NCBI RefSeq assembly: GCF_000012645.1
Contig: NC_007577.1
Coordinates: forward strand, 868,001-932,000
Direction of reading: 5' to 3'
Length of the DNA stretch: 64,000 bases
Origin: Prochlorococcus marinus str. MIT 9312
GTDB lineage: Bacteria; Cyanobacteriota; Cyanobacteriia; PCC-6307; Cyanobiaceae
The position numbers and the translations under genes were made by a program. This document shows, piece after piece, positions 1 to 64,000 of this stretch. Below the pieces are notes generated by a model. That model saw only the letters and a list, made by a program, of their open reading frames with translations. It was not told the origin of the DNA and made no database searches. Numbering within the stretch: position 1 is the first letter of the stretch; each line of letters opens with the position of its first letter.

Positions 1-16
1 TAAAGTATTAATTAAA

Positions 17-211
17 ATGGCTAAAAAAGGGACAAGAGTTGTAGTGACCCTGGAATGTACTGAAGCTAGGACAAGCACAGATCCTAAGAGATCAAATGGT
101 GTCTCAAGATATACTACTGAAAAGAATCGTAGAAATACAACTGAAAGATTAGAACTAAAAAAGTTTAATCCTCATTTAAATAGAATGACAATACACAAAG
201 AAATAAAGTAA
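17..211 (+). CDS. rpmG: 50S ribosomal protein L33
   Basis: A 64-residue basic protein of the large ribosomal subunit. It begins [10 protein letters not shown] and has the L33 pattern of a TxERLxLKKFNPxLN segment near the C-terminus. It lacks the CxxC pairs seen in zinc-binding L33 forms; only one Cys (about residue 14) is visible. It is followed after 12 bases by rpsR, the usual cyanobacterial rpmG-rpsR pair, so the two are probably co-transcribed. Confidence 0.95.
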
Positions 212-223
212 TCGAATCAAATC

Positions 224-445
224 ATGCCTAATTCAATTTTTAAAAAACAATTATCACCTATCAAACCCGGAGATCCTATTGACTATAAGGATGTAGAACT
301 ACTAAAAAAATTCATAACTGAGAGGGGCAAAATCCTACCAAGAAGGATGACTGGTTTAACCTCAAAGCAACAAAGAGATCTTACATTAGCTGTAAAAAGA
401 GCCCGAATTGTAGCTCTCTTACCCTTTGTAAATCCTGAAGGATAA
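224..445 (+). CDS. rpsR: 30S ribosomal protein S18
   Basis: A 73-residue small-subunit protein. The family signature is clear in the C-terminal half: [19 protein letters not shown], then RRMTGL and [21 protein letters not shown]. The length is normal for bacterial S18. It lies 12 bases after rpmG and 45 bases before the RNB ribonuclease gene. Confidence 0.96.
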
Positions 446-490
446 TTTCATATTGAATATAGTTAGCTCTATAATTAATTTTTCAAATAT

Positions 491-1675
491 TTGAAAGATT
501 TAACTAATTTAAAAACATATATTATTGACTCTGAAAATCCACATGAAGTCGATGATGCTATTTCCTTAGAAATAAAAAATGGAAATACAAAAAAACTATG
601 GATACACATTAGTAATCCATGCAAGTTTTTTTTGCATGACTCTAATGTTGATCTCGATGCAAGATTGAAAAATAGCAGTTTATATTTGACAGATCAATAT
701 GTTCCAATGCTACCTAAGAATATTCTTGAAAAGGCAAATCTAGCTCAAAATAAAATTTCAGAAACTATTAGTGGAGCAATAGAATTCAACGACGATGGTT
801 CAATTCATAATTATGAAATAACTGAAGCAAAAATAAAACCAAAATATCAATTAACATATGAAGATGCAAATGAAATATTAGAATTAGAACCTAAAGAAGA
901 AATAGAATTAATTGAGATAAAAAATTTATTAGAAAAAAGTATTTCATTCAGAAAAAAACAAGGAGCAATTATATTTGAAAGTCCTAATAGTAAAATTAAA
1001 TTATATAAGGATAAAATTATACTAAAAAAACTAGATAAAACAATATCACAATCTATAGTTTCAGAATCAATGATATTAATGGGTTATGTAACAAGTTTAT
1101 TTATAGATAAATATAATTTAGCAGCTGCTTTTAGGATCCAAAAGTTAAATTGCAAACCACATGAAATACTTAATAGATACAATGATAGTGAAATTAAATA
1201 TATAATATTAAAACAATATATGGGAAGAAGTTATATAACAACTAAGCCCGGTATCCATGAATCACTAGGCCTTAAAATGTATGTACAATGTACTTCACCA
1301 TTAAGAAGATATCTTGATTTAATTATACAAAGACAAGTATATAATAAAATCAATGATTACGAACTTCTAAGTATAAAATCAGTCTCTGAAATTATTGATT
1401 ATTCAAAGAATAGACAATCAGAGAATAATAATATATTTAAAAATGATAAATTTAAGTATTTAAAATTATTTTTTATGAATGAAAAAAAACCTTTTTATAA
1501 AATAATATTTGTTAAGTGGATCAATCATAAAAGAAATATTGCTTTGGTTTATTTTCCAGATTATTCACTAGAAATACTTATTACTCTTTTTGTATCAATA
1601 GAAATATATAGTAATAAAATATATAAAGTCAAATATATTATAAATGATAGTAATCTTTTAGAATTTATTTATTAA
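491..1675 (+). CDS. Minimal RNB-domain (RNase II/R-type) exoribonuclease
   Basis: A 394-residue protein that is almost entirely an RNB catalytic domain; I see no cold-shock or S1 domain. The active-site signature IDSENPHEVDDAI (residues about 11-23) keeps the conserved Asp cluster, and the second signature TSPLRRYLDLIIQRQ sits near residue 275. The enzyme is therefore expected to degrade RNA 3' to 5'. The start is a TTG and no closer ATG fits. Cyanobacterial RNase II-like proteins of this kind usually follow rpsR, as here. A second, degenerate RNB protein is at 15065-17284. Confidence 0.85.
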   Translation: MKDLTNLKTYIIDSENPHEVDDAISLEIKNGNTKKLWIHISNPCKFFLHDSNVDLDARLKNSSLYLTDQYVPMLPKNILEKANLAQNKISETISGAIEFNDDGSIHNYEITEAKIKPKYQLTYEDANEILELEPKEEIELIEIKNLLEKSISFRKKQGAIIFESPNSKIKLYKDKIILKKLDKTISQSIVSESMILMGYVTSLFIDKYNLAAAFRIQKLNCKPHEILNRYNDSEIKYIILKQYMGRSYITTKPGIHESLGLKMYVQCTSPLRRYLDLIIQRQVYNKINDYELLSIKSVSEIIDYSKNRQSENNNIFKNDKFKYLKLFFMNEKKPFYKIIFVKWINHKRNIALVYFPDYSLEILITLFVSIEIYSNKIYKVKYIINDSNLLEFIY

Positions 1676-1743
1676 TAATATAATAAATATAATAGGTTGT
1701 TATTAGTTTAAAAAATATCTGTTAGTATTAATAAAAAAGCTTT

Positions 1744-3279
1744 ATGACTTTTGTCATTACTACACCTTTATACTATGTTAATGACAAACCTCATTTAGGA
1801 AGTGTATATACAACAATAATTTGTGACTCGATAGCTAGGTATAAAAGACTTGTAGGTGAAGATGTTATTTTCATTACTGGTGTTGATGAACATGGTTTAA
1901 AAATACAAAGAACAGCTAATGAAAAGGGTATTGAACCAAAATCACATTGTGATGAAATCTCAGAAGTATTTAATATTAATTGGAAAAATTGGAATATATC
2001 CTTTGATAAATTTATAAGGACAAGCTCAAAAAATCATGAATTTGTTGTTAATGAATTTTATGAAAGAGTAAAATCATCAGATGATATCTATATGGGAGTT
2101 CAAAAAGGTTGGTATTGTGTCGGTTGTGAAGAATTTAAAGATAATCCAGAAAACTCATCAACATACAAGTGTCCCATACATCAAAAAAATTTAGAATGGA
2201 AAAATGAAGAAAATCTCTTTTTTAGGCTTTCGAAATATCAAAAAGAAATTGAAAAAATAATCAACGAACCTTCTTTTATAGAGCCAATAGAAAGAAAGAA
2301 TGAAATTATAAATTTTGTTTCTAGAGGTTTAAAGGATTTTTCAATTTCAAGAACAAATGTCTCATGGGGAATTCCTGTCCCTGGTTACGATAACCATACG
2401 TTTTATGTATGGTTTGATGCTTTACTTGGATATGTAAGTGCCATTAGTTCTGATACATCAGATAATTCATTGGAAAGATCAATTAATGGAGGATGGCCAG
2501 CTGATGTTCATTTAATTGGTAAGGATATACTGAGATTCCATGCTGTATATTGGCCTGCAATGCTCATTTCTGCGAATATGAAAGTCCCTAAAAAAGTTTT
2601 CGGGCATGGGTTTCTTACAAGAGAGGGGCAAAAAATGGGTAAAAGCTTGGGAAATGTACTCGACCCTGATTTATTGCTTTCTAAATATGGAAATGATCCT
2701 GTGAGGTGGTACCTCATTAAAGATATATCACTAGGTAATGATGGAGATTTTCAACATAAAAGATTTGTTGACATTATCAATAATGACTTAGCCAATACAA
2801 TTGGTAATTTACTAAATAGAACATCATCTATGTCTAGAAAATGGTTTGGCAATAAAGTGCCAAATAATGAAAATATTATAAATGAAAATAAATTAGAGAA
2901 TTATGCCAAAATTTCAGTTAAAAACTATATACATAACTTTGATATTTACAAATTAGATCTAGCAGCTAATGAAGTGCTTAGCCTAGCCATAAATACAAAT
3001 TTGTATTTGAATGATAATCAACCATGGATGTTAATAAAAGAGATTGATAATTTACCTCTTGTTAAAGAAATTATTTACAATGTATTAGAAAGTACCCGAA
3101 TAATAGGATTATTATTAATACCTATATTACCCGAATTATCAACAAAAATTAACGAGCAACTTGGTTCAATATACAGAAAAGAAATTCCTTGGAAACAACA
3201 ATTAAAATGGGGATTATTAGTTAGTAACTCAAGCCTTCCTAAACCCTCACCAATAATAAATAAGCTTGAGTATGAATAA
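1744..3279 (+). CDS. metG: Methionyl-tRNA synthetase
   Basis: A class I aminoacyl-tRNA synthetase of 511 residues that charges tRNA-Met, including the initiator tRNA at 46319. The HIGH-type motif is PHLGS (residues 16-20). The KMSKS loop reads KMGKS (about 297-301). A single zinc knuckle is visible as CxxC then CxxH around residues 125-150. It has the short form, without a C-terminal tRNA-binding/dimerisation domain. The LptC-like gene overlaps its 3' end. Confidence 0.96.
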   Translation: MTFVITTPLYYVNDKPHLGSVYTTIICDSIARYKRLVGEDVIFITGVDEHGLKIQRTANEKGIEPKSHCDEISEVFNINWKNWNISFDKFIRTSSKNHEFVVNEFYERVKSSDDIYMGVQKGWYCVGCEEFKDNPENSSTYKCPIHQKNLEWKNEENLFFRLSKYQKEIEKIINEPSFIEPIERKNEIINFVSRGLKDFSISRTNVSWGIPVPGYDNHTFYVWFDALLGYVSAISSDTSDNSLERSINGGWPADVHLIGKDILRFHAVYWPAMLISANMKVPKKVFGHGFLTREGQKMGKSLGNVLDPDLLLSKYGNDPVRWYLIKDISLGNDGDFQHKRFVDIINNDLANTIGNLLNRTSSMSRKWFGNKVPNNENIINENKLENYAKISVKNYIHNFDIYKLDLAANEVLSLAINTNLYLNDNQPWMLIKEIDNLPLVKEIIYNVLESTRIIGLLLIPILPELSTKINEQLGSIYRKEIPWKQQLKWGLLVSNSSLPKPSPIINKLEYE

Positions 3280-3895
3280 GATATATAGATTATTAATTTT
3301 CCTTCCTTTTTTTATGCTTGGTTGCGTACCAAATATCATTGAAGAAAATAAAGTAATACAAAAAATAAATACTTTAGATATGAATATTTTCTCTCAATCA
3401 GGAGAAAAAATATACTCAATTACCAGCCCAGACTCAAGTTATAATATTACTGAACTAAAATTTAAATTAAAAAAACCCACCATAAATATTTTCAAAGGAG
3501 AAGAGACTAAATATATTATTAGTTCAGAAGAATCTACATTATCAGACAATAATAAACTTCTTAAATTGAAAGGGAATGTAAAATTAAAAACTCTTAAGAA
3601 AGATGAGGATATATTATATGCCGATACTTTTATTTGGAATATAGAAGAGACTAACTATTTATTAGAGGGAAATATAAGATTTGAAAATCAAAATATCATC
3701 TTAAATTCAGGAAAAGCTATTTTAGGTTCTAATAACATAATTGAATTCTTCAATCCAGTAAAATATATAATAAAAGATGAAAATAACGATAATAAATATG
3801 AAATAAATTCAGAAAATGCTTACTATAATCTAAATACTGAATCTGTAAGTTTTAAAGCAAAAGATAAAAGAGTTAAATCAATAATATATTTTTAA
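3272..3895 (+). CDS. lptC: LptC-like lipoprotein (LPS export)
   Basis: About 207 residues with a short hydrophobic leader ending in the lipobox-like FMLGC, so it is predicted to be a lipoprotein. The rest is beta-rich with alternating hydrophobic residues, as in the LptC/LptA jellyroll family that bridges LPS from the inner membrane to the outer membrane. I chose the ATG at 3272; a TTG at 3266 is possible. Either start overlaps the end of metG. The family assignment rests on overall pattern, not on a catalytic motif. Confidence 0.6.
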   Translation: MNKIYRLLIFLPFFMLGCVPNIIEENKVIQKINTLDMNIFSQSGEKIYSITSPDSSYNITELKFKLKKPTINIFKGEETKYIISSEESTLSDNNKLLKLKGNVKLKTLKKDEDILYADTFIWNIEETNYLLEGNIRFENQNIILNSGKAILGSNNIIEFFNPVKYIIKDENNDNKYEINSENAYYNLNTESVSFKAKDKRVKSIIYF

Positions 3896-4518
3896 ATATT
3901 ATTTTTTGAAAAAATATTATTAATTTTTTTCGACCAATTATTTATCCATTTTTCATCAGACTTACTAAAACACTTAGCACTCCAGCCTCCTATCAATATA
4001 AAAGCCTGTTTATTAATGGGAACAATTAAGATAGATGGAATATCGGCACAAAAATTAAAAAATTCATCTCTTCCTGGATAAAATTTAGTGTTTGCCAATG
4101 ATATTAACTTCATATCTTTTATTGATCTCAGACAAGTTTCTCCAGGTTTAAACTCATTACTTGAAGTAATTCCTCTTCTTAATATATTTACTCCATCATT
4201 ATGGATTAATATTGCTGCTGCTGCAGTAGAAGTTAATATCGCTTCAGATCCCCATGCAAGTTCATCAATAACTTCATCCGGAATGTTTTTTTCGAAGAAA
4301 AACTTAGTTTCTCCTTTTAAATCAGCTTTCTCACCAGCTAAAGGCTCGAATTGTTTAAATAAGAAACCAATCAAAATAATAATTATTGAAGCTATTGCAG
4401 CTAACACTTGAGCTCTTTCAAGCTCAGGAGTAATTGTTTCTATTGAAAAGAAATTTGCTATCTGAAAAATAAAGAGTATTGTTCCGATTAATATTAAAGA
4501 TTTTCCATTGAATCCCAT
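3892..4518 (-). CDS. CCB2/CCB4-type cytochrome b6f cofactor assembly protein
   Basis: A 208-residue protein with two N-terminal membrane spans (about 8-28 and 36-54) followed by a soluble GAF-like domain. The pattern FEPLAGEKADLKGE after the spans and the ending with IGGWSAKCFSKSDEKWI fit the CCB2/CCB4 family. In plastids this family is needed for covalent attachment of the extra haem (c-i) to cytochrome b6; the same role here is inferred. It overlaps the convergent LptC-like gene by 4 bases. Confidence 0.7.
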   Translation of the reverse strand: MGFNGKSLILIGTILFIFQIANFFSIETITPELERAQVLAAIASIIIILIGFLFKQFEPLAGEKADLKGETKFFFEKNIPDEVIDELAWGSEAILTSTAAAAILIHNDGVNILRRGITSSNEFKPGETCLRSIKDMKLISLANTKFYPGRDEFFNFCADIPSILIVPINKQAFILIGGWSAKCFSKSDEKWINNWSKKINNIFSKNNI

Positions 4519-4628
4519 ATATTAAATATGTTAATTCTATTTAAATTATGCAAATATTATATTGTTTAATACGTTTAATAATACTCAATCATATTGTTTT
4601 TAATATATAATTAGTAAAAACATAAAAA

Positions 4629-4940
4629 ATGAACCTAAACATTAATAAGTATCTTTTTTCATTTATCATTACTGGCTTAATATTTATTCTTATTCCTTCA
4701 ACTACATACGCAAAAGATGTTAGCAATATAAACAGATTTGTTGGTGTTACTCAACAAAAGACAATTATCAATTACGAAAAAAGTCAGCCATCATCTATTG
4801 ACAACCCGGTAATAGATCCGAATTTTAACACTATGAGATCCAAAGATACTGAGAGTTCAACAGCTACTTATATAGTTATTGCATTATTAATTGCTGCCAC
4901 GATTATTCCTTTAGCAACATGGTGGTATTTCTCTAAATAA
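4629..4940 (+). CDS. Small secreted/membrane-anchored protein, function unknown
   Basis: A 103-residue protein with an N-terminal signal-like hydrophobic stretch (residues 9-27, ending at Thr-Tyr-Ala-Lys), a polar middle of about 50 residues and a C-terminal membrane span (about 80-100). The layout suggests a small protein with its middle loop on the periplasmic or lumenal side. It sits 10 bases upstream of cobU and may share its transcript. I do not recognise the family. Confidence 0.7.
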   Translation: MNLNINKYLFSFIITGLIFILIPSTTYAKDVSNINRFVGVTQQKTIINYEKSQPSSIDNPVIDPNFNTMRSKDTESSTATYIVIALLIAATIIPLATWWYFSK

Positions 4941-4950
4941 TAGAGAATTT

Positions 4951-5511
4951 ATGAATTCCAAGGATTTAAATATTAAAGATTATTTATCTCATATTATTTT
5001 TATTACAGGAGGAACAAAGAGTGGTAAAAGTGAATTCGCAGAGCATCTAGCAAAGGAAGTAAAAAAATTATCATATGTTGCCTTATCTGAAAACAATATT
5101 GATGATAAAGAATGGCAAGAAAAAATTAATATACATAGAAACAGAAGGCCGAAATATTGGAAGTTAATTGAAACCACAGATCTATTAAATACATTAAGCA
5201 AAGAAGATGGTCCATTATTAATAGACTCGATTGGTGGATTTGTTATGGAAAATATTGGAAAAGAACATAATGAATGGTCAACAAAGATGTATTCTCTTAT
5301 AAATCTTTTAATAAAAAGAAAAAGCATAACATTTATTGTTGGAGAACAAGTAGGTTGGAGTTTGGTCTCTGAATATAAAATTGGTAATACTTATATTGAA
5401 AGAATCGGCGAACTTCAAAAGAGAATAACCAAAATATCCAAAGATAATTGGCTGGCAATAAATGGCAGAGCAATCAAAATAGATGATATAAGTTTAGAAA
5501 TACCTGCTTAA
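4951..5511 (+). CDS. cobU: Adenosylcobinamide kinase / adenosylcobinamide-phosphate guanylyltransferase
   Basis: A 186-residue enzyme that phosphorylates adenosylcobinamide and then forms the GDP derivative, the nucleotide-loop step of cobamide synthesis. The Walker A motif GGTKSGKS is at residues 20-27. The usual CobU features follow: HxxRRPxxWxxIE, the LLIDSIGGFV segment and the C-terminal GELQKRI region. It lies 2 bases before trmL, so the two are probably co-transcribed. Confidence 0.92.
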   Translation: MNSKDLNIKDYLSHIIFITGGTKSGKSEFAEHLAKEVKKLSYVALSENNIDDKEWQEKINIHRNRRPKYWKLIETTDLLNTLSKEDGPLLIDSIGGFVMENIGKEHNEWSTKMYSLINLLIKRKSITFIVGEQVGWSLVSEYKIGNTYIERIGELQKRITKISKDNWLAINGRAIKIDDISLEIPA

Positions 5512-5513
5512 AA

Positions 5514-5996
5514 TTGGAAGTCACTCTATTTGAACCTAGAATCCCTCAAAATACTGGTAATATTGCCAGATCATGTGCTGCATTTAATATACCTTTAAAT
5601 CTTATAGAGCCCTTAGGTTTTAAACTAGAAGATAAATATTTAAAAAGAGCAGGATTAGACTATTGGCCTCTAGTTACTGTTAATAAGTATGCAAATTTTA
5701 AAAAATTTTTAGCTTCAAAACAAACTAAAAGAATAATTTCTTTTAGTAAAAAGAATGGAATATATTTGAAAGACTTTAAATTTCAGGAAGATGATGTTTT
5801 GCTATTTGGGAGAGAAGATTCAGGATTGCCAGATTTAATTATTGATAATAGTGACTATTTAATATCAATATTTATGCCAAATTTACAAACTGAAAACAAT
5901 GATCAGAAAGGTGTTAGGAGTCTAAATCTTTCTGTAGCATGCGGTATTGCTATATATGAGGCTCATAAACAAATAAATTCTCAAAATGGTAATTAA
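5514..5996 (+). CDS. trmL: tRNA (cytidine(34)-2'-O)-methyltransferase, SPOUT family
   Basis: A 160-residue SPOUT (TrmH-type) methyltransferase of TrmL length. All three SPOUT motifs are visible: PQNTGNIARSCAAF near the start, LLFGREDSGLPD in the middle and RSLNLSVACGIAIYEA at the end. TrmL 2'-O-methylates the wobble nucleotide of certain tRNA-Leu. The start is a TTG 2 bases after cobU. A tRNA gene follows. Confidence 0.9.
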   Translation: MEVTLFEPRIPQNTGNIARSCAAFNIPLNLIEPLGFKLEDKYLKRAGLDYWPLVTVNKYANFKKFLASKQTKRIISFSKKNGIYLKDFKFQEDDVLLFGREDSGLPDLIIDNSDYLISIFMPNLQTENNDQKGVRSLNLSVACGIAIYEAHKQINSQNGN

Positions 5997-6025
5997 GTAC
6001 AAGCAATGTCTTACAATATTCCCAT

Positions 6026-6099
<74 letters not shown>

Positions 6100-6167
6100 T
6101 TATCAATACTTTTCGATTAAAGATGTTAGGTGAAATTTCTAACCTACAATAACTAATACACACAAAT

Positions 6168-6455
6168 ATGTATAATTCACCCCTTACAGTATTAGATAAT
6201 AAGAAATCTAAAGTAAAATATCCAGAAGCGAGGGTAATAGTTCTTGATGATAGTTTTAATACTTTTCAACATGTCGCAAATTGTCTTCTGATAATCATCC
6301 CAGGTATGAGTGAAAATAGGGCATGGGATCTAACCATTAAAGTAGACAATACAGGTTCAGCAGAAGTATGGAGAGGAAATCTTGAACAGGCAGAGCTATA
6401 TCATGAGCAACTTGTCAGCAAAGGTTTAACTATGGCTCCAATTGACAAAACATAA
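6168..6455 (+). CDS. clpS: ATP-dependent Clp protease adaptor ClpS
   Basis: A 95-residue adaptor that binds N-degron substrates and hands them to ClpC/ClpA-ClpP. The core has the ClpS pattern: RVIVLDDSFNTFQHV, with the DDxxxTxxxV binding segment, then a later AWxLxxxVxxxGxAEVWRG region and AELYHEQLxxxGLTMAPI at the end. The length is normal. It stands alone downstream of the tRNA. Confidence 0.93.
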   Translation: MYNSPLTVLDNKKSKVKYPEARVIVLDDSFNTFQHVANCLLIIIPGMSENRAWDLTIKVDNTGSAEVWRGNLEQAELYHEQLVSKGLTMAPIDKT

Positions 6456-6467
6456 AAATAATTAAAA

Positions 6468-6495
6468 TTGACAGAGAATTTTTGGCTTATATATT
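6468..6495 (+). promoter_or_regulatory. Candidate sigma-70 promoter
   Basis: A consensus -35 box TTGACA at 6468-6473 is followed after 16 bases by TATATT at 6490-6495. It lies just after clpS and about 25 bases before a small ORF at 6520. It is the best-looking promoter match in this gap; no experimental start is known to me. Confidence 0.5.
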
Positions 6496-6519
6496 CGAAC
6501 AGTTCAAGGATTAATAAAT

Positions 6520-6636
6520 ATGCAAAGAATAAGCAAAATAAAGATAAATTTTTTGAGTACATGTATATTGTATTTATATTTTTTTGTTGCTATTTTTTTA
6601 AAGCGGGCTAAGGTTCATATCTCCACGAGGATTTAG
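6520..6636 (+). CDS. Possible 38-aa membrane peptide
   Basis: ATG to TAG, 38 residues: MQRISKIKIN, then a hydrophobic span (about residues 11-27), then a basic tail LKRAKVHISTRI. An AAGGA ribosome-binding site lies at 6506-6510, 9 bases before the ATG, and a good promoter lies upstream. The stop codon falls inside the stem-loop at 6602-6642. I recognise no family. A spurious ORF over an RNA gene is the main alternative. Confidence 0.4.
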   Translation: MQRISKIKINFLSTCILYLYFFVAIFLKRAKVHISTRI

Positions 6637-6642
6637 TCCGCT
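6602..6642 (+). ncRNA. Stem-loop of unknown role (candidate RNA element)
   Basis: AGCGGGCTAAG at 6602-6612 pairs with TTTAGTCCGCT at 6632-6642, 11 base pairs counting two G-U pairs. The 19-base loop contains a small inner stem TCC/GGA. No run of T follows, so it is not a normal rho-independent terminator. It could be the 3' structure of the transcript starting near 6500, or a protein-binding or antisense RNA structure. Confidence 0.45.
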
Positions 6643-6766
6643 AAATTTTAAAGATTCTATTAATCTTAGGGTCCCTTATTAAGGAATTGATTAAAAATAG
6701 TTTCATAAATATTTATTATTGTTTAATTTCTGTATGACTTTGAAGGGCAATTCATATAAATGATAT

Positions 6767-6779
6767 AAGTGTGACACTA
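6767..6779 (+). repeat. Operator-like palindrome, copy 2
   Basis: AAGTGTGACACTA, whose core AGTGTGACACT is palindromic around the central G. It is the exact reverse complement of TAGTGTCACACTT at 7161-7173. It sits immediately after the stop codon of the ribbon-helix-helix-like gene, so the two copies bracket that gene. Confidence 0.6.
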
Positions 6780-6780
6780 G

Positions 6781-7146
6781 TTATTCAAAAATATTGTTAT
6801 TTTGCTTCATAACTTTTTTAAAATACTTAAACTCTATAAATTCATGCATCATTTTGATATCATCAGAAAATTCTTTTTTATTAACTGTATAATCGCTACA
6901 ATTACCTGGGGATTTATTATTTTTAGATAATTGTTCTTCTCCAAATGAAAAATTGATGTAATTTGATTTATCATTTCTATTGTTAGTAAAAGAGTCGCTT
7001 AATACTCCTCTAGACCTTAATGCTTCTTCAACCAATAATCCCGTAACTTTTGACTGACTAAATTCATTAGCTGTGCACAATTTTTCAATAATTTCGTGAA
7101 CTTCTTCACTTGGCAAAAAGCCAATTCTTTTCCTCTGAGAGGGCAT
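6781..7146 (-). CDS. Ribbon-helix-helix-like protein, possible transcription regulator
   Basis: A predicted 121-residue protein from the ATG at 7146. It has a basic start (MPSQRKRIGFLPSEE), then a helix-turn-helix-sized segment EVHEIIEKLCTANEFSQSKVTGLLVEEALRSRG. This resembles the Arc/MetJ/CopG layout of a short strand followed by two helices. The rest is polar and Asn/Lys-rich. A longer reading from 7179 adds MCKCDTNFSLI but would put the start inside the palindrome at 7168-7188. I therefore prefer 7146, with autoregulation likely. The fold call is by eye. Confidence 0.6.
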   Translation of the reverse strand: MPSQRKRIGFLPSEEVHEIIEKLCTANEFSQSKVTGLLVEEALRSRGVLSDSFTNNRNDKSNYINFSFGEEQLSKNNKSPGNCSDYTVNKKEFSDDIKMMHEFIEFKYFKKVMKQNNNIFE

Positions 7147-7160
7147 AATTAGACTAAAAT

Positions 7161-7188
7161 TAGTGTCACACTTGCACATTACAAGTGT
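7161..7188 (+). promoter_or_regulatory. Compound operator candidate upstream of the RHH-like gene
   Basis: Two overlapping palindromes. AGTGTCACACT (7162-7172) is symmetric about its central C. ACACTTG-N7-CAAGTGT (7168-7188) is a perfect 7-base inverted repeat. The site lies between the regulator on the minus strand and a small membrane-protein gene starting at 7225 on the plus strand. It could therefore control both. Confidence 0.6.
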
Positions 7189-7224
7189 TGCACTATATTT
7201 AAATTAAGTCAACTAATCTTTGTT

Positions 7225-7377
7225 ATGCATATTTTAATATTTCCTGCCGGATTTATTCTTTGGTATTTAGCCTATGAAGCAAAACCTATCATTAATGATG
7301 AAGTAACACTTTATTGGGAAGAGAAAAACACAAATAAAAGAAATAAACTTTTAAATATTCTTAACGAAAGCTTTTAA
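7225..7377 (+). CDS. 50-aa membrane protein, unknown
   Basis: MHILIFPAGFILWYLAYEAK, then a polar, charged tail of 30 residues. One N-terminal membrane span (residues 2-17) is predicted. It is divergent from the RHH-like regulator across the operator candidate and overlaps the convergent 59-residue gene by 4 bases at its stop. It has the look of the many small picocyanobacterial membrane proteins. Confidence 0.55.
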   Translation: MHILIFPAGFILWYLAYEAKPIINDEVTLYWEEKNTNKRNKLLNILNESF

Positions 7378-7553
7378 AACTTATTATCAACAAATTTAGA
7401 CCATTCCTTGTGCTTATAATCTAGATCTGAGATTAATTGTTTTTGATAAGTATATTTGAGTTGATTTTCGTTAAGAGATTTTTTTGTGATAATCATCTCT
7501 TTAGAGAAAAAATCCGGATTGTTAGTACTACCAATTTTTTTTTTGATATCCAT
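7374..7553 (-). CDS. 59-aa hypothetical protein
   Basis: ATG at 7553 to TAA at 7374, 59 residues, soluble and charged: MDIKKKIGSTNNPDFFSKEM at the start and HKEWSKFVDNKF at the end. No membrane span. It ends tail to tail with the 50-residue gene, sharing 4 bases. I do not recognise it. Confidence 0.5.
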   Translation of the reverse strand: MDIKKKIGSTNNPDFFSKEMIITKKSLNENQLKYTYQKQLISDLDYKHKEWSKFVDNKF

Positions 7554-7650
7554 TAAATTTATTCAAACTATTAGTTTTATATGATTTAACAGCCTTAAGT
7601 CTTTATATTTTTATATTTTTTTTATATTTCCTTAATATACATTTTTTGGC

Positions 7651-7890
7651 ATGTTTGTAAAAAATATAAATTTATTAAATAAAAAAGGCTATATTAAGGA
7701 AAATATATACCTTACTATGAATCTTAAGGAGAGGGGAATTACTATTGGAGATTTACTAATTATATTAATAATAATCATCACTTCTACAATATTAATTAAA
7801 TCATTTAACAAGGATAAGAAAACAACACTTAATTATAGTAATCAAGTGAGAGTATCTTATAAGAAACCTTATTATCAAAAATTCATTTGA
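7651..7890 (+). CDS. Small single-span membrane protein
   Basis: 79 residues as read from 7651. An internal ATG at 7717 gives a tidier 57-residue protein beginning MNLKERGITIGDLLIIL with one strong membrane span (about residues 11-28 of that form) and a basic C-terminal tail. The GITIGDLL start followed by a span loosely recalls the N-terminal helix of type IV pilin-like proteins, but there is no clear prepilin cleavage site. Function unknown. Confidence 0.55.
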   Translation: MFVKNINLLNKKGYIKENIYLTMNLKERGITIGDLLIILIIIITSTILIKSFNKDKKTTLNYSNQVRVSYKKPYYQKFI

Positions 7891-8000
7891 ACAAATTATA
7901 TATAAATTTTTGAAAACTCTTAATTAAATTATTTAACTATTTTTTATCTCTTATTTAAATTTCAATTATAAATATATATATCTAGCATTTAGTTTATATA

Positions 8001-8207
8001 TTAAGTATTTTGATGAAATGATTTAGAACTTTCCCATTCTAAATTATCTTTTAAATCATTGATATCATTTGATAGAGATACTAAATTCACCATTTGAAGA
8101 GTTTGAATTTTATTGAGCCTGTCAATAGCAATAAGTTTATTAAGCATTTCTAAAACAGATTTATCATTGATATTCATTGTTTCTATAGACAAAAATACTA
8201 TGATCAT
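8001..8207 (-). CDS. 68-aa hypothetical protein
   Basis: A largely helical 68-residue protein with a hydrophobic heptad-like middle (VLEMLNKLIAIDRLNKIQ) and an acidic end. An internal Met at residue 11 could be the true start. It sits alone between AT-rich gaps, in the tiny-gene patch after clpS. No family recognised. Confidence 0.45.
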   Translation of the reverse strand: MIIVFLSIETMNINDKSVLEMLNKLIAIDRLNKIQTLQMVNLVSLSNDINDLKDNLEWESSKSFHQNT

Positions 8208-8371
8208 TTAATGAAACTACTCTAACTTACAATTTTAAAAATTACTCCTAAAATTTTTAACATATTTTTATTGCTAAAATATAAAAAATATTTATAAATT
8301 CTTCAGATATAAGACTTATACTGTTATTTAAAATTCATAAGCTCACTTTTTTATAAATTCGTTTATTGTAG

Positions 8372-8390
8372 AAAAAAAAAAAAAAAAAAA
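8372..8390 (+). repeat. Homopolymer run of 19 A
   Basis: Nineteen consecutive A. The last is the A of the ATG of the following 56-residue gene. There is no room for a Shine-Dalgarno site next to the start. The run could be length-variable between cells, or subject to sequencing error. Confidence 0.9.
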
Positions 8391-8560
8391 TGAAAAAAGA
8401 ATCTAGAAAAGAATATCTTAATAGAGATGAAGTGAATGAAATGATAGAATCAGCTATTAGAAGACATAATAGAAGATCCACAATAATATCAAGTTTACTT
8501 GGCTGGATCCTTATAGGGGGTTACTCATTTGGTCTTTTTCAAGCAGTTCAAAACGCCTAA
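8390..8560 (+). CDS. 56-aa membrane protein, unknown
   Basis: MKKESRKEYLNRDEVNEMIE, a second basic stretch RRHNRRS, then one membrane span (about residues 31-50) and a short tail. The charge pattern predicts an N-in orientation. The start codon is directly joined to an A19 tract. No family recognised. Confidence 0.6.
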   Translation: MKKESRKEYLNRDEVNEMIESAIRRHNRRSTIISSLLGWILIGGYSFGLFQAVQNA

Positions 8561-8623
8561 TCGAGATCTCCCATAAAGGAGCGCGAGCTAGATGATAGAT
8601 TAATACAATATTTAGTATTTATT

Positions 8624-8845
8624 ATGAGGGAATATATTGAGGCAAATCTTAAAGTAATTAGAAAATACTTAAAAAAACGAAAAAAGTCTACATCAAAATT
8701 AAATAATGAATCGATAATGGAAGAATTCAAAGAATGGAGCAAAGATCCATTACCGGAAACAGAATCAATATGGACTTTACCTGACTTAACAAGAAATGAA
8801 AGACTAAAAAATTTTTGTCGCTCAATTAAAAAGGAAATAAGATAA
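8624..8845 (+). CDS. 73-aa hypothetical protein
   Basis: A basic N-terminal helix (EANLKVIRKYLKKRKKS) followed by an acidic middle and a conserved-looking SIWTLPDLTRNERLKNFCRSI segment. Soluble, with no membrane span. It lies 63 bases after the 56-residue membrane gene and may share its transcript. Confidence 0.55.
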   Translation: MREYIEANLKVIRKYLKKRKKSTSKLNNESIMEEFKEWSKDPLPETESIWTLPDLTRNERLKNFCRSIKKEIR

Positions 8846-8849
8846 GTTT

Positions 8850-9008
8850 TTAACTACCTAGTTGTATATGATTTACCTTTAAGTAAAAATAACCCGCAAA
8901 TCCTACTATATTTAATAATATAACGAAAATCCAAGCTCCAATTGGCTGATTAGGTTCAAATTTTTTTATTTTAACTTTATTCTTTAGTCTTTCAATATAT
9001 TTAGCCAT
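8850..9008 (-). CDS. 52-aa single-span membrane protein
   Basis: ATG at 9008 to TAA at 8850, 52 residues: a basic N-terminus (MAKYIERLKNKVKIKKFEP), one membrane span (about 24-42, AWIFVILLNIVGFAGYFYL) and a short polar tail. Convergent with the 73-residue gene. Its size and layout resemble low-molecular-mass thylakoid proteins, but I cannot name it. Confidence 0.6.
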   Translation of the reverse strand: MAKYIERLKNKVKIKKFEPNQPIGAWIFVILLNIVGFAGYFYLKVNHIQLGS

Positions 9009-9100
9009 AATTAAAATTACTTATAAGAATAATTTTTATTATTATAGAGAGTTAAATTTAAAGGAATCTTAAATAAAAAAAAATTTACTTTAATTCAAAT

Positions 9101-9214
9101 TTATTTTTCAAGCCTATTAATGGGATATTTAATCAACTCCTTTTTGAGATTTTTTAAAAGTTTATTATGATTCAAAATAGAAAACTTTCTTGTAAAGGAA
9201 TAATGCCATTTCAT
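9101..9214 (-). CDS. Possible 37-aa basic peptide
   Basis: An open frame of 37 residues on the minus strand, very basic and without a membrane span, starting MKWHYSFTRKF. It is the only plausible gene in the 305-base gap before the peroxiredoxin. Evidence is only start, stop and composition, so it may be chance. Confidence 0.25.
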   Translation of the reverse strand: MKWHYSFTRKFSILNHNKLLKNLKKELIKYPINRLEK

Positions 9215-9254
9215 TGAATTTGAAAAAAACTTGCTAATTTATTGTCAATAAAAT

Positions 9255-9260
9255 TATAAT
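9255..9260 (+). promoter_or_regulatory. Candidate -10 element of the peroxiredoxin gene
   Basis: A perfect TATAAT lies 54 bases before the peroxiredoxin ATG. No convincing -35 at 16-18 bases upstream, which is common for cyanobacterial promoters. Confidence 0.35.
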
Positions 9261-9313
9261 ACTTATTAAGGTCTTATAGACCATACATAATTCAAATAAG
9301 GACAAATTATTCA

Positions 9314-9898
9314 ATGAGCTTAAGAGTTGGACAAGAAGCACCAGATTTCACTGCTACAGCAGTATACGATCAAGAGTTTAAGGAAATTACACTTTCAGGT
9401 CTAAGAGGTAAGTGGGTTGTTTTATTCTTTTACCCATTAGACTTTACATTTGTATGTCCAACTGAGATCACAGCATTTAGTGATAGATATCAAGATTTCT
9501 CATCAATTGATGCGGAAATACTTGGTGTATCAGTTGATAGCAAACACTGTCATTTAGCTTGGATACAAACTCCGAGAAATGAGGGTGGAATAGGTGATAT
9601 TAACTACCCATTAGTTTCTGATTTAAAAAGAGAAATTTGCCAGGCATATAACGTTTTAAATGATGATGGTGAAGCAGATAGAGGTTTATTTCTCATCAAT
9701 CCTGAAGGAATAGTTATGCATACGACTGTTAACAAAGCTCCTGTAGGTAGAAATGTTGATGAAACATTAAGAATCCTTCAAGGCTATCAATACGTCGCTG
9801 CAAACCCCGATGAAGTATGTCCTGCAAACTGGACCCCCGGGGAGAAGACAATGTTAGAGGACCCTAAAGGTAGTAAAGAATATTTTTCTGCGCTATAG
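9314..9898 (+). CDS. 2-Cys peroxiredoxin (AhpC/TSA family)
   Basis: A 194-residue typical 2-Cys peroxiredoxin that reduces H2O2 and organic peroxides using thioredoxin. The peroxidatic cysteine is Cys48 in FVCPTE and the resolving cysteine is Cys169 in EVCPANW. The catalytic [11 protein letters not shown] region is intact, and a C-terminal extension follows the resolving Cys as in over-oxidation-sensitive forms. The protein is close to the plastid/cyanobacterial 2-Cys Prx in length. It stands alone with its own promoter. Confidence 0.95.
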
Positions 9899-9913
9899 AA
9901 GGATTAGAAACTT

Positions 9914-10663
9914 TTAGGTAAGTATTGAGTAGTAAATAATTATAAAAAAATAAAAAATAACCATATTCAAAAGGGGGATAATATCCCCATTTTGAGGCGT
10001 GCGTACAATCCAATCGCTTAAATTAGTTTTATATGATAAAAAAGACCACGTAAAATATGAAATTTCTATAGCGATTAAGATAAAAACATTAATTAAATTT
10101 AAGTCATTTAAACGAAAATATCTATATATATGAAACTGATCATCAACATTAATATTATTTATTTGAAGATGCCAAAGGTAAAAAGAAATCAAAATATAAT
10201 TTACCAATATTAATTTTTTAAATAAAAGCCTTGATTTCTTAAATATTAATAAAATAGAATTTAAAAGTATGAATAAACTAAACTGAAAAATATCTGGTTT
10301 TGGTAAATTATTTCCTTTAAGAAATAAATTACATATAATATCAAAATTTATATATATATAATCAGATATAAAGAACGAAAGAAATATCAAATTTATTACT
10401 ACTAATAATAATAATCCTTTACCTTTAATTTCATTATTATAGATTTTTTTATTATTAAAATTATAATATGTATAGTTTCTTAAAGAGTTAAAACATACAA
10501 AAGAGGGGCATATTGTACCGCTCAAATAATAAAGAATTGAATAAAAGGAAAAATCATTAATATTGAATAAATACAAATTAAACCATTGTTTTTGTACAAA
10601 TGGAAGAATAAGCAAGAATAAAAGTGATACTAATAACTTCGTTGAATTGTTTTTAATTATCAA
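9914..10663 (-). CDS. Multi-span membrane protein, unknown
   Basis: A 249-residue very hydrophobic protein with about six membrane spans and a notable SGTICPSFVCFNSLRNY stretch near residue 50, where two Cys could be functionally important. It starts 39 bases after the pseudo-protease FtsH gene on the same strand, so the two are probably co-transcribed. I do not recognise the family with confidence. Confidence 0.65.
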   Translation of the reverse strand: MIIKNNSTKLLVSLLFLLILPFVQKQWFNLYLFNINDFSFYSILYYLSGTICPSFVCFNSLRNYTYYNFNNKKIYNNEIKGKGLLLLVVINLIFLSFFISDYIYINFDIICNLFLKGNNLPKPDIFQFSLFILLNSILLIFKKSRLLFKKLILVNYILISFYLWHLQINNINVDDQFHIYRYFRLNDLNLINVFILIAIEISYFTWSFLSYKTNLSDWIVRTPQNGDIIPLLNMVIFYFFIIIYYSILT

Positions 10664-10702
10664 GAAAATATTATATTTTTTATGTAATTTATAACAATTA
10701 AA

Positions 10703-12457
10703 TCAAACTTTCAACAATTTAGAAGTTGTTAATTTAAAAACTTTTTTATCTATAGTTTCTTGAATTAAAAGTATATCAACTAATTTATCTAGTAAGACTC
10801 TATTTTTCTTCAAAATTTCTATTGAATTATTTAATGAATTTTTAGAAATTTTTATAATTTCATTATCTATTCTAGAACAAGTATTTTCTGCTATGAGAGG
10901 CTTTCTTGTAAATAATCCATCTCCCAAAAACAATTCATTATTATCAGAGTCCATTGAAATTGGACCAATAATTGAAAATCCATATTTTGTAACCATTTCT
11001 CTTACGATATTCGTCGCATAAGAGATATCATTTATGGAGCATTGTGTAATTTCACTTTCACCAAAAACTATCGTTTCTGCGGCTCTTCCTGCTAGAGCGA
11101 TTTCAATTTTCGAAAATAATAATTTTTTTGAAATCAAGCCACTAGAAATTACATCTTCGTCAGGGCACATTTTTGTATATCCTCCTAGAGATCCAGATCT
11201 AGGTAAAATTGTTATTTTATCAACTGATTCAATTCCATTTCTCACAGCAGAAACAATTGCTCTGCCTACTTCGTTATAAGCAATAATTTTCTTCATATTT
11301 GAAGAACTTGTTAAAGAACTTCTCAGGCCAATTGTAATTTTATCAAGAGCATTTTCTATATGAAGATCACTGATTAATTTTGATTCATCTCTTGCACAAT
11401 GAATAGCACTCTCGTTCATCAAATTTGCAAGATCTGCTCCAGAAAATCCAACTGTTCTTGAAGCCCAATATCCTAAGTCAACTTCCTTTGAAAGTGGTTT
11501 TGGAAGTGAATGAACTGAAAGAATTTTTTTTCTTCCATCTAAATCTGGGAGCATAACTTCTATTTTCCTATCAAATCTTCCTGGTCTTAATAATGCTGCA
11601 TCCAAAATATCTGGTCTATTTGTTGCGGCTAAAACAATAATCCCTGAATTATCGGCAAAACCATCCAACTCAGTTAGAAGCTGATTAAGGGTTTGTTCTC
11701 TTTCATCATTTCCACCTCCAATCCCAGATCCTCTTTGCCTACCAATAGAATCAATTTCATCAATAAAAATTATGCAAGGAGATTTTTCTTTAGCCTTAAA
11801 AAATAACTCCCGGACTCGGCTTGCGCCAACACCAACAAAAAGTTCTACAAATTCTGATGCCGATATTGAGAGAAAAGGAACTCCTGATTCACCGGCAATT
11901 GCTTTAGCCAATAATGTTTTACCTGTTCCAGGAGGGCCAATTAAAAGTACTCCCTTAGGAACTTTTGCTCCTAAATTTTCAAATTTTTTTGGTTCTTTCA
12001 AAAAAGTTATTACCTCTTTTAATTCCTCCGCGGCTTCAGGAACACCAGCTACATCATCGAATCTCGTGTCAACATCATCAATAGTTAGAAATTTAGCTTT
12101 ATTTTTGGTAAAACCAAAGGCTCTAGAAGCTAATTTTGATGTACTCCTCAAGATTAGGACTATAGCTAATATAAAAATCAGGAAAAGACTGATTGAAGCA
12201 AATGAATTAGCAGCTGAGGCTTCTTTTCTACTATTATTAACTGTAAGTTCAACTTTATTTTCAGTAGCCTTTTCTAGGATTAATTGATCGTTGTAAAGGA
12301 TAGGTATTTTAAATTTGTCGCCATTTTTATACAGAACATCAATTTCTCTTTGTCTAGGATAGAAAAATATTGATTCTATTTTTCCCGCCTCTATATCCTC
12401 TAGAAGATCTGAATAACTTGATCTAGAATTTGAATATGAGAATTTTGATCTAAACAC
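10703..12457 (-). CDS. FtsH homologue with intact AAA ATPase but lost protease motif
   Basis: A 584-residue FtsH-family protein. The AAA module is complete: Walker A GPPGTGKT, Walker B IIFIDEID, and the second region of homology with [21 protein letters not shown]. The zinc-protease site that should read HExxH reads N395-E-V-G-R399, so both zinc-binding histidines are gone and proteolysis is not expected. The N-terminal FtsH extracytoplasmic domain is present (residues about 15-75), but only the second membrane span (about 88-106) is seen. The start is GTG with an in-frame stop 9 bases upstream. Likely role: an unfoldase or chaperone subunit, possibly mixed with active FtsH, as for plastid FtsHi. 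Confidence 0.9.
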
Positions 12458-12588
12458 TAATCTCTATAAGTGATTAATAAAGCATATATGCTTATTTGAA
12501 AAATTGACGTATATAAACAAAATATACTCAAAAGTTTGGGAGATAACCAGTTAAAGGTTATATTAATATATGGAAATAAAGAAACAGA

Positions 12589-12759
12589 ATGGCTGTACCA
12601 AAGAAGAAAAAATCAAAGAGCAAAAGGAACCATAGGCACGCTGTCTGGAAAGGAAAAGCAGCAATAGCAGCTCAAAAAGCAATATCTTTAGGTAAATCAG
12701 TTTTAACTGGTAAAGCCCAAGGATTTGTTTATCCTATTGAAGAAGAAGAAGAAGAATAG
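12589..12759 (+). CDS. rpmF: 50S ribosomal protein L32
   Basis: 56 residues beginning [24 protein letters not shown], the L32 signature. It is the cyanobacterial/plastid form without the CxxC zinc pairs. The C-terminus is a run of six Glu. It is divergent from the ftsH homologue and convergent with ycf20. Confidence 0.95.
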
Positions 12760-12762
12760 CTT

Positions 12763-13089
12763 TTATGATCCTAATTTAAATGCCTCAAGTATAACGGCAT
12801 AAATTGCACCGATTCTTAATTTATCAATTACGGACCATACATCATAAAATTTTGAACTTGAGGAAGGCTTGATTCTTATAATAATTTCAATAAAAACGAT
12901 AATTATTGGAACCATTATTAACTCATTTTTACCTTCAGATATAAATTTTGTAAGAAAATTTGCGAACAAAAAATAACCTGTCAATACTGAAATTAGACTA
13001 ATAGATTTTGACCTCCAAGTATCACTTAGAAAACCAAAAAGTAAATTATTTAATTTGTAGGTAATTCTTGAAAAATTAGTTTTTTGCAT
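12763..13089 (-). CDS. ycf20: Ycf20-like protein (DUF565)
   Basis: A 108-residue protein with two or three membrane segments and the family ending KLRIGAIYAVILEAFKLGS, preceded by an internal W-R-S motif typical of Ycf20. In plants and algae Ycf20 proteins influence non-photochemical quenching; the cyanobacterial role is not settled. It overlaps the upstream HAD gene by 14 bases, so translation is probably coupled. Confidence 0.8.
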   Translation of the reverse strand: MQKTNFSRITYKLNNLLFGFLSDTWRSKSISLISVLTGYFLFANFLTKFISEGKNELIMVPIIIVFIEIIIRIKPSSSSKFYDVWSVIDKLRIGAIYAVILEAFKLGS

Positions 13090-13840
13090 TATTAACAGTC
13101 ATTAAATAATCACTTAGGAAGCTATGGTCAACATATGATTTTTTTAGTTTAGGACCTTTGATTACGTTTGCCACATTATTATCATCACCAAGACTGTTTA
13201 AAATACAATCTAATTTAATATTTTCATCAAGAACTATTGGGATATTTGAAGGAACAAAAATTGTCGGTAAATTAGCTGCTAAGGAAGATTTCAATCCTGG
13301 ATTAGAGTCTTCGAAAACTATTGAGTTATTTTCTTTTATACCACTTAATTGAATTGCCTTAAAATAAGGTAATGGATTTGGTTTCTTTAATTCAACATCT
13401 TCACTTGAAATAATGAACTCAAAGGGATTGAAGCCATTAAATAGATATTCAAGAAGTAAATCAACTTGTTTTCTTGAACTTGAAGTAACAATAAATTGTC
13501 TTACTTTTTTTCTATGTAATTCCTTTATTAATCTAAAAACACCAGTTTTAAATTCAACGCAATTTTTTTTTATTATTTCTAGATAATGAAACTGTTTTCT
13601 TTCATGAATTTTGAAAATCAAATCTTCAGAAAAGTTATCATTATTTGATTTAGAGTAGTAAGCAATCCTATTTTTGCCCCCATTTATTTTCAGAAGTTCT
13701 ATGTATTTTTTTGCGTCCCAATTCCAATTAATAGAAAGGTCTTTAAAGGCATTATTAAAAGCAGGTAAATGAGCCTCTAATTCAGTATTTGCGATAGTAC
13801 CATCTAAATCCCAATAAACACCCTCGAGATTAGTATTCAC
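13076..13840 (-). CDS. HAD-superfamily hydrolase (CbbY/beta-phosphoglucomutase-like)
   Basis: A 254-residue haloacid dehalogenase-type phosphatase. Motif I is WDLDGTIANTE at the N-terminus. Motif II is the VTSSSRKQV region, motif III the Lys in LKKPNPLPYF, and motif IV FEDSNPGLKSSLAA. The cap lies between motifs I and II, as in subfamily I. This set matches CbbY/phosphoglycolate phosphatase-like enzymes. The substrate cannot be read from sequence. Confidence 0.85.
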   Translation of the reverse strand: MNTNLEGVYWDLDGTIANTELEAHLPAFNNAFKDLSINWNWDAKKYIELLKINGGKNRIAYYSKSNNDNFSEDLIFKIHERKQFHYLEIIKKNCVEFKTGVFRLIKELHRKKVRQFIVTSSSRKQVDLLLEYLFNGFNPFEFIISSEDVELKKPNPLPYFKAIQLSGIKENNSIVFEDSNPGLKSSLAANLPTIFVPSNIPIVLDENIKLDCILNSLGDDNNVANVIKGPKLKKSYVDHSFLSDYLMTVNNAKN

Positions 13841-13848
13841 AAAGGAGA

Positions 13849-13929
13849 TTATTTATTTTTAAAAAATACTAGAGCAATTATTGCTGGTCCTGATAGCGCA
13901 ACTACGCCTAATACAATAAGATTTGCCAT
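13849..13929 (-). CDS. 26-aa membrane peptide, possible Psb30/Ycf12
   Basis: ATG at 13929 to TAA at 13849: a 26-residue single-span peptide beginning MANLIVLGVVALSGP and ending FFKNK. Psb30 (Ycf12), a photosystem II subunit, has the same size and a core of hydrophobic residues around a GP pair, so Psb30 is my best guess. The match is too short to be sure. It is upstream of and on the same strand as the HAD gene. Confidence 0.5.
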   Translation of the reverse strand: MANLIVLGVVALSGPAIIALVFFKNK

Positions 13930-14010
13930 GATAATGAATATGTTTTGTGATACTATTTTTACAAATAAATGATAGAACTGTACTGATACGTTACAAGATT
14001 GAATTAAATT

Positions 14011-14358
14011 ATGAAATCATGGACATGTATAGAAAATTGCGGAGCTTGTTGTAAATTCAACTTGAACGAAAGAACTGAAATAACTGACAAACTTAACAAA
14101 GAAGATATAGAATTAATAAATTCAATGACAGCTAAAGACGGATGGTGTAAAAATTTAGATAGAGAAAATAAAAAATGCTTAATTTATGAAACAAGACCTC
14201 ACTTTTGCCGTGTAAATGAATTTTCAACTTCTTTTGAAGGATATTTTAAATATGGAGATAAATTTCTTATAGATTGCTGTAAACAGCATATTTCCTCAAA
14301 TTATGGATACAAAAGTAAAGAGATGAAAAATTTTAAAAAGGCAGTTTCAGAAAAATGA
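14011..14358 (+). CDS. YkgJ-type cysteine cluster protein
   Basis: 115 residues with the family pattern of Cys: CIENCGACC near the start, then GWCKNL, KCLIYETRPHFCRV and a late CC pair. These Cys probably bind zinc or an iron-sulfur centre. The function of the family is unknown. Its last 4 bases overlap the first GDT1 half-gene, so the three genes to 14984 look like one operon. Confidence 0.8.
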   Translation: MKSWTCIENCGACCKFNLNERTEITDKLNKEDIELINSMTAKDGWCKNLDRENKKCLIYETRPHFCRVNEFSTSFEGYFKYGDKFLIDCCKQHISSNYGYKSKEMKNFKKAVSEK

Positions 14359-14681
14359 ACAGTAAATTAGAAAATAAGGAGAACAATATAGAAAAAAGTT
14401 TCTTATCTATATTTATTACAACTTTTACAACAATTTTTATTGCTGAACTTGGAGATAAAACCCAGATAGCAACACTAATGCTTTCTGCTGAATCGGGGAA
14501 GCCAATAATTGTTTTTCTTGGAAGTTCTCTTGCTTTAATAAGTTCTAGTGTAGTAGGAGTTCTTATTGGTAAATGGTTATCTAAAAAAATATCTCCAAGT
14601 AAATTTGCTTTATTTACAGGTGCTTTAATGATAATAATAAGTTTATTTTTATCCTATGAAACTCTCAAAAATTATTTATAA
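14355..14681 (+). CDS. GDT1/TMEM165-family half transporter A
   Basis: A 108-residue protein with about three membrane spans and one ELGDKTQ motif (around residue 35), the hallmark of the UPF0016/GDT1 family of Mn2+/Ca2+ transporters. Usual family members have two such motifs in one chain. Here each half is its own gene and the partner starts immediately downstream with no gap. The pair presumably forms a heterodimer that exports Mn2+ to the thylakoid lumen or out of the cell. Confidence 0.85.
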   Translation: MNSKLENKENNIEKSFLSIFITTFTTIFIAELGDKTQIATLMLSAESGKPIIVFLGSSLALISSSVVGVLIGKWLSKKISPSKFALFTGALMIIISLFLSYETLKNYL

Positions 14682-14984
14682 ATGGTTTTAAGTTTATTAC
14701 TGTCAACATTTTTAACCGTTTTTATAGCTGAATTAGGTGACAAAACCCAACTGGCTACTTTAACTATAAGCGGCACTTCAAATAAACCATTAGCAGTTTT
14801 TTTAGGATCCTCATCTGCACTTGTCTTTGCAAGTTTATTAGGAGCATTGACTGGTGGTTCTATTTCTAGTTTTTTACCCGAAGTAGTTCTTAAATCAATA
14901 GCCTCCATAACATTTTTTATTATTGGTATAAGGCTTTTTGTAAATTCATTCTCTATGGATAAACAAGAAAAAGAAGACAATTAA
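14682..14984 (+). CDS. GDT1/TMEM165-family half transporter B
   Basis: A 100-residue partner of the preceding gene, with its own ELGDKTQ motif (about residue 17) and three membrane spans. The first 50 residues align by eye with the first half (IFIAELGDKTQIATL versus VFIAELGDKTQLATL), showing ancient duplication. The ATG directly follows the stop of the first half, which supports co-translation. Confidence 0.85.
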   Translation: MVLSLLLSTFLTVFIAELGDKTQLATLTISGTSNKPLAVFLGSSSALVFASLLGALTGGSISSFLPEVVLKSIASITFFIIGIRLFVNSFSMDKQEKEDN

Positions 14985-15064
14985 AATAATTAGTTTTAAG
15001 CTTGGATAAAAGGTGTAATAATGAAGTATATACAACTTAAATAATTTATAATTTTTCTATTACT

Positions 15065-17284
15065 ATGTTCTCTACATCTTCTATAATTGATAATCTTAAT
15101 AATTCAGAAGGGTTAGAATATAAAAAATTATGCCGATCATTAAAAATAACAAAGAAATCTGATAAAGATAAATTAGATATCGCTTTAACAGCTCTAGAAA
15201 AACTTGAAATAATAAATAAAAATGCAGTTAATGAATATTCCTGCACAAAAGATAGCAATCATATAGTCGCCAAAATAAGATGTAGTAGCAAAGGTTATTG
15301 CTTTGCAGTGAGGGAAAAAAACAAAGAAGATATCTACATTAAAGAAAATCTACTTAATTATGCATGGAATGGAGATAAAGTTTTAGTAAGGATAATAAAA
15401 GAGGGTTACAGAAGAAGATCACCTGAGGGAATAGTTGACTGTATTCTTGAAAGATCAAATCAAATACTTCTTTCTAAAGTTGAAGAAATAAACAATGATA
15501 TATATGCTATTCCTATCGACGACAGGATACTTTCTAAAATAAAACTTCCAAAAGAGGATAAGAAATACACTTACAAACCAGAAAATAAGAATATAGTTAA
15601 AGTTGAGATTGATCGATTTCCCATAGGTCAAGAAGAAGGTTTAGGCCATGTTATACAAGAACTAGAATTAAATAATAATGAGGAATTAGATACAGATTTT
15701 GTTTTATCTAAAAGCAATATCGTCGAATTAGACAATGAAAATCTTGTTAAATCTAAGAAGATAGAAAAAAGGGAAAGAATAGACTTAACAGATAAAAACT
15801 CTTATTTATTCAAAAGTTGGAAGTCTGATAATTCTCCAATGCTCCCAATAATTCAAATAGAGCAGGAAAAAAATAAAAATACTAAACTTTGGATACATAC
15901 AAATAATCTTGCAGAAATAGTAGAACTAAATAATAAAAAGGCCTTAGAAATACTTAATAGCTTTGAATCATTACCCTTATTGAATAATTGGAAACCCTAC
16001 CATAGTGAATCCATAAGAAATACTTCTGAATTTAAATTAGGTGAAAAGAATGAAGCAATAAGCCTATGCTTGCATTTAGATAGCGATAATGAAATAACTA
16101 AATGGTCATTTCATCTTACTTTAGTAAAATGCACTCTAATTATTGGAAGTGATCATACTGACGCCCTTCTATCAAGAAAAAGTAAAACTAGAATAACCTC
16201 AAGGTTACTCAAACCAATAAAGCAATATATCGAAGATGTGGATAAAATACTTGAAATTTCTACTTCATTCAGACAAAGACATCTCTTGGAAGGTAAAGTT
16301 GAAATCCCTGCGCCACATAATAAAATTGAATCCTTAGACGAATTTTTTATTCACAACCCTGCTGAAAATTCAAAAGGATATTTTGAACCATTAAAAAAAG
16401 AAGATTGCCAAACATACCTTTCTCCAATACTACATGAAGCGAATTTAATATGGTTCAAACATTCAAATCAACTTGGCTTAAAAAGTGCAGGTTACTTTTC
16501 AAAGGGAATAGATTACATTAATGCAAATGAACTCATCAAATATTCAGAATTTGTTGATAATGAAGTAGAGCTTAATGAAGATGGTAATTTATCATTTAGT
16601 CAAATAATTAAGTTATGCGGCGATGATAATAAAAAAAGAATCTTACATAAACTTTTAATTAATGAATTTAAGGAAAATGAAGTAAACCTGATTTCTAATA
16701 ATGCAGATAACAATGAATCAGAAAAACTATATATTTCGCCATGGACAATTCCTGGATATGACTTCACAAATCTTATTAACCAGTACTGTATTTTTAATAT
16801 GATAATAAATGGTAAGAAATCAAAGAAAAATAATATTAATGAAATAAACATATTGGAAAGTGATTCGTTAAATTTAATAGATTGGGATATATTTAATTCG
16901 TCAATTATAAAGAATATAGATACATTATTTAATAAATTTATAATAGATAAACTTAATGAATATAAGTGCAAAATAAACCAATATAAATTAAATATGATAA
17001 GTATAAAAAAAGTAAGAAAGGCTGAGAATTTATTAGGCAATATTTACAATGGGTTTATATTGTCAGTTCAAAGTTATGGTTTCTTTGTTGAGATATCAGA
17101 TCTAAATGTGGAAGGTCTTGTCCACGTCAGCACCCTTAATAATGATTGGTATGAATATAGATCAAGACAAAATTTATTGATTGGTAGGAAATCTAAGAAA
17201 TCATATAAAGTTGGAGATGAAATAGAAGTTAAAATTATAAAAGTTGATATTCTTAAATATCAAATTGATTTAGAGTTAACATAA
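15065..17284 (+). CDS. zam: Zam-type RNB/S1 protein, probably catalytically inactive
   Basis: A 739-residue RNase R-like protein: N-terminal winged-helix/cold-shock-like region (1-130), a long RNB-like region (about 230-640) and a C-terminal S1 domain (about 660-739, GNIYNGFILSVQSYGFFVEI). Where RNB enzymes carry the Asp cluster (xDxxDxDDA), this one reads around KSDNSPMLPIIQIEQ. The TSPLRRY-type motif is replaced by SPWTIPGYDFTNLINQY. I infer loss of nuclease activity. The layout matches Zam, the cyanobacterial protein linked to acetazolamide resistance. It may bind RNA. Confidence 0.75.
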   Translation: MFSTSSIIDNLNNSEGLEYKKLCRSLKITKKSDKDKLDIALTALEKLEIINKNAVNEYSCTKDSNHIVAKIRCSSKGYCFAVREKNKEDIYIKENLLNYAWNGDKVLVRIIKEGYRRRSPEGIVDCILERSNQILLSKVEEINNDIYAIPIDDRILSKIKLPKEDKKYTYKPENKNIVKVEIDRFPIGQEEGLGHVIQELELNNNEELDTDFVLSKSNIVELDNENLVKSKKIEKRERIDLTDKNSYLFKSWKSDNSPMLPIIQIEQEKNKNTKLWIHTNNLAEIVELNNKKALEILNSFESLPLLNNWKPYHSESIRNTSEFKLGEKNEAISLCLHLDSDNEITKWSFHLTLVKCTLIIGSDHTDALLSRKSKTRITSRLLKPIKQYIEDVDKILEISTSFRQRHLLEGKVEIPAPHNKIESLDEFFIHNPAENSKGYFEPLKKEDCQTYLSPILHEANLIWFKHSNQLGLKSAGYFSKGIDYINANELIKYSEFVDNEVELNEDGNLSFSQIIKLCGDDNKKRILHKLLINEFKENEVNLISNNADNNESEKLYISPWTIPGYDFTNLINQYCIFNMIINGKKSKKNNINEINILESDSLNLIDWDIFNSSIIKNIDTLFNKFIIDKLNEYKCKINQYKLNMISIKKVRKAENLLGNIYNGFILSVQSYGFFVEISDLNVEGLVHVSTLNNDWYEYRSRQNLLIGRKSKKSYKVGDEIEVKIIKVDILKYQIDLELT

Positions 17285-17345
17285 TTAAATTGTCAAAAAT
17301 ATATTATGGAAAAAAGAAAAAGAAAATTTATATATAACTTTTATA

Positions 17346-17789
17346 ATGATATTTAGGAAAAAATTTTTATTATTAACTCTTTTCTTAATAATAATAATTC
17401 AAACTTTACTATATACAAATAATAATCAGAAGTCTTCATTTCGATTCTTTAAATGGACTGCCAAAGAAGTAACTATAGGTAGGATAATCAGCATTTCGTT
17501 TTTTTCTGGTTTATTTATAAGCACATTATTAAATACTTCAGTTACTACTATTAAAAGAAATAATTTCAAAAATATAGAAGAAAATTATGAACCTCAAAAT
17601 CTTGAAGAAGATAACAGATCAAATATTGATATCCCTCCTCAAAGGGATATCAGAGATGCTCAACCTACAATATCTGTTAATTATAGAGTAGTTAAAAATA
17701 CAGATGAAAATTATTTGAATAGAGAGCAAAATTATTCAAATAATCCTGATAATAAAGATGATTGGGAAAATGATGACAATGATTGGTAG
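17346..17789 (+). CDS. Membrane protein with acidic Asn-rich tail, unknown
   Basis: 147 residues: a membrane span at 6-24, a second at about 44-62, and then an 80-residue polar tail rich in Asn, Asp and Glu ending DDWENDDNDW. The tail looks disordered. The gene sits between zam and the DUF2996 gene on the same strand. No family recognised with certainty. Confidence 0.65.
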   Translation: MIFRKKFLLLTLFLIIIIQTLLYTNNNQKSSFRFFKWTAKEVTIGRIISISFFSGLFISTLLNTSVTTIKRNNFKNIEENYEPQNLEEDNRSNIDIPPQRDIRDAQPTISVNYRVVKNTDENYLNREQNYSNNPDNKDDWENDDNDW

Positions 17790-17859
17790 AAAACTAGATA
17801 ATTTAATTTATAAATAATGCTTTTTTTACTTATAATGAAATATACGTAGGATTTATTTT

Positions 17860-18438
17860 ATGGAAGAAAATTTAGAACCAAATAGTGAAGTTAATAATGA
17901 AACAACAAACATTCCTAATAAATCCAACACGGAAGAAACAAAAGAACCTAAATCAGAAAAAGTTTTAAATATGAGTGAAAATAATGCGAATTCACCAAAT
18001 AATTCTGTTCAAAAAGTTGATATGAAAAAAGAAAACGTTATACCTGCTAAATCCATTTCTAAACCCCAAAAAGAACTCCCTATAGAGAAAAAGCCATTCC
18101 AAGAATTTATAAATATTCATTTGATTCCAGAATTAATTGACGAAATTAATCAAAGAGGCTTAGAAATAAAAAATATTAACCTCAAAAAGACTACTAGACC
18201 AATTGCTGGTGATAAATGTTGGGTAATAAATTGTGAAATTAAGGATACTTGTGACTTTTGGTTATCTTTTGAGAAGGAGGACATAAGTTCATTAAAAAGT
18301 ATTTCCTTATCCAAACCAAAACAAAAACCTAGCATTATTGAATCATTTCTAATTGATGAAAAAAGAATAACCCTTAAATTAATCATTTCAAGACTACTGC
18401 AGAGATTAAACGGGCAAAAATTATTAGGAGTTAATTAA
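17860..18438 (+). CDS. DUF2996 protein
   Basis: A 192-residue protein. Residues 1-75 are low-complexity Asn/Glu/Lys/Pro; residues 80-192 form the conserved DUF2996 domain, with KPFQEFINIHLIPEL at its start and FLIDEKRITLKLII then RLNGQKLLG at its end. The family is cyanobacterial and of unknown function. It is 80 bases before acsF. Confidence 0.75.
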   Translation: MEENLEPNSEVNNETTNIPNKSNTEETKEPKSEKVLNMSENNANSPNNSVQKVDMKKENVIPAKSISKPQKELPIEKKPFQEFINIHLIPELIDEINQRGLEIKNINLKKTTRPIAGDKCWVINCEIKDTCDFWLSFEKEDISSLKSISLSKPKQKPSIIESFLIDEKRITLKLIISRLLQRLNGQKLLGVN

Positions 18439-18518
18439 AAAAACAATAACACCTAGTTAACTTTTCACTCGAAAATACAAATCATAGTAAATAATAGTAT
18501 TAATAAATCAAAGAAAAG

Positions 18519-19691
18519 ATGTCTCAATCTATTATTGAATCTAAAAATAAAAAAGATGTAAATAACGGGAAGATACCAGCTAAAGAAACAATTTTGTCTC
18601 CAAGGTTCTACACAACAGACTTTGAGGCAATGGAAAATATGGACTTATCGATAAATGAGGAGGAATTGGAAGCCATATGTGAGGAATTTAGAAAAGACTA
18701 CAATAGGCATCATTTTGTTAGAAATAGTGAATTTGACGGAGCTGCAGAGAAATTAGATCCTGAGACAAGAGAACTTTTCGTTGATTTTCTTGAGGGAAGT
18801 TGTACTTCAGAATTTTCGGGTTTTTTACTTTATAAGGAGCTAAGCAGAAGAATTAAAGATAAAAACCCTCTTCTTGCAGAATGCTTTGCTCATATGGCCA
18901 GAGATGAAGCTAGACATGCAGGTTTCTTGAATAAATCAATGAGTGACTTTGGATTACAGTTAGATTTAGGTTTTTTAACAGCAAATAAAGATTACACTTA
19001 TTTTCCACCTAGAAGTATTTTTTACGCCACTTATCTATCTGAAAAAATAGGTTATTGGAGATATATTGCAATTTACAGGCATCTTGAAAAGAATCCAGAT
19101 AGCAAGATTTTTCCACTATTTAACTACTTTGAAAATTGGTGTCAAGATGAAAATAGGCATGGAGATTTCTTCGACGCACTTATGAAAGCACAACCACGTA
19201 CTGTCAAATCATTAAGTCAGAAAATCAACATTGGGGGGACTACCTTTACACATCCATTATTTGATTATTTCCATAGATTTAGATACTTTTTGAACAATCT
19301 TCCAATAACATCAAAATTATGGTCAAGGTTTTTTCTTTTGGCAGTATTTGCGACTATGTATGCTAGGGATCTTGGAATCAAAAAAGATTTCTACAGTTCA
19401 TTAGGGTTAGACGCCAGGGAGTACGACCAGTATGTTATCAATAAAACAAATGAAACTTCTGCTAGAGTTTTCCCAGTAGTTCTAGATGTATATGATAAAT
19501 CTTTTTATGGAAGATTAGATAAAATAGTTGAAAATAATAAGGTCCTTTCTAATATTGCTAACAGCGAAGAAAATAAAGTATCTAAAACTTTAAAGAAATT
19601 ACCTACCTATTTATCAAACGGTTACCAACTATTAAGACTATACTTATTAAAACCTCTAGATAGCAAAGATTTCCAACCTTCGATTAGATAA
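18519..19691 (+). CDS. acsF: Mg-protoporphyrin IX monomethyl ester oxidative cyclase
   Basis: A 390-residue aerobic cyclase that builds the fifth (E) ring of chlorophyll, producing divinyl protochlorophyllide. It is a di-iron protein, and both carboxylate/His segments are visible: [18 protein letters not shown] with [13 protein letters not shown], and [13 protein letters not shown]. Length and ending are typical. It acts in the same pathway as chlH at 32603. Confidence 0.96.
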
Positions 19692-19722
19692 TCTTTTATA
19701 TAGAGCAAATTTATAAATTCAT

Positions 19723-21147
19723 ATGCTTTCTTCTCAAATTAAATCAAATGAAATCGAATTTGGTAGTTGCAATAAATATTTATTAGAAGAAATTATTTTC
19801 TATGGGATGGGACTTGGAGCTGATTTCGTAGAAATATTTATAGAAAATACCGACAACGCAAGTGTACTTGCTGAAGAGGATTACATTACAAGTGTAAGTC
19901 CATCATTTGGGAGAGGTGCTGGCATTAGAATCTTCAAAGACAAAAGGGACGGATTTGTTAGTACTAATGATTTATCTAAACATGGCTTGATGAGATCAGT
20001 ATCCCAAGCTATTGAGATGTTAGATATAAATGACAAAAACAATAAAGAAGTATTTAACGGTCTAAATAAATATAGGGATTATAGTTTATCCAAGAAAACA
20101 TGGATTGATGAAGTTCCATCAATTAATGAAATAAGTGAAAAACTATTATTCAGCACAAAGTTTCTAAAAAAAAATAACAAAATAATAACTAGAAAAGGAA
20201 GTTACTCTAGAAATCTTCAAGAAGTAATAATAGCCTCCAGCGATGGAACCTATGCCTCCGATATTAGGTTGCATCAAACAGTTGGACTTAACGTAATTGC
20301 TAGTGATGCCCAATATAGATCTAATGGAAGTAGAAGATTTGGATCGTCAGGATTGCCAAATGAATTTAGATTATGGGATCATGAAAAGGCAGCAAATGAT
20401 GTGTTTGAAAGTTCAATGAACATGTTGTATGCGGATTATGTTGAGGCTGGACAAATGCCTGTTGTATTAGCTAATAAATTTGGTGGCGTTATATTTCATG
20501 AAGCCTGTGGACATTTGCTAGAGACTACACAAATAGAGAGAGGAACAACACCCTTCGAGAATAAATTGAATGAAAAAATTGCTCATGAATCAGTCACAGC
20601 AATAGATGAAGGATTATCAGAAGGATCCTTTGGTTCATTATCAGTTGATGATGAAGGTATGGAACCAGAGAAATCAGTCCTTATAAAAGATGGTATTTTA
20701 AAAAAATTTATATCCGACAGGGCAGGTGAATTACGAACTGGCCATAAAAGAACAGGCAGTGGAAGAAGGCAAAATTATTCATTTGCAGCAGCTTCAAGAA
20801 TGAGAAATACTTACATAGCTAAAGGTGAGTACTCCAAAGAAGATTTAATAAATAGTATTAGTGATGGTCTTTACTGCAAATCAATGGGTGGAGGCAGTGT
20901 AGGTGCTACAGGACAATTTAATTTTGCAGTAGAAGAAGGATATTTAATTAAAAATGGAAAATTAACAAACCCTGTAAAGGGAGCAACTTTGATTGGTGAG
21001 GCTAAAGAGGTTATGCCAAAAATATCAATGTGCGGAAATGACCTTGAATTAGCCCCTGGATTCTGTGGATCCATTAGTGGAAGTGTCAACGTAACTGTTG
21101 GCCAACCTCATATTAAGGTTGATTCAATCACTGTTGGTGGAAGATAG
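19723..21147 (+). CDS. tldD: TldD metalloprotease subunit
   Basis: A 474-residue zinc protease subunit. The active site HEACGHLLE (HExxxH, about residue 260) is intact. TldD works with TldE (PmbA, the next gene, 3 bases downstream) as a heterodimer that degrades small unfolded peptides and can mature peptide natural products. No such peptide gene is visible nearby. Confidence 0.94.
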   Translation: MLSSQIKSNEIEFGSCNKYLLEEIIFYGMGLGADFVEIFIENTDNASVLAEEDYITSVSPSFGRGAGIRIFKDKRDGFVSTNDLSKHGLMRSVSQAIEMLDINDKNNKEVFNGLNKYRDYSLSKKTWIDEVPSINEISEKLLFSTKFLKKNNKIITRKGSYSRNLQEVIIASSDGTYASDIRLHQTVGLNVIASDAQYRSNGSRRFGSSGLPNEFRLWDHEKAANDVFESSMNMLYADYVEAGQMPVVLANKFGGVIFHEACGHLLETTQIERGTTPFENKLNEKIAHESVTAIDEGLSEGSFGSLSVDDEGMEPEKSVLIKDGILKKFISDRAGELRTGHKRTGSGRRQNYSFAAASRMRNTYIAKGEYSKEDLINSISDGLYCKSMGGGSVGATGQFNFAVEEGYLIKNGKLTNPVKGATLIGEAKEVMPKISMCGNDLELAPGFCGSISGSVNVTVGQPHIKVDSITVGGR

Positions 21148-21150
21148 GAT

Positions 21151-22503
21151 ATGAATTCAAGAGAACTTACAAATCAAATCTCCAAAGCTGCAGATTTCCT
21201 AAATCTTAAAAAATGGGATTATGGTGCAAGTTTTTCTAATGATTATTCTGTGCAAGTAGATAAAGGTGAGGCTAAACAACTAAAGGCATCACAAAAGCAA
21301 ATTTTAACTTTAAGAGTTTGGAACGAATCTAATCTGGTTGGTATTACTACAACAAGTGATATCAGTGAATCTGGTATTAAAAAGGCTCTAAATCAAGCAA
21401 ATATTGCTTCTGATTTTGGTAACAAGAATGAAAGTACAGAATTCTCACCACTAGCCAAGGATCCTATTAAAGTTAAGGACGAAAAAAAAAGAAATCCTCT
21501 TGGAATTAAAAAATTACTTACTCTTTTAAGAGAAGCGGAAGTAAAACTATTAGAAAGTCATGAATCCATCAAATCTGTTCCATATAATGGTTTATCTGAA
21601 AGTTTTTACGAGAGAGTTTATGCTAATAGTGATGGTGCCTTTCGAAGTTTTACCAAAAGTCAAGCTGCACTCTATTTATATGCAAGAGCTGAAGAGAAAG
21701 ATAAGAAACCTCGTAGTTCAGGTTCCGTAAAACTTGGATATGGAGTTAATGATATAGATATAGAGTCGTGTATTAAAGATGCTTCCAACAAAACAATATC
21801 TCATTTAAATTATTCATCTATTAAAACTGATAAATATTTAATATGTTTTTCCCCAGAGTCTTTTTTAACGATCATTAATGCCTTTAGCTCAATTTTTAAT
21901 GCTAGAAGTATTTTAGATGGAATAAGCTTATCTAATAAAAATTCTATTGGAGAAAAGCTATCTACAGAAGCACTTAATATTTATGATGATGGCCTTCACG
22001 AAAAGAATATTTCTTCATCACCATTTGATGGAGAAGGAACCCCTACCAAAAGAATATGTTTAATTAATAAAGGGAGAATTGAAAATTTTTTACATTCTGA
22101 ATCAACTGCAAGAGTATTTAAAACAATTCCCACTGGCCACGCTGGACTAGGATCAAAAGTCTCAGTATCTACTGATTGGATAGTAGTTGAGAAATCAGAC
22201 GAAAACTTTGATCTCAAAACATCGTTAGATCACTCTACTTATGAGGGAGAATTTGTTTATATTGAAGAATTAAATGCAATTCATGCAGGTGTCAGAGCAA
22301 GTCAAGGTTCATTCTCTCTTCCATTTGATGGATGGCTTTATAAAAACGGTACAAAAATCTCAATTGAATCGGCAACTGTCGCAGGGGATATCAAATATCT
22401 TTTGAAACATATAGTAAATATTGAATCCAACCAAGAGGTAACAACAAGTGGGGTCTCTCCACATATATGGGTAGATGAATTATCAATAACTGGTGACGCG
22501 TGA
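21151..22503 (+). CDS. pmbA: TldE (PmbA) subunit
   Basis: 450 residues, related to TldD but without the HExxxH zinc site, as usual for the non-catalytic partner. It shows the conserved GEGTPTKRICLINKGRIENFLH segment and the ending GVSPHIWVDELSITGD. It overlaps the fmt start by 4 bases (GTGA), so tldD-pmbA-fmt is probably an operon. Confidence 0.93.
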   Translation: MNSRELTNQISKAADFLNLKKWDYGASFSNDYSVQVDKGEAKQLKASQKQILTLRVWNESNLVGITTTSDISESGIKKALNQANIASDFGNKNESTEFSPLAKDPIKVKDEKKRNPLGIKKLLTLLREAEVKLLESHESIKSVPYNGLSESFYERVYANSDGAFRSFTKSQAALYLYARAEEKDKKPRSSGSVKLGYGVNDIDIESCIKDASNKTISHLNYSSIKTDKYLICFSPESFLTIINAFSSIFNARSILDGISLSNKNSIGEKLSTEALNIYDDGLHEKNISSSPFDGEGTPTKRICLINKGRIENFLHSESTARVFKTIPTGHAGLGSKVSVSTDWIVVEKSDENFDLKTSLDHSTYEGEFVYIEELNAIHAGVRASQGSFSLPFDGWLYKNGTKISIESATVAGDIKYLLKHIVNIESNQEVTTSGVSPHIWVDELSITGDA

Positions 22504-23486
22504 GAATTATATTCTGGGGGACACCTGAATATTCAATTTCAAGCCTTGATATTTTTATTAAATCTAAGCACGAGGTAATTGCAGTAGTTAGCCAACCGGA
22601 TAAGAAAAGATCTAGGGGAAAAAAATTAATATCTTCACCTGTTAAAAGCTTTGCCGAGCAAGAATCTATAAAAATTTATACTCCGGAAAAAATTAGGGAC
22701 AACATAAATTTTATAAATGAACTTAAATCACTATCCTGTGATTTATTTATTGTTATAGCTTATGGAAAAATTTTACCTAAAGAGATATTAGAAATACCAA
22801 AATTTGGTTGTTGGAACGCACATGCTTCATTACTTCCAAGATGGCGTGGTGCGGCTCCAATCCAATGGTCCCTAATGAAAGGTGATGAATTTACTGGAGT
22901 AGGAATTATGAAAATGAATGAGGGACTAGATACTGGCGACTTATTGTTGGAAGAAAAAATTAAAATCGATAATAACGATAATTTAATTACACTTACGGAA
23001 AAACTTAGTATTTTATCTGCAAAATTATTTTTAAATGCTACATCTTTACTCGAAGAAAATATTAATAAAAATACTAATTATCAATTAACAAAACAAAATA
23101 CTCTTGGAAGAGAAATTACTTACGCAAGAATGATTGAAAAATCTGACTATAAAGTGGATTGGGGTAATGAGGCAATTAAAATTTCTCGAAAAATAAAAGC
23201 ATTATACCCACGAGCAAATACAACTTTTAGAGGGAAGAACCTAAAAATAATCAAAATTAAAGTTTTAAGTAGTGATGAAATTAATAATGAAAAATACTGT
23301 TTAATGAGCAATTATTCAAAACCAGGAATTATTCTTGCTGTCTTAGAAAATGAAGGAATAATAATTTCAACTAAAACTGATCCGATTATTTTGTTAGAAG
23401 CAAAACTTGAAGGCAAAAACATATCTAGCAAAAAACAATTAATACAACAGTTAAAGCCATCATTAGGTGAATATCTCTCAAATTAA
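22500..23486 (+). CDS. fmt: Methionyl-tRNA formyltransferase
   Basis: A 328-residue enzyme that formylates Met on the initiator tRNA using 10-formyl-THF. The catalytic core AHASLLPRWRGAAPIQW (with Asn-His-Asp-type active-site residues further along near GLDTGDLLLE) is intact, and the C-terminal OB domain is present. The start is GTG inside the pmbA stop. Its end overlaps the convergent terC gene by 4 bases. Confidence 0.94.
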   Translation: MRIIFWGTPEYSISSLDIFIKSKHEVIAVVSQPDKKRSRGKKLISSPVKSFAEQESIKIYTPEKIRDNINFINELKSLSCDLFIVIAYGKILPKEILEIPKFGCWNAHASLLPRWRGAAPIQWSLMKGDEFTGVGIMKMNEGLDTGDLLLEEKIKIDNNDNLITLTEKLSILSAKLFLNATSLLEENINKNTNYQLTKQNTLGREITYARMIEKSDYKVDWGNEAIKISRKIKALYPRANTTFRGKNLKIIKIKVLSSDEINNEKYCLMSNYSKPGIILAVLENEGIIISTKTDPIILLEAKLEGKNISSKKQLIQQLKPSLGEYLSN

Positions 23487-24193
23487 GTTTTTGATTCTTT
23501 TTTAGAGAATCCCCAAATGAAAGCAAAAAGAATCAAAATATAAAAATAATAGTCGGGAAGAATAGATTCTTTAATTAACGTATTTAGTAAAAGTTTAATC
23601 CCAACAATTAAAATTGCTACGTAACCAGCTGTTTCTAATCTAGAAAATATATCTAGAAGTTTTAGAAAAATCCCCGATGTAAATCTTAAGGCTAATACCC
23701 CAATTACAGCTCCAAATATTATTAATATGTATTGATCACTGATAGCTACTGCAGTAGTGATACTGTCTATGGAAAATGCAAAATCAGTAATTGAGAGAAG
23801 TGCTACAACCCTTAAGAACCTAAAATTATTTTTATTATTGTCTGTACCATTTTCAGCGTTTTCTATTTCAGAATTATAAAAAACATTAGAGAAGAATAAA
23901 TATATTAAATAAAAACCAGCAAAAACCCTAATAAAAATAAACTTGAGAAGAAAATTAGATAGTATTATGAGAATAATTCTAAATAATAAAGATATTGTTA
24001 TACCAATATTTAAGGCTCTTGACCTTAATTCCGAACTCTCGAGAGATTTAGTAAGAGAAGCTAGTGCGATAGCATTATCAGCTGATAATAATAATTCTAG
24101 TGCAATTAATATTGGTAAAAGTGTAAAGATTTCGTACCAACTATCTACCTGATCTAGTGTTGGTATAAAAGAATTTATTGCGGCTGAATCCAT
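23483..24193 (-). CDS. TerC-family membrane protein
   Basis: 236 residues from the ATG at 24193 (a TTG at 24196 adds one Met). It has about seven membrane spans and the two TerC signatures: LLSADNAIALA near residue 40 and ITDFAFSIDSITTAVA near residue 135, whose Asp residues probably bind metal. Bacterial TerC/Alx proteins export Mn2+ or metallate exported enzymes; the plant homologue helps insert thylakoid proteins. The role here is open. Confidence 0.85.
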   Translation of the reverse strand: MDSAAINSFIPTLDQVDSWYEIFTLLPILIALELLLSADNAIALASLTKSLESSELRSRALNIGITISLLFRIILIILSNFLLKFIFIRVFAGFYLIYLFFSNVFYNSEIENAENGTDNNKNNFRFLRVVALLSITDFAFSIDSITTAVAISDQYILIIFGAVIGVLALRFTSGIFLKLLDIFSRLETAGYVAILIVGIKLLLNTLIKESILPDYYFYILILFAFIWGFSKKESKT

Positions 24194-24267
24194 CAAATAT
24201 TATTCACAATCAATAAAAAATCTAATATAATATATCCGATATTAGTAAACAAGATTGATAACTATAA

Positions 24268-27200
24268 ATGAATTTAAATACTTTAGTTAATTATATTTCA
24301 AACTCACAAATTACTTCTGAATTAATAAAAAAAATTTCAAAAAATAAAGAATTAAATATTGTTGGCTCAAGTAGATATGCAAAATCAATAATCCTAAATA
24401 GCATAGCAAAAAAAGAATATAAAAATATATTATTAATTTGTCCTAATACAGAAATTGCCTACAAATGGATTGGTTATTTTGAAAGTATAAATGATAAAGC
24501 TGTTTTATATTATCCACCAACAGAGCATCTGCCATACGCATCAATTAATAAATCCAAAGAGATTGAATTTACTCAGCTTACTGTTTTATCTAAATTAATA
24601 AAAAAAGAGAAAAAAGAACTTAATATTGTTATATCAACAGAGAGATCACTACAACCTCATCTAATAAATAAAAATTTATTAACTGAAAACAAGTTAGCTT
24701 TGCAAAAAGGTGTTCAAATTGAGCTTCAAGATTTAGCAAATAAACTTACGTTGCTGGGTTATACAAAGGAAAATATTACTTCTACAGAAGGATACTGGAG
24801 TAGAAGAGGGGAAATAATAGATATTTATCCTGTCAATAATGAGTTTCCTATAAGATTAGAATTTTTTGATAATGTAATTGAGAAAATAAGAGAATATGAT
24901 CCACATACACAAAAAACATTAGAAAATATCAATAATATTGAAATAATACATGCTGGATTTGGTTTACTAATAAAAGATAAGTTAAAAAATTTATCTAAAA
25001 ATCATATTTTTAATTCAGAAGATGTAAATAAAAATAACCTTGATCGTTATTTAGGAATAATTGAAAAAAAGCCCTCAAATATAATAGATTTCATAGATAA
25101 GGAAACAATTCTTGTAATTGATGAATTAGAAGATTGTAAAAAATTTACGAATAATTGGTATATAGATTCAGAAATTAATTTTGATAATTTTGCGAATGAA
25201 TTAAATGAAAACCTTAAAAATAATAATATAAATCTAAAGGCTAAGCCTAATTTGCATCTAAAGTTTGACGAAATATTAAATTCACTGGGAAATTTTAATT
25301 TAATAAAGTTGTATGAATTTGAATCTAAAGCCAATATTCATAATAGGTTTTTATTAAACGATAAGAGATTAAATTCATACTCAAAAAATATAGGAAAATT
25401 AGCCAAAGATATAAACAAAAATATAAAAAATAAAGAAAAAGTATGGATCTTATCGGCACAGCCATTGAGAACTAAGACTTTACTTTTTGAGCACGAATGT
25501 AATACAAACTTCTTAAACAATCCTAATGATATTGATGAAGCATTTAAATCAATTAATAATTCAACTCCTTTAATAATAAAAAATAAGAACAATTATGAAA
25601 TCGAGGGTTTTTATCTTCCAATTTGGAAAGTTGTCCTTATAACAGATAAAGAATTATTTTCACAACAATATCTTTTTAATAATGTATTCATAAGAAGAAA
25701 AAAAAGAAGTGTAAATTCAAATATAAATGTGAATAAGATTAGTCCAGGTGATTTTATCGTTCATAAAAATCATGGAATAGGAAAATTTTTAAAAATAGAA
25801 AAAATCAATATAACTGGAGATTCAAGAGATTATTTAGTCATTCAGTATCAAGATGGGAAGATAAGTGTGGCCGCTGATCAATTAGGTAGTGTTAACAGAT
25901 ATAGATCTAGTGGAAAAATAAAGCCAAAAATAAATAAATTAGGAGGGACCGAATGGGAAAGAATAAAAGATAAAAACAAGAAACAAATCAAAAAAGTTGC
26001 TGTCGATATCCTAAAACTTTATGCAAAGAGAGAAAAATTAAAGGGGCACATATACCCAGAAGATGGTCCTTGGCAAGATGAATTAGAGGAATCATTCCCT
26101 TATCAACCAACACCAGATCAAATTACTGCTGTAAAAGAAATAAAATCTGATATGGAAAGCGATAAGCCAATGGACAGGTTAGTTTGTGGAGATGTAGGAT
26201 TTGGCAAAACAGAGGTCGCTGTTCGGGCAATTTTTAAGGCTATTACATCAGGCAAGCAGGTTATATTACTAGCACCTACAACAATATTAGCTCAGCAACA
26301 TTGGAGAACAATAAATAATAGATTTTCACCTTACCCAATAAAAGTATCATTACTCAATAGATTCAAAACCGTTAATGAGAGAAAAGAAATCTATGCAGGA
26401 TTAAAAAATAACAAAATTGATTTAGTAGTAGCAACGCACCAAATTTTAGGGAAAGAAATTGAAATAAAAAACTTAGGGTTACTTGTTATTGATGAAGAAC
26501 AACGATTTGGAGTAAGGCAAAAGGAGAAAATTAAAAAAATTAAAACTAACATAGACGTTTTAACTCTCTCGGCAACTCCAATTCCAAGAACTCTTTATAT
26601 GAGCTTATCTGGACTGAGACAAATGAGCTTACTAAATACTCCTCCTCCATCAAGAAGATCAATAAAAACCTATTTATCTGAAATAGATATGGATGTTATA
26701 AGAACTGCTATTAACCAAGAACTTGATAGGGGAGGTCAAATATTTTATGTTCTTCCAAGAATTTCAGATATTGATCAAGCAGTAAACAAATTAAAAAATA
26801 TGTTTCCGAACTTAAAATTTATTATTGCTCATGGACAAATGAACGAAACAGAGCTTGAAAATAGCATGATTTCCTTTAATAATGGAGAAGTAGATCTCAT
26901 GATATGTACAACGATAATTGAAAGTGGATTAGACATCCCGAAGGTAAATACAATAATTATTGAAGATTCTCATAAATTTGGACTTTCACAACTTTATCAA
27001 TTAAGAGGAAGAGTTGGTAGAAGTGGTATACAAGCACACGCTTGGTTATTTTATCCCAATTTAAATAAAATCAATGATTCTGCAAAACAAAGATTGAAAG
27101 CGATAAAGGATTTTTCGGAACTAGGAAGTGGTTACCAACTTGCAATGAAAGATATGGAAATAAGAGGTGTTGGAAGTTTATTAGGAGAAGAACAAAGTGG

Positions 27201-27792
27201 AAAGGTTAATGCTATTGGATATGATTTGTACATTGAAATGCTCCACGAAGCTATTTCAGAAATTAGTGGACAAGAAATACCAGAAGTTAGTGACACACAA
27301 ATTGATCTGCAAATTAATGCTTTTATACCTGCAACATGGATATTAAACAGGGAAGAAAAACTTGATGCTTACAAATCTGCGACTGAATGCTCTAACAATA
27401 AAGAATTAACTGAATTAGCTAAAGACTGGATTAATAGATATGGAACATTGCCCAAACCTGTTGAGTCATTAATTATGTTGATGAAACTAAAATTAATTGC
27501 TAAAAAATGCGGTTTTAACAAAATAAAACTTAAAAAGCCTAACATTATTATTGAAACAAAATTAAGAAAATCTACTTTTAAAATACTTAAAAATTCATTA
27601 CCTAATAGTGTTCAAAATAAATTTAATTTTAATGAAGGGGAGCTATGCTCCTTTATAACCATAAGAGGTTTAGGAGTTACTGACATTCAAAATCAAATTG
27701 ATCAATTAATGTATTGGTTTGGGTTATTTATTGAAGAAATAAATAATTTTGAAAAAGACCTAAATATTAAAAAAGAAAAAATTATTAAATAA
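24268..27792 (+). CDS. mfd: Transcription-repair coupling factor
   Basis: A 1174-residue DNA translocase that removes RNA polymerase stalled at DNA lesions and recruits UvrA. Domains in order: UvrB-homology region (1-350), RNA-polymerase-interacting domain (about 490-580, GDFIVHKNHGIGKF), helicase motors with Walker A GDVGFGKTE (about 641) and DEEQ box (about 741), the RGRVGRS motif VI and the C-terminal TRCF domain. Full length. Confidence 0.96.
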   Translation: MNLNTLVNYISNSQITSELIKKISKNKELNIVGSSRYAKSIILNSIAKKEYKNILLICPNTEIAYKWIGYFESINDKAVLYYPPTEHLPYASINKSKEIEFTQLTVLSKLIKKEKKELNIVISTERSLQPHLINKNLLTENKLALQKGVQIELQDLANKLTLLGYTKENITSTEGYWSRRGEIIDIYPVNNEFPIRLEFFDNVIEKIREYDPHTQKTLENINNIEIIHAGFGLLIKDKLKNLSKNHIFNSEDVNKNNLDRYLGIIEKKPSNIIDFIDKETILVIDELEDCKKFTNNWYIDSEINFDNFANELNENLKNNNINLKAKPNLHLKFDEILNSLGNFNLIKLYEFESKANIHNRFLLNDKRLNSYSKNIGKLAKDINKNIKNKEKVWILSAQPLRTKTLLFEHECNTNFLNNPNDIDEAFKSINNSTPLIIKNKNNYEIEGFYLPIWKVVLITDKELFSQQYLFNNVFIRRKKRSVNSNINVNKISPGDFIVHKNHGIGKFLKIEKINITGDSRDYLVIQYQDGKISVAADQLGSVNRYRSSGKIKPKINKLGGTEWERIKDKNKKQIKKVAVDILKLYAKREKLKGHIYPEDGPWQDELEESFPYQPTPDQITAVKEIKSDMESDKPMDRLVCGDVGFGKTEVAVRAIFKAITSGKQVILLAPTTILAQQHWRTINNRFSPYPIKVSLLNRFKTVNERKEIYAGLKNNKIDLVVATHQILGKEIEIKNLGLLVIDEEQRFGVRQKEKIKKIKTNIDVLTLSATPIPRTLYMSLSGLRQMSLLNTPPPSRRSIKTYLSEIDMDVIRTAINQELDRGGQIFYVLPRISDIDQAVNKLKNMFPNLKFIIAHGQMNETELENSMISFNNGEVDLMICTTIIESGLDIPKVNTIIIEDSHKFGLSQLYQLRGRVGRSGIQAHAWLFYPNLNKINDSAKQRLKAIKDFSELGSGYQLAMKDMEIRGVGSLLGEEQSGKVNAIGYDLYIEMLHEAISEISGQEIPEVSDTQIDLQINAFIPATWILNREEKLDAYKSATECSNNKELTELAKDWINRYGTLPKPVESLIMLMKLKLIAKKCGFNKIKLKKPNIIIETKLRKSTFKILKNSLPNSVQNKFNFNEGELCSFITIRGLGVTDIQNQIDQLMYWFGLFIEEINNFEKDLNIKKEKIIK

Positions 27793-27852
27793 TTATTTAA
27801 AATCCGCGAATAACTTTAATTTTCGTTAGGTTTATAAAAATTTTTTTATTAA

Positions 27853-28014
27853 ATGGGTGAATATATAGACGTCGGAATTCAAAATTCGATTTTACCCTTA
27901 ACAATAATTCTGTCATCACTTGTGCTTGGAATTTACGCGCTTTTAGGTGTCGAAACAGAAAATGATGATGATGACTCGGATTCAGGAAGTGGTGGCTTAA
28001 TGCAACCAATCTGA
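27853..28014 (+). CDS. 53-aa single-span membrane protein with acidic tail
   Basis: ATG to TGA, 53 residues: a short lead (MGEYIDVGIQNS), one membrane span (about 13-31) and a tail containing DDDDSDSGSGG. It is the real gene here; the opposite-strand reading is an antisense artefact. It follows mfd and meets the 122-residue membrane gene tail to tail. Function unknown. Confidence 0.65.
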   Translation: MGEYIDVGIQNSILPLTIILSSLVLGIYALLGVETENDDDDSDSGSGGLMQPI

Positions 28015-28017
28015 AAT

Positions 28018-28386
28018 TTATTTATAAGTTAATTGTTTTGACTTTCTATTAAAAACCTTAAATAATCTATTAAAAGATCCCATTAATAAAATCAAAGCAC
28101 TAAACGAAGAAACAATAATAAAAATCACCAAAGATATCTCATAGAGATTTGAAAAGAGATCAATTATTAATGTAAAAGATTTATTAAAATTTGCAGGTAG
28201 ATTTTGTAGCAGCAAATTTTTATTAGGAATTAAATAATTTATATAAAACAATAAAAAACTCAAAATAAACAAAAAAGCAGATTCAGAAAATAATCTTCTT
28301 TTAGATTTTCTCCTTAAACTTAATTTTTTTTTAAAAATATATTTATCAGACTTCATATTCAAATTTGGGATCTTTAAATCTGCCAT
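28018..28386 (-). CDS. 122-aa membrane protein, unknown
   Basis: A strongly basic N-terminal third (KKKLSLRRKSKRR) followed by two membrane spans (about 35-52 and 80-103) and a basic end. The charge suggests both ends are cytoplasmic. It is separated by 90 bases from the DUF4335 gene upstream. No family recognised. Confidence 0.6.
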   Translation of the reverse strand: MADLKIPNLNMKSDKYIFKKKLSLRRKSKRRLFSESAFLFILSFLLFYINYLIPNKNLLLQNLPANFNKSFTLIIDLFSNLYEISLVIFIIVSSFSALILLMGSFNRLFKVFNRKSKQLTYK

Positions 28387-28476
28387 ATTTCAAAATTCAA
28401 AGAATTAATTAATAATTTATTTTGAAAACAAAATTAACCCATAGTATCGTTTTTATAGTTGGGATGCTACATATCT

Positions 28477-29067
28477 TTATTTTAGATTAATTAGTTCATT
28501 TTTTTCTTTATTTTCAGGGGGACTATAAAAATAAATAAGCGTAAATGAAAATAGAACCAAAGAACAAATTGAGAAGAACGGCGGTAAAAACATTTTTAAA
28601 AAATTAACTTTGTTGTATAACCCAAATCTAACTTTTTTAGGAATATTATTAAAATCAATAGATTTTTTTATTCTAACTTTTGATGATTCATTTAACTGGT
28701 CAAAACAATTTATGATATCGGACAACAATGAATTACCAATCTTGATAATTAATGGATTAACATCTGGCTTAGAGCTCTTAAGAACAATATTATGTATGTG
28801 GAGACTATCTGCTTTTATATCGATTAATCTGGACTCATATAATGGTATTTCATTAGTTATTAGGAGATTTGAATAAATATAAAATGCATCCATAATTTGA
28901 ACTAAATGTTCAATTTTGCCTTCAATAAGTGGTTTATCAATAATGTTTAATTTCCAATCTGAAATTATTGATATTTGACCTTTATTTTCATTATTTGAGT
29001 AATCTGGTAATCCTTTTATTTCCAGACTAACTGAAGACTGATGAAATGATAATCTATTTTGCAACAT
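28477..29067 (-). CDS. DUF4335-like protein
   Basis: A 196-residue protein with a beta-rich N-terminal domain (SSVSLEIKGLPDYS, SDWKLNIIDKPLIEGK) and one C-terminal membrane span (about 160-182). The layout and the pairing with a DUF3038 gene, from which it is separated by 1 base, match the cyanobacterial DUF4335/DUF3038 pair. The function of both is unknown. Confidence 0.55.
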   Translation of the reverse strand: MLQNRLSFHQSSVSLEIKGLPDYSNNENKGQISIISDWKLNIIDKPLIEGKIEHLVQIMDAFYIYSNLLITNEIPLYESRLIDIKADSLHIHNIVLKSSKPDVNPLIIKIGNSLLSDIINCFDQLNESSKVRIKKSIDFNNIPKKVRFGLYNKVNFLKMFLPPFFSICSLVLFSFTLIYFYSPPENKEKNELINLK

Positions 29068-29068
29068 A

Positions 29069-29593
29069 TTAAAAATTAAATAGAAAATGCTTTAACTTTT
29101 CACTGCCCTCATTAGAAATACAGAGGGACAACGTTAATAAAGATTTTATAATAATTTCATCATTTTCACTTTTAGTTAAAAGCTTTTTTACTTTCATACT
29201 ATTTATATTAAACCTCTCATTAATTAACTCTATAAATCTCTTATGAAAATCATTCCAAATAACTGAATTCTTTTTAGGATCTTCTTTAGATTGAAGTATC
29301 TCTCTTATGTAAGGATATAAATATTTAGACATTTCAACAGTAATTTTTATTAATGCATCATATTCCTGTGATTTAATATTGTTATTAATATAAGATTTTC
29401 TCAATGGATTATTATTCCTTAGTTTCCAAATAGTAATTTTATTTGGCAAAATGTTACTTAAGTTAAGCCTATTTGATAAAGCATAAAAAGATTGAATACC
29501 ATTTAAATCTATGGTCTCTAGTATTAATAATAATAAATCAAGCTTCTCTATTGATTGTCTTGATACCTGATTCCCTTTAGTTAAAACAGTAAT
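29069..29593 (-). CDS. DUF3038-like protein with a non-canonical or missing start codon
   Basis: The frame is open from 29617 down to the TAA at 29069. The only standard start (TTG at 29449) gives 126 residues but leaves out an N-terminal stretch, KLDLLLLILETIDLNG then ALSNRLNLSNILPN, that looks like the conserved DUF3038 N-terminus. No ATG, GTG or TTG lies upstream of it in frame. An ATT at 29593 or an ATA at 29551 or 29602 are possible starts. The 5' end given is a guess. Confidence 0.55.
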   Translation of the reverse strand: MTVLTKGNQVSRQSIEKLDLLLLILETIDLNGIQSFYALSNRLNLSNILPNKITIWKLRNNNPLRKSYINNNIKSQEYDALIKITVEMSKYLYPYIREILQSKEDPKKNSVIWNDFHKRFIELINERFNINSMKVKKLLTKSENDEIIIKSLLTLSLCISNEGSEKLKHFLFNF

Positions 29594-29631
29594 TGTTCTT
29601 ATTAAGATATGAGTTAATTATAACAGAATTA

Positions 29632-29829
29632 TTATTCCATTTTTTGAAATAAATGTGAATATAACTTATCAAGTTCATCAATATTTATCATTCCATAACT
29701 CCATAATAAGATAGGTAAGGGAGTCTTATTTTTTAAAGCTAATTTTAGACCAAGTTCAATAGATGACTCATCTAAACCTATTTCATTAAGTAAATAAATC
29801 AACATTCCCTTAGATACATAATTATTCAT
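29632..29829 (-). CDS. DUF2949 protein
   Basis: A 65-residue helical protein with the DUF2949 pattern: LIYLLNEIGLDESSIELGLKLA, then LPILLWSYGMINIDELDKLYSHL. The family is small and cyanobacterial, function unknown. It lies just upstream of the DUF3038-like frame on the same strand, so these minus-strand genes are probably transcribed together. Confidence 0.75.
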   Translation of the reverse strand: MNNYVSKGMLIYLLNEIGLDESSIELGLKLALKNKTPLPILLWSYGMINIDELDKLYSHLFQKME

Positions 29830-29834
29830 GAGTT

Positions 29835-30989
29835 TTATTTAATTCTTGAGTAAATAAGAGATTTAGTCATTTGATTAAGGACTAATTTTCTTATAAAAAG
29901 AAAATTATTTAAAAGTAAAAATGAAAATTTTCTTATTGGAAATAAGAATATGTTTCGATTTGCAAAAATTGATATCAAAGAGTCAGTTATGAAAATAGTA
30001 AAAATAATATCTAAAATCCTGCTTGAAAAAAACTTAAATTTAAATAAAAACAAATGCCTTTTAGTAATAGAATTTTTTTTATTAAAAAGATCAAAAACAG
30101 TATTAACATCTCTCCAACAACTATTTAGACCCTGACCTCCCACAGGATGAAATGTATGAAATGCATCACCTAAAAAAATGAATTTTTTAAAATTTAAAAC
30201 TGGTAAATTCAAAGATAATGAAACAGGAAATATATTAAATTCGCCAATTATTTGATCAAATTTAAATTCATTAGGCAGGATAGTTGATAAATTATCAATC
30301 AAAAAATTCTTATCAGAATTTAACCTTTCAATAGACTTTAATGTACTTGAAGTCCAAATTACTTGATATATGTTTTTTTCTAAAGGCAATAATGCTAGTG
30401 GGCCTTCTTTTCTAAAAATTTCGTAAGCACACTTCTCACAATTACCTCTAAGAGAAACCTTAAAGGTTAAACAGGACTGATGATAAGATTTTCTTATATC
30501 TATAAAATCTAACAATTTTTTTTCAAGAGAGTTTGCTCCTGTGGCAAAGAATTGATAATCAAATATTATTTTTTTATTTAATAGTTTTTGTGGCGTCATA
30601 AAAAAAATATTGTCATAATTATCAATCTCTCGAAAAAATACATTCATAAGATCTGAATGTTTTACTACCCAGCCAATATTTTCAGCAGAACTTATATCAT
30701 CATCTAAATCAAAGGTTGTTAATTTAGTAGTAGCAGAGGTTACGCTGTCTGATATTGAAAGGGTATCAAAACCAAATAAATATGGTTCTAATTTTTCCCA
30801 AAGTCTGAATTTTGATAAGATTTTTCTTGTTGAATGAGTAATTGCATAAGTTTTATCCTTATCGATTAATCTGTCTCTTACTAATAAATCAGTTAAAAAA
30901 ATATTGCAATTAAATTTTGAAAGTACAATTGAAAGTAATAAGCCTGTTGGACCGGAGCCAACAATTTTAAAATTGAATCTATTTTTCAT
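29835..30989 (-). CDS. UbiH/Coq6-type FAD-dependent monooxygenase
   Basis: 384 residues from the ATG at 30989. A longer start at 31043 would overlap the next gene and precede the FAD fold by too much. The dinucleotide-binding motif VGSGPTGLLLSI is at the N-terminus and the second FAD motif GDAFHTFHPVGGQGLN near residue 275. This is the aromatic-ring hydroxylase family; in cyanobacteria a role in quinone or other isoprenoid modification is likely but not certain. Confidence 0.8.
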   Translation of the reverse strand: MKNRFNFKIVGSGPTGLLLSIVLSKFNCNIFLTDLLVRDRLIDKDKTYAITHSTRKILSKFRLWEKLEPYLFGFDTLSISDSVTSATTKLTTFDLDDDISSAENIGWVVKHSDLMNVFFREIDNYDNIFFMTPQKLLNKKIIFDYQFFATGANSLEKKLLDFIDIRKSYHQSCLTFKVSLRGNCEKCAYEIFRKEGPLALLPLEKNIYQVIWTSSTLKSIERLNSDKNFLIDNLSTILPNEFKFDQIIGEFNIFPVSLSLNLPVLNFKKFIFLGDAFHTFHPVGGQGLNSCWRDVNTVFDLFNKKNSITKRHLFLFKFKFFSSRILDIIFTIFITDSLISIFANRNIFLFPIRKFSFLLLNNFLFIRKLVLNQMTKSLIYSRIK

Positions 30990-31008
30990 CAGAAAATATA
31001 AATAACAT

Positions 31009-31650
31009 CTATCTTTTGATATAAATATAGCAAATCTCCTCAAATGCTGGTCTCAATAAATAGGGGTATTCACCAACCCATAAATTAATTTCTGGCAACC
31101 AGGCATCTGTTAAATTAAAATCTCTGTCAAAATTACGGTTATTAGATGTTAATAAACATCTAATACTAGAGCCCACTCTAATTTGACTGTGCTTATTTTC
31201 CATTGGGAAACTTAACTTTTCTAAATAACCATCTTCATCTTCTAATTCAAGTACTAACCAAGTCCTTTTATTTTCTATCACCTCCAATTGACCTTGTCTA
31301 TTAGATTGTTCTCTTGAACTTTCAATCTTCTCTGTTTTATATATATCTGATACATAACCATCAAATATAGTAAAAAATTTATATTTCCTTATTTGCATAT
31401 TTTTTCTACTTGATTCAAGAATTGGCCCCCAGATGATATACAAAAAGAAAGCAACACAAAGCAATAACCAAAAATTGTTTGTTTGATCTCCAGTTGAACT
31501 AATAATTAATGAGATAAATCCCCCAATTGAAGAAACTATAACTCTTTGAAGAATTTTTCTTGGATTACCCAATGTATATTTAAATTGACTCCCAGTACCA
31601 ACTGCAGGAATAAGTTTCGAGATTTGATTTGAATTAATTGGAATTAGCAT
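31009..31650 (-). CDS. Conserved cyanobacterial membrane protein, unknown
   Basis: 213 residues with two adjacent membrane spans (about 37-52 and 58-76) and a soluble C-terminal domain containing RTWLVLELEDEDGYLEKLSF and TDAWLPEINLWVGEYPYL. It lies 1 base after dapB and 20 bases before the UbiH-type gene. Homologues are sometimes labelled as transporter permeases, but two spans do not support that. Confidence 0.65.
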   Translation of the reverse strand: MLIPINSNQISKLIPAVGTGSQFKYTLGNPRKILQRVIVSSIGGFISLIISSTGDQTNNFWLLLCVAFFLYIIWGPILESSRKNMQIRKYKFFTIFDGYVSDIYKTEKIESSREQSNRQGQLEVIENKRTWLVLELEDEDGYLEKLSFPMENKHSQIRVGSSIRCLLTSNNRNFDRDFNLTDAWLPEINLWVGEYPYLLRPAFEEICYIYIKR

Positions 31651-31651
31651 T

Positions 31652-32500
31652 TTAAAAAATCAATTTTTCAAGTCCGTAAACTAGAGATTCATAATTACCT
31701 ATTTTTTTTACCGCCTGTAAAACACCTGGCATATATGCTTTTCTATCAATAGTGTCATGCTTAATTGTGTAAGTTTCACCAGGGGATCCCATAATTACTA
31801 ATTGATGGGCTAATAATCCTGGTAATCGTACCGAATGTATATTTATTCCTGAATCCCTAAGCCCTCCTCGCACACCCTTCAATGACTCAGACTCATTTAC
31901 TAAACTCTGATTAAATTTCTTTGGATATTCTTCAATCATTTCTGCAGTTTTTATACATGTTCCGCTTGGAGAATCTGCTTTTTGATTATGGTGCATCTCT
32001 ATTAATTCAATATTGTCATAAAACCTTGCGGCAACTGATGCTGCTTGCTGAAGAAGAACCATACCTACTGAAAAATTAGGTATTATTGCACAACCCACAG
32101 ATGCTTTCTGAGCAAAAACAGACAAGTCTTTTATTTGAGAAGGAGTAAGACCTGTTGTTCCGACTACTGGTGAAATACCATATGCGATAGCTGATCTTGT
32201 ATTTTCATAAACAGATTCAGGATGTGTGAAATCAACCAAGACTGGTTTGATATTTTCATTTCTGTAATTTTGACTAACAGAACACAAAGTCCCCTCAAAA
32301 TCATTTGAAAGAAAAACATCACAACTTTTTACTTTCAATAATTCAGCAATATTCGATCCATTGTTCTTTTCGTTTATGTCAATTGCTGCAACAAGTTCAC
32401 AATCAGTTGAATTTAATACAGAATTAACAACTTCGCTTCCCATTCTGCCTAAAGCTCCGGAGACTAGTACTGGTATGGGTTTTTTAGAATTTTCAGTCAT
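31652..32500 (-). CDS. dapB: 4-hydroxy-tetrahydrodipicolinate reductase
   Basis: A 282-residue NAD(P)H-dependent enzyme of lysine/diaminopimelate synthesis. The N-terminal nucleotide-binding motif is [12 protein letters not shown]. The substrate motif [15 protein letters not shown] (about residues 175-190) carries the conserved His pair and Lys. Length is normal. It is divergent from chlH across about 100 bases that must hold both promoters. Confidence 0.95.
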
Positions 32501-32602
32501 TTTTGAAAAATTTTTTTTTTAAAAGGTTGTTACACGCTATTTATATTGCACACAATAACGTCATTTCATTCGTAGGCTGGTAGAAATACTTAAATAAAAT
32601 CA

Positions 32603-35600
32603 ATGTTTACGCAGGTCCGCTCAGCAAAACGCAGAGTATCTCCTGTTGAGGATAACAAACACAAAGTTGTAATAAAAGCAGTTTATGTTGTCCTTGAGCC
32701 ACAATACCAAAATTCCTTAACGGAAGCTGCGAAGTCAATAAATGAAATGAATGGCCCAATAGGTATAGACCTTAGTGGCTATCTAATTGAAGAACTTAGA
32801 AATGAAAATAATTTTACAGATTTTAAAGCTGACATATCAAATGCGGATATATTTGTTGCTTCCCTAATTTTTATCGAAGATCTAGCACAAAAAGTAGTTG
32901 ATGCTGTTTCTCCATACAAAGACAAACTTAAAGCATCTATTGTCTTCCCCTCGATGCCAGAAGTAATGAGATTAAATAAGTTAGGTTCATTTAGTATGGC
33001 TCAATTGGGTCAATCTAAAAGTATAATTGGAGATTTAATAAAAAAGAAAAAAGAATCTGATGGAGCAAGCTTCCAAGATTCAATGTTGAAATTGTTAAAT
33101 ACACTACCATCAATACTTAAATATCTACCAGTAGAAAAAGCTCAAGATGCGAGAACATTTATACTGAGTTTTCAATATTGGTTAGGTGGTACGACTGAGA
33201 ACTTAAAAAACTTCTTGTTAATGATTTCTGAAAAATATGCAGTTTCAGAGGACATAAAAGATCAAATAGAAGAATTCAAAATACAAGATCCTGAAACCTT
33301 CCCAGATTTAGGTATTTGGCATCCTCTGGCTCCATGTATGTTTGAAAGTCTTAAAGAATATCAAATTTGGGAAAATAACAGGAAAGACATTAACCCTAAA
33401 GATGACAATACTCCAACAATAGGATTAGTACTTCAAAGGAGCCATATAGTTACCGGAGATGATGCTCATTACGTTGCTGTAATACAAGAGTTGGAATATA
33501 GAGGAGCAAGAGTTCTTCCCATTTTCTGTGGAGGTCTAGATTTTTCTAAGCCAGTCAACGAATTTTATTATGATTCAATAAATAAAGATACACCAATTAT
33601 AGATGGAGTCGTATCTCTGACAGGATTTGCACTAGTTGGAGGCCCCGCAAGACAAGATCATCCTAAAGCTATTGAAGCTCTAAAAAAACTAAACAGACCT
33701 TATATGGTTGCACTTCCATTAGTTTTTCAAACTACTCAAGAATGGGAAGATAGTGATTTAGGACTACACCCAGTGCAGGTAGCACTTCAAATTGCAATTC
33801 CAGAACTAGATGGTGCAATTGAACCTATCATTCTCTCAGGTCGTGACGATGCTACAGGTAAGGCACACACACTCCAAGATAGAGTAGATGTAATTGCTGG
33901 AAGGGCTATAAAATGGTCAACTTTACGTGTTAAGCAAAGAAAAGATAAAAAATTAGCTATTACAGTATTTAGTTTTCCTCCAGACAAAGGGAATGTAGGT
34001 ACAGCTGCATATTTGAATGTTTTCGGTTCAATTTACAGAGTTCTTCGCGAAATGAAATCAAAAGGATATCAAATAGAAGGACTTCCAAGTAATTCAAAAG
34101 AATTAATGGAAAAAGTAATTAATAATCCTGAAGCAATGGATGGTTCTCCCGAATTAAACATTGCCCATAAGATGTCAGTAAGTGAATATGAAGAGTTCAC
34201 ACCATATTCACAAAGACTTGAAGAGAATTGGGGTAAGCCACCTGGAAACCTAAATAGTGACGGACAAAACCTACTTATATATGGAAAACATTTTGGAAAT
34301 GTTTTTATAGGCGTTCAACCCACATTCGGTTATGAAGGTGATCCAATGAGACTACTTTATTCAAGAAGTGCTAGTCCTCATCATGGTTTTGCAGCTTATT
34401 ACACTTATGTAGAAAAAATATGGGGTGCAGATGCTGTTCTTCATTTTGGAACTCACGGTTCACTTGAATTTATGCCAGGTAAACAGATGGGTATGAGTGA
34501 AACATGTTATCCGGATTCTCTTATTGGATCATTACCAAATTTGTATTATTATGCGGCGAACAATCCTTCTGAAGCAACAATCGCAAAAAGAAGGGGATAT
34601 GCCTCAACTATTAGCTATTTGACTCCCCCAGCAGAAAATGCAGGGCTTTACAAGGGACTTAAAGAACTTAGTGAGCTTGTCGGCTCTTATCAACAACTAA
34701 GAGAAAATAGTAGGGGAATTCAAATTGTTAATGCAATAGTTGAAACTTCTAAACAGTGTAATCTTGATAAAGATGTTGATCTCCCTGCAAAAAATATAGA
34801 AGAACTTTCTCTAGATGAAAGAGATCTATTTGTTGGCAATATCTACAAACAGTTAATGGAAATAGAAAGTAGATTATTACCGTGTGGTCTTCATACCATC
34901 GGAGAAGCTCCAACTGCTGAAGAAGCTGTAGCAACCTTGGTAAACATAGCATCTTTAGAAAGAGAACAAGAGGGCTTAAGATCTCTCCCTGGACTACTGG
35001 CAGAATCCCTAGATCTTACTATTGACCAAATTTATGATGGTAATAATAAAGGTGAACTCAAATTTGTAGAGTTAAATGAAAAAATCATAAAAACTGCAAG
35101 AGAATCAATATTTGCTATGGTTAAATCTTTAAAAATTGTCGATGGTAGAGTTTATCTAGAAAAATCACTTCTTTCTAAACTTTTTGATTTTCTTAAAGTA
35201 TTTGGTATAAATCTACCCACTCCATGGTTAAGAGTATGTAGATTTAATGGATTTAATGAAATAAATCAGAAGGAATTAAATAAATTATTTGATTATTTAC
35301 TTTTCTGCTTGGAACAAGTCTGTGCAGACAAAGAAATGGATAGCCTTATTAAAGCATTAGATGGTAATTATGTTTTGCCAGGACCAGGAGGAGATCCCAT
35401 AAGAAATCCAGGTGTTTTGCCTAGCGGTAAAAACATACATGCACTTGATCCTCAATCAATTCCAACTACAGCAGCAGTAGCCGCAGCAAAGTCTGTTGTT
35501 GACAAATTAATAGAAAGACAAAAGGAAGAGCAAGGTAATTGGCCTGAAACAATTGCGTGTGTTTTATGGGGCACAGATAACATCAAAACTTATGGAGAAT

Positions 35601-36613
35601 CTCTGGCACAAATCTTATGGTTTGTTGGAGTAAAACCAAAACCAGATTCTGTTGGGAGAATCAACAAATTAGAATTAATTCCTTTAGAGGAACTAGGTAG
35701 GCCAAGAATAGACGTTGTAGTTAACTGTTCTGGAGTATTTAGAGATCTATTTATCAATCAAATGGCATTAATAGATCAGGCAGTCAAATTAGCCGCTGAG
35801 GCTGATGAGCCTTTGGAATCAAATTTTGTAAGAAAACATTCATTAGAACAAGCAGAAAAAGAAGGCACCTCTATCAGAGAGGCTTCTGCAAGAGTATTCT
35901 CTAATGCAAGTGGTAGCTATAGTTCAAATGTTAATTTAGCTGTAGAAAATTCAACTTGGGAAGAAGAGAATGAACTACAAGAAATGTATTTATCACGTAA
36001 AACATATGCTTTTAATGCTGATAATCCAGGTGAAATGAATCAAAAGAGAGAGGTTTTTGAATCTGTAATGAAAACAGCAGATGTTACATTTCAAAACCTT
36101 GATTCCTCAGAGATTTCCCTAACAGATGTAAGTCATTATTTTGATTCAGATCCAACTAAATTAATAAAAACATTAAGAGATGATGGAAAAGAACCAAGTA
36201 GTTACATAGCAGACACTACCACTTCTAATGCTCAAGTTAGAACACTTGGAGAGACTATCAGATTAGACTCAAGAACAAAACTTTTAAATCCTAAGTGGTA
36301 TGAGGGTATGCTCAAATCTGGTTATGAAGGAGTCAGAGAGCTTTCTAATAGACTAAATTATACTCTTGGTTGGAGTGCGACAAGTGGTCAAGTAGATAAT
36401 TTTGTATATGAAGAAACAAATGAAACATTTATAAATGACGAAGAGATGAGGAAAAGATTAATGGATCTAAATCCTAATAGTTTTAGAAGAATAGTAGGGA
36501 CTTTGCTAGAAGTCAATGGTAGAGGATATTGGGAAACTTCTGACGAAAATATAGAACAGTTGAAAGAACTATATCAAGAGGTAGAGGATAAAATCGAAGG
36601 TGTTAAAGAATAA
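32603..36613 (+). CDS. chlH: Magnesium chelatase subunit H
   Basis: A 1336-residue porphyrin-binding subunit that, with ChlI and ChlD, inserts Mg2+ into protoporphyrin IX, the first committed step of chlorophyll synthesis. The cobaltochelatase/CobN-type core [19 protein letters not shown] (about residue 615) is intact, and the full length and the ending are normal. It is the first strong ATG after the divergent dapB promoter region. Confidence 0.97.
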
Positions 36614-36621
36614 TAATCTTA

Positions 36622-37476
36622 TTATTTTCTATAAATCCTATCAGCAACTTTTAGAATTTGATAATTCATTTTTACATTGTGAACTCTCACAATATCAATA
36701 TTAAAGTGGGAACAAACACAACTTATTGCAAGGGTTCCAATATCCCTTTCTTTGGGATTTTTCTCATCCAAAATTTCTCCTAAAAATCTTTTTCTTGATG
36801 CACCAATTAATATTGGTAAATTTAAGTTTTTAAATACATCTAAGTTTTTTAGAATTTTCAAATTTTGATTAATATCCTTTGAAAAACCAATTCCGGGATC
36901 CACAATTATATTGCTTTTAGATATATTTCTTTCTAAAGCAATTGTTATTAAACTATCAAGAGAAGTTTTAACTTCACTCAATAAATTACTGTATTTGGAA
37001 AGTTTATTCATATTTTGACTATTTCCTCGACTATGGGTAATAACAAATGGGCATTTGAATTTTGAAACTACATCCAGAATTTTTCTATCTCTTCTTCCTC
37101 CAGTGACATCATTTATCCAATTAGCACCATTTAAAAGAGTTTCGTAAGCTACCTCAGAATTAAATGTATCAATAGAAATCAAAACATCTGGATATTCAGA
37201 TTTTATTAATTTAAGATATGGGATCAATCTTTTTATTTCTATACTAGATCCAACTTCTTCAGCCCCAGGTCTCGTACTCTGGGCACCAAGATCAATAACA
37301 TCCACACCATTACACACAAAATGATTGACTTGATCTAAAACTTTATTTATAGAATTTAAATCTCCACCATCACTAAATGAATCAGGAGTTAAATTAATAA
37401 CTCCCATAATTGAAGTTTTTTGTCTCCAGCCTTTTGGCCATGGATTTTGCTTATTGATAATTTGCAATTCTGGCAA
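36622..37476 (-). CDS. folP: Dihydropteroate synthase
   Basis: A 284-residue folate enzyme joining p-aminobenzoate to hydroxymethyl-dihydropterin. Signatures: [15 protein letters not shown] near residue 25, [20 protein letters not shown] and [10 protein letters not shown] near residue 225. The start overlaps the end of tpiA by 26 bases. This is unusually long, so a later start is possible, but the first motif begins only at about residue 24. Confidence 0.94.
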
Positions 37477-38176
37477 AACTATTTGGATCTAATGAAGCCC
37501 CTCCAACTAAGACTCCATCTATATCACTCATCGACATTATTTCGTCAATATTATTAGGTTTAACTGATCCTCCATATTGAATAATCACATCATCGAAACC
37601 TATTAATTTTCGAATCAAAGAACATATATTATTAGCGTCTTTAGCCTCACATGTTTTACCTGTCCCAATAGCCCAAATTGGTTCATAGGCAACAATTAAA
37701 TTTGATGGATCTGTATTTTCTAGCCCTTGTTCTACCTGTCTAGTGATAACTCTATCAGCCTCTCCTCTCTCTCTTTGTTCTAGTGTTTCTCCAACACAAA
37801 CTATGGGAGTAAGTCCACTACATTGAGCAAAAACTGCTCTTTTATTAATTTGTTCATCACTTTCACTAAAATATTTTCTTGGTTCACTGTGACCAACTAT
37901 TGCATATGAGACTCCATGTTCAATCAGCATTTTTGGAGATATTTCCGCAGTAAATGCTCCTTCATCTTCCCAATGAATATTTTGACTAGAAATATCTAAA
38001 TAATCAAAATCAGAATGCTTAGAAAAGGTTGAAATAGCTGTAAAAGGTGGCGCAATAACAACTTTACGATCATCTCTGATGTTTTTTATTAAAGGTATAA
38101 ACTCTTCTAAATAAGACTTCGCTTCAGCACAAGTCATATGCATTTTCCAATTACCAGCAATAACAGATTTTCTCAA
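37451..38176 (-). CDS. tpiA: Triosephosphate isomerase
   Basis: A 241-residue TIM barrel enzyme of glycolysis and the Calvin cycle. Catalytic residues are all in place: Lys in GNWKMHM, His in [10 protein letters not shown], Glu in [14 protein letters not shown], and the phosphate-binding GGSVKPNN and GVLVGGASL. It lies upstream of folP on the same strand. Confidence 0.96.
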
Positions 38177-38228
38177 AATACTATCTCCAAGAAAATTATA
38201 TTAATATAAATTGAGTTGAATAAGCCAA

Positions 38229-38405
38229 CTATTCAAAAATTAATTCATTTTTTAGAAATATAACTTTATCTCCCTTATTTAATTTTCTTCCTCTCCTAGT
38301 TTCTATTACACCATTAACTTTTACAGAGCCAGATTTAATAAAAGTTTTTGCCTCTCCTCCAGAGGAGACCAAATTTTTCCATTTTAAGAATTGATCTAAT
38401 TTCAT
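38229..38405 (-). CDS. S4-domain RNA-binding protein
   Basis: ATG at 38405 to TAG at 38229, 58 residues: essentially a lone S4 domain, MKLDQFLKWKNLVSSGGEAK, then KVNGVIETRRGRKLNKGDKV. Stand-alone S4 proteins of this type (YaaA/RlbA-like) bind rRNA or act in ribosome assembly. It is divergent from the ABC exporter. Confidence 0.85.
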   Translation of the reverse strand: MKLDQFLKWKNLVSSGGEAKTFIKSGSVKVNGVIETRRGRKLNKGDKVIFLKNELIFE

Positions 38406-38463
38406 TGTTTTTTATGCCCCAAGATATTGATAAAGTAGGATAAATAATAAAATATATAATATC

Positions 38464-40170
38464 TTGAGACTAATACCACCAGTCAGACCATATTTAGATA
38501 GGTTCATAAAGGGTTTTATATGCATGCTTATATATGTAGCTTGTTGGCCTTTGTTAGCTTATTTAGCTGGAAACTTAATCCCAGCAATTGGATCAGGTGA
38601 TCTATCAAAAGTTTCTAGCATAATAATTAAGTCTTTATTAGTATTTTTAATTCAAAAAACTGCTCAATTTGGACAGGATGTATTCATAGCAAAACCATCA
38701 TTAGAAATTAGTGAAGTAATGAGGGGAAATTTATTTAGCAAAATTCAAAAAATAGATATGACTTCTGTCCAGAAGATTTCAGCCGGAGATATCACATACA
38801 GACTTACAGAGGATGCTGATAGAGTAAGCGAAGTTATTTATAAAACAGCTCAGGATACTATTCCATGTACCTTACAATTATTAGCTGTAATAATATATAT
38901 GTTTTATTTAGATTGGTCACTCACATTATCAACGTTTTTTTTAGCACCATTGATTATTCTTTCAGTTAATAGTTTTGGAAGAAGAGTTTTATTCGCATCT
39001 GAGAAAAGTCAAGAATCAACCAGTAATTTAGCAGAATTAATAGGTGAATCTATAAATGGAATGTCGACGATAAGAGCTTTTGCTGCAGAAAATTGGATTG
39101 AGAATAGATTTTATAAAAGATTAATTGCAAATAAAAAAGCAAAATATAAAACATTAAAATTACTAGCATTTCAGCATCCAGTTGTAGGCTTCATAGAGGC
39201 ATTTGGAATATTAGCAATATTAGGTTTAGGCGCCGCAAGAATTAATTTAGGCCTTCTAACTAGTGAAGAATTTAGTAGTTTTTTTGCTGCAATATTGATG
39301 CTTATTGATCCAATAAGCCATGTAAGTACAAATTTTAATGATTTTAAACAGGCAGAAGCATCAATAAAAAGGTTGAATAATATAAATCTAGAACCTATTG
39401 AAGATAGTAAGAAAAATTTCAAAAAGTTATATAATATTGAGGGCAATATACGTTTCAAGACTGTTAATTTTGAATACAATAAAGATAATCAAGTTCTTAA
39501 AAATATAAATTTAGAAATTAAAAAAGGTGAAGTTACAGCTTTCGTTGGAGCTTCAGGGGCTGGTAAAAGTACAATGATGGCATTGATATTGAAATTTATA
39601 ACTCCAAATAATGGAGACATTTTTATTGATGATAAGAATCTAAAATTATTGAATACAAAAGATATAAGAAAAAATATTGCACTAGTACAACAACAACCTT
39701 TTTTATTTTCAGGGAAAATTATTGATGTAATAAGAATGGGCAGGAGTTATACCGAAGAAGAAGTAATTGAATCAACAAAAAAAGCTAATGCTCACCACTT
39801 TATTGAAAATCTTCCTCATCAATATGAAACTAAGATAACTGAAAGAGGATCAAATTTCTCAGGTGGTCAGATCCAGAGGATAGCAATTGCTAGAGCAATA
39901 CTAGGAAACCCATCTATTCTTCTTTTAGATGAGGCTACAAGCGCATTAGATGCAGAATCTGAGTCAGAAGTTCAAGAAGGGCTTAATAGAGCAATGAAAG
40001 ATAGAACAGTTATTGTAATTGCTCATAGATTAGCCACTACACAAGGGGCAGATAAAATAGTTGTCTTCGATAAGGGCGAAATTGTTGAGGTTGGGAAACA
40101 TATTGATTTACTAAATAAAAAAGGGATTTATAAAGAATTATGTGAAAAACAATTGATTAAAAAGTTATGA
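38464..40170 (+). CDS. ABC exporter, fused permease-ATPase (MsbA-like)
   Basis: A 568-residue half transporter: six membrane spans (1-300) followed by a nucleotide-binding domain with Walker A GASGAGKST, signature FSGGQIQRIAIARA, Walker B ILLLDEATSALD and the H-loop IAHRLAT. The domain order is that of lipid/drug exporters that work as homodimers. The start is TTG. The substrate cannot be told from sequence; lipid A flipping is one possibility. Confidence 0.88.
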   Translation: MRLIPPVRPYLDRFIKGFICMLIYVACWPLLAYLAGNLIPAIGSGDLSKVSSIIIKSLLVFLIQKTAQFGQDVFIAKPSLEISEVMRGNLFSKIQKIDMTSVQKISAGDITYRLTEDADRVSEVIYKTAQDTIPCTLQLLAVIIYMFYLDWSLTLSTFFLAPLIILSVNSFGRRVLFASEKSQESTSNLAELIGESINGMSTIRAFAAENWIENRFYKRLIANKKAKYKTLKLLAFQHPVVGFIEAFGILAILGLGAARINLGLLTSEEFSSFFAAILMLIDPISHVSTNFNDFKQAEASIKRLNNINLEPIEDSKKNFKKLYNIEGNIRFKTVNFEYNKDNQVLKNINLEIKKGEVTAFVGASGAGKSTMMALILKFITPNNGDIFIDDKNLKLLNTKDIRKNIALVQQQPFLFSGKIIDVIRMGRSYTEEEVIESTKKANAHHFIENLPHQYETKITERGSNFSGGQIQRIAIARAILGNPSILLLDEATSALDAESESEVQEGLNRAMKDRTVIVIAHRLATTQGADKIVVFDKGEIVEVGKHIDLLNKKGIYKELCEKQLIKKL

Positions 40171-40201
40171 TCCTATTTTATTTATTAATAAAGTTAAATC
40201 C

Positions 40202-40420
40202 ATGAGTGAAAATACAAATGATTCTGCCAACCCAGTTTTAACCTTTGAAGGTAAGAAGTATTTGATAAATGATCTTTCTAATGACATAAAAGAATCTATA
40301 AAAGGATTACAAATAGCAGAAACACAACTTAAAATGCATGAAGATACTTTGAAATTACTTTCAATTAGTCGAAACTCCTTGGTGAATCAATTAAGAGAAA
40401 AACTAAAAGACTTAGAGTAA
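40202..40420 (+). CDS. DUF6447-like small protein
   Basis: 72 residues with a short beta segment LTFEGKKYLINDLS followed by a long helix (IKESIKGLQIAETQLKMHED) likely to form a coiled coil. The pattern fits the DUF6447 family of unknown function. It starts 31 bases after the ABC exporter, probably in the same transcript, and is convergent with carB. Confidence 0.6.
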   Translation: MSENTNDSANPVLTFEGKKYLINDLSNDIKESIKGLQIAETQLKMHEDTLKLLSISRNSLVNQLREKLKDLE

Positions 40421-40424
40421 AGTT

Positions 40425-43400
40425 TTAATCTTCATGTATTTCTTGTAGAGAGTAAGTATTGATTTTATTACTTTGCAAGGCTTTGATTGCTTTAATGGCT
40501 GCCTTCGCTCCAGGGATGGTTGTAAAAGTAGGAATATTATATTCTAAAGCAGCACGCCTTAAATATGCGTCGTCATGAAGAGCCTGTGATCCTATTGGAG
40601 TATTAATTATTAATTGAACAAGTCCAGAACGAATTAGGTCCTCTATATTTGGTCTTCCTTCATGGACTTTTAGCACTTTTTCAACATTAATGCCTAAATC
40701 TACCAAGTATGCAGCTGTACCTTTTGTTGCAATCAATTTAAATCCTAAAATCAACAATTCTCTGGCAATTTCTTCAAGATTTTTTTTATCTAAATCATTA
40801 GTAGACAAAAAAGCAACTCCTTCAGAAGGAACACCATTTCCTGCTGCCAATTCCGACTTAGCATAAGCAATTCCGAAATCCTTAGCTAAACCCATTACTT
40901 CCCCAGTAGATCGCATTTCAGGACCTAGAAGTGTATCAGATCCAGGAAATCTTTTAAAAGGTAAAACAGCTTCTTTTACTGCCTGAAATTTTGGAGAAAA
41001 TTCTTTAGTAAAATTAATATCTTCTAATGTTAAACCTTGCATTAACTGGGTCGCTAATTTTGCAACTGGTTTACCTATGGCCTTGGAAACGAATGGAACT
41101 GTTCTGGAAGCTCTCGGATTAGCCTCAAGAATAAATAATTTGTTTTCTTTATTATTTAAATTTGTCACTGCAAATTGTAAATTAATCAAACCAACAACAT
41201 TTAGTTTTTGTGCAATTAATTTAGTCCAAGTCTTTACATTATCTATAGTTGATTCCGAAAGAGAAATTGATGGTAAACAACAAGCTGAATCTCCCGAATG
41301 AATTCCTGCAGGTTCAACATGTTCCATCAAACCAGCAATTACAACTGAACCTTCTGAATCACATAAAGCATCAACGTCTATCTCAATAGCATTATTCAAA
41401 TATTGATCGAGAAGGATTGGATGATCAGGTGATACCTTAACTGCTTCAGAAATGTATCTAGATAATTCATTCTCATCTTTAACAATTTCCATTGCCCTGC
41501 CTCCTAAAACATAAGAAGGCCTTACGACCAAAGGAAATCCAATATTTTTGGCTACCTTTTGTGCTTCATCTTGATTACGAGCTATGCCGTTTAAAGGTTG
41601 CCTAATACTTAATTCTTCAAGTATATTTGTAAATTCTTCTCTATCTTCTGCTATGTCGATAGATATTGGAGACGTTCCAAGAATTTTTGTACCAGTTTTT
41701 AAACCCTCATCAGTTTTAAGCCATTCAAATAAAGGTAATGATAATTTCAATGGAGTTTGACCTCCAAATTGAACTATCAAACCATAAGGATTTTCAGCTT
41801 CTATTATGTTGAGAACATCCTCCAAAGTTACAGGCTCAAAATATAAAATATCGCTAGTATCATAATCTGTTGATACAGTTTCTGGGTTACTATTAACCAT
41901 TATTGTTTTGTAACCACTTGTTGAAGCTTGATATGAAGCATGACAACAACAGTAATCGAATTCTATTCCTTGACCAATTCTGTTTGGACCTCCTCCAAGA
42001 ATCATAATTTTCTTTGACTTATTATTATCTGAAATCTCGCTATCAAAAATTTCAGAATTTAAATTAATAAAGGATTCTTCGTAAGTTGAATAATGATAGG
42101 GAGTCGAAGATGAGAACTCTGCTGAACAAGTATCGACTGTTTTATAAATAGGTATAATATTTAGATCTTTTCTATATTTTCTCACTTCAAAAAAGTCAGA
42201 CTTAGTTAACTTTGCTATCTGTTGATCTGAAAAGCCTAATTGTTTAGCATTTAGCATCAAATCTCTATCTAGATCAATAAGTCCTTTTTCTTTCAAAAAT
42301 TCATTTTCAAAATTAAATATATTACGTAATTTCTCAATAAACCAAGAATCTAAATTAGTAACTTCTTGAATATAAGAATTGGTTTTGCCTATCTGCATAG
42401 CTTTTTTAACTATGAGAATTCTTTCAGACGTAGGTGTTCTTAAACTATTATTTATGTGATTCTCGTTCTTAAATTCATCTAGTGAATCACATTCCCATCC
42501 AAAAATACCTACTTCTAAGGACCTTAATGCTTTCTGAAAAGATTCTTCAAAAGAACGCCCGATTGCCATTGACTCACCTACGGATTTCATTGAAGTGGTT
42601 AAGGTATTTGAAGAGCCTTTAAACTTTTCAAATGCAAATCTAGGGATTTTAGTAACTACATAATCAATTGATGGTTCAAAACATGCAGGTGTTTTTTTTG
42701 TAATGTCGTTAATAATCTCATCAAGTGTATAGCCAACCGATAATAAAGCCGCAATTTTGGCTATGGGAAATCCAGTTGCTTTACTTGCCAATGCAGAGGA
42801 TCTACTCACACGAGGATTCATTTCTATTACAATTACTTCTCCATTAGATGGATTTATTGCAAATTGAATATTACTCCCTCCAGTTTCAACTCCTACCTCT
42901 CTAATAATTTTTAATGACATGTCCCTCAATCTCTGGTACTCCTTATCTGTTAAAGTCTGTGCGGGAGCTACAGTAATGGAATCTCCAGTGTGGACACCCA
43001 TTGGGTCTAAATTCTCAATACTGCAAACTATTACTACGTTATCTGCTGTATCTCTCATTACTTCTAATTCAAACTCCTTCCATCCAATAAGTGATTTTTC
43101 AATTAATATTTGATCCCTTGGACTTTCCTCTAATCCAGTTGTACACAATTCAATAAATTCTTCAAGATTAAAAGCAATTCCACCTCCTACACCACCCAAA
43201 GTAAATGCCGGCCTTATTATAAGAGGATAGGAATTAATTTTTTTTTGTACTTCTTTAGCTTCAGCCAGGTTAGAAGCTATACCAGATGGGCAAACATTTA
43301 CATTTATCTTTTCCATCGACTCTTTAAACAATTTTCTATCTTCAGCTTTATTAATAGCTTTTAAATCAGCACCAATTAATTCAACATTATTTTTTTTTAA

Positions 43401-43721
43401 AAAATCTGACTCTGATAATTTAACCGCTAGATTCAAAGCAGTTTGACCTCCCATAGTGGGAAGAATAGCATCAGGTTTTTCTCTTAAAATTATCTGTGAA
43501 ATGATTTCAGGAGTCAATGGTTCAATATATGTTTTACTTGCAACCTCAGGATCAGTCATAATCGATGCCGGATTTGAATTTATCAATATAATTTCATAAC
43601 CAGCTTTTCTTAAAGCTTTGCAAGCTTGAGTGCCAGAGTAATCAAATTCGCATGCTTGTCCTATAACAATCGGACCTGAACCTAAAATAAGAATTTTTTT
43701 AAGATCACCTCTTTGAGGCAT
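40425..43721 (-). CDS. carB: Carbamoyl-phosphate synthase large subunit
   Basis: A 1098-residue synthetase that makes carbamoyl phosphate for arginine and pyrimidines, with CarA supplying ammonia. Two ATP-grasp halves are visible, each starting with a GSGPxxIGQ / [15 protein letters not shown] motif (near residues 13 and 560). The C-terminal MGS-like regulatory domain (about 950-1090) is present. Full length. Confidence 0.97.
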
Positions 43722-43829
43722 AATTTAAAACCTTCATTTATTTCATGCTACTTATAAATCATCAGATTTTAATGAAGTTACTTGAAAAGCAACATTTGTT
43801 TCTATAGTATTGAAAGAAAATAATTTTTT

Positions 43830-44468
43830 ATGAGCGAACTTCAGCGACTTAAAAGTTTGTTACCTCCAGAGAATGAAAATTGGGTATTTGTTGAAGCTGC
43901 TGCAGCTATAGATCCACCTTTAATAACGCTTGAGGAAATTGGTCGTGACGAAGTAGAAATCCAAATTGATTTAGATGAATGGGATAACTTTGCAATTGAC
44001 CACAGAAATCTATTATTTTGGCACGAAGTAGGCAAGATCCAAAATGACACAATTCCCAGAGATGGTTGGGAAATGGCAGCTCTTGCTATTGGGCTTGGAG
44101 GAGCGATAGGGGAGTTGTGGGTACAAGATGGGCTACTTTTATTACTTGCTCTTGGTTTATCAAGTTTTGCAGGTTATAGATTATATATAAAAAATAATTC
44201 TGAAAAAAAACTTCAAGATGCTATATTTGCAGATGAAAAAGCTATAGATCTTGCTTGTAGATTTGGATATAGCATACCAAATGCGTATAAAAGTCTCGGA
44301 GGAGCATTAAAGGAGTTAATAGATAAAACGCGAAAAAAGAAAAAAAGAAGTTTCTTTGAGGATAGATTAGATGCTCTAAGAAAAAGTGCTGAAAAAGCTA
44401 GATCAGAATTGTCTCAGCAAGAAGGTTCAGAAAAATCTGTCTCAAGCGAAAATGTATATGGACAATAA
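43830..44468 (+). CDS. DUF3318 protein
   Basis: A 212-residue protein with an acidic N-terminal domain (residues 1-80, including DLDEWDNFAIDHRNLLFWHEV), two membrane spans (about 85-120) and a basic, coiled-coil-prone C-terminus. The pattern fits the cyanobacterial DUF3318 family, function unknown. Its end overlaps rsfS. Confidence 0.75.
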   Translation: MSELQRLKSLLPPENENWVFVEAAAAIDPPLITLEEIGRDEVEIQIDLDEWDNFAIDHRNLLFWHEVGKIQNDTIPRDGWEMAALAIGLGGAIGELWVQDGLLLLLALGLSSFAGYRLYIKNNSEKKLQDAIFADEKAIDLACRFGYSIPNAYKSLGGALKELIDKTRKKKKRSFFEDRLDALRKSAEKARSELSQQEGSEKSVSSENVYGQ

Positions 44469-44802
44469 AAGTTTGGTTTTAATGGCAGCTAAAGCTTGTG
44501 ATGATAAAAAGGCAAAAGACATAAAACTTATAAAAATTGACAAGGTATCTTTCATAAGTGAATGGATACTGATCGCAGAAGGATTATCTGATGTACAAGT
44601 TAGATCTATCACTAACTCTGTTGAGGGAGAGCTTAGAGATAAGGCTAATATTGAACCAATAAGAAAAGAAGGTTTTAACGAGGCAAAATGGGCCTTACTT
44701 GATTATGGCGATTTGATTGTAAATATTTTTCAACCAGAAATAAGAAAATTTTATGACCTTGAATCATTCTGGAGTAATGGAGATAATCTTACATTTCCAT
44801 AA
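44452..44802 (+). CDS. rsfS: Ribosomal silencing factor RsfS
   Basis: About 116 residues. RsfS (Iojap family) binds L14 and blocks joining of ribosomal subunits when nutrients are low. The family pattern is clear: ALMAAKACDDKKA-like start, then ISEWILIAEGLSDVQVRSI and KWALLDYGDLIVNIFQPEIRKFYDLESFW. I chose the ATG at 44452 (44458 is equally possible); the frame stays open further upstream into DUF3318, but that is not conserved sequence. Confidence 0.9.
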   Translation: MYMDNKSLVLMAAKACDDKKAKDIKLIKIDKVSFISEWILIAEGLSDVQVRSITNSVEGELRDKANIEPIRKEGFNEAKWALLDYGDLIVNIFQPEIRKFYDLESFWSNGDNLTFP

Positions 44803-44812
44803 TTATTATTTT

Positions 44813-45307
44813 ATGAGCCAATCAAAATGTCCTGTTCCTAGAGAGCAACAACCCACAAATGAATACATTGAATTATCAAAATCCAATATTTTTTCATGGC
44901 CAAAAACGAAAAAATCATTAATTCTTGTATTGATTAAATTCTGGTTATTTACTTTTGTTATATTTCTTGTTATTTCTTCTGGAAGTATATATTTCAAGAC
45001 ATCTCTTTTAAAATATATTCTATTAAGTTTTTTTAGTAGTTTATCAATACCACTTTTAATTGCCATCAAGTTATATCTTGGTTGGAATCATGTCTTTAAG
45101 AGATTAACATCAGAAAGAGTTGAGTACGAAGAATCCGGTTGGTATGACGGTAATGTATGGATAAAGCCCTTAGTTTTAAGAGAAAAAGAATCACTAATAG
45201 CCTCAATTGAGGTAAAGCCTATTTTAAAAAATTTAATTCAAATTTTTTCTATTATTTCAGTAATAGCATTATCAGGAATTTTGCTTTTTCAATATAACAA
45301 TTTCTAA
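44813..45307 (+). CDS. CGLD27-like membrane protein (DUF1230)
   Basis: 164 residues from the ATG at 44813, starting MSQSKCPVPREQQPTNEYIE, the CGLD27 signature, with three membrane spans (about 35-55, 63-82 and 142-160) and the ESGWYDGNVWIKP motif. The family is conserved in the green lineage and cyanobacteria; the algal member responds to iron limitation. It is directly followed by the asparaginase gene with no gap. Confidence 0.85.
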   Translation: MSQSKCPVPREQQPTNEYIELSKSNIFSWPKTKKSLILVLIKFWLFTFVIFLVISSGSIYFKTSLLKYILLSFFSSLSIPLLIAIKLYLGWNHVFKRLTSERVEYEESGWYDGNVWIKPLVLREKESLIASIEVKPILKNLIQIFSIISVIALSGILLFQYNNF

Positions 45308-46273
45308 ATGAGTTCAAACTTCAAAAACCTATACACATCGAATAATCCTCCTTTAGAAGCAATTTTAATGAGAGGCTCAAATATTGAGTCAATCCATAAA
45401 ATTCATGCTGTTATTACGGACAAAAAAGGTAGGGTTTTAATGTGCGCAGGAAATCCAGAATATAAAAGTTTTATAAGATCAGCATTAAAACCTTTTCAGG
45501 CAATACCTTTTGTTAGTAGTGGAGCTGCATCAAAAATAAATAATGATTCAAAATCAATTGCATTAGCATGCGGTTCACATAGTGGATCAAAACTTCATTC
45601 AAGGGAAGCCTTCAAAATATTATGGGAATATGACATCGACATTAATAATCTGAAATGTCCAAAATCAAAGATAAGTCCTTTAGAACATAATTGTTCAGGC
45701 AAGCATGCTGCTTTTTTAGCTACATGCAAAAAAATGAATTGGCCATTAGATACCTACTTAAAGGGGAATCATCAACTTCAAATAGAAATATTCAGAATTA
45801 TTTCTGAATTACTTGAAATCCCAATATCTGAAATAAACGCAGAACGTGATGATTGTGGTGCCCCAACTCTTTATTTAAAACTATTAGAAATGTCAAAATT
45901 ATATTCACTTCTGAGCAGTTCCGACAATGCTGAATTAGAACAAATCAGTAGGGCGATGACAACTAACCCAATAATGATAAGCGACAACAATAAATTTGAT
46001 ACAGAAATAATTAAGGCATCCCATGGACAAGTTATAGGTAAAGGTGGTGCAGAGGGAATACAATGCTTATGTAAGGTAAATGAAGGCATAGGACTTGCAT
46101 TAAAAGTAGAAGATGGTTCAAAAAGAGCCAAGCATGCTGTTAGTCTTCATTTACTAAAACAGTTAGAGTGGATATCTGACTTAAGAATTCACGACATAGA
46201 AGAAAAAGTGTTTAATTTTTCTGAAGGAGTACGAATTGAAGTTAAAGGTAAATTAAAATTCCAAGAATCCTAA
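45308..46273 (+). CDS. Asparaginase (Asparaginase_II family, PF06089)
   Basis: 321 residues. Conserved parts: LACGSHSGSKLHSREAF, the HNCSGKHAAFLATC motif (about 120-135), ERDDCGAPTLYLKL and KASHGQVIGKGGAEGIQ. This family is unrelated to classical E. coli-type asparaginases in fold and is widespread in cyanobacteria. It should release ammonia from asparagine. It is probably co-transcribed with the CGLD27 gene. Confidence 0.85.
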   Translation: MSSNFKNLYTSNNPPLEAILMRGSNIESIHKIHAVITDKKGRVLMCAGNPEYKSFIRSALKPFQAIPFVSSGAASKINNDSKSIALACGSHSGSKLHSREAFKILWEYDIDINNLKCPKSKISPLEHNCSGKHAAFLATCKKMNWPLDTYLKGNHQLQIEIFRIISELLEIPISEINAERDDCGAPTLYLKLLEMSKLYSLLSSSDNAELEQISRAMTTNPIMISDNNKFDTEIIKASHGQVIGKGGAEGIQCLCKVNEGIGLALKVEDGSKRAKHAVSLHLLKQLEWISDLRIHDIEEKVFNFSEGVRIEVKGKLKFQES

Positions 46274-46318
46274 AGAAATAGAAAAAATTACTCTTTCAGA
46301 TGTATGCTATATATATGT

Positions 46319-46395
<77 letters not shown>

Positions 46396-46401
46396 AATAG
46401 G

Positions 46402-46424
46402 AGCAGCTTAGCGGCTGCTTTTTT
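46402..46424 (+). terminator. Rho-independent terminator after tRNA-fMet
   Basis: AGCAGC pairs with GCTGCT across a 6-base loop, followed by six T. It is placed 6 bases after the tRNA and ends that transcript. Confidence 0.88.
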
Positions 46425-46510
46425 AATTTATGCAATTATTTTCAGTATTTTTGGAGATATTATAAAACAATAGGATTTACAAAGAACTAAAGAGAGCTTA
46501 TTAGAGGCTA

Positions 46511-46609
46511 TTAGAGTTCCTTTTGCATGGAAAATTTTAAATCAACTCTCACTATTAGACCAATAATGATTAAGAAAATTCCAATGTAAGAGTTGAAAGA
46601 TAGTTCCAA
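46511..46609 (-). CDS. Possible 32-aa membrane peptide
   Basis: TTG at 46609 to TAA at 46511, 32 residues with one membrane span (IGIFLIIIGLIV) flanked by charged residues. It is the only plausible gene in the 344-base gap after the initiator tRNA; the rest of the gap is featureless AT-rich DNA. No ribosome-binding site is evident. Confidence 0.35.
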   Translation of the reverse strand: MELSFNSYIGIFLIIIGLIVRVDLKFSMQKEL

Positions 46610-46768
46610 AATACTTAATTAAATTTCTATCTAAATCTTAGCTCATAAATCTTTTTTATTAAATATTCTAATAAGAAAACAATTTTTTAAAAAATAGGAA
46701 TAATATCTCTTTCTTGTTGAATAAGTAAATTATTAAGGTAAAGTGTCATATAAATTTAGAAAAAATAT

Positions 46769-46915
46769 ATGCAGAATTTGCTTCAGCGGGATCTAGGTTC
46801 AAGCTTGCTATCAATAGCAATTATTTTGGGATTGATAGGTTTATTTTCTGTTTTCTTGAGAATATTTACAATTTCAATAAAAAGAATCCTTGAAGCAGTA
46901 TTTAAAAAATCTTAA
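46769..46915 (+). CDS. 48-aa membrane protein, unknown
   Basis: ATG to TAA, 48 residues: a polar start MQNLLQRDLGSS, one membrane span (about 14-32) and a basic, amphipathic C-terminal helix (TISIKRILEAVFKKS). Located between the initiator tRNA and the DUF2862 gene. Function unknown. Confidence 0.55.
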   Translation: MQNLLQRDLGSSLLSIAIILGLIGLFSVFLRIFTISIKRILEAVFKKS

Positions 46916-46985
46916 TTATTAAAATAAATAAAATATTTATAGTTAGTCACATAGTTCTAATCCCAATAGGTATAATAACCTAAAA

Positions 46986-47375
46986 ATGTTAATTTTAGAT
47001 AAGGCAAAGATAGGGGATTATGTTCAAATAAACTTAGAACTATCAAAGGATAGACTTAATAAAGAAATTCTTGATGATATAAATGTTTCTTCAGTGGCTA
47101 AGATAAATAATTTTAGAATAACTGATGGTAAGGGTATTGGAGTTATAGTGCAATTATCTAATGGTAAAGAGCAATGGTTTTTTGAAGATGAAATTGAGCT
47201 CCTCGACGAAAATGGTAATGTAATTAAAAAGAATTATCTTAAAAACGAGAATAGTAATTTAATATTTGAAGTTTTAAAAGGACTAAATTATGAAAATAAA
47301 AATAAGGTAAGAGAGTTACTTAATCCAATTAACTTTTCTCTCTGGCTGGTTGTATCGTTTAGAGATATTTTTTAA
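46986..47375 (+). CDS. DUF2862 / PetP-like protein with C-terminal extension
   Basis: 129 residues. Residues 1-78 follow the DUF2862 (PetP) pattern: an SH3-like small domain ending in TDGKGIGVIVQLSNGKEQWFFEDEIELL. PetP is a small soluble subunit of the cyanobacterial cytochrome b6f complex. Here about 50 further residues follow (VLKGLNYENKNKVRELLNPI), so the protein is longer than typical PetP. Its function may differ. Confidence 0.65.
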   Translation: MLILDKAKIGDYVQINLELSKDRLNKEILDDINVSSVAKINNFRITDGKGIGVIVQLSNGKEQWFFEDEIELLDENGNVIKKNYLKNENSNLIFEVLKGLNYENKNKVRELLNPINFSLWLVVSFRDIF

Positions 47376-47450
47376 TTCGTTAAAAATTTCTATAAAATAA
47401 AAATAATTTAATAATTTATTTAAATAAAATTTCAGAAATTAAAAATTGAA

Positions 47451-48446
47451 ATGGTGCAAAATATTATCGATGTAAGAAATTTATCTAAGTCATTTGATAT
47501 TTCTTACAAAGAACCAGGCTTAAAAGGAACAATTAAACATTTTTTTAGAAGACAAACAAAAAGTTTAAAAGTTATAAAAGATATAAGTTTTGAAATTAAA
47601 GAAGGAGAAATAGTAGGTTTTCTTGGTGCTAATGGAGCTGGGAAAACAACAATTTTAAAAATGCTTTGTGGCTTAATTTATCCAAGTGAGGGTTCGATTT
47701 TAGTGTCAGGCTACTTACCTTTCATGAGAAAAGAAAATTTCCTAAAAAATATCACCTTAATAATGGGACAAAAGCAACAACTAATTTGGGATCTTCCGCC
47801 AATTGAATCACTTTATTTGAATGCATCAATATATGACTTAAATAAGTTCGAAGCTAAAAGGAGAATAAAAAAACTATCCGAAATGCTTGAAATTGATGAA
47901 GAGCTCTTCATACCTGTTAGAAAACTTTCATTAGGTCAGCGTATGAAGTCAGAATTACTAGCAGCTTTGATACACGAACCAAATATTCTATTTTTAGACG
48001 AGCCGACACTTGGATTAGATATTAATGCACAGAGAAATTTAAGAAAATTCCTTCAAAAATATAATAAGGAAACTAATGCAACAATATGCCTAACTAGTCA
48101 TTACATGAAAGATATTACATCACTATGCAAGAGGGTTATATGTGTTCATGAAGGAGCTATATCATATGATGGAAAACTTGACCTATTATTAAAAAAACTA
48201 TCTCCTGTTAAAGAAATATTAATAGTTTGTCGCTCAGAAGAAGATGCAATTAAATTAGAAAATTCCGGTTTTACGGTTAAAACTAAAATAAAAAATGAAA
48301 TCACTATAAAAGTTGAAAACGACTCTATTACTTCTTCTCTAAAAACAATTCTAAATGATTTTGATATTGAAGACCTTTTTATAAATGAACCACCTATAGA
48401 TGAAATTATTGGGAGGGTATTAATTAAAAAAGATTATGATATCTAA
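47451..48446 (+). CDS. ABC-2-type exporter, ATP-binding subunit
   Basis: 331 residues. Walker A GANGAGKTT, signature LSLGQRMKSELLAAL (an LSxGQ form with Leu-Gly) and Walker B ILFLDEPTLGLD are intact. A C-terminal extension of about 90 residues follows the ATPase, as in drug- or polysaccharide-export ATPases. The two permeases follow and overlap it by 11 bases, giving a three-gene operon. Confidence 0.88.
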   Translation: MVQNIIDVRNLSKSFDISYKEPGLKGTIKHFFRRQTKSLKVIKDISFEIKEGEIVGFLGANGAGKTTILKMLCGLIYPSEGSILVSGYLPFMRKENFLKNITLIMGQKQQLIWDLPPIESLYLNASIYDLNKFEAKRRIKKLSEMLEIDEELFIPVRKLSLGQRMKSELLAALIHEPNILFLDEPTLGLDINAQRNLRKFLQKYNKETNATICLTSHYMKDITSLCKRVICVHEGAISYDGKLDLLLKKLSPVKEILIVCRSEEDAIKLENSGFTVKTKIKNEITIKVENDSITSSLKTILNDFDIEDLFINEPPIDEIIGRVLIKKDYDI

Positions 48447-49230
48447 TTTGATTAACCGCAAAATATTCACCTTATTAAAGGTGCAATATTCTAACATGTT
48501 GGAATATAGGGTAGAAATTGCATTATGGGCAATTTCAGGAATTATTCCTTTTTTCATGTTAAACATTTGGACAAACAATAATCTAAATGAATCGATAAAC
48601 ATTAGCGATGTTATGCTTTCTAGGTATTTCTTATGTGCTTTTTTTGTAAGACAGTTTTCTGTAGTTTGGGTTGTATTTAGCTTTGAAGAGGATTCTCTTA
48701 TGGGGAAGGTATCTCCGTATTTAATTCAACCTTTAAATCCATTTTTCAGATATTTTGCACAACATCTTGCAGAACAAATAACAAGATTTCCTTTCGCACT
48801 AATAATCGCATTTTTCTTTTTTATATTCAATCCAGAAAGTATATGGATTCCAAATTTGGGTATTTTATTCTTATCGATAATATCGACTTTCTTATCTTTC
48901 TTAATTCAATTTTTAATTCAGTCAATAGTTGCATGTCTATGCTTCTGGACAGAGAAAGCATCATCGATAGAAAGATTGTTATTTATTCCAACTTTATTTC
49001 TCTCAGGTCTTTTAGCTCCAGTAGTTTCATTTCCCGAATATGTTAAATCTTGGATTTATTTAACTCCTTTTCCATATCTAATTGATTTCCCTGCGAACTT
49101 ACTATCAGGTAATGAAACAAACATTAGTGGAGGCTTAACTATGCAAATTGCATGGATTCTTTTACTTTTCCCAATATTCAAAAAGATCTGGTCTGAAGGA
49201 ACGAAAAAATATACTGCTATGGGCTCATGA
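48436..49230 (+). CDS. ABC-2-type exporter, permease 1
   Basis: 264 residues with about six membrane spans and the ABC-2 pattern. It begins inside the end of the ATPase gene and overlaps permease 2 by 4 bases (ATGA), so the three proteins are likely translated in a coupled way. The substrate is unknown. Confidence 0.82.
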   Translation: MISNLINRKIFTLLKVQYSNMLEYRVEIALWAISGIIPFFMLNIWTNNNLNESINISDVMLSRYFLCAFFVRQFSVVWVVFSFEEDSLMGKVSPYLIQPLNPFFRYFAQHLAEQITRFPFALIIAFFFFIFNPESIWIPNLGILFLSIISTFLSFLIQFLIQSIVACLCFWTEKASSIERLLFIPTLFLSGLLAPVVSFPEYVKSWIYLTPFPYLIDFPANLLSGNETNISGGLTMQIAWILLLFPIFKKIWSEGTKKYTAMGS

Positions 49231-50021
49231 ATCTAAGAAAATATCTAAAAGTTTATAAAAAATTCTTACATACTTCTTTGGCTTCTGAGTTGGAGTATAA
49301 GACAAATATATTAATTGATTTAATTACTGCAATTTTAAGTTTAATAGGGAGTATTTTTCTATTATCTATTTTCTTTCAAAGTAATGGATATATTGGAGGG
49401 TGGAAATTTGAACAGGCACTAATAATTCAAGGTATTTATACAATTTTGAATGGAATAACTAATACATGGTTCAATCCAAATCTTACAGAAATAGTTAAGC
49501 ATATTAGAGAAGGAACCTTAGATTTCGTACTTTTAAAGCCTATTGATAGTCAATTTTTCATTTCCCTAAAAAGAATTAGTCCATCTGGTTTTTTAGAAAT
49601 AATGCTTGGATTTTGCTTATTGTTATACTGCATCAAAATTAATCAAATAAATTTAAATTTAACCTTTCTTTCTCTATGTTTAATTACGATAATCTGCTCA
49701 ATTTGTATCTTATATAGCTTATGGTTTTTTATTTCAACAACTACTATTTGGTTTGTTAAAACATGGAATGCCACAGAAGTATTAAGATCGTTCCTTTATA
49801 TTGGAAGATTTCCTTTAAATTCATTTTCATTTTCATTAAGAATATTTTTTAGTGTTTTCATTCCTATTGCATTTATAACTACAATTCCCTCCGAAGTTTT
49901 CTTAGGTATTTCTCAATTATGGAAAATATTGCTTGAAGTTATTGTTGCTTTAATATTTTGCTCTACTTCAAGAAAGTTCTGGTTATATGCATTAAAGTTC
50001 TACTCTTCGGCATCGAGCTAA
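49227..50021 (+). CDS. ABC-2-type exporter, permease 2 (DUF990-like)
   Basis: 264 residues with six membrane spans, similar in size to permease 1 and containing the family segment REGTLDFVLLKPIDSQFF (about 90-110), which marks the DUF990/ABC-2 permease group. Together with the two genes upstream it should form a heterodimeric exporter. The pathway it serves cannot be read from its neighbours. Confidence 0.82.
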   Translation: MNLRKYLKVYKKFLHTSLASELEYKTNILIDLITAILSLIGSIFLLSIFFQSNGYIGGWKFEQALIIQGIYTILNGITNTWFNPNLTEIVKHIREGTLDFVLLKPIDSQFFISLKRISPSGFLEIMLGFCLLLYCIKINQINLNLTFLSLCLITIICSICILYSLWFFISTTTIWFVKTWNATEVLRSFLYIGRFPLNSFSFSLRIFFSVFIPIAFITTIPSEVFLGISQLWKILLEVIVALIFCSTSRKFWLYALKFYSSASS

Positions 50022-50028
50022 ATAAATA

Positions 50029-50295
50029 TTATTTAACAACCTCCCTGCAAAATTCCCAAATTCTTTGTTTACTTTTCAGATTAGATAGTCGAGATAATTT
50101 CTTAAAAGTATTTGTTGATTTTTCAACAGATAAAAGCCTGCAGTTATAGTTGATATCATAATGTCTTGAAATAATTCGTACTTTAAATGCAACATCACAA
50201 AGAATAATTATTAGCGTGAGAAAAATTACAATAACAGAAAAAAGAGAAAATGATTTTGAATAATTTTCATTTTCAGTTTTTAATTCAAACTTCAT
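50029..50295 (-). CDS. 88-aa membrane protein, unknown
   Basis: One membrane span near the N-terminus (about 16-38), then a basic, Cys-containing soluble tail (RLSNLKSKQRIWEFCREVV). It overlaps the upstream 75-residue gene by 1 base, so the two form a small minus-strand pair. No family recognised. Confidence 0.6.
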   Translation of the reverse strand: MKFELKTENENYSKSFSLFSVIVIFLTLIIILCDVAFKVRIISRHYDINYNCRLLSVEKSTNTFKKLSRLSNLKSKQRIWEFCREVVK

Positions 50296-50522
50296 TATTT
50301 AACTATATGTTTAGGGCACTTAATTGCTGCAATAGCAACGGCTGTAACTTTGAAATTTTCTGACTTCTCAATAACCTTTTTAACCTCTAATGGTCCAAAT
50401 TTATTACTTGCATCACTGTAAGAAAGTAGTAAAGATTTATAATTATCATGGCCTAAATCTCTATATTCACAAAAATTATCTCCAACATAGTTCAAAAGAG
50501 TTAGTAATGTTAATTCAATCAT
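50295..50522 (-). CDS. 75-aa hypothetical protein
   Basis: A soluble 75-residue protein with a conserved-looking acidic middle (YVGDNFCEYRDLGHDNYKSLL) and a hydrophobic end ITVAIAAIKCPKHIV-like. Paired with the membrane gene that follows. Function unknown. Confidence 0.6.
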   Translation of the reverse strand: MIELTLLTLLNYVGDNFCEYRDLGHDNYKSLLLSYSDASNKFGPLEVKKVIEKSENFKVTAVAIAAIKCPKHIVK

Positions 50523-50659
50523 TAAATCTTTTTAACTAACAAAGTTCATACGAATAATACAATGCATGACATTTTTTACAAGTTTAATTAATAAAATACT
50601 TGAAATCATGAAATAAGAAGTTTACTAATGTAATTTAAAATTAAAAAATTTTTTCAGAA

Positions 50660-50815
50660 TTGTAATACTCACACTTATGAAATCATTAAAGCACTATCTG
50701 TAGTGGGTAAGTGTTAGTAAATATACACTACTTATAGGGGCTTGCATTTTATAAGAAATTGGTTTAAAAATAAGGTTCCCCATCACCCGGCCCCACGTTT
50801 GTGAGGCCTTTTTTT
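50660..50815 (+). ncRNA. Candidate small RNA ending in a rho-independent terminator
   Basis: A non-coding stretch with a hairpin CACTA-TCTG-TAGTG (50692-50705), a second imperfect hairpin AAGTGT/ACACTACTT (50709-50733), and a GC-rich 3' terminator at 50789. The 5' boundary is a guess. It does not contain the Yfr1 core ACTCCTCACAC. The upstream genes run on the opposite strand, so this is not the tail of a coding transcript. Confidence 0.5.
50789..50815 (+). terminator. Rho-independent terminator of the candidate small RNA
   Basis: GGCCCCAC (50789-50796), loop GTTT, GTGAGGCC (50801-50808) with one mismatch, followed by seven T. No plus-strand gene ends upstream within 700 bases, which implies an unannotated transcript. 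Confidence 0.8.
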
Positions 50816-50891
50816 ATAGGGTTTGAACCAATAGTATTTTTTAATACAATTAGATATTCATAAAAACATAGAGTAAAAAATAAAGCCAACA

Positions 50892-50972
50892 ATGAATTTA
50901 ACTTTATTAGCTCTTATGGCAATTTTCGGTCTTTTTTTGACCACAACTGTATTGACCTTATCATTTAATTAA
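50892..50972 (+). CDS. 26-aa single-span membrane peptide
   Basis: ATG to TAA, 26 residues, almost entirely a membrane span (MNLTLLALMAIFGLFL then TTTVLTLSFN). Size is that of photosystem or cytochrome b6f small subunits, but I cannot match it to PsbM, PsbT, PetL, PetN or PsaM. It starts 77 bases after the terminator at 50815. Confidence 0.55.
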   Translation: MNLTLLALMAIFGLFLTTTVLTLSFN

Positions 50973-50973
50973 T

Positions 50974-51786
50974 CTATAAAAAATTCTTTATGGATTTAAT
51001 CAATAAACTAATCCCAACAAACAGACAAACTGATGTAAAAGTTTTCTTGATCAGTATATTTCCTTTTAATTTTGACAAATGAGCCCCGAAATATCCTCCT
51101 GTAAAAGAGCCAATTATTAGAATTATTAATGTATTTGAGGGAATTGATCCTATTTTACTCAAAAAAACTGCTCCGGTAAAATTCCAAAAGATCCCAACAG
51201 TAAGGAATGTCAAACTTATAGCTCGAAGAAAATCCATTCCAAAGGTTTTTATTAAAAGTATTGTAACAAGCAATCCAGTTCCTGAAGAAATAGAACCATT
51301 CAAAATACCAATTAGGAAAATAAAAATTAAAAATCTAATTTTATAAACTGAATTAAATTTAGCTTTTCCAGATGATAAACCCAAATCTGATTTAAGGATT
51401 GAGTAAAAAGCCAATAATATTGAAATTATTCCTAAAAATAAATATAAATATTTTTCAGATATATATTCAACTATTGAGGCTCCAAGAATAACTCCTGGCA
51501 ATCCAAAAATCAAAATTAGCCAAGCAACACGTATATCATTTCTTAGAGATTTGTAATTTCTTAATGAACCTCCTATTCCTAATGCTACTGTTGCTAATTT
51601 ATGACTAGCCAAAGCCTGATAATAAGGAATCCCAAATAAAATCAATGCTGGCAATTGAAGTAATCCTGCTCCACCTCCAGAAATTGCTGAAAAAGTATTA
51701 GAAAAGAAGGAGATCAAAAAGATAGAAATAAATTTATATAAAGAGTTATCAACGTTATCTACTAATGTAGTTAAAAAATAAAGCAT
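50974..51786 (-). CDS. TauE/SafE-family membrane permease
   Basis: A 270-residue protein with about eight membrane spans and the family's repeated signatures: FSAISGGGAGLLQLPALILFG in the first half and GILNGSISSGTGLLVTILLI in the second. Members export sulfite, sulfonates or other organic anions. No sulfur-metabolism neighbour is visible to narrow the substrate. Confidence 0.85.
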   Translation of the reverse strand: MLYFLTTLVDNVDNSLYKFISIFLISFFSNTFSAISGGGAGLLQLPALILFGIPYYQALASHKLATVALGIGGSLRNYKSLRNDIRVAWLILIFGLPGVILGASIVEYISEKYLYLFLGIISILLAFYSILKSDLGLSSGKAKFNSVYKIRFLIFIFLIGILNGSISSGTGLLVTILLIKTFGMDFLRAISLTFLTVGIFWNFTGAVFLSKIGSIPSNTLIILIIGSFTGGYFGAHLSKLKGNILIKKTFTSVCLFVGISLLIKSIKNFL

Positions 51787-51921
51787 TAAATCTAAATTCT
51801 AATATTTAATAATTAAATATTCTTATTTTATAAGAAACGAACTATTTACAAAGTATTATCTTCTCTGTTTCAATCAAACTTTAAAAAAACTGTTATTATC
51901 TAAAAAATTATCAAGAACATT

Positions 51922-52263
51922 ATGCATAGGCAAGATGCAATTTACCTTGATCAACTATGTCCCAAGATAAGTAATAAAAGTTGGAGAGAGTCACTTCATA
52001 AACTTACTAAATATAAATGCATTTATTGCGGTAAACCATCAGAATCCCTTGATCATCTTCATCCAATGTCACAAGGAGGTAAAAGCAGTACAAATAATTG
52101 CGTGCCATGTTGTTTGTCATGTAATGGCAAGAAATCAGATTCCGAAGTTCTTAGTTGGTACAGAAAACAAAATTTTTATGATCCTAGAAGAGCTATGGCA
52201 ATACGAGCATGGCTTAATGATGATTTAAAACTAGCGTCAGTTCTTTTGAACTACTTAAAGTAA
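51922..52263 (+). CDS. HNH endonuclease
   Basis: 113 residues. The zinc/HNH motif is complete: CIYCGKPSESLDHLHPMSQGG then NNCVPCCLSCNGKKS, with two CxxC pairs and the central D-H-L-H. Stand-alone HNH proteins of this size are common in picocyanobacteria; no intron, methylase or phage gene lies beside it. Confidence 0.85.
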   Translation: MHRQDAIYLDQLCPKISNKSWRESLHKLTKYKCIYCGKPSESLDHLHPMSQGGKSSTNNCVPCCLSCNGKKSDSEVLSWYRKQNFYDPRRAMAIRAWLNDDLKLASVLLNYLK

Positions 52264-52352
52264 AATTAAATAATTAATTTATTAAAATCCCTAAAAATTT
52301 ATTTTATCAAGCATAAAACTAACATCCCATTTTGGTAAATAATTATTTTGTT

Positions 52353-52547
52353 TTAAATTATTCTTTTTTCTTTGGAATTAATTTCATAGCTCCTTAAAAT
52401 TGAAATGTTAGAATAATCATCTTTCCACATTATTGGCGAATCTATAACTTTTCTTTCCGGAGATTTTACTGAAAAAATCAATCCAAACACAAAAAGGATT
52501 GTAATCAAGATTAAAGACATTACTAGTTTGTCTGGAATATTATTCAT
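52353..52547 (-). CDS. 64-aa membrane protein, unknown
   Basis: One membrane span near the N-terminus (about 9-27) and a polar C-terminal half (DSPIMWKDDYSNISIL). It follows the 133-residue exported protein gene by 9 bases on the same strand, so the pair may be an operon. Confidence 0.55.
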   Translation of the reverse strand: MNNIPDKLVMSLILITILFVFGLIFSVKSPERKVIDSPIMWKDDYSNISILRSYEINSKEKRII

Positions 52548-52556
52548 TAGCTTAAT

Positions 52557-52958
52557 CTATCTAGAAAATTTTTTGTCAGGAGTTGTTTTTTCGTATATTT
52601 CTAGAAAATAAGATTTAAAATAGTCAACTCCCAACTTGCCAATTAATCCAAATGACCAACCACATTCATTTACTACTTGTAAGGAAATTTGATTTGCCAA
52701 GTCATCTTTCTCAATCCATTGTTTTTGTGGATTGTAAGAAAAAGATATAATATTTTCTGTTTTTAATATGGCTGATTTCATTGCTTCATCTTTAGAAAAA
52801 CCATTTTGAATAGCCTTGCAATATTTTCTAGAGAAATTATTAGAGATCCTATTTTGTAGTAAAGAAACACTAGGATCTGACTTTTCAAATGCTAAACCTA
52901 TTGGAGGATTAAATAGATAAATTATAAAGAGAACTAAACCAAAAAAGAAATTTAACAA
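52557..52958 (-). CDS. 133-aa exported protein, unknown
   Basis: An N-terminal signal-like sequence (residues 1-24, ending near GLAFEKS) and a soluble helical domain with two Cys (in KYCKAIQNGF and NECGWSFGLIG). Probably periplasmic or lumenal. Cyanobacterial homologues are likely but I cannot name the family. Confidence 0.65.
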   Translation of the reverse strand: MLNFFFGLVLFIIYLFNPPIGLAFEKSDPSVSLLQNRISNNFSRKYCKAIQNGFSKDEAMKSAILKTENIISFSYNPQKQWIEKDDLANQISLQVVNECGWSFGLIGKLGVDYFKSYFLEIYEKTTPDKKFSR

Positions 52959-53110
52959 TAGCTATTAATCAATATTTATAAATTATATAATAGTTTCTTT
53001 TTATTTTCTTTTCAATTTAATCTTATAAAAATTAAAAGCTAAATTTAATTTCAATTTATTAATAATTAATAGTATTGCAATAAGTTCAGTAATAATATTC
53101 AAAGGTTTAT

Positions 53111-53344
53111 TTGACTACTAATATGTACGATTCATTGATGACTCTGCTATTTTTCCCTGATTGGACAAACGGATTACCATCAGACTTTCTAATTCTTCAT
53201 TTTTTCGTTGGGGCTGTGATTTTTCCATTCAACATGATTCATGCAAAAGCAAGAAAAATCGATAGTAATAATCCACAGGAAGCAGCTAATGGATATAAAA
53301 ATTCAGACACTACTACATTTTTTGGCTTCGAAGAAATCAATTAA
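53111..53344 (+). CDS. 77-aa membrane protein, unknown
   Basis: One membrane span (about 26-43) in a protein beginning around MYDSLMTLLFFPDWTNGLPSDF. The TTG at 53111 has AAAGG 5 bases before it, so I prefer it over the ATG at 53123. The tail is polar with a FFGFEEIN ending. It is followed by another small membrane gene. Confidence 0.6.
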   Translation: MTTNMYDSLMTLLFFPDWTNGLPSDFLILHFFVGAVIFPFNMIHAKARKIDSNNPQEAANGYKNSDTTTFFGFEEIN

Positions 53345-53364
53345 ATTTTAATAAAATTAATTAA

Positions 53365-53592
53365 TTGATTATAATTTTCCTAAATACTTCCTTAAATCTT
53401 AAAATTTTTAGTCCTAGTGAACCCTTAGGTATATTGATCTTGTTTTTAGGATTAATATTTACTTATATGATTTTCTATATTATTTATGCTGTAAGCACTA
53501 ATAAAGAATCAATCGAAGATATAAAAATAAGAACAAAAAAGGAGTCTTTGCAAAAGGAGAAAATAGGAAAATTATTCCCTAAGAAAAAATAA
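53365..53592 (+). CDS. 75-aa membrane protein, unknown
   Basis: A membrane span near residues 20-42 and a strongly basic tail (IKIRTKKESLQKEKIGKLF). It starts with TTG, 20 bases after the previous gene, so both are likely on one transcript. No family recognised. Confidence 0.5.
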   Translation: MIIIFLNTSLNLKIFSPSEPLGILILFLGLIFTYMIFYIIYAVSTNKESIEDIKIRTKKESLQKEKIGKLFPKKK

Positions 53593-53707
53593 ATTTAATT
53601 GTTTTATTACTATTCAGCAATCTATTTATATTATTGATTATTAAATCAGTAGGATCAAAAAACATTAATTTTAGCTCTCTTAAGTCAAACATTTTTCTAT
53701 AAATCAT
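53579..53707 (-). CDS. Possible 42-aa hypothetical protein
   Basis: ATG at 53707 to TAG at 53579, overlapping the end of the plus-strand membrane gene by 14 bases. 42 residues starting MIYRKMFDLRELKLMFFDPT. Support is only an intact frame in a gap of 224 bases. It may be chance. Confidence 0.3.
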   Translation of the reverse strand: MIYRKMFDLRELKLMFFDPTDLIINNINRLLNSNKTIKFIFS

Positions 53708-53816
53708 TATTTTAACAACTCAATTTTTCGTGTGAGAAATTAATTTTGTATTAATACAGCAAAAATATTTTCATAACTAGAAAAAAATGTTAAAAATGAA
53801 GAAATGATTTAGAAAC

Positions 53817-54320
53817 TTGGAGAATTCATCTCAATATCTATTTCTAGCTAGTGGAGCAAAGAATGGAGAAGGGTTTTGGATTGTGGGAGTCAAAAGTTGT
53901 GATGAAACTATTCTTGAAGATAAAAACCTTTTAGATTGTCATAGAAAAGAATTAATAGGAAATGAATCAGCAAAGGATATTCTTTTCGCTATTAATTTAA
54001 ACATAAACAATTTATTTAATGAACTAAAAAATAAAAATTTTTTAATTAAAAGACCTTCCATGGGGATTTCATTTGATATACCACTAGATATCTTGGAAGG
54101 TATATTTGATTTTTGGTTAGATATTTATAAAAATCAAGAAGCTTGGGAAACTTGTATAGGTCTTCTTAAAGTTAGAAAAAGAATTTCCCTAACAAACCTA
54201 ATTGAAAGCGAAGGTTTAAAGGGTAACTCTAAAAAATGGGCTATAAAAGTTGAAACTTTACATACTTATGTGCCTACTGTACCTAGGATAGAAAAGTTAA
54301 ATGAACCTATGTGGAAATAA
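53817..54320 (+). CDS. 167-aa hypothetical protein
   Basis: A soluble protein starting at a TTG (LFLASGAKNGEGFWIVGVKS near the N-terminus) with an acidic middle and a late HTYVPTVPRIEKL motif. It is upstream of the phosphoribosyltransferase/deoxyribosyltransferase pair in the same direction. No family recognised. Confidence 0.65.
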   Translation: MENSSQYLFLASGAKNGEGFWIVGVKSCDETILEDKNLLDCHRKELIGNESAKDILFAINLNINNLFNELKNKNFLIKRPSMGISFDIPLDILEGIFDFWLDIYKNQEAWETCIGLLKVRKRISLTNLIESEGLKGNSKKWAIKVETLHTYVPTVPRIEKLNEPMWK

Positions 54321-54394
54321 TACTATCTTTAATTAATCAATATATTTACTTCGTAGGATATTTAAGTAAAAATAAGATTATTTAATAATTAAAA

Positions 54395-54580
54395 ATGAAT
54401 AAGCCATATTCTTTTAATAACGATCAAATGAACGGAATAGTGGAGGATACTTACACCAACATAATAAAAGAATGTGAAAACCTAAAAAAAAATACTAATT
54501 GCCCAAATGAGCAGGTAGTAGCGCTTTTAAGTGTAATCGCCTCAAATTTTGCTACTACAACTGATAAAAGCTTAAATTAA
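54395..54580 (+). CDS. 61-aa hypothetical protein
   Basis: A small soluble helical protein with two Cys (in KECENLKKNTNC), starting MNKPYSFNNDQMNG. It ends 1 base before the phosphoribosyltransferase start, so it is probably part of that operon. Confidence 0.6.
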   Translation: MNKPYSFNNDQMNGIVEDTYTNIIKECENLKKNTNCPNEQVVALLSVIASNFATTTDKSLN

Positions 54581-54581
54581 C

Positions 54582-54977
54582 ATGACAATTTATTTTACCT
54601 GGAATGATTTTGATAAGAGCGTATTACACATAGCTAATAAATGTAAGTCTTTAGAGTTATCTGGAATATATGGAGTTCCTCGCGGTGGTTTATGTCTCGC
54701 TGTAGCACTAAGCCATAAATTAAATATTAATTTAATTTCAGAGCCAAGAAAAAATTCATTAATAGTAGATGATGTTTATGAAACTGGTATTACATTAAAC
54801 ACTTTAAAAGATATAGATGGAGCTACGTTTTTTGTATTATTTAGTAAGATGAAAACTAAATGGTGGAATACTGTATTTATATCTAAAAAAAGCGAATGGA
54901 TAGTTTTCCCATGGGAAAACACTTCTAATTTCCAAAGCGATCGCAACGATTACATCATAAAAAGAGGTTTAAGTTGA
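54582..54977 (+). CDS. Phosphoribosyltransferase-like protein
   Basis: 131 residues with a type I PRTase layout: the GIYGVPRGGLCLAVALSHKL stretch near the N-terminus and the PRPP-binding loop LIVDDVYETGITL (about 60-72), where the two Asp bind PRPP. It is shorter than hypoxanthine or adenine PRTases. The base it uses is unknown. Its stop overlaps the start of the deoxyribosyltransferase by 4 bases. Confidence 0.75.
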   Translation: MTIYFTWNDFDKSVLHIANKCKSLELSGIYGVPRGGLCLAVALSHKLNINLISEPRKNSLIVDDVYETGITLNTLKDIDGATFFVLFSKMKTKWWNTVFISKKSEWIVFPWENTSNFQSDRNDYIIKRGLS

Positions 54978-55438
54978 AAAAAAAATTATATTTAGCAAAT
55001 CCATATGGCTTTTCAAAACAAACAAAAAAACTCTTAAATGAATTTATTAATATCTTCAAGGATTTAAATATAGAAGTATATGAACCATTTGAAAGGACGA
55101 AACACATTCTAAAAAAAGATGGTGAATGGGCATATGAGCTAGCAAGACGTAATTTCCATGATTTGCAAAAATGTGATTGCATTTTTGCAATTGTGAATGG
55201 AACGCCTCCAGATGAAGGCGTAATGATTGAATTAGGTATTGCAATTGCACTAAAAAAGAAAATCTTTTTATTCAGGGATGATTTTAGAAATTGTTCTGAC
55301 AGCAATCAATACCCCTTAAATCTCATGTTATTTCTTGGACTGCCAAGATATAATTGGGAAAAATATTTTTTTGAATCCTTAGAAGATATAAAGAATAACA
55401 AAAAAGGATTTATAGATTGGGCAAAACAAACTAAATAA
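54974..55438 (+). CDS. Nucleoside 2-deoxyribosyltransferase-like enzyme
   Basis: 154 residues. The N-terminal YLANPYGFS replaces the usual YLAGPxF and the catalytic region CDCIFAIVNGTPPDEGVMIELGIAIAL matches the family, with the Asp-Glu-Gly and following Glu nucleophile. Members exchange bases between deoxynucleosides or cleave nucleotides. It starts with TTG inside the end of the PRTase gene, which suggests the two work together in base or deoxynucleoside salvage. Confidence 0.8.
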   Translation: MKKKLYLANPYGFSKQTKKLLNEFINIFKDLNIEVYEPFERTKHILKKDGEWAYELARRNFHDLQKCDCIFAIVNGTPPDEGVMIELGIAIALKKKIFLFRDDFRNCSDSNQYPLNLMLFLGLPRYNWEKYFFESLEDIKNNKKGFIDWAKQTK

Positions 55439-55519
55439 ACAAAAAATTTTTGAGTAAAATTTTTAAATATAAAAAATAAATCTGACAAGGTGTTAGAATA
55501 TAACTTTATTAAGGAAATT

Positions 55520-55696
55520 TTGACACAAGTTACAGTTGGAGAGAATGAGGGAATTGAGTCTGCCCTAAGAAGATTTAAAAGACAAGTATCAAAATCTGGA
55601 ATCTTTGCAGATTTAAAAAGACTTAGACATCATGAAACCCCTATTGAAAAATACAAAAGAAAGTTGCAACAAAGAAGAAAAGCAAGAAGAAGATAA
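55520..55696 (+). CDS. rpsU: 30S ribosomal protein S21
   Basis: 58 residues from a TTG at 55520 that has AGGA 4-5 bases upstream; from there the protein reads [19 protein letters not shown], the normal S21 start. A longer reading from a GTG at 55490 adds 10 residues that are not part of S21. The basic tail ([11 protein letters not shown]) is typical. Confidence 0.92.
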
Positions 55697-55763
55697 TTTG
55701 AACTAGGCTTTATAAGTAGTCTTGAATTTATATTTTTAATATTTTAGTAAGTTAAAAAAATAA

Positions 55764-56084
55764 TTATTTAAGCTTTTTAAGCTTCTTAACAAGATTTATT
55801 CCAACACCTGATACGGCAAGAAGATCGTTTTCGTCTGCTTCAATAACTGCATTAATTGTTTTAAATCCAGCCTCATATAGAGCCTTAGCACTTTTAGCTC
55901 CAACGCCAGGAAGTGTCGTTAAGGTTTGAATATTTTTCTTTGAACTTTCTTTTTTTGATTTTGTCTTTGTTTTTGTAGATTTTGGAGACTTAGTTATTTT
56001 TTTTTCTTTTTTTAATTTAGTTTCAGAGGATGCTGGACTTTTAAATAGAATAGATTTTAGTTTACTTAGAATTTTTGTAATCAT
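55764..56084 (-). CDS. Helix-hairpin-helix protein with Lys-rich linker
   Basis: 106 residues: a short N-terminal helix, a Lys/Ser/Thr-rich low-complexity region (about 20-52), and a C-terminal pair of helix-hairpin-helix motifs (LPGVGAKSAKALYEAGF and VSGVGINLVKKLKKL). The HhH fold normally binds DNA non-specifically. It meets rpsU tail to tail. A role in DNA or nucleoid binding is inferred. Confidence 0.7.
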   Translation of the reverse strand: MITKILSKLKSILFKSPASSETKLKKEKKITKSPKSTKTKTKSKKESSKKNIQTLTTLPGVGAKSAKALYEAGFKTINAVIEADENDLLAVSGVGINLVKKLKKLK

Positions 56085-56354
56085 TGATATATTAAAGCAA
56101 TAAAATTATATCTTCCAATTAAATATTATCAAAATCCAAAAGAATTAATAACAACACTAAAAATAATTGAAAAAAATAATTTATTTACACTTATATAAAG
56201 ACACATAATTAATATTTGTGCAAGCTTAGGAATCTTATAAGTGATTTTACATTACTCTGAAAGTTTTAAAAAAAGAAAAATGGTTACTTTTCAAAATAAA
56301 AAGTATTTACTAATAGTAAAATTAGAATTTTATTAGTAAGACGAGCACAGTAAA

Positions 56355-56948
56355 ATGAAGGTTATATTTATAAGTGGTCCTTCTGGTAGCGGTAAAACCA
56401 CCTTATCAAATCAAATAATATTAGAAATTAAAAATGGTATTGTTTTAAGTACGGATAATTACTACAAAACAAATCTAATAAGTAAATTTCTTTCAAAATT
56501 TGTAGAAGGTTATTTCGATAAAAGTATAAGTTTTAATTACAATTTATTTAAAAATGATTTTAATTTAATTCTAAAGAATGGAATTTCAATGCATGAGCGT
56601 TCTTATAATTTCGAAAAGAAAACAATGAAAAATTTATTAAGAGAAACAAATAATATTAATTTTTTAATTGTCGAAGGTATTTTTGCTAAAGAATTCTCAA
56701 ACACTTTAGATAATTTAAATTATTTTTTTTTAGAATTAAAAATTAATAAAAATGAGTGTCTAAAAAGAGTTATACAAAGAGATTTAAAAGAAAGGGGGAA
56801 GTCAAAAAATCAAGCAAAAAAAGATTTCTTAAAATCATGGGATATTTATTATGAAAACATCAAAAATAAAAGAATAAAAAATAAAACAAATGAATTCATT
56901 ATTACAAAAAATACTAATATTGATGAAATACTTAAAAAAATTATTTAA
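56355..56948 (+). CDS. Uridine kinase-like P-loop kinase
   Basis: 197 residues. The P-loop GPSGSGKTT is at residues 8-16, with the uridine kinase-style LSTDNYYKT just after it and FLIVEGIFA (Walker B-like) near residue 108. Asn and Lys content is high. It could be a nucleoside or small-molecule kinase; the exact substrate is not readable. It overlaps the convergent FAD gene by 8 bases. Confidence 0.7.
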   Translation: MKVIFISGPSGSGKTTLSNQIILEIKNGIVLSTDNYYKTNLISKFLSKFVEGYFDKSISFNYNLFKNDFNLILKNGISMHERSYNFEKKTMKNLLRETNNINFLIVEGIFAKEFSNTLDNLNYFFLELKINKNECLKRVIQRDLKERGKSKNQAKKDFLKSWDIYYENIKNKRIKNKTNEFIITKNTNIDEILKKII

Positions 56949-58107
56949 TTAAGTCTTTTATTTTTTTCACTAATGTTAAAGCACTTAAAATTGAGCCTTC
57001 AATCCTACCAAATCCTTCTCCTTCAAACCAATCTCCGCAAAAACCAATTCTATATTTTCTACTTAATTGTAAAGATAATGGGACGGCACATCCAGAAGGT
57101 TGAGAAGCTCTCCATTTCATAATAGTAATTTTCTCATTACAAGTTAATTGATTTACTGAGGAATTACCTTCAAACAGTTCATTGAAATTTGTAAATATTT
57201 TTTGTTTAAAAAGATCTTCATCTTTTGCATTTATATAAGAATTAATAAAATCTATATTTCTTGAATGTACTACAATACCTAATTTATTATTATCATCTAG
57301 CTGAAAAATAATCCTTTCAAATTTATATTTATTCTCTAGATTCTTATTTAAATAAAAATATCTTTGTTTTTTAGAATAAAAATCTTTAAAACTATAATTT
57401 ACATTTGTATAAATTAAAAAAGTTAACCTAGGAATAAATGATTGTTTACCTAAAAAATTTAAAAGCAAATCAATTTTTATATCTTTATTTTTAGGAATAG
57501 CTTTTCTTAATGGGATTTGATTTATGTTTAATATTTTTAATGACCTTTTGTGTAATAACAAATTAGTTGTAGAAATAAGAAATTTAGATTTGTATTCATC
57601 TCCATTTTCAGATGTTAATGTCCATTCATCATTATTAAATTTCAAATCAACTATTAATGTCTCAAAATAATAATCTATTTTTCTCCTTGAATCATTCAAC
57701 TGTATTATCTTTTGTGATAATTGACTCATAGAAAATAAAGAAAGATAATTTACCCCGCAAGTAAATTCAGATTTATTAATGGTATCTAAATTAGATGCCT
57801 CATCTAGAAAAACTAATTCTGAATAATCTTGTTTAATAAATTTATTATCCAATAATTCATCAATATATCTTTTTAATAAGAGGTTATTTTTAGAGTTGCA
57901 AATATTGAAATTTGGAGCACCATGATTAAGACTCCATCCTTTAAATCTTTTACTTATTCTTGTACTTGATCTCCCTCCAAGTCCCCGTCCAGCCTCAAAT
58001 AAAGCAATCCTTTTTGTAATGTTATTATCTAGATACTTTGAAGTAAAAACGCATGATGATATTCCTCCTCCTATTATTATTAAGTCGTATGTAGAATCAC
58101 TTTTCAT
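56941..58107 (-). CDS. NAD(P)/FAD-dependent amine-oxidase-like oxidoreductase
   Basis: 388 residues, with the N-terminal FAD motif LIIIGGGISSCVFTSKYL followed by the FEAGRGLGGRSSTR motif, which characterises renalase-like and related FAD oxidoreductases. The C-terminal GFCGDWFEGEGFGRIEGSILSA closes the FAD site. The substrate is unknown. It lies 27 bases after the MTHFR-like gene in the same direction. Confidence 0.8.
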   Translation of the reverse strand: MKSDSTYDLIIIGGGISSCVFTSKYLDNNITKRIALFEAGRGLGGRSSTRISKRFKGWSLNHGAPNFNICNSKNNLLLKRYIDELLDNKFIKQDYSELVFLDEASNLDTINKSEFTCGVNYLSLFSMSQLSQKIIQLNDSRRKIDYYFETLIVDLKFNNDEWTLTSENGDEYKSKFLISTTNLLLHKRSLKILNINQIPLRKAIPKNKDIKIDLLLNFLGKQSFIPRLTFLIYTNVNYSFKDFYSKKQRYFYLNKNLENKYKFERIIFQLDDNNKLGIVVHSRNIDFINSYINAKDEDLFKQKIFTNFNELFEGNSSVNQLTCNEKITIMKWRASQPSGCAVPLSLQLSRKYRIGFCGDWFEGEGFGRIEGSILSALTLVKKIKDLIK

Positions 58108-58134
58108 AAGTCTGAAATTGATTGAAATTATCTT

Positions 58135-58935
58135 TTATTTTCTAAAAAAACTATTAAGAGAATCAAGTTTTTCTGATGATGAAAAATCAGTTTCAATAAG
58201 AGGAGTAATATTATTATATTTATAAAAACAAATTAACTCTCTTGTAAAATCATTAAAATCATCTAATGAATATAAATACTTTTCTGATATGTGAACCCCT
58301 TTCCAAGGACGAAATTTAAACCTTGCTATAAATTGTTTTGAAGGAATTAATAAACTCCCAAATAGATTTAATTTTTCATATTTAGCTTTGTTCTTAATAA
58401 AAGCCACTTCATTCTGAAGTACTTTAATATCTGTGCCATATTGAAACCAAACTGAATTTATTAATCCTGTAGAAATTTTCCTCTCAAACCTATCTCTTTC
58501 TGAAGGCGATTTATAATATTTTTTTAAGTATGGATTATGAGCTATACCTAATTTAATTTTTACAACTTTTTCTTTTTTTATTTTACTTAAAACATTAACA
58601 GAATCAAAGTTTTTTTTCTTATTAGATCCTGATAAAAGAAGAATTTCATAATTTCTATTTGAATAAGAGTTTTTTAAAAAATCTAAAAAATCATAATATG
58701 ATTTTTCTTCATTTTTAGAGTATTGATGATAAAGACTATAGTGATAAGTTACATTAAATTCTTGGAAGTTTTTTGATATATATTTAATGGTGGAATTAAA
58801 CAATTCCTTCTTAATATTACCCTTGCATGGAATGTTGATATTTGTTATTTCATTAAATTTGCAAAACTTAAGTTTATTTTCTAATTGTAAAATATTTTTA
58901 AAGGACAATTCAAACCTTAAATTATTAATCATCAA
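58135..58935 (-). CDS. MTHFR-superfamily-like protein
   Basis: 266 residues with a recognisable segment GIAHNPYLKKYYKSPSERDR then RKISTGLINSVWFQYGTD, matching the NPxxP/E...RKxxAGAxFxxTQ core of methylenetetrahydrofolate reductase. The N-terminal half, FAD-binding in true MTHFR, is diverged. It may reduce or bind a folate or act on something else. It lies upstream of the FAD oxidoreductase. Confidence 0.55.
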   Translation of the reverse strand: MMINNLRFELSFKNILQLENKLKFCKFNEITNINIPCKGNIKKELFNSTIKYISKNFQEFNVTYHYSLYHQYSKNEEKSYYDFLDFLKNSYSNRNYEILLLSGSNKKKNFDSVNVLSKIKKEKVVKIKLGIAHNPYLKKYYKSPSERDRFERKISTGLINSVWFQYGTDIKVLQNEVAFIKNKAKYEKLNLFGSLLIPSKQFIARFKFRPWKGVHISEKYLYSLDDFNDFTRELICFYKYNNITPLIETDFSSSEKLDSLNSFFRK

Positions 58936-58964
58936 TTAGTAAATAAAACTTATATTTAAATATT

Positions 58965-59198
58965 TTAACGAAAACAAGCATCTGATATGATTCTAATTTT
59001 TGAGACATTATCATTATTCCTTCTCTTAATTAAATAGCTGGGTGAAACCTCCAATACTGCTTTTATAGAAATTTTATCTTTTGATGATTTTTTAATGATA
59101 TTATTGAAACATTGCCAGTTCTTTGGAATTATTATTCCAGGCCAGGACAAATAAAGACCTGCAAAAATCCCAAAAAATAGAATCAAAAAAGATCTCAT
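58965..59198 (-). CDS. 77-aa exported or anchored protein, unknown
   Basis: From the ATG at 59198 the protein has an N-terminal membrane/signal span (MRSFLILFFGIFAGLYLSW) and a soluble basic domain with two Cys. A longer start at 59234 adds 12 residues before that span, which is less natural. Function unknown. Confidence 0.6.
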   Translation of the reverse strand: MRSFLILFFGIFAGLYLSWPGIIIPKNWQCFNNIIKKSSKDKISIKAVLEVSPSYLIKRRNNDNVSKIRIISDACFR

Positions 59199-59362
59199 AT
59201 CAAAATATTTAATATGATTAAATAATATAAGCAAAAAGGCAATTTAAAAGTTTACAAGAAAATAGTTAATTAATTTTATATTTTTTTTTTAGGAAATCAT
59301 ATAACCATAAAAGATTTTAATGTACTCGAGAGGTTAGAATATCAAAAAGTATTTTGAAAAAT

Positions 59363-59767
59363 ATGGCAAGCCAAGACTATCTAATTGCAATAGCATTAAT
59401 AGAGCAAAACCTTGTTAGAGCGATGCCTCTTGGAGGGAAAGAAATCAAAGGTAGTATTGAGGAACCTGAAAATTTCAAGAAACTTGGAGAGGAGGTCATT
59501 TTAAATCTTCTCCTTAGAGTGTTTCAAAGAAGCGATGAAGGTGCATTGAAGAGGTCTTCTGAAGATAATGGATTACTTCTGGTTAATATGCATCCTAAAA
59601 GGATGCAGAAAGAACTTCCATTTATTAAGTCTGAATGGATAAGAGACGGAGATACTCAGCAATTTTTAAAATACCTTGGCAATTTATCTAAAGAAGTATG
59701 GACTGCTTCATTTGTAAAATACAAAGGAATTGAATTTACTTCTATCTCAAAAAATGATGAGATCTAA
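59363..59767 (+). CDS. 134-aa hypothetical protein
   Basis: 134 residues from the ATG at 59363 (MASQDYLIAIALIEQNLVRA). A soluble helical protein with a conserved-looking middle: PENFKKLGEEVILNLLLRVFQRSDEG, then LLLVNMHPKRMQKELPFI. A TTG at 59354 would add three residues. No family recognised, but the good codon pattern and neatness support a real gene. Confidence 0.65.
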   Translation: MASQDYLIAIALIEQNLVRAMPLGGKEIKGSIEEPENFKKLGEEVILNLLLRVFQRSDEGALKRSSEDNGLLLVNMHPKRMQKELPFIKSEWIRDGDTQQFLKYLGNLSKEVWTASFVKYKGIEFTSISKNDEI

Positions 59768-59789
59768 AATTTCTATATTAATTTTCACT

Positions 59790-60470
59790 TTAGAGGATTT
59801 CTTTTTTTAGCTTATTATTTTCCTTTGAGATCCTAAAACAATTCTTACCATTTCCAAAATCTATTGAATAATATTCAACATCATTTTTTATATGCAAAGC
59901 ACAATTGCCTTCAATACAAATACACGATTTAATAATTTCTCTCCTTATAACATCATTAACGTAAGGTTCCCTTTCTTTCTCTTCGTCAAAATGAGGACAG
60001 GCTACATCATTAACTATCCCTAGGCAATCTAATATAGACAATTCTCTTGCAAAAGAATCAGTAATACCCTTATCAAACCAACAGATAGCTCCAGCACTTA
60101 CACCACTCATTACAATTCCTTTTTCATAAGCATTTTGTAAAATGTTATGTAAATTCCATTCTTTCCAAACTGCCAACATACTTTTAGTATTCCCTCCTCC
60201 AACATAAATGATATCTTGACTTAAAATTTTCTCCTCTAAGTTCTCTGTTCTTGAGAAAAAATCTATATGACTTGTTATGCAATCAAGCTTAGAAAATGCT
60301 CTATAAAAATTCAGTTTATAGAGACTACTGTCTCCAGATGCTGTAGGTATGAAGCATATTTTTGGTCTTTTTTTATTAATTAAAGAAATTAAATATTTCT
60401 CAATTTCAAGAGAGCCTAAAGATCTTCCAAATCCACCTCCCCCAATTGCGACTATATTTTTACTATTCAT
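59790..60470 (-). CDS. Peptidase S51 family (peptidase E-like)
   Basis: 226 residues. The nucleophile elbow MSGVSAGAICWF (Ser in G-x-S-A-G, about residue 125) is intact and the VGGGNTKSML motif before it fits the family. At this length it resembles dipeptidase E (Asp-X) rather than cyanophycinase, which is longer and needs cyanophycin. It starts 5 bases from the divergent GNAT gene. Confidence 0.82.
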   Translation of the reverse strand: MNSKNIVAIGGGGFGRSLGSLEIEKYLISLINKKRPKICFIPTASGDSSLYKLNFYRAFSKLDCITSHIDFFSRTENLEEKILSQDIIYVGGGNTKSMLAVWKEWNLHNILQNAYEKGIVMSGVSAGAICWFDKGITDSFARELSILDCLGIVNDVACPHFDEEKEREPYVNDVIRREIIKSCICIEGNCALHIKNDVEYYSIDFGNGKNCFRISKENNKLKKEIL

Positions 60471-60490
60471 ATTAAATGTATGATTTGTTT

Positions 60491-60955
60491 ATGAATTTAA
60501 GACAAATTACTATTAAAGATCAAATTGAATTAAAGAAGGTTTATTTTGATTCAATTCAATCATTAGATGAAAAAATATATACTAAAGAACAAAAAAGAGC
60601 CTGGTCAAGTCAAGCATGGGATAATCAAAATTTTAATAAGTCAATAACTCAAGGAAAAGGATGGCTTTTAAGTGAAGAAGGAATAATTATTGCTTTTGCT
60701 ATAAGATTTCCCATCAATAGAATTGCTTTATTTTACTGTAAAGGTAAATTCCAGAAAAAAGGCTTTGGCTCTAAGTTACTTAATAAATTAGAAGATGAAG
60801 CCAAGAAGGAAGGTTTAGATTCTCTTTCAACTGAAGCTAGCTTGATAAGTTATAAATTATTTCTTAAAAATGAATGGAAAATTATACGTAAAGAAAAAAT
60901 AAATATAAACGATATTTTTTTTGAAAGATATAAAATGATTAAAATTATTAATTAG
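60491..60955 (+). CDS. GNAT-family acetyltransferase
   Basis: About 154 residues from the ATG at 60491 (MNLRQITIKDQIELKK); an ATG at 60476 is also in frame. The acetyl-CoA loop is visible as KGKFQKKGFGSKLLNKLEDEA (Q/KxxGxG/A form). The C-terminal part FFERYKMIK is typical of RimI-like enzymes. The substrate is unknown. Confidence 0.8.
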   Translation: MNLRQITIKDQIELKKVYFDSIQSLDEKIYTKEQKRAWSSQAWDNQNFNKSITQGKGWLLSEEGIIIAFAIRFPINRIALFYCKGKFQKKGFGSKLLNKLEDEAKKEGLDSLSTEASLISYKLFLKNEWKIIRKEKININDIFFERYKMIKIIN

Positions 60956-60964
60956 AATAAATTA

Positions 60965-61288
60965 ATGCTTAGAAAAAGCAAAGGGATAATAATCATTCAA
61001 AGAATGCTAGTCTGGGCTTTATACTTTTTTTCAGGATTTATACTTTATTCAAACAAAGGTAGTTTATATTCTTTTTTAATTACTTTTTCAAGAATTTTTT
61101 ATCCATTATCTATATTTTGGTTGCAAATAAGAATTAAAAAAAGGACGAATTTTCTGCCTATCGATTCAAAAATGGGGACATCACAATTATGGTTTAATTT
61201 ATTACCCGTTATTGCATCTCTATTAACAGTAATTTTTTCTATAACAAATGCTTTCTTTTATATATTTGAAAAATTAATTAACTTCTAA
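60965..61288 (+). CDS. 107-aa membrane protein, unknown
   Basis: Three or four membrane spans in 107 residues (about 11-30, 33-52 and 78-100) separated by a basic loop (QIRIKKRTNFLPIDS). It starts 9 bases after the GNAT gene, so it may be co-transcribed with it. No family recognised. Confidence 0.6.
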   Translation: MLRKSKGIIIIQRMLVWALYFFSGFILYSNKGSLYSFLITFSRIFYPLSIFWLQIRIKKRTNFLPIDSKMGTSQLWFNLLPVIASLLTVIFSITNAFFYIFEKLINF

Positions 61289-61400
61289 ATTAAAAAAACT
61301 AATTTATCTCTATTAAAATTTATTTCATAAAAACATAATGTAAAGAAATTTGCTTTTTACTTAAATTTGTTTAAATTTTAATTAGAAACCAAATAGAAAC

Positions 61401-61553
61401 ATGAAAAATATTTCATTAAAAGGAAATATGAATTTTCATAATAAAGAAAAAGAAATAATTAATTATGAATTTTTCTCTTTAAAAATCACAGATAGTTTAT
61501 ATAAAAAAGATATTGGTAAATTTCTAGAGACTCTTTCTTCTCATTTTATTTAG
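61401..61553 (+). CDS. Possible 50-aa hypothetical protein
   Basis: ATG to TAG, 50 residues, soluble and charged (MKNISLKGNMNFHNKEKEII). No membrane span, weak ribosome-binding site. It lies in a gap between clear genes; support is an intact frame only. Confidence 0.4.
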   Translation: MKNISLKGNMNFHNKEKEIINYEFFSLKITDSLYKKDIGKFLETLSSHFI

Positions 61554-61645
61554 GAAAACATATTAAATTTCTGATCTTCAAATTATAACAGTCTTATAAA
61601 TAAATAAGTTTTTGAAGGATAATAAGTAAAATCAAATAAAATCTA

Positions 61646-61966
61646 ATGCAATTATTTCTTGCTGACTGTCAATTTCCAAATATTGAAAATCAAGTTAAGG
61701 CTTATCAATTATTTGTCGAAGTCTGGGAAAACGGTGAAATGGCAAAATCTGATAAAACAGACAAATTTGAGATGTTATTTAGAGTACATGCACCCGGCGA
61801 AGGGAGAGTAGTTTGTTTATGTAAGGCACAAAGCGATAAAGAAATATTTGAGCATTTTGCTCCATGGAGAGCCAAATTCGGTATTCATATGGAATTTACA
61901 CCTGTAATAAGTTGTCAAAATGTTGTTGATTACCATAAAGATTTGTTCAAAACCTTAGGAAAATAA
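61646..61966 (+). CDS. DUF3303 family protein
   Basis: 106 residues with the DUF3303-type stress-response fold: FEMLFRVHAPGEGRVVCLCKAQSDKEIFEHFAPWRAKFGI. The family forms small alpha-beta barrels; function not known. It starts just after a gap with no other gene and is followed by a small membrane protein. Confidence 0.8.
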   Translation: MQLFLADCQFPNIENQVKAYQLFVEVWENGEMAKSDKTDKFEMLFRVHAPGEGRVVCLCKAQSDKEIFEHFAPWRAKFGIHMEFTPVISCQNVVDYHKDLFKTLGK

Positions 61967-61986
61967 GCTTGAAGCTAAACATTATA

Positions 61987-62166
61987 ATGATTAAACCTTT
62001 CCCCAGTCTTATCTATAAAAGAAAAGATAAAAACTTATCTTCTTCAAAAACTACGCCTATGCAAGAAGAAAAAGTTAAATCTAAACCATTAATAATATTT
62101 GGTTCCATCATCTCATTAACTTCTATCTTTTTACTTTTATTTACCATTAATAATAAATTTGGATGA
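61987..62166 (+). CDS. 59-aa single-span membrane protein
   Basis: From the ATG at 61987: a basic N-terminal stretch with a Ser/Lys-rich middle, one membrane span (about 36-53, IFGSIISLTSIFLLLF) and a very short tail. A TTG at 61969 would add six residues. Function unknown. Confidence 0.5.
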   Translation: MIKPFPSLIYKRKDKNLSSSKTTPMQEEKVKSKPLIIFGSIISLTSIFLLLFTINNKFG

Positions 62167-62233
62167 TTTGAGTAATTATCACTAATAGTTAATAACAAAA
62201 ATTATTTATCATAAGTCAAGAGTTATTAAACAT

Positions 62234-62350
62234 ATGGCATTTAACGAAGGTGGGATGGCATCAGGCCTTCTTATCATTGCAGTATCAATAGTTTTTGCAG
62301 CAGGTTTTGGATTTTTAGTATTGCATTTTGTCCCTGGAACACCATTTTAA
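62234..62350 (+). CDS. 38-aa single-span membrane protein
   Basis: ATG to TAA, 38 residues: MAFNEGGMASG, one membrane span (about 12-31) and a short tail FVPGTPF. The size and layout fit a photosystem or respiratory-chain small subunit, but I cannot match it to a named one. Confidence 0.6.
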   Translation: MAFNEGGMASGLLIIAVSIVFAAGFGFLVLHFVPGTPF

Positions 62351-62384
62351 TAAACCATGTTGGATTAAATATCACTAGATATAT

Positions 62385-62654
62385 TTAAACACTAACAGTT
62401 TCTAAATCCTGGATTTGTCTATCCTCAGGATTAGATTTATTCTTTAATTTGTATACATAAACCAATGAACCTAAAGCAATACTAGTAGAGGCTAATATTC
62501 CTGATATGAGTATTAAAGCAAAAAGACCTCCTATTAGCCCCCCTTTAAGCCTCAACAAGTTTGATTTTATTAAAAGAATTGATAAAAAAACAATAGTTGC
62601 TTTTAGAGAAGAGATTTTCAGAAAAGTCAATGTATAAAAAGGGTTTAACAGCAT
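62385..62654 (-). CDS. 89-aa membrane protein, unknown
   Basis: 89 residues with two membrane spans (about 19-30 and 42-66), a Gly-rich start of the second one (GGLIGGLFALILISG), and a polar acidic C-terminus. Convergent with the 38-residue gene upstream. No family recognised. Confidence 0.6.
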   Translation of the reverse strand: MLLNPFYTLTFLKISSLKATIVFLSILLIKSNLLRLKGGLIGGLFALILISGILASTSIALGSLVYVYKLKNKSNPEDRQIQDLETVSV

Positions 62655-62715
62655 CTCATTAGCAATTTAAATTAAATATTATTCTAGAAATAAATTATTA
62701 AAACCGCACAAAAAA

Positions 62716-62737
62716 AAAAGACTCTAATGAGTCTTTT
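62716..62737 (-). terminator. Bidirectional stem-loop terminator
   Basis: AAAAGACTC-TAAT-GAGTCTTTT is a perfect inverted repeat with an A-run before and a T-run after, so it can end transcription both ways. It lies after the stop of the minus-strand 45-residue gene (62766-62903). Confidence 0.75.
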
Positions 62738-62765
62738 AATTTAAATCTATAAAAGATTTATTAAT

Positions 62766-62903
62766 TTATGCATCTTTATCGAACTTGCTTAGGTTAGGGC
62801 CTGCAACCAAACCAACTAGAGCAAAAAGAACTAAAGATAGGACACCAACAGCAGCTGCATAAGGATTGAAACCACCTAAAGAAAAGGAAGCTAATAAATT
62901 CAT
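62766..62903 (-). CDS. 45-aa single-span membrane protein
   Basis: ATG at 62903 to TAA at 62766: MNLLASFSLGGFNPYAAAVG then one membrane span (about 17-36) and a polar tail with SKFDKDA. It looks like a photosynthetic small subunit by size and composition and has its own terminator. It does not match PsbX, PsbY, PsbJ or PsbK as I know them. Confidence 0.65.
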   Translation of the reverse strand: MNLLASFSLGGFNPYAAAVGVLSLVLFALVGLVAGPNLSKFDKDA

Positions 62904-63110
62904 GATTTAAAAAACAAATATCTTGGAGTTAAGCATACAGAATATTTGAGGGAAATATACCTATATTGAGACATTTCTTCGTAATTATGAAAATATTTAG
63001 CTAAATCCTTCATTACCAACACACAAATTTTTTATTTTTTATTTTATTATTAAGAGATACATAATAGCTTTTGATTGCATATTTAAGACAATTAACACTA
63101 ATTTTCCCTA

Positions 63111-63491
63111 ATGACTTCTAACTATACCTTTATTTATGATGGAGAATGTCCATTTTGCAATCATTTTGCAGAACTTCTAGAAATCAAAAGCAAGCTAAAT
63201 AATATTAAAATTCTTGATGGTCGTAAGAATTTAAACCTAATTAAATCTCTTTTAGAAAAAGGTTATGACATAGATAAAGGTGCTATTCTCCTGAAAGATG
63301 AAGATATCTTTCATGGAGCAGAAGCAATAAATACTATTTGCAAACAGATAAAAAACCCTTCAAGTAGTCTACTTTTATTACTTTCTAGAATATTCAAATC
63401 AAATAAAAGGACAAAAGTATTATTCCCATTACTTGTTAGAGCAAGAAGATTAGCATTGATATCAAAAGGCATATCAACATCTCTAGTTTAA
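63111..63491 (+). CDS. DCC-family (DUF393) thiol-disulfide protein
   Basis: 126 residues, beginning with the family signature YDGECPFCNHFAEL (D-x-x-C-x-x-C, about residues 10-16), a thioredoxin-like redox pair. No membrane span. The DCC family is thought to act as thiol-disulfide oxidoreductases. Partner unknown. Confidence 0.85.
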   Translation: MTSNYTFIYDGECPFCNHFAELLEIKSKLNNIKILDGRKNLNLIKSLLEKGYDIDKGAILLKDEDIFHGAEAINTICKQIKNPSSSLLLLLSRIFKSNKRTKVLFPLLVRARRLALISKGISTSLV

Positions 63492-63596
63492 AATCAAAGA
63501 TTTATAAACAATAAATAACATATTTATAAGCTTCTGTATCAATAAATGATAATTAATTATTTATTAGCTAGAACTAAGTGGTAACACTAAATATAA

Positions 63597-63782
63597 ATGA
63601 TAGAAAACTTCAATCCCTTTATTTCATTAGGCGGTGACAACCAAAAAGTTAATCATATGGCTGAAGCTGCACTTGAAATGAATTTAACATGCAATGATTT
63701 AAAGAAGGATTTAAATTTAACTGATGGGGATGTAGTTGATATGTTACAACTAGTTATGGATAGTTTTAAAAATAATAATTAA
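63597..63782 (+). CDS. 61-aa hypothetical protein
   Basis: A small acidic helical protein with a conserved-looking middle (MAEAALEMNLTCNDLKKDLN then DGDVVDMLQLVMDSF). Soluble. It precedes the truncated gene at the window end by 42 bases. No family recognised. Confidence 0.6.
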   Translation: MIENFNPFISLGGDNQKVNHMAEAALEMNLTCNDLKKDLNLTDGDVVDMLQLVMDSFKNNN

Positions 63783-63824
63783 TTTTAAATCGTTATAAAT
63801 ATTTTTTATATTCCTATTTATTTA

Positions 63825-64000
63825 ATGAAAACAATACAAATTGAGTTTTCAAAATATGAATCAGTTAACTTCTTATGGTCTGAATTAATAGAGGATTACG
63901 GATTTGATAAAGCCAGAAAAATAATTTCTCAAGCTATTGACTTACAAAAAATGAATGGCACGAAAAATACCACTATGCCAATCATATTTTCTGGAACAGG
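63825..64000 (+). CDS. Partial gene running off the window end
   Basis: An ATG at 63825 opens a frame with no stop before the window end, giving at least 58 residues: MKTIQIEFSKYESVNFLWSE then an Asp/Lys-rich helical stretch. Too little to assign a family. Confidence 0.6.
   Translation, partial: MKTIQIEFSKYESVNFLWSELIEDYGFDKARKIISQAIDLQKMNGTKNTTMPIIFSGT

Follow-up and report, generated by a model that had tools for sequence, protein, structure and literature searches.

A predicted protease-dead FtsH homologue with a retained AAA motor in a clade of Prochlorococcus and its small-genome relatives

We analysed a stretch of 64,000 nucleotides from Prochlorococcus marinus str. MIT 9312 (contig NC_007577.1, positions 868,001 to 932,000; hereafter the window), which carries on its minus strand a gene for an FtsH homologue of 584 amino acids (Table 1). 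The protein has the domain order of the FtsH family, with AAA (PF00004, 158.2 bits) followed by Peptidase_M41 (PF01434, 152.2 bits), and Pfam also recovers the AAA lid and FtsH_ext (PF06480, the first 26 positions of the profile being absent). The NCBIfam equivalog TIGR01241, named 'ATP-dependent zinc metalloprotease FtsH', is matched at 643.8 bits against a cut-off of 600, and an automatic pipeline would therefore probably annotate this protein as a protease. The original prediction held that its zinc-protease motif HExxH has been lost and that the AAA motifs and the downstream Asp remain, and the minus-strand reading frame bears out both statements: the site reads NEVGR, with Asn395 encoded by AAC (11273-11275, minus strand) and Arg399 by AGA (11261-11263, minus strand), and Walker A, Walker B, the pore loop, the Arg-finger segment and the acidic third ligand Asp477 are all present. 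In descriptive terms this is an FtsHi protein, in which AAA is retained and HExxH mutated. Such a site is neither a chance occurrence nor common in the FtsH family, given that HExxH was found in 70 of the 71 usable frames from 80 FtsH-like loci of bacteria at large, mostly of other phyla, that the sole exception (L203) is the same gene in Prochlorococcus sp. AG-442-M23, and that the other three of the four M41 genes in the window's genome (1,709,204 bases, one contig) keep HExGH.

Table 1. Features of the ftsH locus, in window coordinates.
Feature	Position	Strand	Remarks
ftsH gene, predicted pseudoprotease; picocyanobacterial 'FtsH4', assigned to the FtsH1/type-B group	10703..12457	-	584 aa, GTG start; TIGR01241 and Pfam
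Predicted pseudo-active site Tyr394-Asn395-Glu396-Val397-Gly398-Arg399-Ala400 (active form Y-H-E-x-G-H-A)	11258..11278	-	
Asp477, position of the third zinc ligand in active FtsH	11027..11029	-	Asp in 55/61 genomes of the window's genus
M41 peptidase domain, residues 385-574; site lost, fold predicted intact	10736..11305	-	PF01434, 152.2 bits; AlphaFold model
AAA ATPase core and lid, about residues 130-375	11333..12070	-	PF00004 residues 170-301; PF17862 residues 326-368
Walker A GPPGTGKT, residues 174-181	11915..11938	-	61/61 in the window's genus
Pore loop FVELFVGVG, residues 203-211	11825..11851	-	
Walker B IIFIDEID, residues 229-236	11750..11773	-	
Second region of homology, Arg-finger segment RPGRFDR, residues 291-297	11567..11587	-	
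Single predicted membrane helix, residues 81-109	12131..12217	-	Hydropathy; DSSP of the model
DUF565 small protein, conserved upstream neighbour	12763..13089	-	36/37 orthologue loci
HAD-family hydrolase, conserved upstream neighbour	13076..13840	-	36/37 orthologue loci
Presumed peroxiredoxin, downstream convergent neighbour	9314..9898	+	Same 10 kb in 17/37 orthologue loci

The frames of the HAD-family hydrolase and the DUF565 protein, the latter presumably Ycf20-like, overlap by 14 bases and lie upstream of ftsH across the family; it is possible that the pair and ftsH are functionally linked. On the other side of ftsH stands a plus-strand frame that we take from its sequence to be a peroxiredoxin, and between the two lies a hydrophobic minus-strand frame of 249 amino acids (9914-10663) with no Pfam match. 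All 42 flanked loci of the window's genus carry this frame, at 45-83% identity when the window's own copy is left aside and with some copies truncated where a contig ends; at E 1e-4 none of the 40 ten-kb loci taken from other genera had a match to it. Two adjoining small membrane frames at 14355-14984 on the plus strand, each containing ELGDKTQ, look like what we presume to be a split TMEM165/GDT1-type transporter.

The site was then compared among orthologues in a chosen set of genomes: of 203 searched genomes of the window's genus we read 61, and of 138 belonging to other genera, 54. The motif is altered in 71 orthologues (hereafter dead copies, those with HExxH being live): the window's genus contributes 61 genomes, three other genera with small genomes contribute nine (L084-L092), and the last copy (L153) is from G200, a genome of a further genus. 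Position 399, the second His of the motif, is Arg or Lys in every one of the 71. At position 395, the first His, 64 copies have Asn, four have Gln, and one each has Tyr, Arg and His. The single copy that retains the first His (L085, genome G220) reads HEAGR; with the first His and Glu still in place and the second His already Arg, its sequence may represent an intermediate state. Glu396 is retained in 66/71 and the third-ligand Asp in 61/71, as might be expected of a still-active metalloprotease with an unorthodox site, but 70 of the 71 copies have neither His ligand and one genus reads QIIGK, having dropped the catalytic Glu too, and we regard continued protease activity as very improbable.

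Within the window's genus the substitutions are fixed, as had been predicted. Asn395 is found in 61/61 genomes through two codons (AAC in 48, AAT in 13) and Glu396 in 61/61, likewise through two codons, and Arg399 is found in 60/61 through five Arg codons, the remaining genome having Lys. The presence of non-His residues at both positions in all 61 genomes, with synonymous variation in the altered codons, leads us to reject a sequencing error or strain-specific mutation, the chance of which is practically negligible. The concern attached to the original prediction, that other strains might keep HExxH at this locus, is unfounded for the window's genus and its sister genera, but it does apply farther out in the family: 44/44 orthologues of other Cyanobiaceae read HE[V/I]GH, and the copy of strain MIT9313 is intact (HEIGH). 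Genome G241 was recognized as this strain because a published FtsH4 primer for MIT9313 matches it exactly, as it does no other of the 222 genomes scanned.

Dead and live copies share the gene order HAD hydrolase, DUF565, ftsH, with each of the two neighbours found in 36 of the 37 ten-kb loci, and the presumed peroxiredoxin lies within the same 10 kb in 17 of the 37, including all nine dead ones; this shared order supports the orthology of the two kinds of copy. The FtsH tree unites the dead copies in a single clade, on long branches and with a support of 0.945. An RpoB tree of 29 genomes (30 were sought and one had no match) likewise placed all dead-copy genomes in one clade (support 0.879), and upon adding MIT9313 and a close relative this clade was recovered with a support of 0.923 in FastTree and an ultrafast bootstrap of 87 in IQ-TREE, with MIT9313 outside it among small genomes with HExGH and some of the inner nodes of the clade weak. 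Two genomes with unassembled loci were also placed by RpoB, G311 inside the dead clade and G212 outside. The RpoB trees set MIT9313 and several HExGH genomes of 1.7-2.0 Mb apart from the dead-copy clade, with G217, G201 and G254 between; as this branching comes from one gene, it is uncertain.

Synteny, the FtsH tree and the RpoB tree together fit one loss, and the simplest history is that the second His was lost once and that the first was replaced later, in separate lineages. The second His would have become a basic residue in the ancestor of a clade that includes the high-light strains and SS120 and excludes MIT9313, and the first would have been replaced on several later occasions (by Asn, Tyr, Gln or Arg); this order is suggested by L085, which still has the first His.

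To describe selection on the dead gene, dN/dS was estimated against the window's gene by the Nei-Gojobori method in eight genomes, giving 0.071-0.116 overall, 0.040-0.077 in the AAA domain and 0.109-0.202 in M41. The corresponding values for the live paralogues were 0.014-0.033, 0.002-0.023 and 0.013-0.035 (the FtsH4-type paralogue being used in six of nine genomes), such that the overall value of the dead gene is about 2.5 to 8 times theirs; distant pairs (pS >0.5) in this comparison are near saturation. For live orthologues we used the 12 pairs of lowest pS among 82 with pS <0.66, of which seven within-genus pairs gave dN/dS of 0.034-0.058; the other five, all between genera (dN 0.20-0.25), gave 0.24-0.30, which we attribute to saturated, biased third positions and set aside. 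The dead gene is therefore under purifying selection, in agreement with what had been proposed, and this selection is roughly twofold weaker than on the live orthologues. The ratio of M41 to AAA dN/dS is about 2-3, not above that of live copies, and the relaxed constraint extends to the AAA domain and is not confined to M41. Among the M41 columns only 36% are invariant in the window's genus, and the Walker A residues, the Asp-Glu of Walker B and the Arg-finger residues are conserved in 61/61 genomes.

The elevated dN/dS relative to the live paralogues could be read as the mark of a decaying relic, in which the protease had become useless in small genomes and the remainder is drifting toward loss. 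The differences between clades at position 395 point the same way, as do the in-alignment stops flagged in five search rows (G220, G230, G275, G266 and G334) and the most eroded member of the group, the G200 orthologue (L153, 379-2100, plus strand), whose pseudo-site is RNASK and whose PF01434 score is only 99 bits. The overall dN/dS of 0.07-0.12 is low for such decay, however, and Asn395 and Arg399 are held almost without exception in the window's genus despite codon variation. Each of the 71 dead orthologues retrieved, a set chosen among full-length matches and including that of G200, moreover has an open frame, and in G220, G230 and G275, the three of the five flagged rows whose loci were retrieved, the stop falls just ahead of the point where the open frame starts. 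We also followed up seven draft genomes in which no fourth M41 gene was found (G099, G103, G129, G184, G195, G212 and G311), five of them from the 67 genomes at least 90% complete with paralogue-level matches alone and two from a further search; G243 also had paralogue-level matches alone in the search. In these seven the HAD neighbour is missing as well (G099, G103, G184 and G212), has weak matches of 23-27% identity (G129) or falls at a contig end (G195 and G311), so the absence of ftsH is most likely an assembly gap, and we treated it as such and not as true gene loss. No clean deletion of the gene was seen among the seven, and on balance we consider a relic quite unlikely.

The product has a membrane anchor ahead of AAA, and it lacks the first helix of canonical FtsH, with no N-terminal hydrophobic segment upstream in frame. 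The same was observed in 29 of the 30 picocyanobacterial orthologues of the tree set, which have no 19-residue segment with a mean Kyte-Doolittle hydropathy >1.3 before the conserved Tyr-Ser in frame; the exception is L114 (2.18), L037 comes near (1.27), and FtsH1-type genes of other cyanobacteria reach 1.3-1.95 on this measure. As the missing segment is common to live orthologues, the trait predates the loss of the protease site. Live picocyanobacterial FtsH1-type genes (L067-L118) mostly lack a hydrophobic N-terminal segment in frame, so that a domain on the lumenal side would have to be inserted N-out by way of a single helix. AlphaFold predicts an FtsH fold (mean pLDDT 78.7, pTM 0.54) in which the pseudo-site lies in a confident helix at residues 386-407 (pLDDT 93 for 391-400 and 89 for 401-410). 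A fold search with this model matched both bacterial FtsH (3kds_E, 50% identity, TM 0.82 by target) and a chain of the plant Ycf2-FtsHi complex (8xku_E, 36% identity, TM 0.79 by target). An FtsH-like fold is expected, because the alignment supplied to the predictor, drawn from the FtsH-like loci of bacteria at large, is of FtsH, and it is no evidence for function; since FtsH relatives share this fold, the match does not discriminate between hypotheses.

In a tree built without dead sequences (LG+F+R5), the FtsH1-type clade of other cyanobacteria encloses the live orthologues of picocyanobacteria, with an ultrafast bootstrap of 97-100. Best matches agree: 13 of 15 live queries hit the FtsH1-type copy in 7/7 panel genomes and the other two in 6/7 and 5/7, and among nine dead queries two did so in 7/7, six in 6/7 and one in 5/7. 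A tree with dead and live sequences together placed the whole picocyanobacterial clade outside type B; on account of its long branches it was set aside for deep placement, and the dead copies were tied to type B through their synteny with live orthologues. These trees contain no known Synechocystis sequence, and the link to Synechocystis FtsH1 runs through Bonisteel 2018 (PMC6300248), which in its available portion assigns picocyanobacterial FtsH4 to FtsH1 of strain 6803 and calls this assignment 'less obvious' than the others; two MED4 FtsH4 primers of that study match the MED4 copy of the window's gene exactly. Judged by sequence, the gene in the window would thus represent the FtsH1 (type B) group in picocyanobacteria.

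According to the accessible text of PMC9020784, FtsH1 and FtsH2 are type B and FtsH3 is type A, an FtsH1/FtsH3 complex exists in Synechocystis, and inactivating the protease of the type-B subunit leaves PSII repair uncompromised, whereas inactivating its ATPase compromises repair; these experiments concern PSII repair, and hence the FtsH2/FtsH3 complex and not FtsH1. The type-A copy keeps HEAGH in 15/15 loci read from genomes of the dead-copy clade, and the window's genome itself has an intact type-A FtsH with HEAGH, a homologue of Synechocystis FtsH3 (L001); in MED4 the type-A FtsH is the isoform numbered FtsH2.

The explanation that we prefer for these observations, to which we assign a probability of roughly 0.55, is that the protein acts as a non-cutting type-B subunit in a mixed hexamer with active type-A FtsH. 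Under this reading the dead subunit would bind and hydrolyse ATP, thread substrate and help to hold the ring without cutting, and would alternate with the intact type-A FtsH, giving a full motor ring with about half of the cutting sites. The change of the second His would have been tolerable if type-B cutting was dispensable, and a mixed ring would explain this tolerance along with the retention of the motor and of the M41 fold, which is part of the ring. We infer the loss of zinc and of activity, the mixed assembly and the function from sequence. More speculatively, Arg or Lys at position 399 may occupy the place of the zinc's charge and neutralise Glu396 and Asp477. The literature searched held no interaction, ATPase or protease results for the Prochlorococcus protein. 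In the portions available, the Prochlorococcus FtsH expression literature describes the MED4 ftsH transcript pool as mainly isoforms 1-3, and an ocean-protein figure legend of PMC11262661 lists FtsH1-3 only, which suggests that the dead subunit may be scarce.

The original prediction had instead envisaged a protease-free AAA motor. Its premises stand, in that the protease site is lost and the ATPase parts are kept, and the motor motifs are intact, as would be required of a stand-alone homohexameric unfoldase or membrane-protein dislocase resembling the plant Ycf2-FtsHi motor, which the model resembles as well as it does bacterial FtsH. That resemblance is non-discriminating, however; the group from which the gene comes is type B, found with FtsH3 in Synechocystis, and with canonical sites in the genome's other three M41 genes, a second dead subunit of the kind plants have is lacking. 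We therefore judge a stand-alone motor unlikely, and as the Synechocystis member of the group mixes with active FtsH3, a half-dead mixed protease is likelier than a pure motor. A broader proposal, offered only tentatively, is that the zinc-free pseudo-site with a constant Arg/Lys in place of the metal could itself have been selected, whether for a pure AAA motor acting on membrane proteins or for a half-dead ring of FtsH1/FtsH3 type whose slower or partial proteolysis would suit a minimal phototroph.

Our preferred reading, the mixed ring, can be set against several known systems. FtsHi1-5 of plants and algae likewise have the FtsH architecture with the AAA motor kept and HExxH replaced, for instance by NEAAM in FtsHi2 and REAAV in FtsHi4 in the available part of PMC11266112. 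Their origin appears to be independent, in that the Prochlorococcus loss is nested among HExGH picocyanobacterial orthologues (in trees without plant sequences), and the plant proteins are described, in the sources as available, as acting with FtsH12 and Ycf2 at the chloroplast envelope, whereas a mixed ring with active FtsH is expected of the Prochlorococcus protein. Another is Synechocystis FtsH1 (Slr1390), the type-B partner of FtsH3, which falls in the same orthologous group by the tree of live members, best matches and Bonisteel 2018; in contrast to it, the Prochlorococcus protein lacks both zinc His residues and the N-terminal hydrophobic segment. Synechocystis FtsH1 is presumably one of the 'two essential FtsH proteases' named in the title of Krynicka 2014. 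The engineered type-B protease-dead FtsH of Zhang 2010 and Yu 2013, as cited in the accessible portion of PMC9020784, also keeps the ATPase, lacks the zinc site and has an active type-A partner, but it is a laboratory mutant in the FtsH2 line, whereas the state in Prochlorococcus is natural, fixed and in the FtsH1 line.

Among dead copies, the orthologue in genome G205 (L088), which we take to be P. marinus SS120, reads NEAGK. A bacterial counterpart of the plant FtsHi proteins, as envisaged in the original prediction, had already been published: Mishra et al. 2019 (PMC6460958) and Mishra and Funk 2021 (PMC8197885) both record, in the text accessible, one presumably inactive FtsH (FtsHi) in SS120, which is very likely the same gene as L088. 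Lineage-wide fixation, orthology, selection and mechanism of a dead FtsH were not found in the literature searched, which lay mostly outside subscription journals and included full texts in part, and the available portions of the Prochlorococcus FtsH expression papers PMC6300248, PMC11262661 and PMC11287208 make no mention of an inactive FtsH.

Protease homologues that have lost their catalytic residues also occur in cyanobacteria as pseudo-orthocaspases, which belong to the unrelated caspase family and are not known to have an ATPase motor. These are likewise conserved, with catalytic residues replaced, in the part of PMC6426788 available. For FtsH, the NCBIfam annotation and the tables of isoforms hide the difference between MED4, with a dead copy, and MIT9313, with an intact one; Table 1 of PMC11262661, in the portion available, gives the function of Prochlorococcus FtsH4 as 'cell viability', taken from Slr1390. 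Picocyanobacteria dominate oligotrophic oceans (PMC6300248, in its available part), and what this clade carries looks like a natural, clade-wide version of a laboratory result, one FtsH type being protease-dead in a mixed ring; the reason for which photosynthetic organisms retain subunits of two types thereby becomes testable.
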